A program made the translations under genes and the position numbers. The notes beneath the pieces are model-generated. The model searched no databases. It was not told where the DNA came from and was given only the letters and a program-made list of their open reading frames with translations. A DNA stretch of 5,774 bases from Methanobacteriota archaeon (GTDB taxonomy: Archaea; Thermoplasmatota; Poseidoniia; Poseidoniales; Thalassarchaeaceae). The DNA is taken from positions 13,203 through 18,976 of the forward strand of contig NYXJ01000015.1 of NCBI GenBank assembly GCA_002685315.1. The letters are read 5' to 3'. Below, one piece after another: positions 1 to 5,774 of this stretch. Each line of letters opens with the position of its first letter. Positions within the stretch are counted from its first letter, which is position 1.

Positions 1-47
1 AACGCCTACGCAGTTACATGGAAGACAGGCAGAGGGACATTATCCCT

Positions 48-794
48 ATGGCTGAATTTGTAAACCTAATCAAATATCTAAAAGGTAGGATTACTCTATT
101 AATTGGGGTCTTCATTTTTGGTTTAGCATTGGGTTATCCGCTTTCTGGAGATGCGATTAGTTGGCTATTGCAAGCTAATGGATACCTCCCTGAAGGAGTT
201 GAATTAATTATTATTCAACCAATGGAAGTAATTTTACTTAGGTTAAGAATTGCAACACAAATAGGCATTGCATTGGTATTTACAATGATAATAGTGGATT
301 TGTCATGGAACGGAAGTAAAATTATTAGTAAATCAAATAAAAATAAGATTAAAAATAATACTTCTAAAATTACGAATTTATTCTTAGTATCCTTGTCCTC
401 AATTGGACTTGGAATAATTGGAGGTATTTATGCTCATAACATACTAATTCCTATGCTTCTTGATTTTCTAGCAAATGATGCAAGCAATGTTGGCTTAACC
501 AACACTTGGCAATTACAATCATGGTTAGGATTTGTAATCGGTCTTTTCTTTGGCTCAGTAATGAGTTTCCAAACACCTTTAGTTACATTGTTACTATTAA
601 GAACTAAAATAATTAGTAGAACCAGTTTGATAGAAAATAGAGGGATTATTTGGTTTGCAGCGTTATTAGTAGGAGCTATACTATCGCCACCAGATCCAAT
701 TTCTATGTTCTTGGTGGGTGGACCAATTGTATTATTATTGGAAGTTGCATTGATGATTGATAAAATATTTACAAAACCTCAATCTTCAGAATGA
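48..794 (+). CDS. tatC: TatC-family twin-arginine translocase subunit (divergent)
   Basis: Predicted polytopic membrane protein of 248 residues with six hydrophobic segments (about 15-32, 66-87, 111-133, 159-186, 199-212, 219-241), the normal TatC length and topology. TatC recognises twin-arginine signal peptides and, with TatA, exports folded proteins. Family marks seen: an L-K-x-R remnant of the N-terminal ELRxR motif (residues 11-14), QPME in the first external loop (57-60), FQTP in helix 4 (174-177) and SPPDP before helix 6 (213-217). The start at 48 is chosen because AGAGGG lies at 31-36, it matches where family members begin, and it overlaps a possible upstream stop in ATGGCTGA. An in-frame ATG at 18 would add ten residues, and the frame stays open to the left edge. 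Oddities: the usual glutamates of the N-terminus, first cytosolic loop and helix 4 appear replaced, and that cytosolic loop (88-109) is Lys/Asn-rich. The family is fairly sure; full Tat activity is not. Confidence 0.85.
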   Translation: MAEFVNLIKYLKGRITLLIGVFIFGLALGYPLSGDAISWLLQANGYLPEGVELIIIQPMEVILLRLRIATQIGIALVFTMIIVDLSWNGSKIISKSNKNKIKNNTSKITNLFLVSLSSIGLGIIGGIYAHNILIPMLLDFLANDASNVGLTNTWQLQSWLGFVIGLFFGSVMSFQTPLVTLLLLRTKIISRTSLIENRGIIWFAALLVGAILSPPDPISMFLVGGPIVLLLEVALMIDKIFTKPQSSE

Positions 795-2614
795 ATCCCT
801 CTATTCCTAGCATCTTCTGCTTGTGCATCTGCACGACCTTGTTCAACATCAACAAATCTCATCATTACTGCCCCAATCAGTATCAAAACTGAGATACTCA
901 ATATTCCTACACGACTGTCATACATAACGGTTAATGTACCATAAAGAAGAGGGCCTATTAAAGCGGCAACTTTACCGAAGAAACCAAAGAAACCAAAGAA
1001 TTCTGCACTTCTAGTCTCGGGAACAATCTGCCCAAACATGCTTCTTGCAAGACCCTGGGAACCACCTAATAGTGTACCCATGGCGCATCCTAATAGTAGA
1101 AATTGGAAACCAACTGCAAGCCCTAGAGGGCCCCAAACATTATCTCTGGCAGCTTCTGGAATAAAATCTAATTTCCCATCTCCAAGACTTGTTGGATGAT
1201 CTACCCCTATGTTAGTCATTGTATCGAGACTACCACCTGAGACACTAACGCTGAATCTTGATTCATCTAATGATTGTAGGAAGGTATTGATTTCAGAGTC
1301 GACTATATCATTTAAAGATAGAACATAGGCCACTTCTGTGTCATCGCCATCAGAATCTGTGACCCAAAAATTCCACTTCATTGTATCGCTCCTATCATCT
1401 ATTTTGACAGGAATGATATGACTCCAATCATTCGCCCATTCCTGCTCATTGAACTCCGAATCTCTATAATCTAACTTTTGTGCTAATTCTGGAACATCAC
1501 TATTAGCCATCTGGACAGTGTAGATATTTTCTTCTTCATCCCAGTCAAATTGTATTTGGTATTCCTCATGTGATTCTAACTCCAATGGTGCGAAGGATAA
1601 TGCCGCAAAACAAAGAACTACCCAACCTACTAAAGACATTGTTAAGGCCTGTTTTGTACCAACCTTTTTCGCAAGTTTTGTGAATAAAATCGCAGATGGT
1701 GCCGCTACGAATTGTATAGCTAGAATTGTTATCATTAAATCTAATCCTGTGATTCCTAGGACTGTGGTTCCGAAGATACCGCCTAATGCAGTAACGGTAT
1801 TTATTCCGTCAATAAAGAAGAAATATGCAATCATGTAAAAGAATAATGTCTTAAATTTGTCGTACTCACCTAGAGTTTTTCTAATCTCACTTAGAGCTAA
1901 TGATGCGGATTCCTTAAAGCCAAGTGATTCCATCTCATTTTCAATAGGGGGTTCAGGCACCCACTTGAATGTCAAATAAGCAAAACCATACCACCACAAT
2001 CCAGATGATGCCATTGCGAATTGTGTGGCCCAAGGTGCATAATCTGTGCCTATTAGTATAGCAATGTGTATAACTAATAGTATACCTCCTCCAAAGTAAC
2101 CATATGCGAATGCAAGATTAGAAATTCTATCCATCTCATCATCCTTCCCCATATGTGGTAAAAGGGCATTATAAAATACACCGGCTCCATTAAGTCCAAT
2201 ATTTGCAAGAACAAACATTACCATTAGCCAAATCCATTGAGTGCTAATTGGAAGGAATGGGGCAGCGAATAGTAAGAAAGTGGAGCCCGCACCGACATAA
2301 GTAAGAATCTTCAGCCACCACATTTTGATAGCACGCCTATCTGCAATTACACCAAGAGATGGACTTACAAAAGCAACCAATAATGCTGCACCTGCAACTG
2401 CAAAAGACCATATCGCATCTCCTGACATTGATTTTCCAAGGACTGTTGTCGTGAGACCATTTGCTTCCAAAAATAATGAAGCAAACCAAACGGGGAGAAT
2501 AGCTGTAGTTACGCTAGTCTCAAATGCTGATTTAGCCCAATCGTAAAATGCATATCCTCTAACTGCTTGTGGGTCGGATTCTCGGTCAAGTTCTATTGTA
2601 TCTGACATGTTCAT
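779..2614 (-). CDS. UMF1/Atg22-type MFS permease with large acidic insertion
   Basis: Membrane permease of 611 residues in the UMF1 branch of the major facilitator superfamily, related to the vacuolar effluxer Atg22 of fungi. The substrate cannot be read from sequence; Atg22 exports amino acids. Diagnostic motifs: YDWAKSAF (24-31) before helix 1, an MFS motif-A-like GVIADRRAIK (88-97), FYNALLP (147-153), RISNLAFAYGYFGGG (163-177), and in the C-terminal half GGSQGLARSMF (517-527) followed by AEFFGFFGFFGK (537-548) and GPLLYG (554-559). Typical relatives have about 420-450 residues; the excess is one hydrophilic block, about 345-491, between predicted helices 9 and 10, which standard MFS topology puts outside the cell. 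It holds about 35 Asp/Glu against 8 Lys/Arg by my count. Start: M1 (2612-2614) or M3 (2606-2608); neither has a Shine-Dalgarno. The 3' end overlaps tatC by 16 bp, tail to tail. Confidence 0.9.
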   Translation of the reverse strand: MNMSDTIELDRESDPQAVRGYAFYDWAKSAFETSVTTAILPVWFASLFLEANGLTTTVLGKSMSGDAIWSFAVAGAALLVAFVSPSLGVIADRRAIKMWWLKILTYVGAGSTFLLFAAPFLPISTQWIWLMVMFVLANIGLNGAGVFYNALLPHMGKDDEMDRISNLAFAYGYFGGGILLVIHIAILIGTDYAPWATQFAMASSGLWWYGFAYLTFKWVPEPPIENEMESLGFKESASLALSEIRKTLGEYDKFKTLFFYMIAYFFFIDGINTVTALGGIFGTTVLGITGLDLMITILAIQFVAAPSAILFTKLAKKVGTKQALTMSLVGWVVLCFAALSFAPLELESHEEYQIQFDWDEEENIYTVQMANSDVPELAQKLDYRDSEFNEQEWANDWSHIIPVKIDDRSDTMKWNFWVTDSDGDDTEVAYVLSLNDIVDSEINTFLQSLDESRFSVSVSGGSLDTMTNIGVDHPTSLGDGKLDFIPEAARDNVWGPLGLAVGFQFLLLGCAMGTLLGGSQGLARSMFGQIVPETRSAEFFGFFGFFGKVAALIGPLLYGTLTVMYDSRVGILSISVLILIGAVMMRFVDVEQGRADAQAEDARNRGIHSED

Positions 2615-2710
2615 ACCTAGGCTCGCGTTGTCTTTTTGACTATTTAGCGTTGGGGCGGATTAGTCTTGGAAAAACGCTTAATTAATTATTAGATATATCT
2701 CGCAAGACAT
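2615..2710. promoter_or_regulatory. Divergent promoter region with inverted AACGCT-WAAT elements
   Basis: This 96-bp gap separates two divergent genes. AACGCTTAAT at 2673-2682 (+) is mirrored by AACGCTAAAT on the minus strand (2651 to 2642), a 9/10 inverted repeat with a 21-bp spacer. Each arm ends 27-28 nt before its own start codon (2711 and 2614). That is where an archaeal BRE plus TATA box would lie for a leaderless or near-leaderless transcript. I therefore read the arms as two back-to-back promoters; a shared symmetric operator is the alternative. A perfect 10-bp palindrome, AGATATATCT, at 2691-2700 lies just before the downstream ATG, too close to be its TATA box, but it could bind a regulator near the transcription start. 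No Shine-Dalgarno precedes either gene. Confidence 0.5.
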
Positions 2711-3850
2711 ATGGACGAAGATGGCGATAAATGGATTCGTCCGAGAGAAAATACTGTCGAGGCTTTAGTTTATGGAATGAATGAATGTGATGGTATTGAA
2801 TTAGACTTGAGACTATCTAAGGACAATAGACTCGTTCTCCATCATGACTCTAAAACAGAGTTTGGAGATTATCCTGAATGTTTGTCATTAGATGAATTAC
2901 CAGATTATGTAGAGCCAATAGAGGATTTATTAGAACAAAAAGATTTCATTAGAAGATGGACTGAAGAAGGAGCATTCACTTGTTTTGAATTTAAATCACC
3001 TCACCCAAGTAGTGGTAAAGCAGGTGGATGGTTCAATGCAAAAGAAAGAGAAAATCACATGATGAAGATGATTGAAGAATTAAATGAAATCCTAGATCCT
3101 ATTGATTTCTCGGAGAGTAGTACTGTAATTTATTCATTTGAACCGAAAATTATTTCTGCATCTAAAAAAGTTAAAACTAAACTGAAATTTAGTAGATTGA
3201 GACCACATATACGCTCATGGGGAAATTGGACATCGCAGAGAATCGTGGCTACACCATCATTTATCCTCAATTCACTACCTCGTTTAATGGACAAACAGAG
3301 AAGAGAAAATTCTCCTATGCTACCATGTTCTCTACAATATCTTAAAGGAATTGAAAGTAACCTAAGTTTAGGTAGAACTGTAGGCTTGGAAGGGAAAAAA
3401 TTAGAAAGATTGACTAAATATAGAAAAGGATATCCGGTTTATGTTTGGCCTTCGAAATCCAATTCAGAGAGAATGCTTCTAGATGCGGGGCTAACTGGAC
3501 TTACTGATGACCTTGCACCAACTTCAGTAACCCTTGAGTCAGGACATGCTAGATGGACAAAACCTGCTACACAACCACTTACTAAAGAACAACGTGTAGA
3601 TTTGGATGGAACTCCAATCGAACAACATTTCTCAAAAGTTAATGAAATGAAAAAAGAGGTTACCCCTTGGCATGAGCTTACTGAAAAAGAGAGGATTGAT
3701 TTCATTTCTAGTTGGAAGAAAAAATGGTCATGGGATAGAGAAATTAATGCATTAATGAAAGAAACCTCGGCATCCAGCTTACCTTGGGAGGCTCCCAGAA
3801 TAATTGGCCATAGAGGTACAGGGAAATCTCATAAAAATGGATCTTCGTGA
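2711..3850 (+). CDS. Glycerophosphodiester phosphodiesterase-like protein, apparently circularly permuted
   Basis: Soluble protein of 379 residues with no signal peptide, matching the GDPD fold (metal-dependent TIM barrel that hydrolyses glycerophosphodiesters to an alcohol and glycerol phosphate). Motifs: RENT (12-15), IELDL with the metal pair E30/D32 (29-33), LVLHHD with catalytic H45 (41-46), FEFK with E93 (92-95), and a C-terminal barrel signature, YPVYVWPSKSNSERM (241-255) then GLTGLTDDLAP (260-270). Normally HRG opens the protein just before ENT. Here it is absent from the N-terminus, and an in-frame TAG at 2690-2692 with no start codon before 2711 excludes a longer one. Instead PRIIGHRGTGKSHKNG (362-377) ends the protein, with H367/R368/G369. 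All expected catalytic residues are thus present, but in permuted order. Residues 275-360 are an extra segment with a charged, helix-like part (322-350). Monocistronic; the stop abuts the convergent citrate synthase stop. The family is well supported; the permutation is my inference. Confidence 0.85.
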   Translation: MDEDGDKWIRPRENTVEALVYGMNECDGIELDLRLSKDNRLVLHHDSKTEFGDYPECLSLDELPDYVEPIEDLLEQKDFIRRWTEEGAFTCFEFKSPHPSSGKAGGWFNAKERENHMMKMIEELNEILDPIDFSESSTVIYSFEPKIISASKKVKTKLKFSRLRPHIRSWGNWTSQRIVATPSFILNSLPRLMDKQRRENSPMLPCSLQYLKGIESNLSLGRTVGLEGKKLERLTKYRKGYPVYVWPSKSNSERMLLDAGLTGLTDDLAPTSVTLESGHARWTKPATQPLTKEQRVDLDGTPIEQHFSKVNEMKKEVTPWHELTEKERIDFISSWKKKWSWDREINALMKETSASSLPWEAPRIIGHRGTGKSHKNGSS

Positions 3851-5020
3851 TTATTCTATTCTTCTAAGGGGTTGATTCTTAGGGATATATTTAGGCCTGT
3901 AAATAGGAGTCCCTCTACCGTCTCTAGCATTCCTCTCATCAAGTATCTGAGCACTTATACCGGCAACTCTCGCCCAACCGAAGAAGGTAGTATAATATTC
4001 AGGCATTCGGAAACCAACTGAATGAAGTAAACTTCCACTTGCAATGTCTACATTAGGATAAGGATTACTTATCTTAGGAATTTCACTAAGAATTGGGGGT
4101 ATTACTTCTCTCAATGCTCTTGCTATCTTGAAATATTCATGATCTGGACATATTTCATCACCTAATTCAAACAATAAACGCGCACGAGGATCTTCGGCTC
4201 TCAATACTCCATGCCCAAAACCATAAATTTTCCTGCGATTAGCCAACTCAGTACGGACGAAATCTTCAATTTCTTTATGATCGGAGGTTCCAATTCTTTT
4301 GACAAATTCTAAACAGGCTTGATTGGCTTGACCATGTAAAGGACCTGAAAGAGCATTCATTGCGCTCGAAATTGAAGAGTAGACAGAGGCCCATCCTGAA
4401 GCAACTGCTTTACCGGAAAATGTCGAAAGATTACCGCCACCATGATCCATATGAAGAATGAAAAAGAATCTTAGTACTCTTTCAATATCGCGGGCTTGTT
4501 CACCTTCAAAACCCATCATATGGACAAAGTTTTCAACTAATCCTAAACCGGGTTTGCGTGGCTTCAGTTTCTCTTTTTCACCGCCTCTTAAACGAAAAAT
4601 TCTAGCCATAACTTCAGGCATTCTAGCAATAAGATTCATTGCGTCAGCCCTTGTATCACCTGTTTTTTCTGCCGTCCCTAAAGCCATTATACCGATTGAA
4701 AGCCATTCCATAGGATGGCCACTACCTGGTGTTAGAGATTCTAAAACTCTGAGCGCACCTGTAGGGATATTTTCGCCTCTTTGTGTTAATTCCGCACGAA
4801 ACTCTTCTGATTCTTCTTCAGTTGGTAATCTCTTATTGAATAGTAAAAATATCACATCTTCTTCTTCCATATCTACTAAATCTTCAACAGGATATCCAAC
4901 ATAGTGAACTCCTTCATAAGGATCAACGAAAGAAGTCTGACAAGTACCTACAGGGACTCCTCTTAGCCCTGAATCTAGATTCTTATCAGTAATCGAAAAT
5001 AATACTTCATCATCTGCCAT
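3851..5020 (-). CDS. gltA: Citrate synthase, mitochondrial/eukaryotic (type I) class
   Basis: Cytosolic enzyme of 389 residues that condenses oxaloacetate with acetyl-CoA to give citrate, opening the TCA cycle. The catalytic triad is intact: H229 in SGPLHGQANQ (225-234), H270 in YGFGHGVLR (266-274) and D325 in NPYPNVDIASG (319-329). Substrate-binding positions also match: H193 in HMDHGGGN (190-197), R274, R351 in WARVAG and R375 in YRPK. Several features fit the animal mitochondrial class (also known in Geobacter) better than the usual archaeal/Gram-positive class. These are GHGVLRxxDPR in place of GHRVYxxxDPR, the PNVDxxSGxLL block with its YYTxxFG continuation (342-348), and the ERNARDG stretch near the end. 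No mitochondrial-type leader is present, and the length fits a complete protein. Start: ATG at 5018-5020, no Shine-Dalgarno. The stop codon lies directly beside the stop of the convergent phosphodiesterase gene. Promoter presumably in 5021-5085. Confidence 0.97.
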   Translation of the reverse strand: MADDEVLFSITDKNLDSGLRGVPVGTCQTSFVDPYEGVHYVGYPVEDLVDMEEEDVIFLLFNKRLPTEEESEEFRAELTQRGENIPTGALRVLESLTPGSGHPMEWLSIGIMALGTAEKTGDTRADAMNLIARMPEVMARIFRLRGGEKEKLKPRKPGLGLVENFVHMMGFEGEQARDIERVLRFFFILHMDHGGGNLSTFSGKAVASGWASVYSSISSAMNALSGPLHGQANQACLEFVKRIGTSDHKEIEDFVRTELANRRKIYGFGHGVLRAEDPRARLLFELGDEICPDHEYFKIARALREVIPPILSEIPKISNPYPNVDIASGSLLHSVGFRMPEYYTTFFGWARVAGISAQILDERNARDGRGTPIYRPKYIPKNQPLRRIE

Positions 5021-5054
5021 CTAGTACCACAAAACATTGTCCCAATATGGTCAA

Positions 5055-5080
5055 GTGATAATATCTCCGTCATTAAGTTT
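5055..5080 (-). promoter_or_regulatory. Candidate TATA-like elements for citrate synthase
   Basis: Read on the minus strand, two AT-rich boxes precede the citrate synthase ATG. GATATTATCAC (5065 to 5055) is centred about 40 nt upstream and implies a leader of roughly 14 nt. AAACTTAATG (5080 to 5071) is about 50-60 nt upstream and implies a leader of roughly 28 nt. The second resembles the AACGCTTAAT arms of the other divergent region. I cannot decide between them, and neither is a strong consensus match. Confidence 0.3.
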
Positions 5081-5117
5081 AGAAAATGACCTCATCGGAT
5101 TCAGATTATTAATGATG

Positions 5118-5126
5118 TTTTATATC
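5118..5126 (+). promoter_or_regulatory. Candidate TATA box for the right-edge membrane protein gene
   Basis: TTTTATATC is the best archaeal TATA-like match in the 152-bp divergent gap. It is centred about 51 nt before the ATG at 5173. Transcription starting about 25 nt downstream would leave a leader of about 25 nt. A weaker box, CGTAATAG at 5136-5143, would give a nearly leaderless transcript. No clear Shine-Dalgarno precedes the ATG. Confidence 0.4.
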
Positions 5127-5172
5127 AAAATCACCCGTAATAGTGAAAGATGATGTATTATGAGAATATATT

Positions 5173-5774
5173 ATGTCTAAATGGCGCGAACGTCTCAATG
5201 ATTATGATGACGAACATAGACATATGCTAGAAGGTGGCTCTATTAGTCAACTATTTTTGAGCTATTCTTTATCATTCTCACATCCAGTTTTTGTAGGCAT
5301 TGTTTATGCTATTATGATAAATTTAACGTTACTATTACCAATATTTTATGATGGCAATGCAGACTCCGAAGGGTTTTCTAACATCTTACAGAAATGGACC
5401 AATCAAAGTTTGATAATCTTACTATTATGTGCATCTTTAGGCGCCATCTCAGCTATCATCTCATCTCTAGTTAGGTGGCCACCTGTAAGACTTGAGAGAA
5501 GGAGGAGATATCTCTACCCGTTACCCTTCATTGGATTCTTAATCACTACAATTGCAATAATTTTTTCGACTTCTGAAGAATTGAAAATTATAGGTTATTT
5601 CGTCTTATTAGCTCCAGGTCCGCTATATATCCAGATTTCATATGCTCCTAGATGGAGAATGATTGAAAGAATCGACAGAGACTTAGACCCATTTGAAGGT
5701 ATGAAGAAAACAATATTCCGTGAAAATAAAAATGAGGAGTTAATCGAACAAAATTATGACGAGATAGAAAATGC
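5173..5774 (+). CDS. Unrecognised four-helix membrane protein, 3' end beyond window
   Basis: Partial gene: 200 complete codons run open to the right edge with no stop. I do not recognise the family. The protein begins with a charged, His-containing stretch (1-20) without a signal peptide. Four hydrophobic segments follow, at about 39-59, 79-100, 114-132 and 137-156. The loop between helices 2 and 3 is strongly basic (RWPPVRLERRRR, 101-112) and is probably cytoplasmic. After helix 4 comes a hydrophilic tail rich in Glu, Asp, Asn and Lys (157-200) that also begins with basic residues, so both termini are probably inside. Start: ATG at 5173-5175. An in-frame TGA at 5161-5163 rules out a longer N-terminus; M18 is a later alternative. 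It is divergent from citrate synthase across a 152-bp gap, so the two may share control. No catalytic or binding motif is visible, so no function is assigned. Confidence 0.8.
   Translation, partial: MSKWRERLNDYDDEHRHMLEGGSISQLFLSYSLSFSHPVFVGIVYAIMINLTLLLPIFYDGNADSEGFSNILQKWTNQSLIILLLCASLGAISAIISSLVRWPPVRLERRRRYLYPLPFIGFLITTIAIIFSTSEELKIIGYFVLLAPGPLYIQISYAPRWRMIERIDRDLDPFEGMKKTIFRENKNEELIEQNYDEIEN

What the first reader, a model, noticed from the sequence alone, without database searches (positions are those of the whole stretch)
2711..3850. Natural circular permutation of a glycerophosphodiester phosphodiesterase
The N-terminus starts just before the RENT motif, after where HRG should be. The last 18 residues (362-379) read as the missing opening strand: hydrophobic PRIIG, then HRGTGKSHKNG. 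Rejoined end to start, the order becomes HRG - ENT - ExD - HHD - ExK - barrel end, the canonical GDPD order. GHRG followed by TGKS and a longer spacer before ENT resembles the Gde1/GPCPD1-type arrangement. HRG supplies a catalytic His and Arg, so the gene would encode a complete active site only if this tail folds back as strand 1 of the barrel. Strands 1 and 8 of a TIM barrel are neighbours, which makes this geometrically reasonable. I know of no described naturally permuted GDPD, but I cannot search.
Basis: partly seen in the sequence, partly recalled or inferred. Interest (0 to 1): 0.75.

Follow-up and report, generated by a model that had tools for sequence, protein, structure and literature searches.

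The report
Circularly permuted archaeal lipid phosphodiesterase family
A whole order of marine archaea carries an enzyme of the glycerophosphodiester-cleaving family whose first barrel strand, holding two expected catalytic residues, sits at the end of the protein instead of at its start.

Summary
The finding holds up. The ORF at 2711-3850 (+) encodes a 379-residue protein above the Pfam GDPD threshold. The opening strand and HRG motif are missing at the N-terminus (in-frame stop at 2690-2692) and lie at residues 358-371. This is family-wide: 61 of 61 archaeal loci carry the core PW[EGQ]xxRxx[GC]HRGxG near the C-terminus, with synonymous codon change, beside citrate synthase in 61 of 61. 228 of 243 genomes of the order match the profile, two of them only through a canonical GDPD. 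AlphaFold2 makes the tail a confident strand in two proteins 36% identical, and the best-matching solved structures align from model residue 8 or 9 on. Rejoining tail to body raises the Pfam score in 5 of 5 and starts the match at profile position 1. The four weak relatives from outside the order that I read have canonical order. Paper searches found no permuted GDPD. It is a permuted variant of a known family; activity and cis folding are inferred, and active-site distances were not measured.

The parts
2711..3850 (+). Circularly permuted GDPD gene, 379 aa
   Evidence: PF03009 38.4 bits vs cut-off 23.6; AF2 model pLDDT 92.8, pTM 0.91
2690..2692 (+). In-frame stop upstream of the ATG; excludes a longer N-terminus with HRG
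2711..2734 (+). New N-terminus, residues 1-8; residues 1-5 below pLDDT 50
2747..2755 (+). ENT motif, residues 13-15
   Evidence: N14 invariant, E13 nearly invariant in 65 sequences
2798..2806 (+). ExD motif (E30, D32) in strand 28-35, taken as canonical strand 2; metal ligands by analogy
   Evidence: invariant in 65 of 65; ligand role from PMC4926365 (passages)
2843..2848 (+). HD motif (H45, D46); H45 is the second catalytic histidine by analogy
   Evidence: H45 invariant, D46 nearly invariant; passages of PMC4926365
2987..2995 (+). ExK motif (E93, K95); third metal ligand and substrate-binding lysine by analogy
   Evidence: invariant in 65 of 65
3494..3505 (+). Strand 262-265, taken as canonical strand 8
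3521..3781 (+). Helical linker (residues 271-357) joining canonical strand 8 to canonical strand 1; length varies in the family
   Evidence: helices 292-299, 303-316, 325-338, 345-350, block pLDDT 95-98; 62-105 residues from the TD motif to H
3782..3847 (+). Permuted C-terminal tail (residues 358-379) carrying canonical strand 1 and HRG
   Evidence: core in 61 of 61 loci
3800..3811 (+). Strand 364-367, taken as canonical strand 1
   Evidence: DSSP strand, block pLDDT 96; strand 356-359 in L055
3809..3817 (+). HRG motif (H367, R368, G369)
   Evidence: invariant in 61 of 61 loci and 65 of 65 proteins

Best explanation
The gene encodes a naturally circularly permuted glycerophosphodiester phosphodiesterase. 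In the usual order the barrel runs strand 1 (HRG), loop, ENT-helix, strand 2 (ExD) and on to strand 8. Here the old ends are joined by a helical linker running from strand 8 back to strand 1, and new ends were opened in the loop between HRG and ENT. Shown: sequence order, conservation under selection, a confident tail strand in two models, and the GDPD fold. Inferred: the tail folds back in cis as strand 1 between strands 8 and 2; H367 and R368 meet E30, D32, H45, E93 and K95 in one metal-dependent active site; the enzyme cleaves glycerophosphodiesters to a glycerol phosphate and an alcohol, probably in the cytosol. Inferred origin: one event in an ancestor of Poseidoniales, perhaps tandem duplication followed by loss of the first HRG segment and of everything after the second HRG.
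For: Tail core in 61 of 61 loci with synonymous change; HRG in the last 25 residues of 120 of 121 proteins and in the first 60 of none. E30, D32, H45, E93, K95, H367 and R368 invariant in 65 of 65. Tail strand at block pLDDT 96 in two models 36% identical; by my count eight barrel strands only with it. VIA-align: the 34 top rows, most titled GDPD, all start at model residue 8 or 9; for P. furiosus GDPD the match starts at chain residue 22, after its His17 and Arg18 (PMC4926365, passages). Rejoining gains 4.4-7.3 bits in 5 of 5 and moves the Pfam match start from 9-10 to 1. Tail window best in 43 of 44. With a rejoined profile, the listed tail matches of Poseidoniales genomes lie downstream of the body. 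Citrate synthase convergent in 61 of 61.
Against: No coordinates, so contacts are unmeasured and cis folding is not proved. One complete deep member lacks the tail (L101) and one protein has another end (P0098). The canonical profile came from proteins found with a rejoined query, and the unnamed-genome members in it were chosen for having the tail; Pfam is free of both. The two models used alignments that share many rows, and AlphaFold2 knows GDPDs and might place a tail from memory. No activity data.
Confidence: 0.92

Rival explanations
1. The tail completes the active site of a neighbouring subunit: a strand-swapped dimer, not a barrel closed in cis.
For: Terminal strands are common swap elements (general knowledge); no complex was modelled here.
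Against: In the single-chain model the linker is ordered (block pLDDT 95-98) and leads into the tail strand; a linker about 40 residues shorter than the median occurs.
Confidence: 0.06
2. The fold is a permuted GDPD but the enzyme no longer does GDPD chemistry, for instance a phospholipase-D-type reaction or a dead scaffold.
For: The Pfam match covers only residues 11-132, and a PHPSSGK motif of its own follows ExK.
Confidence: 0.1
3. The tail is an unrelated phosphate-binding loop (GHRGTGKS fits the Walker A pattern GxxxxGK[ST]), not GDPD strand 1.
For: The window's tail fits the pattern, and 47 of 61 loci have K at that place.
Against: The K is R in 13 and S in 1 of 61 loci and E in L127 and L128, while H and R, which Walker A does not need, never change in 61 of 61. 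No P-loop family appeared in Pfam at E up to 1.
Confidence: 0.01
4. Assembly mis-join or wrong start codon.
For: None found.
Against: 61 loci in separate records, some named AG-447-I14, AG-313-L18 or AG-333-I22 (recalled as single-cell plate codes); stop 18 bases upstream of the ATG.
Confidence: 0.005

Closest known systems
Glycerophosphodiester phosphodiesterase family (PF03009; solved e.g. 2pz0, 1o1z, 4oec, 7e0v)
   Same: TIM-barrel fold; HR, EN, ExD, HD and ExK residues; profile match over cut-off
   Different: HRG strand is C-terminal; about 90-residue helical linker between strands 8 and 1; new termini in the HRG-ENT loop
P0167, the best-scoring canonical-order protein listed (253 aa, metagenome source)
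   Same: PRIIGHRGTG opening like the permuted tail; HRG-ENT spacing of 14 against 9 in 67 of 81
   Different: Canonical order; E = 1.1e-8 only, so a cousin and not a proven ancestor
Circularly permuted TIM barrels: GH70 against GH13; transaldolase against class I aldolase
   Same: Barrel strands cyclically reordered with the active site kept (PMC11046441 and PMC2213659, passages)
   Different: Other enzyme families; here one strand is moved and the cut separates parts of the catalytic motif
Canonical-order GDPDs in the same order (open frames of 309-335 aa, and of about 200 aa)
   Same: GDPD family; one of each kind confirmed with Pfam (L112, L066)
   Different: HR before ENT; other loci

Membership tests
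GDPD (PF03009) | Pfam profile score above gathering cut-off | tested here: met
   38.4 vs 23.6 bits; rejoined 44.7
GDPD (PF03009) | TIM-barrel fold close to solved GDPDs | tested here: met
GDPD (PF03009) | Active-site residues HR, EN, ExD, HD, ExK present and conserved | tested here: met
   H367, R368, N14, E30, D32, H45, E93, K95 invariant; E13, D46 nearly
GDPD (PF03009) | Linear order HR-EN-ExD-HD from the N-terminus | tested here: not met
   HR is at 367-368, after all the others; no HRG before ENT in the 59 of 61 loci with a readable start region. Hence filed as a permuted variant and not as an ordinary member
GDPD (PF03009) | Metal-dependent hydrolysis of glycerophosphodiesters | not testable with these tools
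   needs purified protein
Circular permutation | Rejoined order matches the parent profile better than native order | tested here: met
   5 of 5 with Pfam; 44 of 44 with a canonical profile, gain 1.0-9.3 bits
Circular permutation | Moved segment takes the same place in the fold | tested here: inconclusive
   Confident tail strand in two models, but no coordinates to measure contacts
P-loop NTPase (Walker A) | Conserved GxxxxGK[ST] | tested here: not met
   K in 47, R in 13, S in 1 of 61 loci; E in L127, L128
Gde1/GPCPD1-type GDPD | Specific similarity to eukaryotic Gde1-type sequences | not tested

The most novel reading that the evidence does not exclude
The permutation is functional rather than neutral: by opening the HRG-ENT loop, both new protein ends would lie at the mouth of the active site, and this changed or gated substrate access, making a distinct Poseidoniales-wide enzyme, perhaps for the order's own lipid or cell-surface glycerophosphodiesters, that canonical GDPDs in the same genomes cannot replace.
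Probability: 0.25. Interest if true: 0.75.

Novelty: new variant of a known kind. Interest (0 to 1): 0.63.

Why it matters
A natural circular permutation that cuts between parts of a catalytic motif and is then fixed across a whole order is unusual. This one is near-universal in the sampled Poseidoniales genomes and sits at one syntenic locus, so the event can be placed on the species tree and tested by rejoining the protein in the usual order. It also accounts for the partial GDPD match and for sources that name some copies hypothetical protein.

Tried and rejected
Walker A reading of GHRGTGKS: rejected, K not conserved. Missed upstream start or frameshifted N-terminal HRG: rejected for the window. 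In one search the rejoined profile reached positions 1-7 upstream of the body in four genomes (G016, G092, G030, G046); I read these four loci and none has an upstream HRG. Genomes with smaller extensions were not read. My first window scan ranked by whole-sequence score, and the tail was best in 0 of 44, because windows repeating the strand-2 motif add a second domain; I judged that a flaw of the measure and re-ranked the same output by best single domain, which gave 43 of 44. The window's own genome is not held. The viral collection was not scanned. P0167's origin was not pursued, and no tree was built.

Papers: (circular permutation with GDPD terms) found 0. One search found 2: PMC3482391, whose held text (300,000 of 357,715 characters) has no 'permuted', so the one occurrence counted lies outside what I could search; and a rice and barley paper seen in the listing only. 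One search found one virus taxonomy paper, listing only. Searches were seen as listings apart from the papers cited by passages. Most subscription journals are not held, so absence from print is not proved.

Full report
What is there. The window holds TatC (18-794, +), an Atg22-like transporter (779-2614, -), the gene in question (2711-3850, +), citrate synthase (3851-5020, -) and an ORF running off the end (5173-5772, +) without a Pfam match. The protein matches Pfam GDPD at residues 11-132, profile positions 9-95, 38.4 bits against a cut-off of 23.6. The match starts after the profile's first eight positions, where HRG belongs. An in-frame stop precedes the ATG by 18 bases, and no + frame from 2300 to 2760 reads HRG. 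HRG stands instead at 367-369, ten residues before the end.

Conservation. A protein search gave 145 relatives, 120 of them listed. Of these 120 and the query, 120 of 121 have HRG in the last 25 residues, none has it in the first 60, and P0098 has another end. A scan of GTDB genomes gave 61 loci, in records titled Poseidoniales, Marine Group II, Thalassarchaeaceae, Poseidoniaceae, Euryarchaeota or Thermoplasmatota. All 61 carry P-W-[EGQ]-x-x-R-x-x-[GC]-H-R-G-x-G. P358, W359, R363, H367, R368, G369 and G371 never change while codons do: arginine 368 uses five codons, glycine 369 four, histidine 367 both. In 59 of the 61 the start region could be read; none has HRG before ENT, and two lack the start. 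In a 65-sequence alignment reaching down to 33% identity, E30, D32, H45, E93, K95, H367, R368 and G369 are invariant. L101 keeps ExD, HD and ExK, and no tail is read in the 240 bases after its end.

Spread. The centre genome is a Thalassarchaeum (L008), of the order Poseidoniales. 228 of 243 genomes of the order match the family profile. Of 40 of these that I searched again because of weak or split matches, two (G038, G131) match only through another, canonical-order GDPD, two (G156, G236) only by a tail at a contig end, and several others are in pieces on different contigs; where body and tail matches lie on one contig, the tail is downstream. With a rejoined profile, 123 of 292 genomes of the phylum match; no genome whose handle first appears there (G245 on) scores better than E = 3.0e-9. 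Four of those weak hits (G283, G301, G404, G451) were read and have canonical order. A search limited to shorter proteins found 289 at E up to 10 and listed 120: 81 have canonical order, 38 score E of 1.6e-12 or better and read as pieces of the permuted family, and one (P0179) has no HRG. The best canonical protein, P0167, opens with PRIIGHRGTG and scores E = 1.1e-8.

Locus. The gene is convergent with citrate synthase in 61 of 61 loci; TatC is found in 50 and the Atg22-like gene in 46 of 61, some loci being short. In L041, another gene replaces the Atg22-like one (its PAP2-like reading is mine, by eye). This points to one old, vertically inherited gene.

Test of the permutation. Moving the tail in front raised the Pfam score from 38.4 to 44.7, 25.7 to 30.5, 48.4 to 52.8, 38.6 to 43.8 and 37.1 to 44.4 bits, and each match then began at profile position 1. 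No other rejoining was run against Pfam as a control. Against a profile from 81 canonical proteins, tail plus residues 1-270 beat the native protein in 44 of 44 members (44 of 85 full-length ones, under 80% identity), mean 6.3, least 1.0 bits. When every 20-residue window was put before its own body, whole-sequence scores favoured windows repeating the strand-2 motif in 44 of 44; by best single domain a tail window was best in 43 of 44, median margin 9.6 bits, and L087's best window lay one residue outside my limit and ends in PWEAPRLIGH, part of the tail. The 81 proteins were found with a rejoined query, so this test is partly circular; the Pfam test is not.

Structure. AlphaFold2 on native sequences gave mean pLDDT 92.8 and pTM 0.91 for the window protein, and 92.4 and 0.92 for L055, 36% identical to it. 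The two alignments share many rows. The tail is a strand in both (364-367 and 356-359; block pLDDT 96). Counting strands of three or more residues and leaving out the short 41-43 (36-38 in L055), there are eight, seven in the body and the tail; the assignment to the barrel is mine. Foldseek's best PDB hits are GDPDs. In VIA-align the 34 top rows, most titled GDPD, begin at model residue 8 or 9; for P. furiosus GDPD (7e0v_A) the chain range begins at 22, after its His17 and Arg18. This is expected if only strand 1 is out of order. I did not check the HRG position in each chain. Coordinates were not given, so contacts were not measured.

How it most likely works. In P. furiosus GDPD the motif is HR-EN-ExD-HD, with His17 and His59 as putative catalytic residues, Arg18 and Lys113 among docked-substrate contacts, and Glu44, Asp46 and Glu109 or 111 as metal ligands (PMC4926365, passages). 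By position these correspond to H367, H45, R368, K95, E30, D32 and E93. The simplest reading is that the tail returns as strand 1 between strands 8 and 2 and restores that site. The new ends would lie in the HRG-ENT loop at the active-site mouth. After rejoining, H and E of HRG and ENT are 15 to 45 residues apart, depending partly on the start chosen (85 proteins), against nine in 67 of 81 canonical relatives. I see no signal or membrane segment by eye, which suggests a cytosolic enzyme, unlike the four canonical GDPDs with open frames of 309-335 residues that start with a hydrophobic stretch (by eye).

What is known. Natural permutation of TIM barrels is known in GH70 against GH13 (PMC11046441, passages) and in transaldolase against class I aldolase (PMC2213659, passages); duplication followed by deletion is one proposed route (PMC2395249, passages). 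I found no report of a permuted GDPD, in a library that lacks most subscription journals. I rate it a new variant of a known kind.

Noticed in passing
window 3848-3853: The permuted GDPD and citrate synthase are convergent with no base between their stop codons; the pair is convergent in 61 of 61 loci.
   Followed up: partly
L101 (reverse strand): A deep family member with the other motifs but no HRG tail and none read in the 240 bases after it: natural loss or a broken gene.
   Followed up: partly
L066 1483-2058, L067 404-1003 (-), L068 1483-2058: A short (191-199 aa) canonical-order GDPD with GHRLGASG in three genomes that also carry the permuted one; in L067 it lies beside an NAD-dependent glycerol-3-phosphate dehydrogenase.
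   Followed up: no
L041 4469-5926 (-): Upstream of the permuted GDPD here is not the Atg22-like transporter but a gene that reads by eye like a PAP2-type lipid phosphatase, and TatC is inverted.
   Followed up: no
window 779-2614 (-): The Atg22-like transporter has a long acidic insertion between its membrane parts, about residues 344-487 by eye.
   Followed up: no
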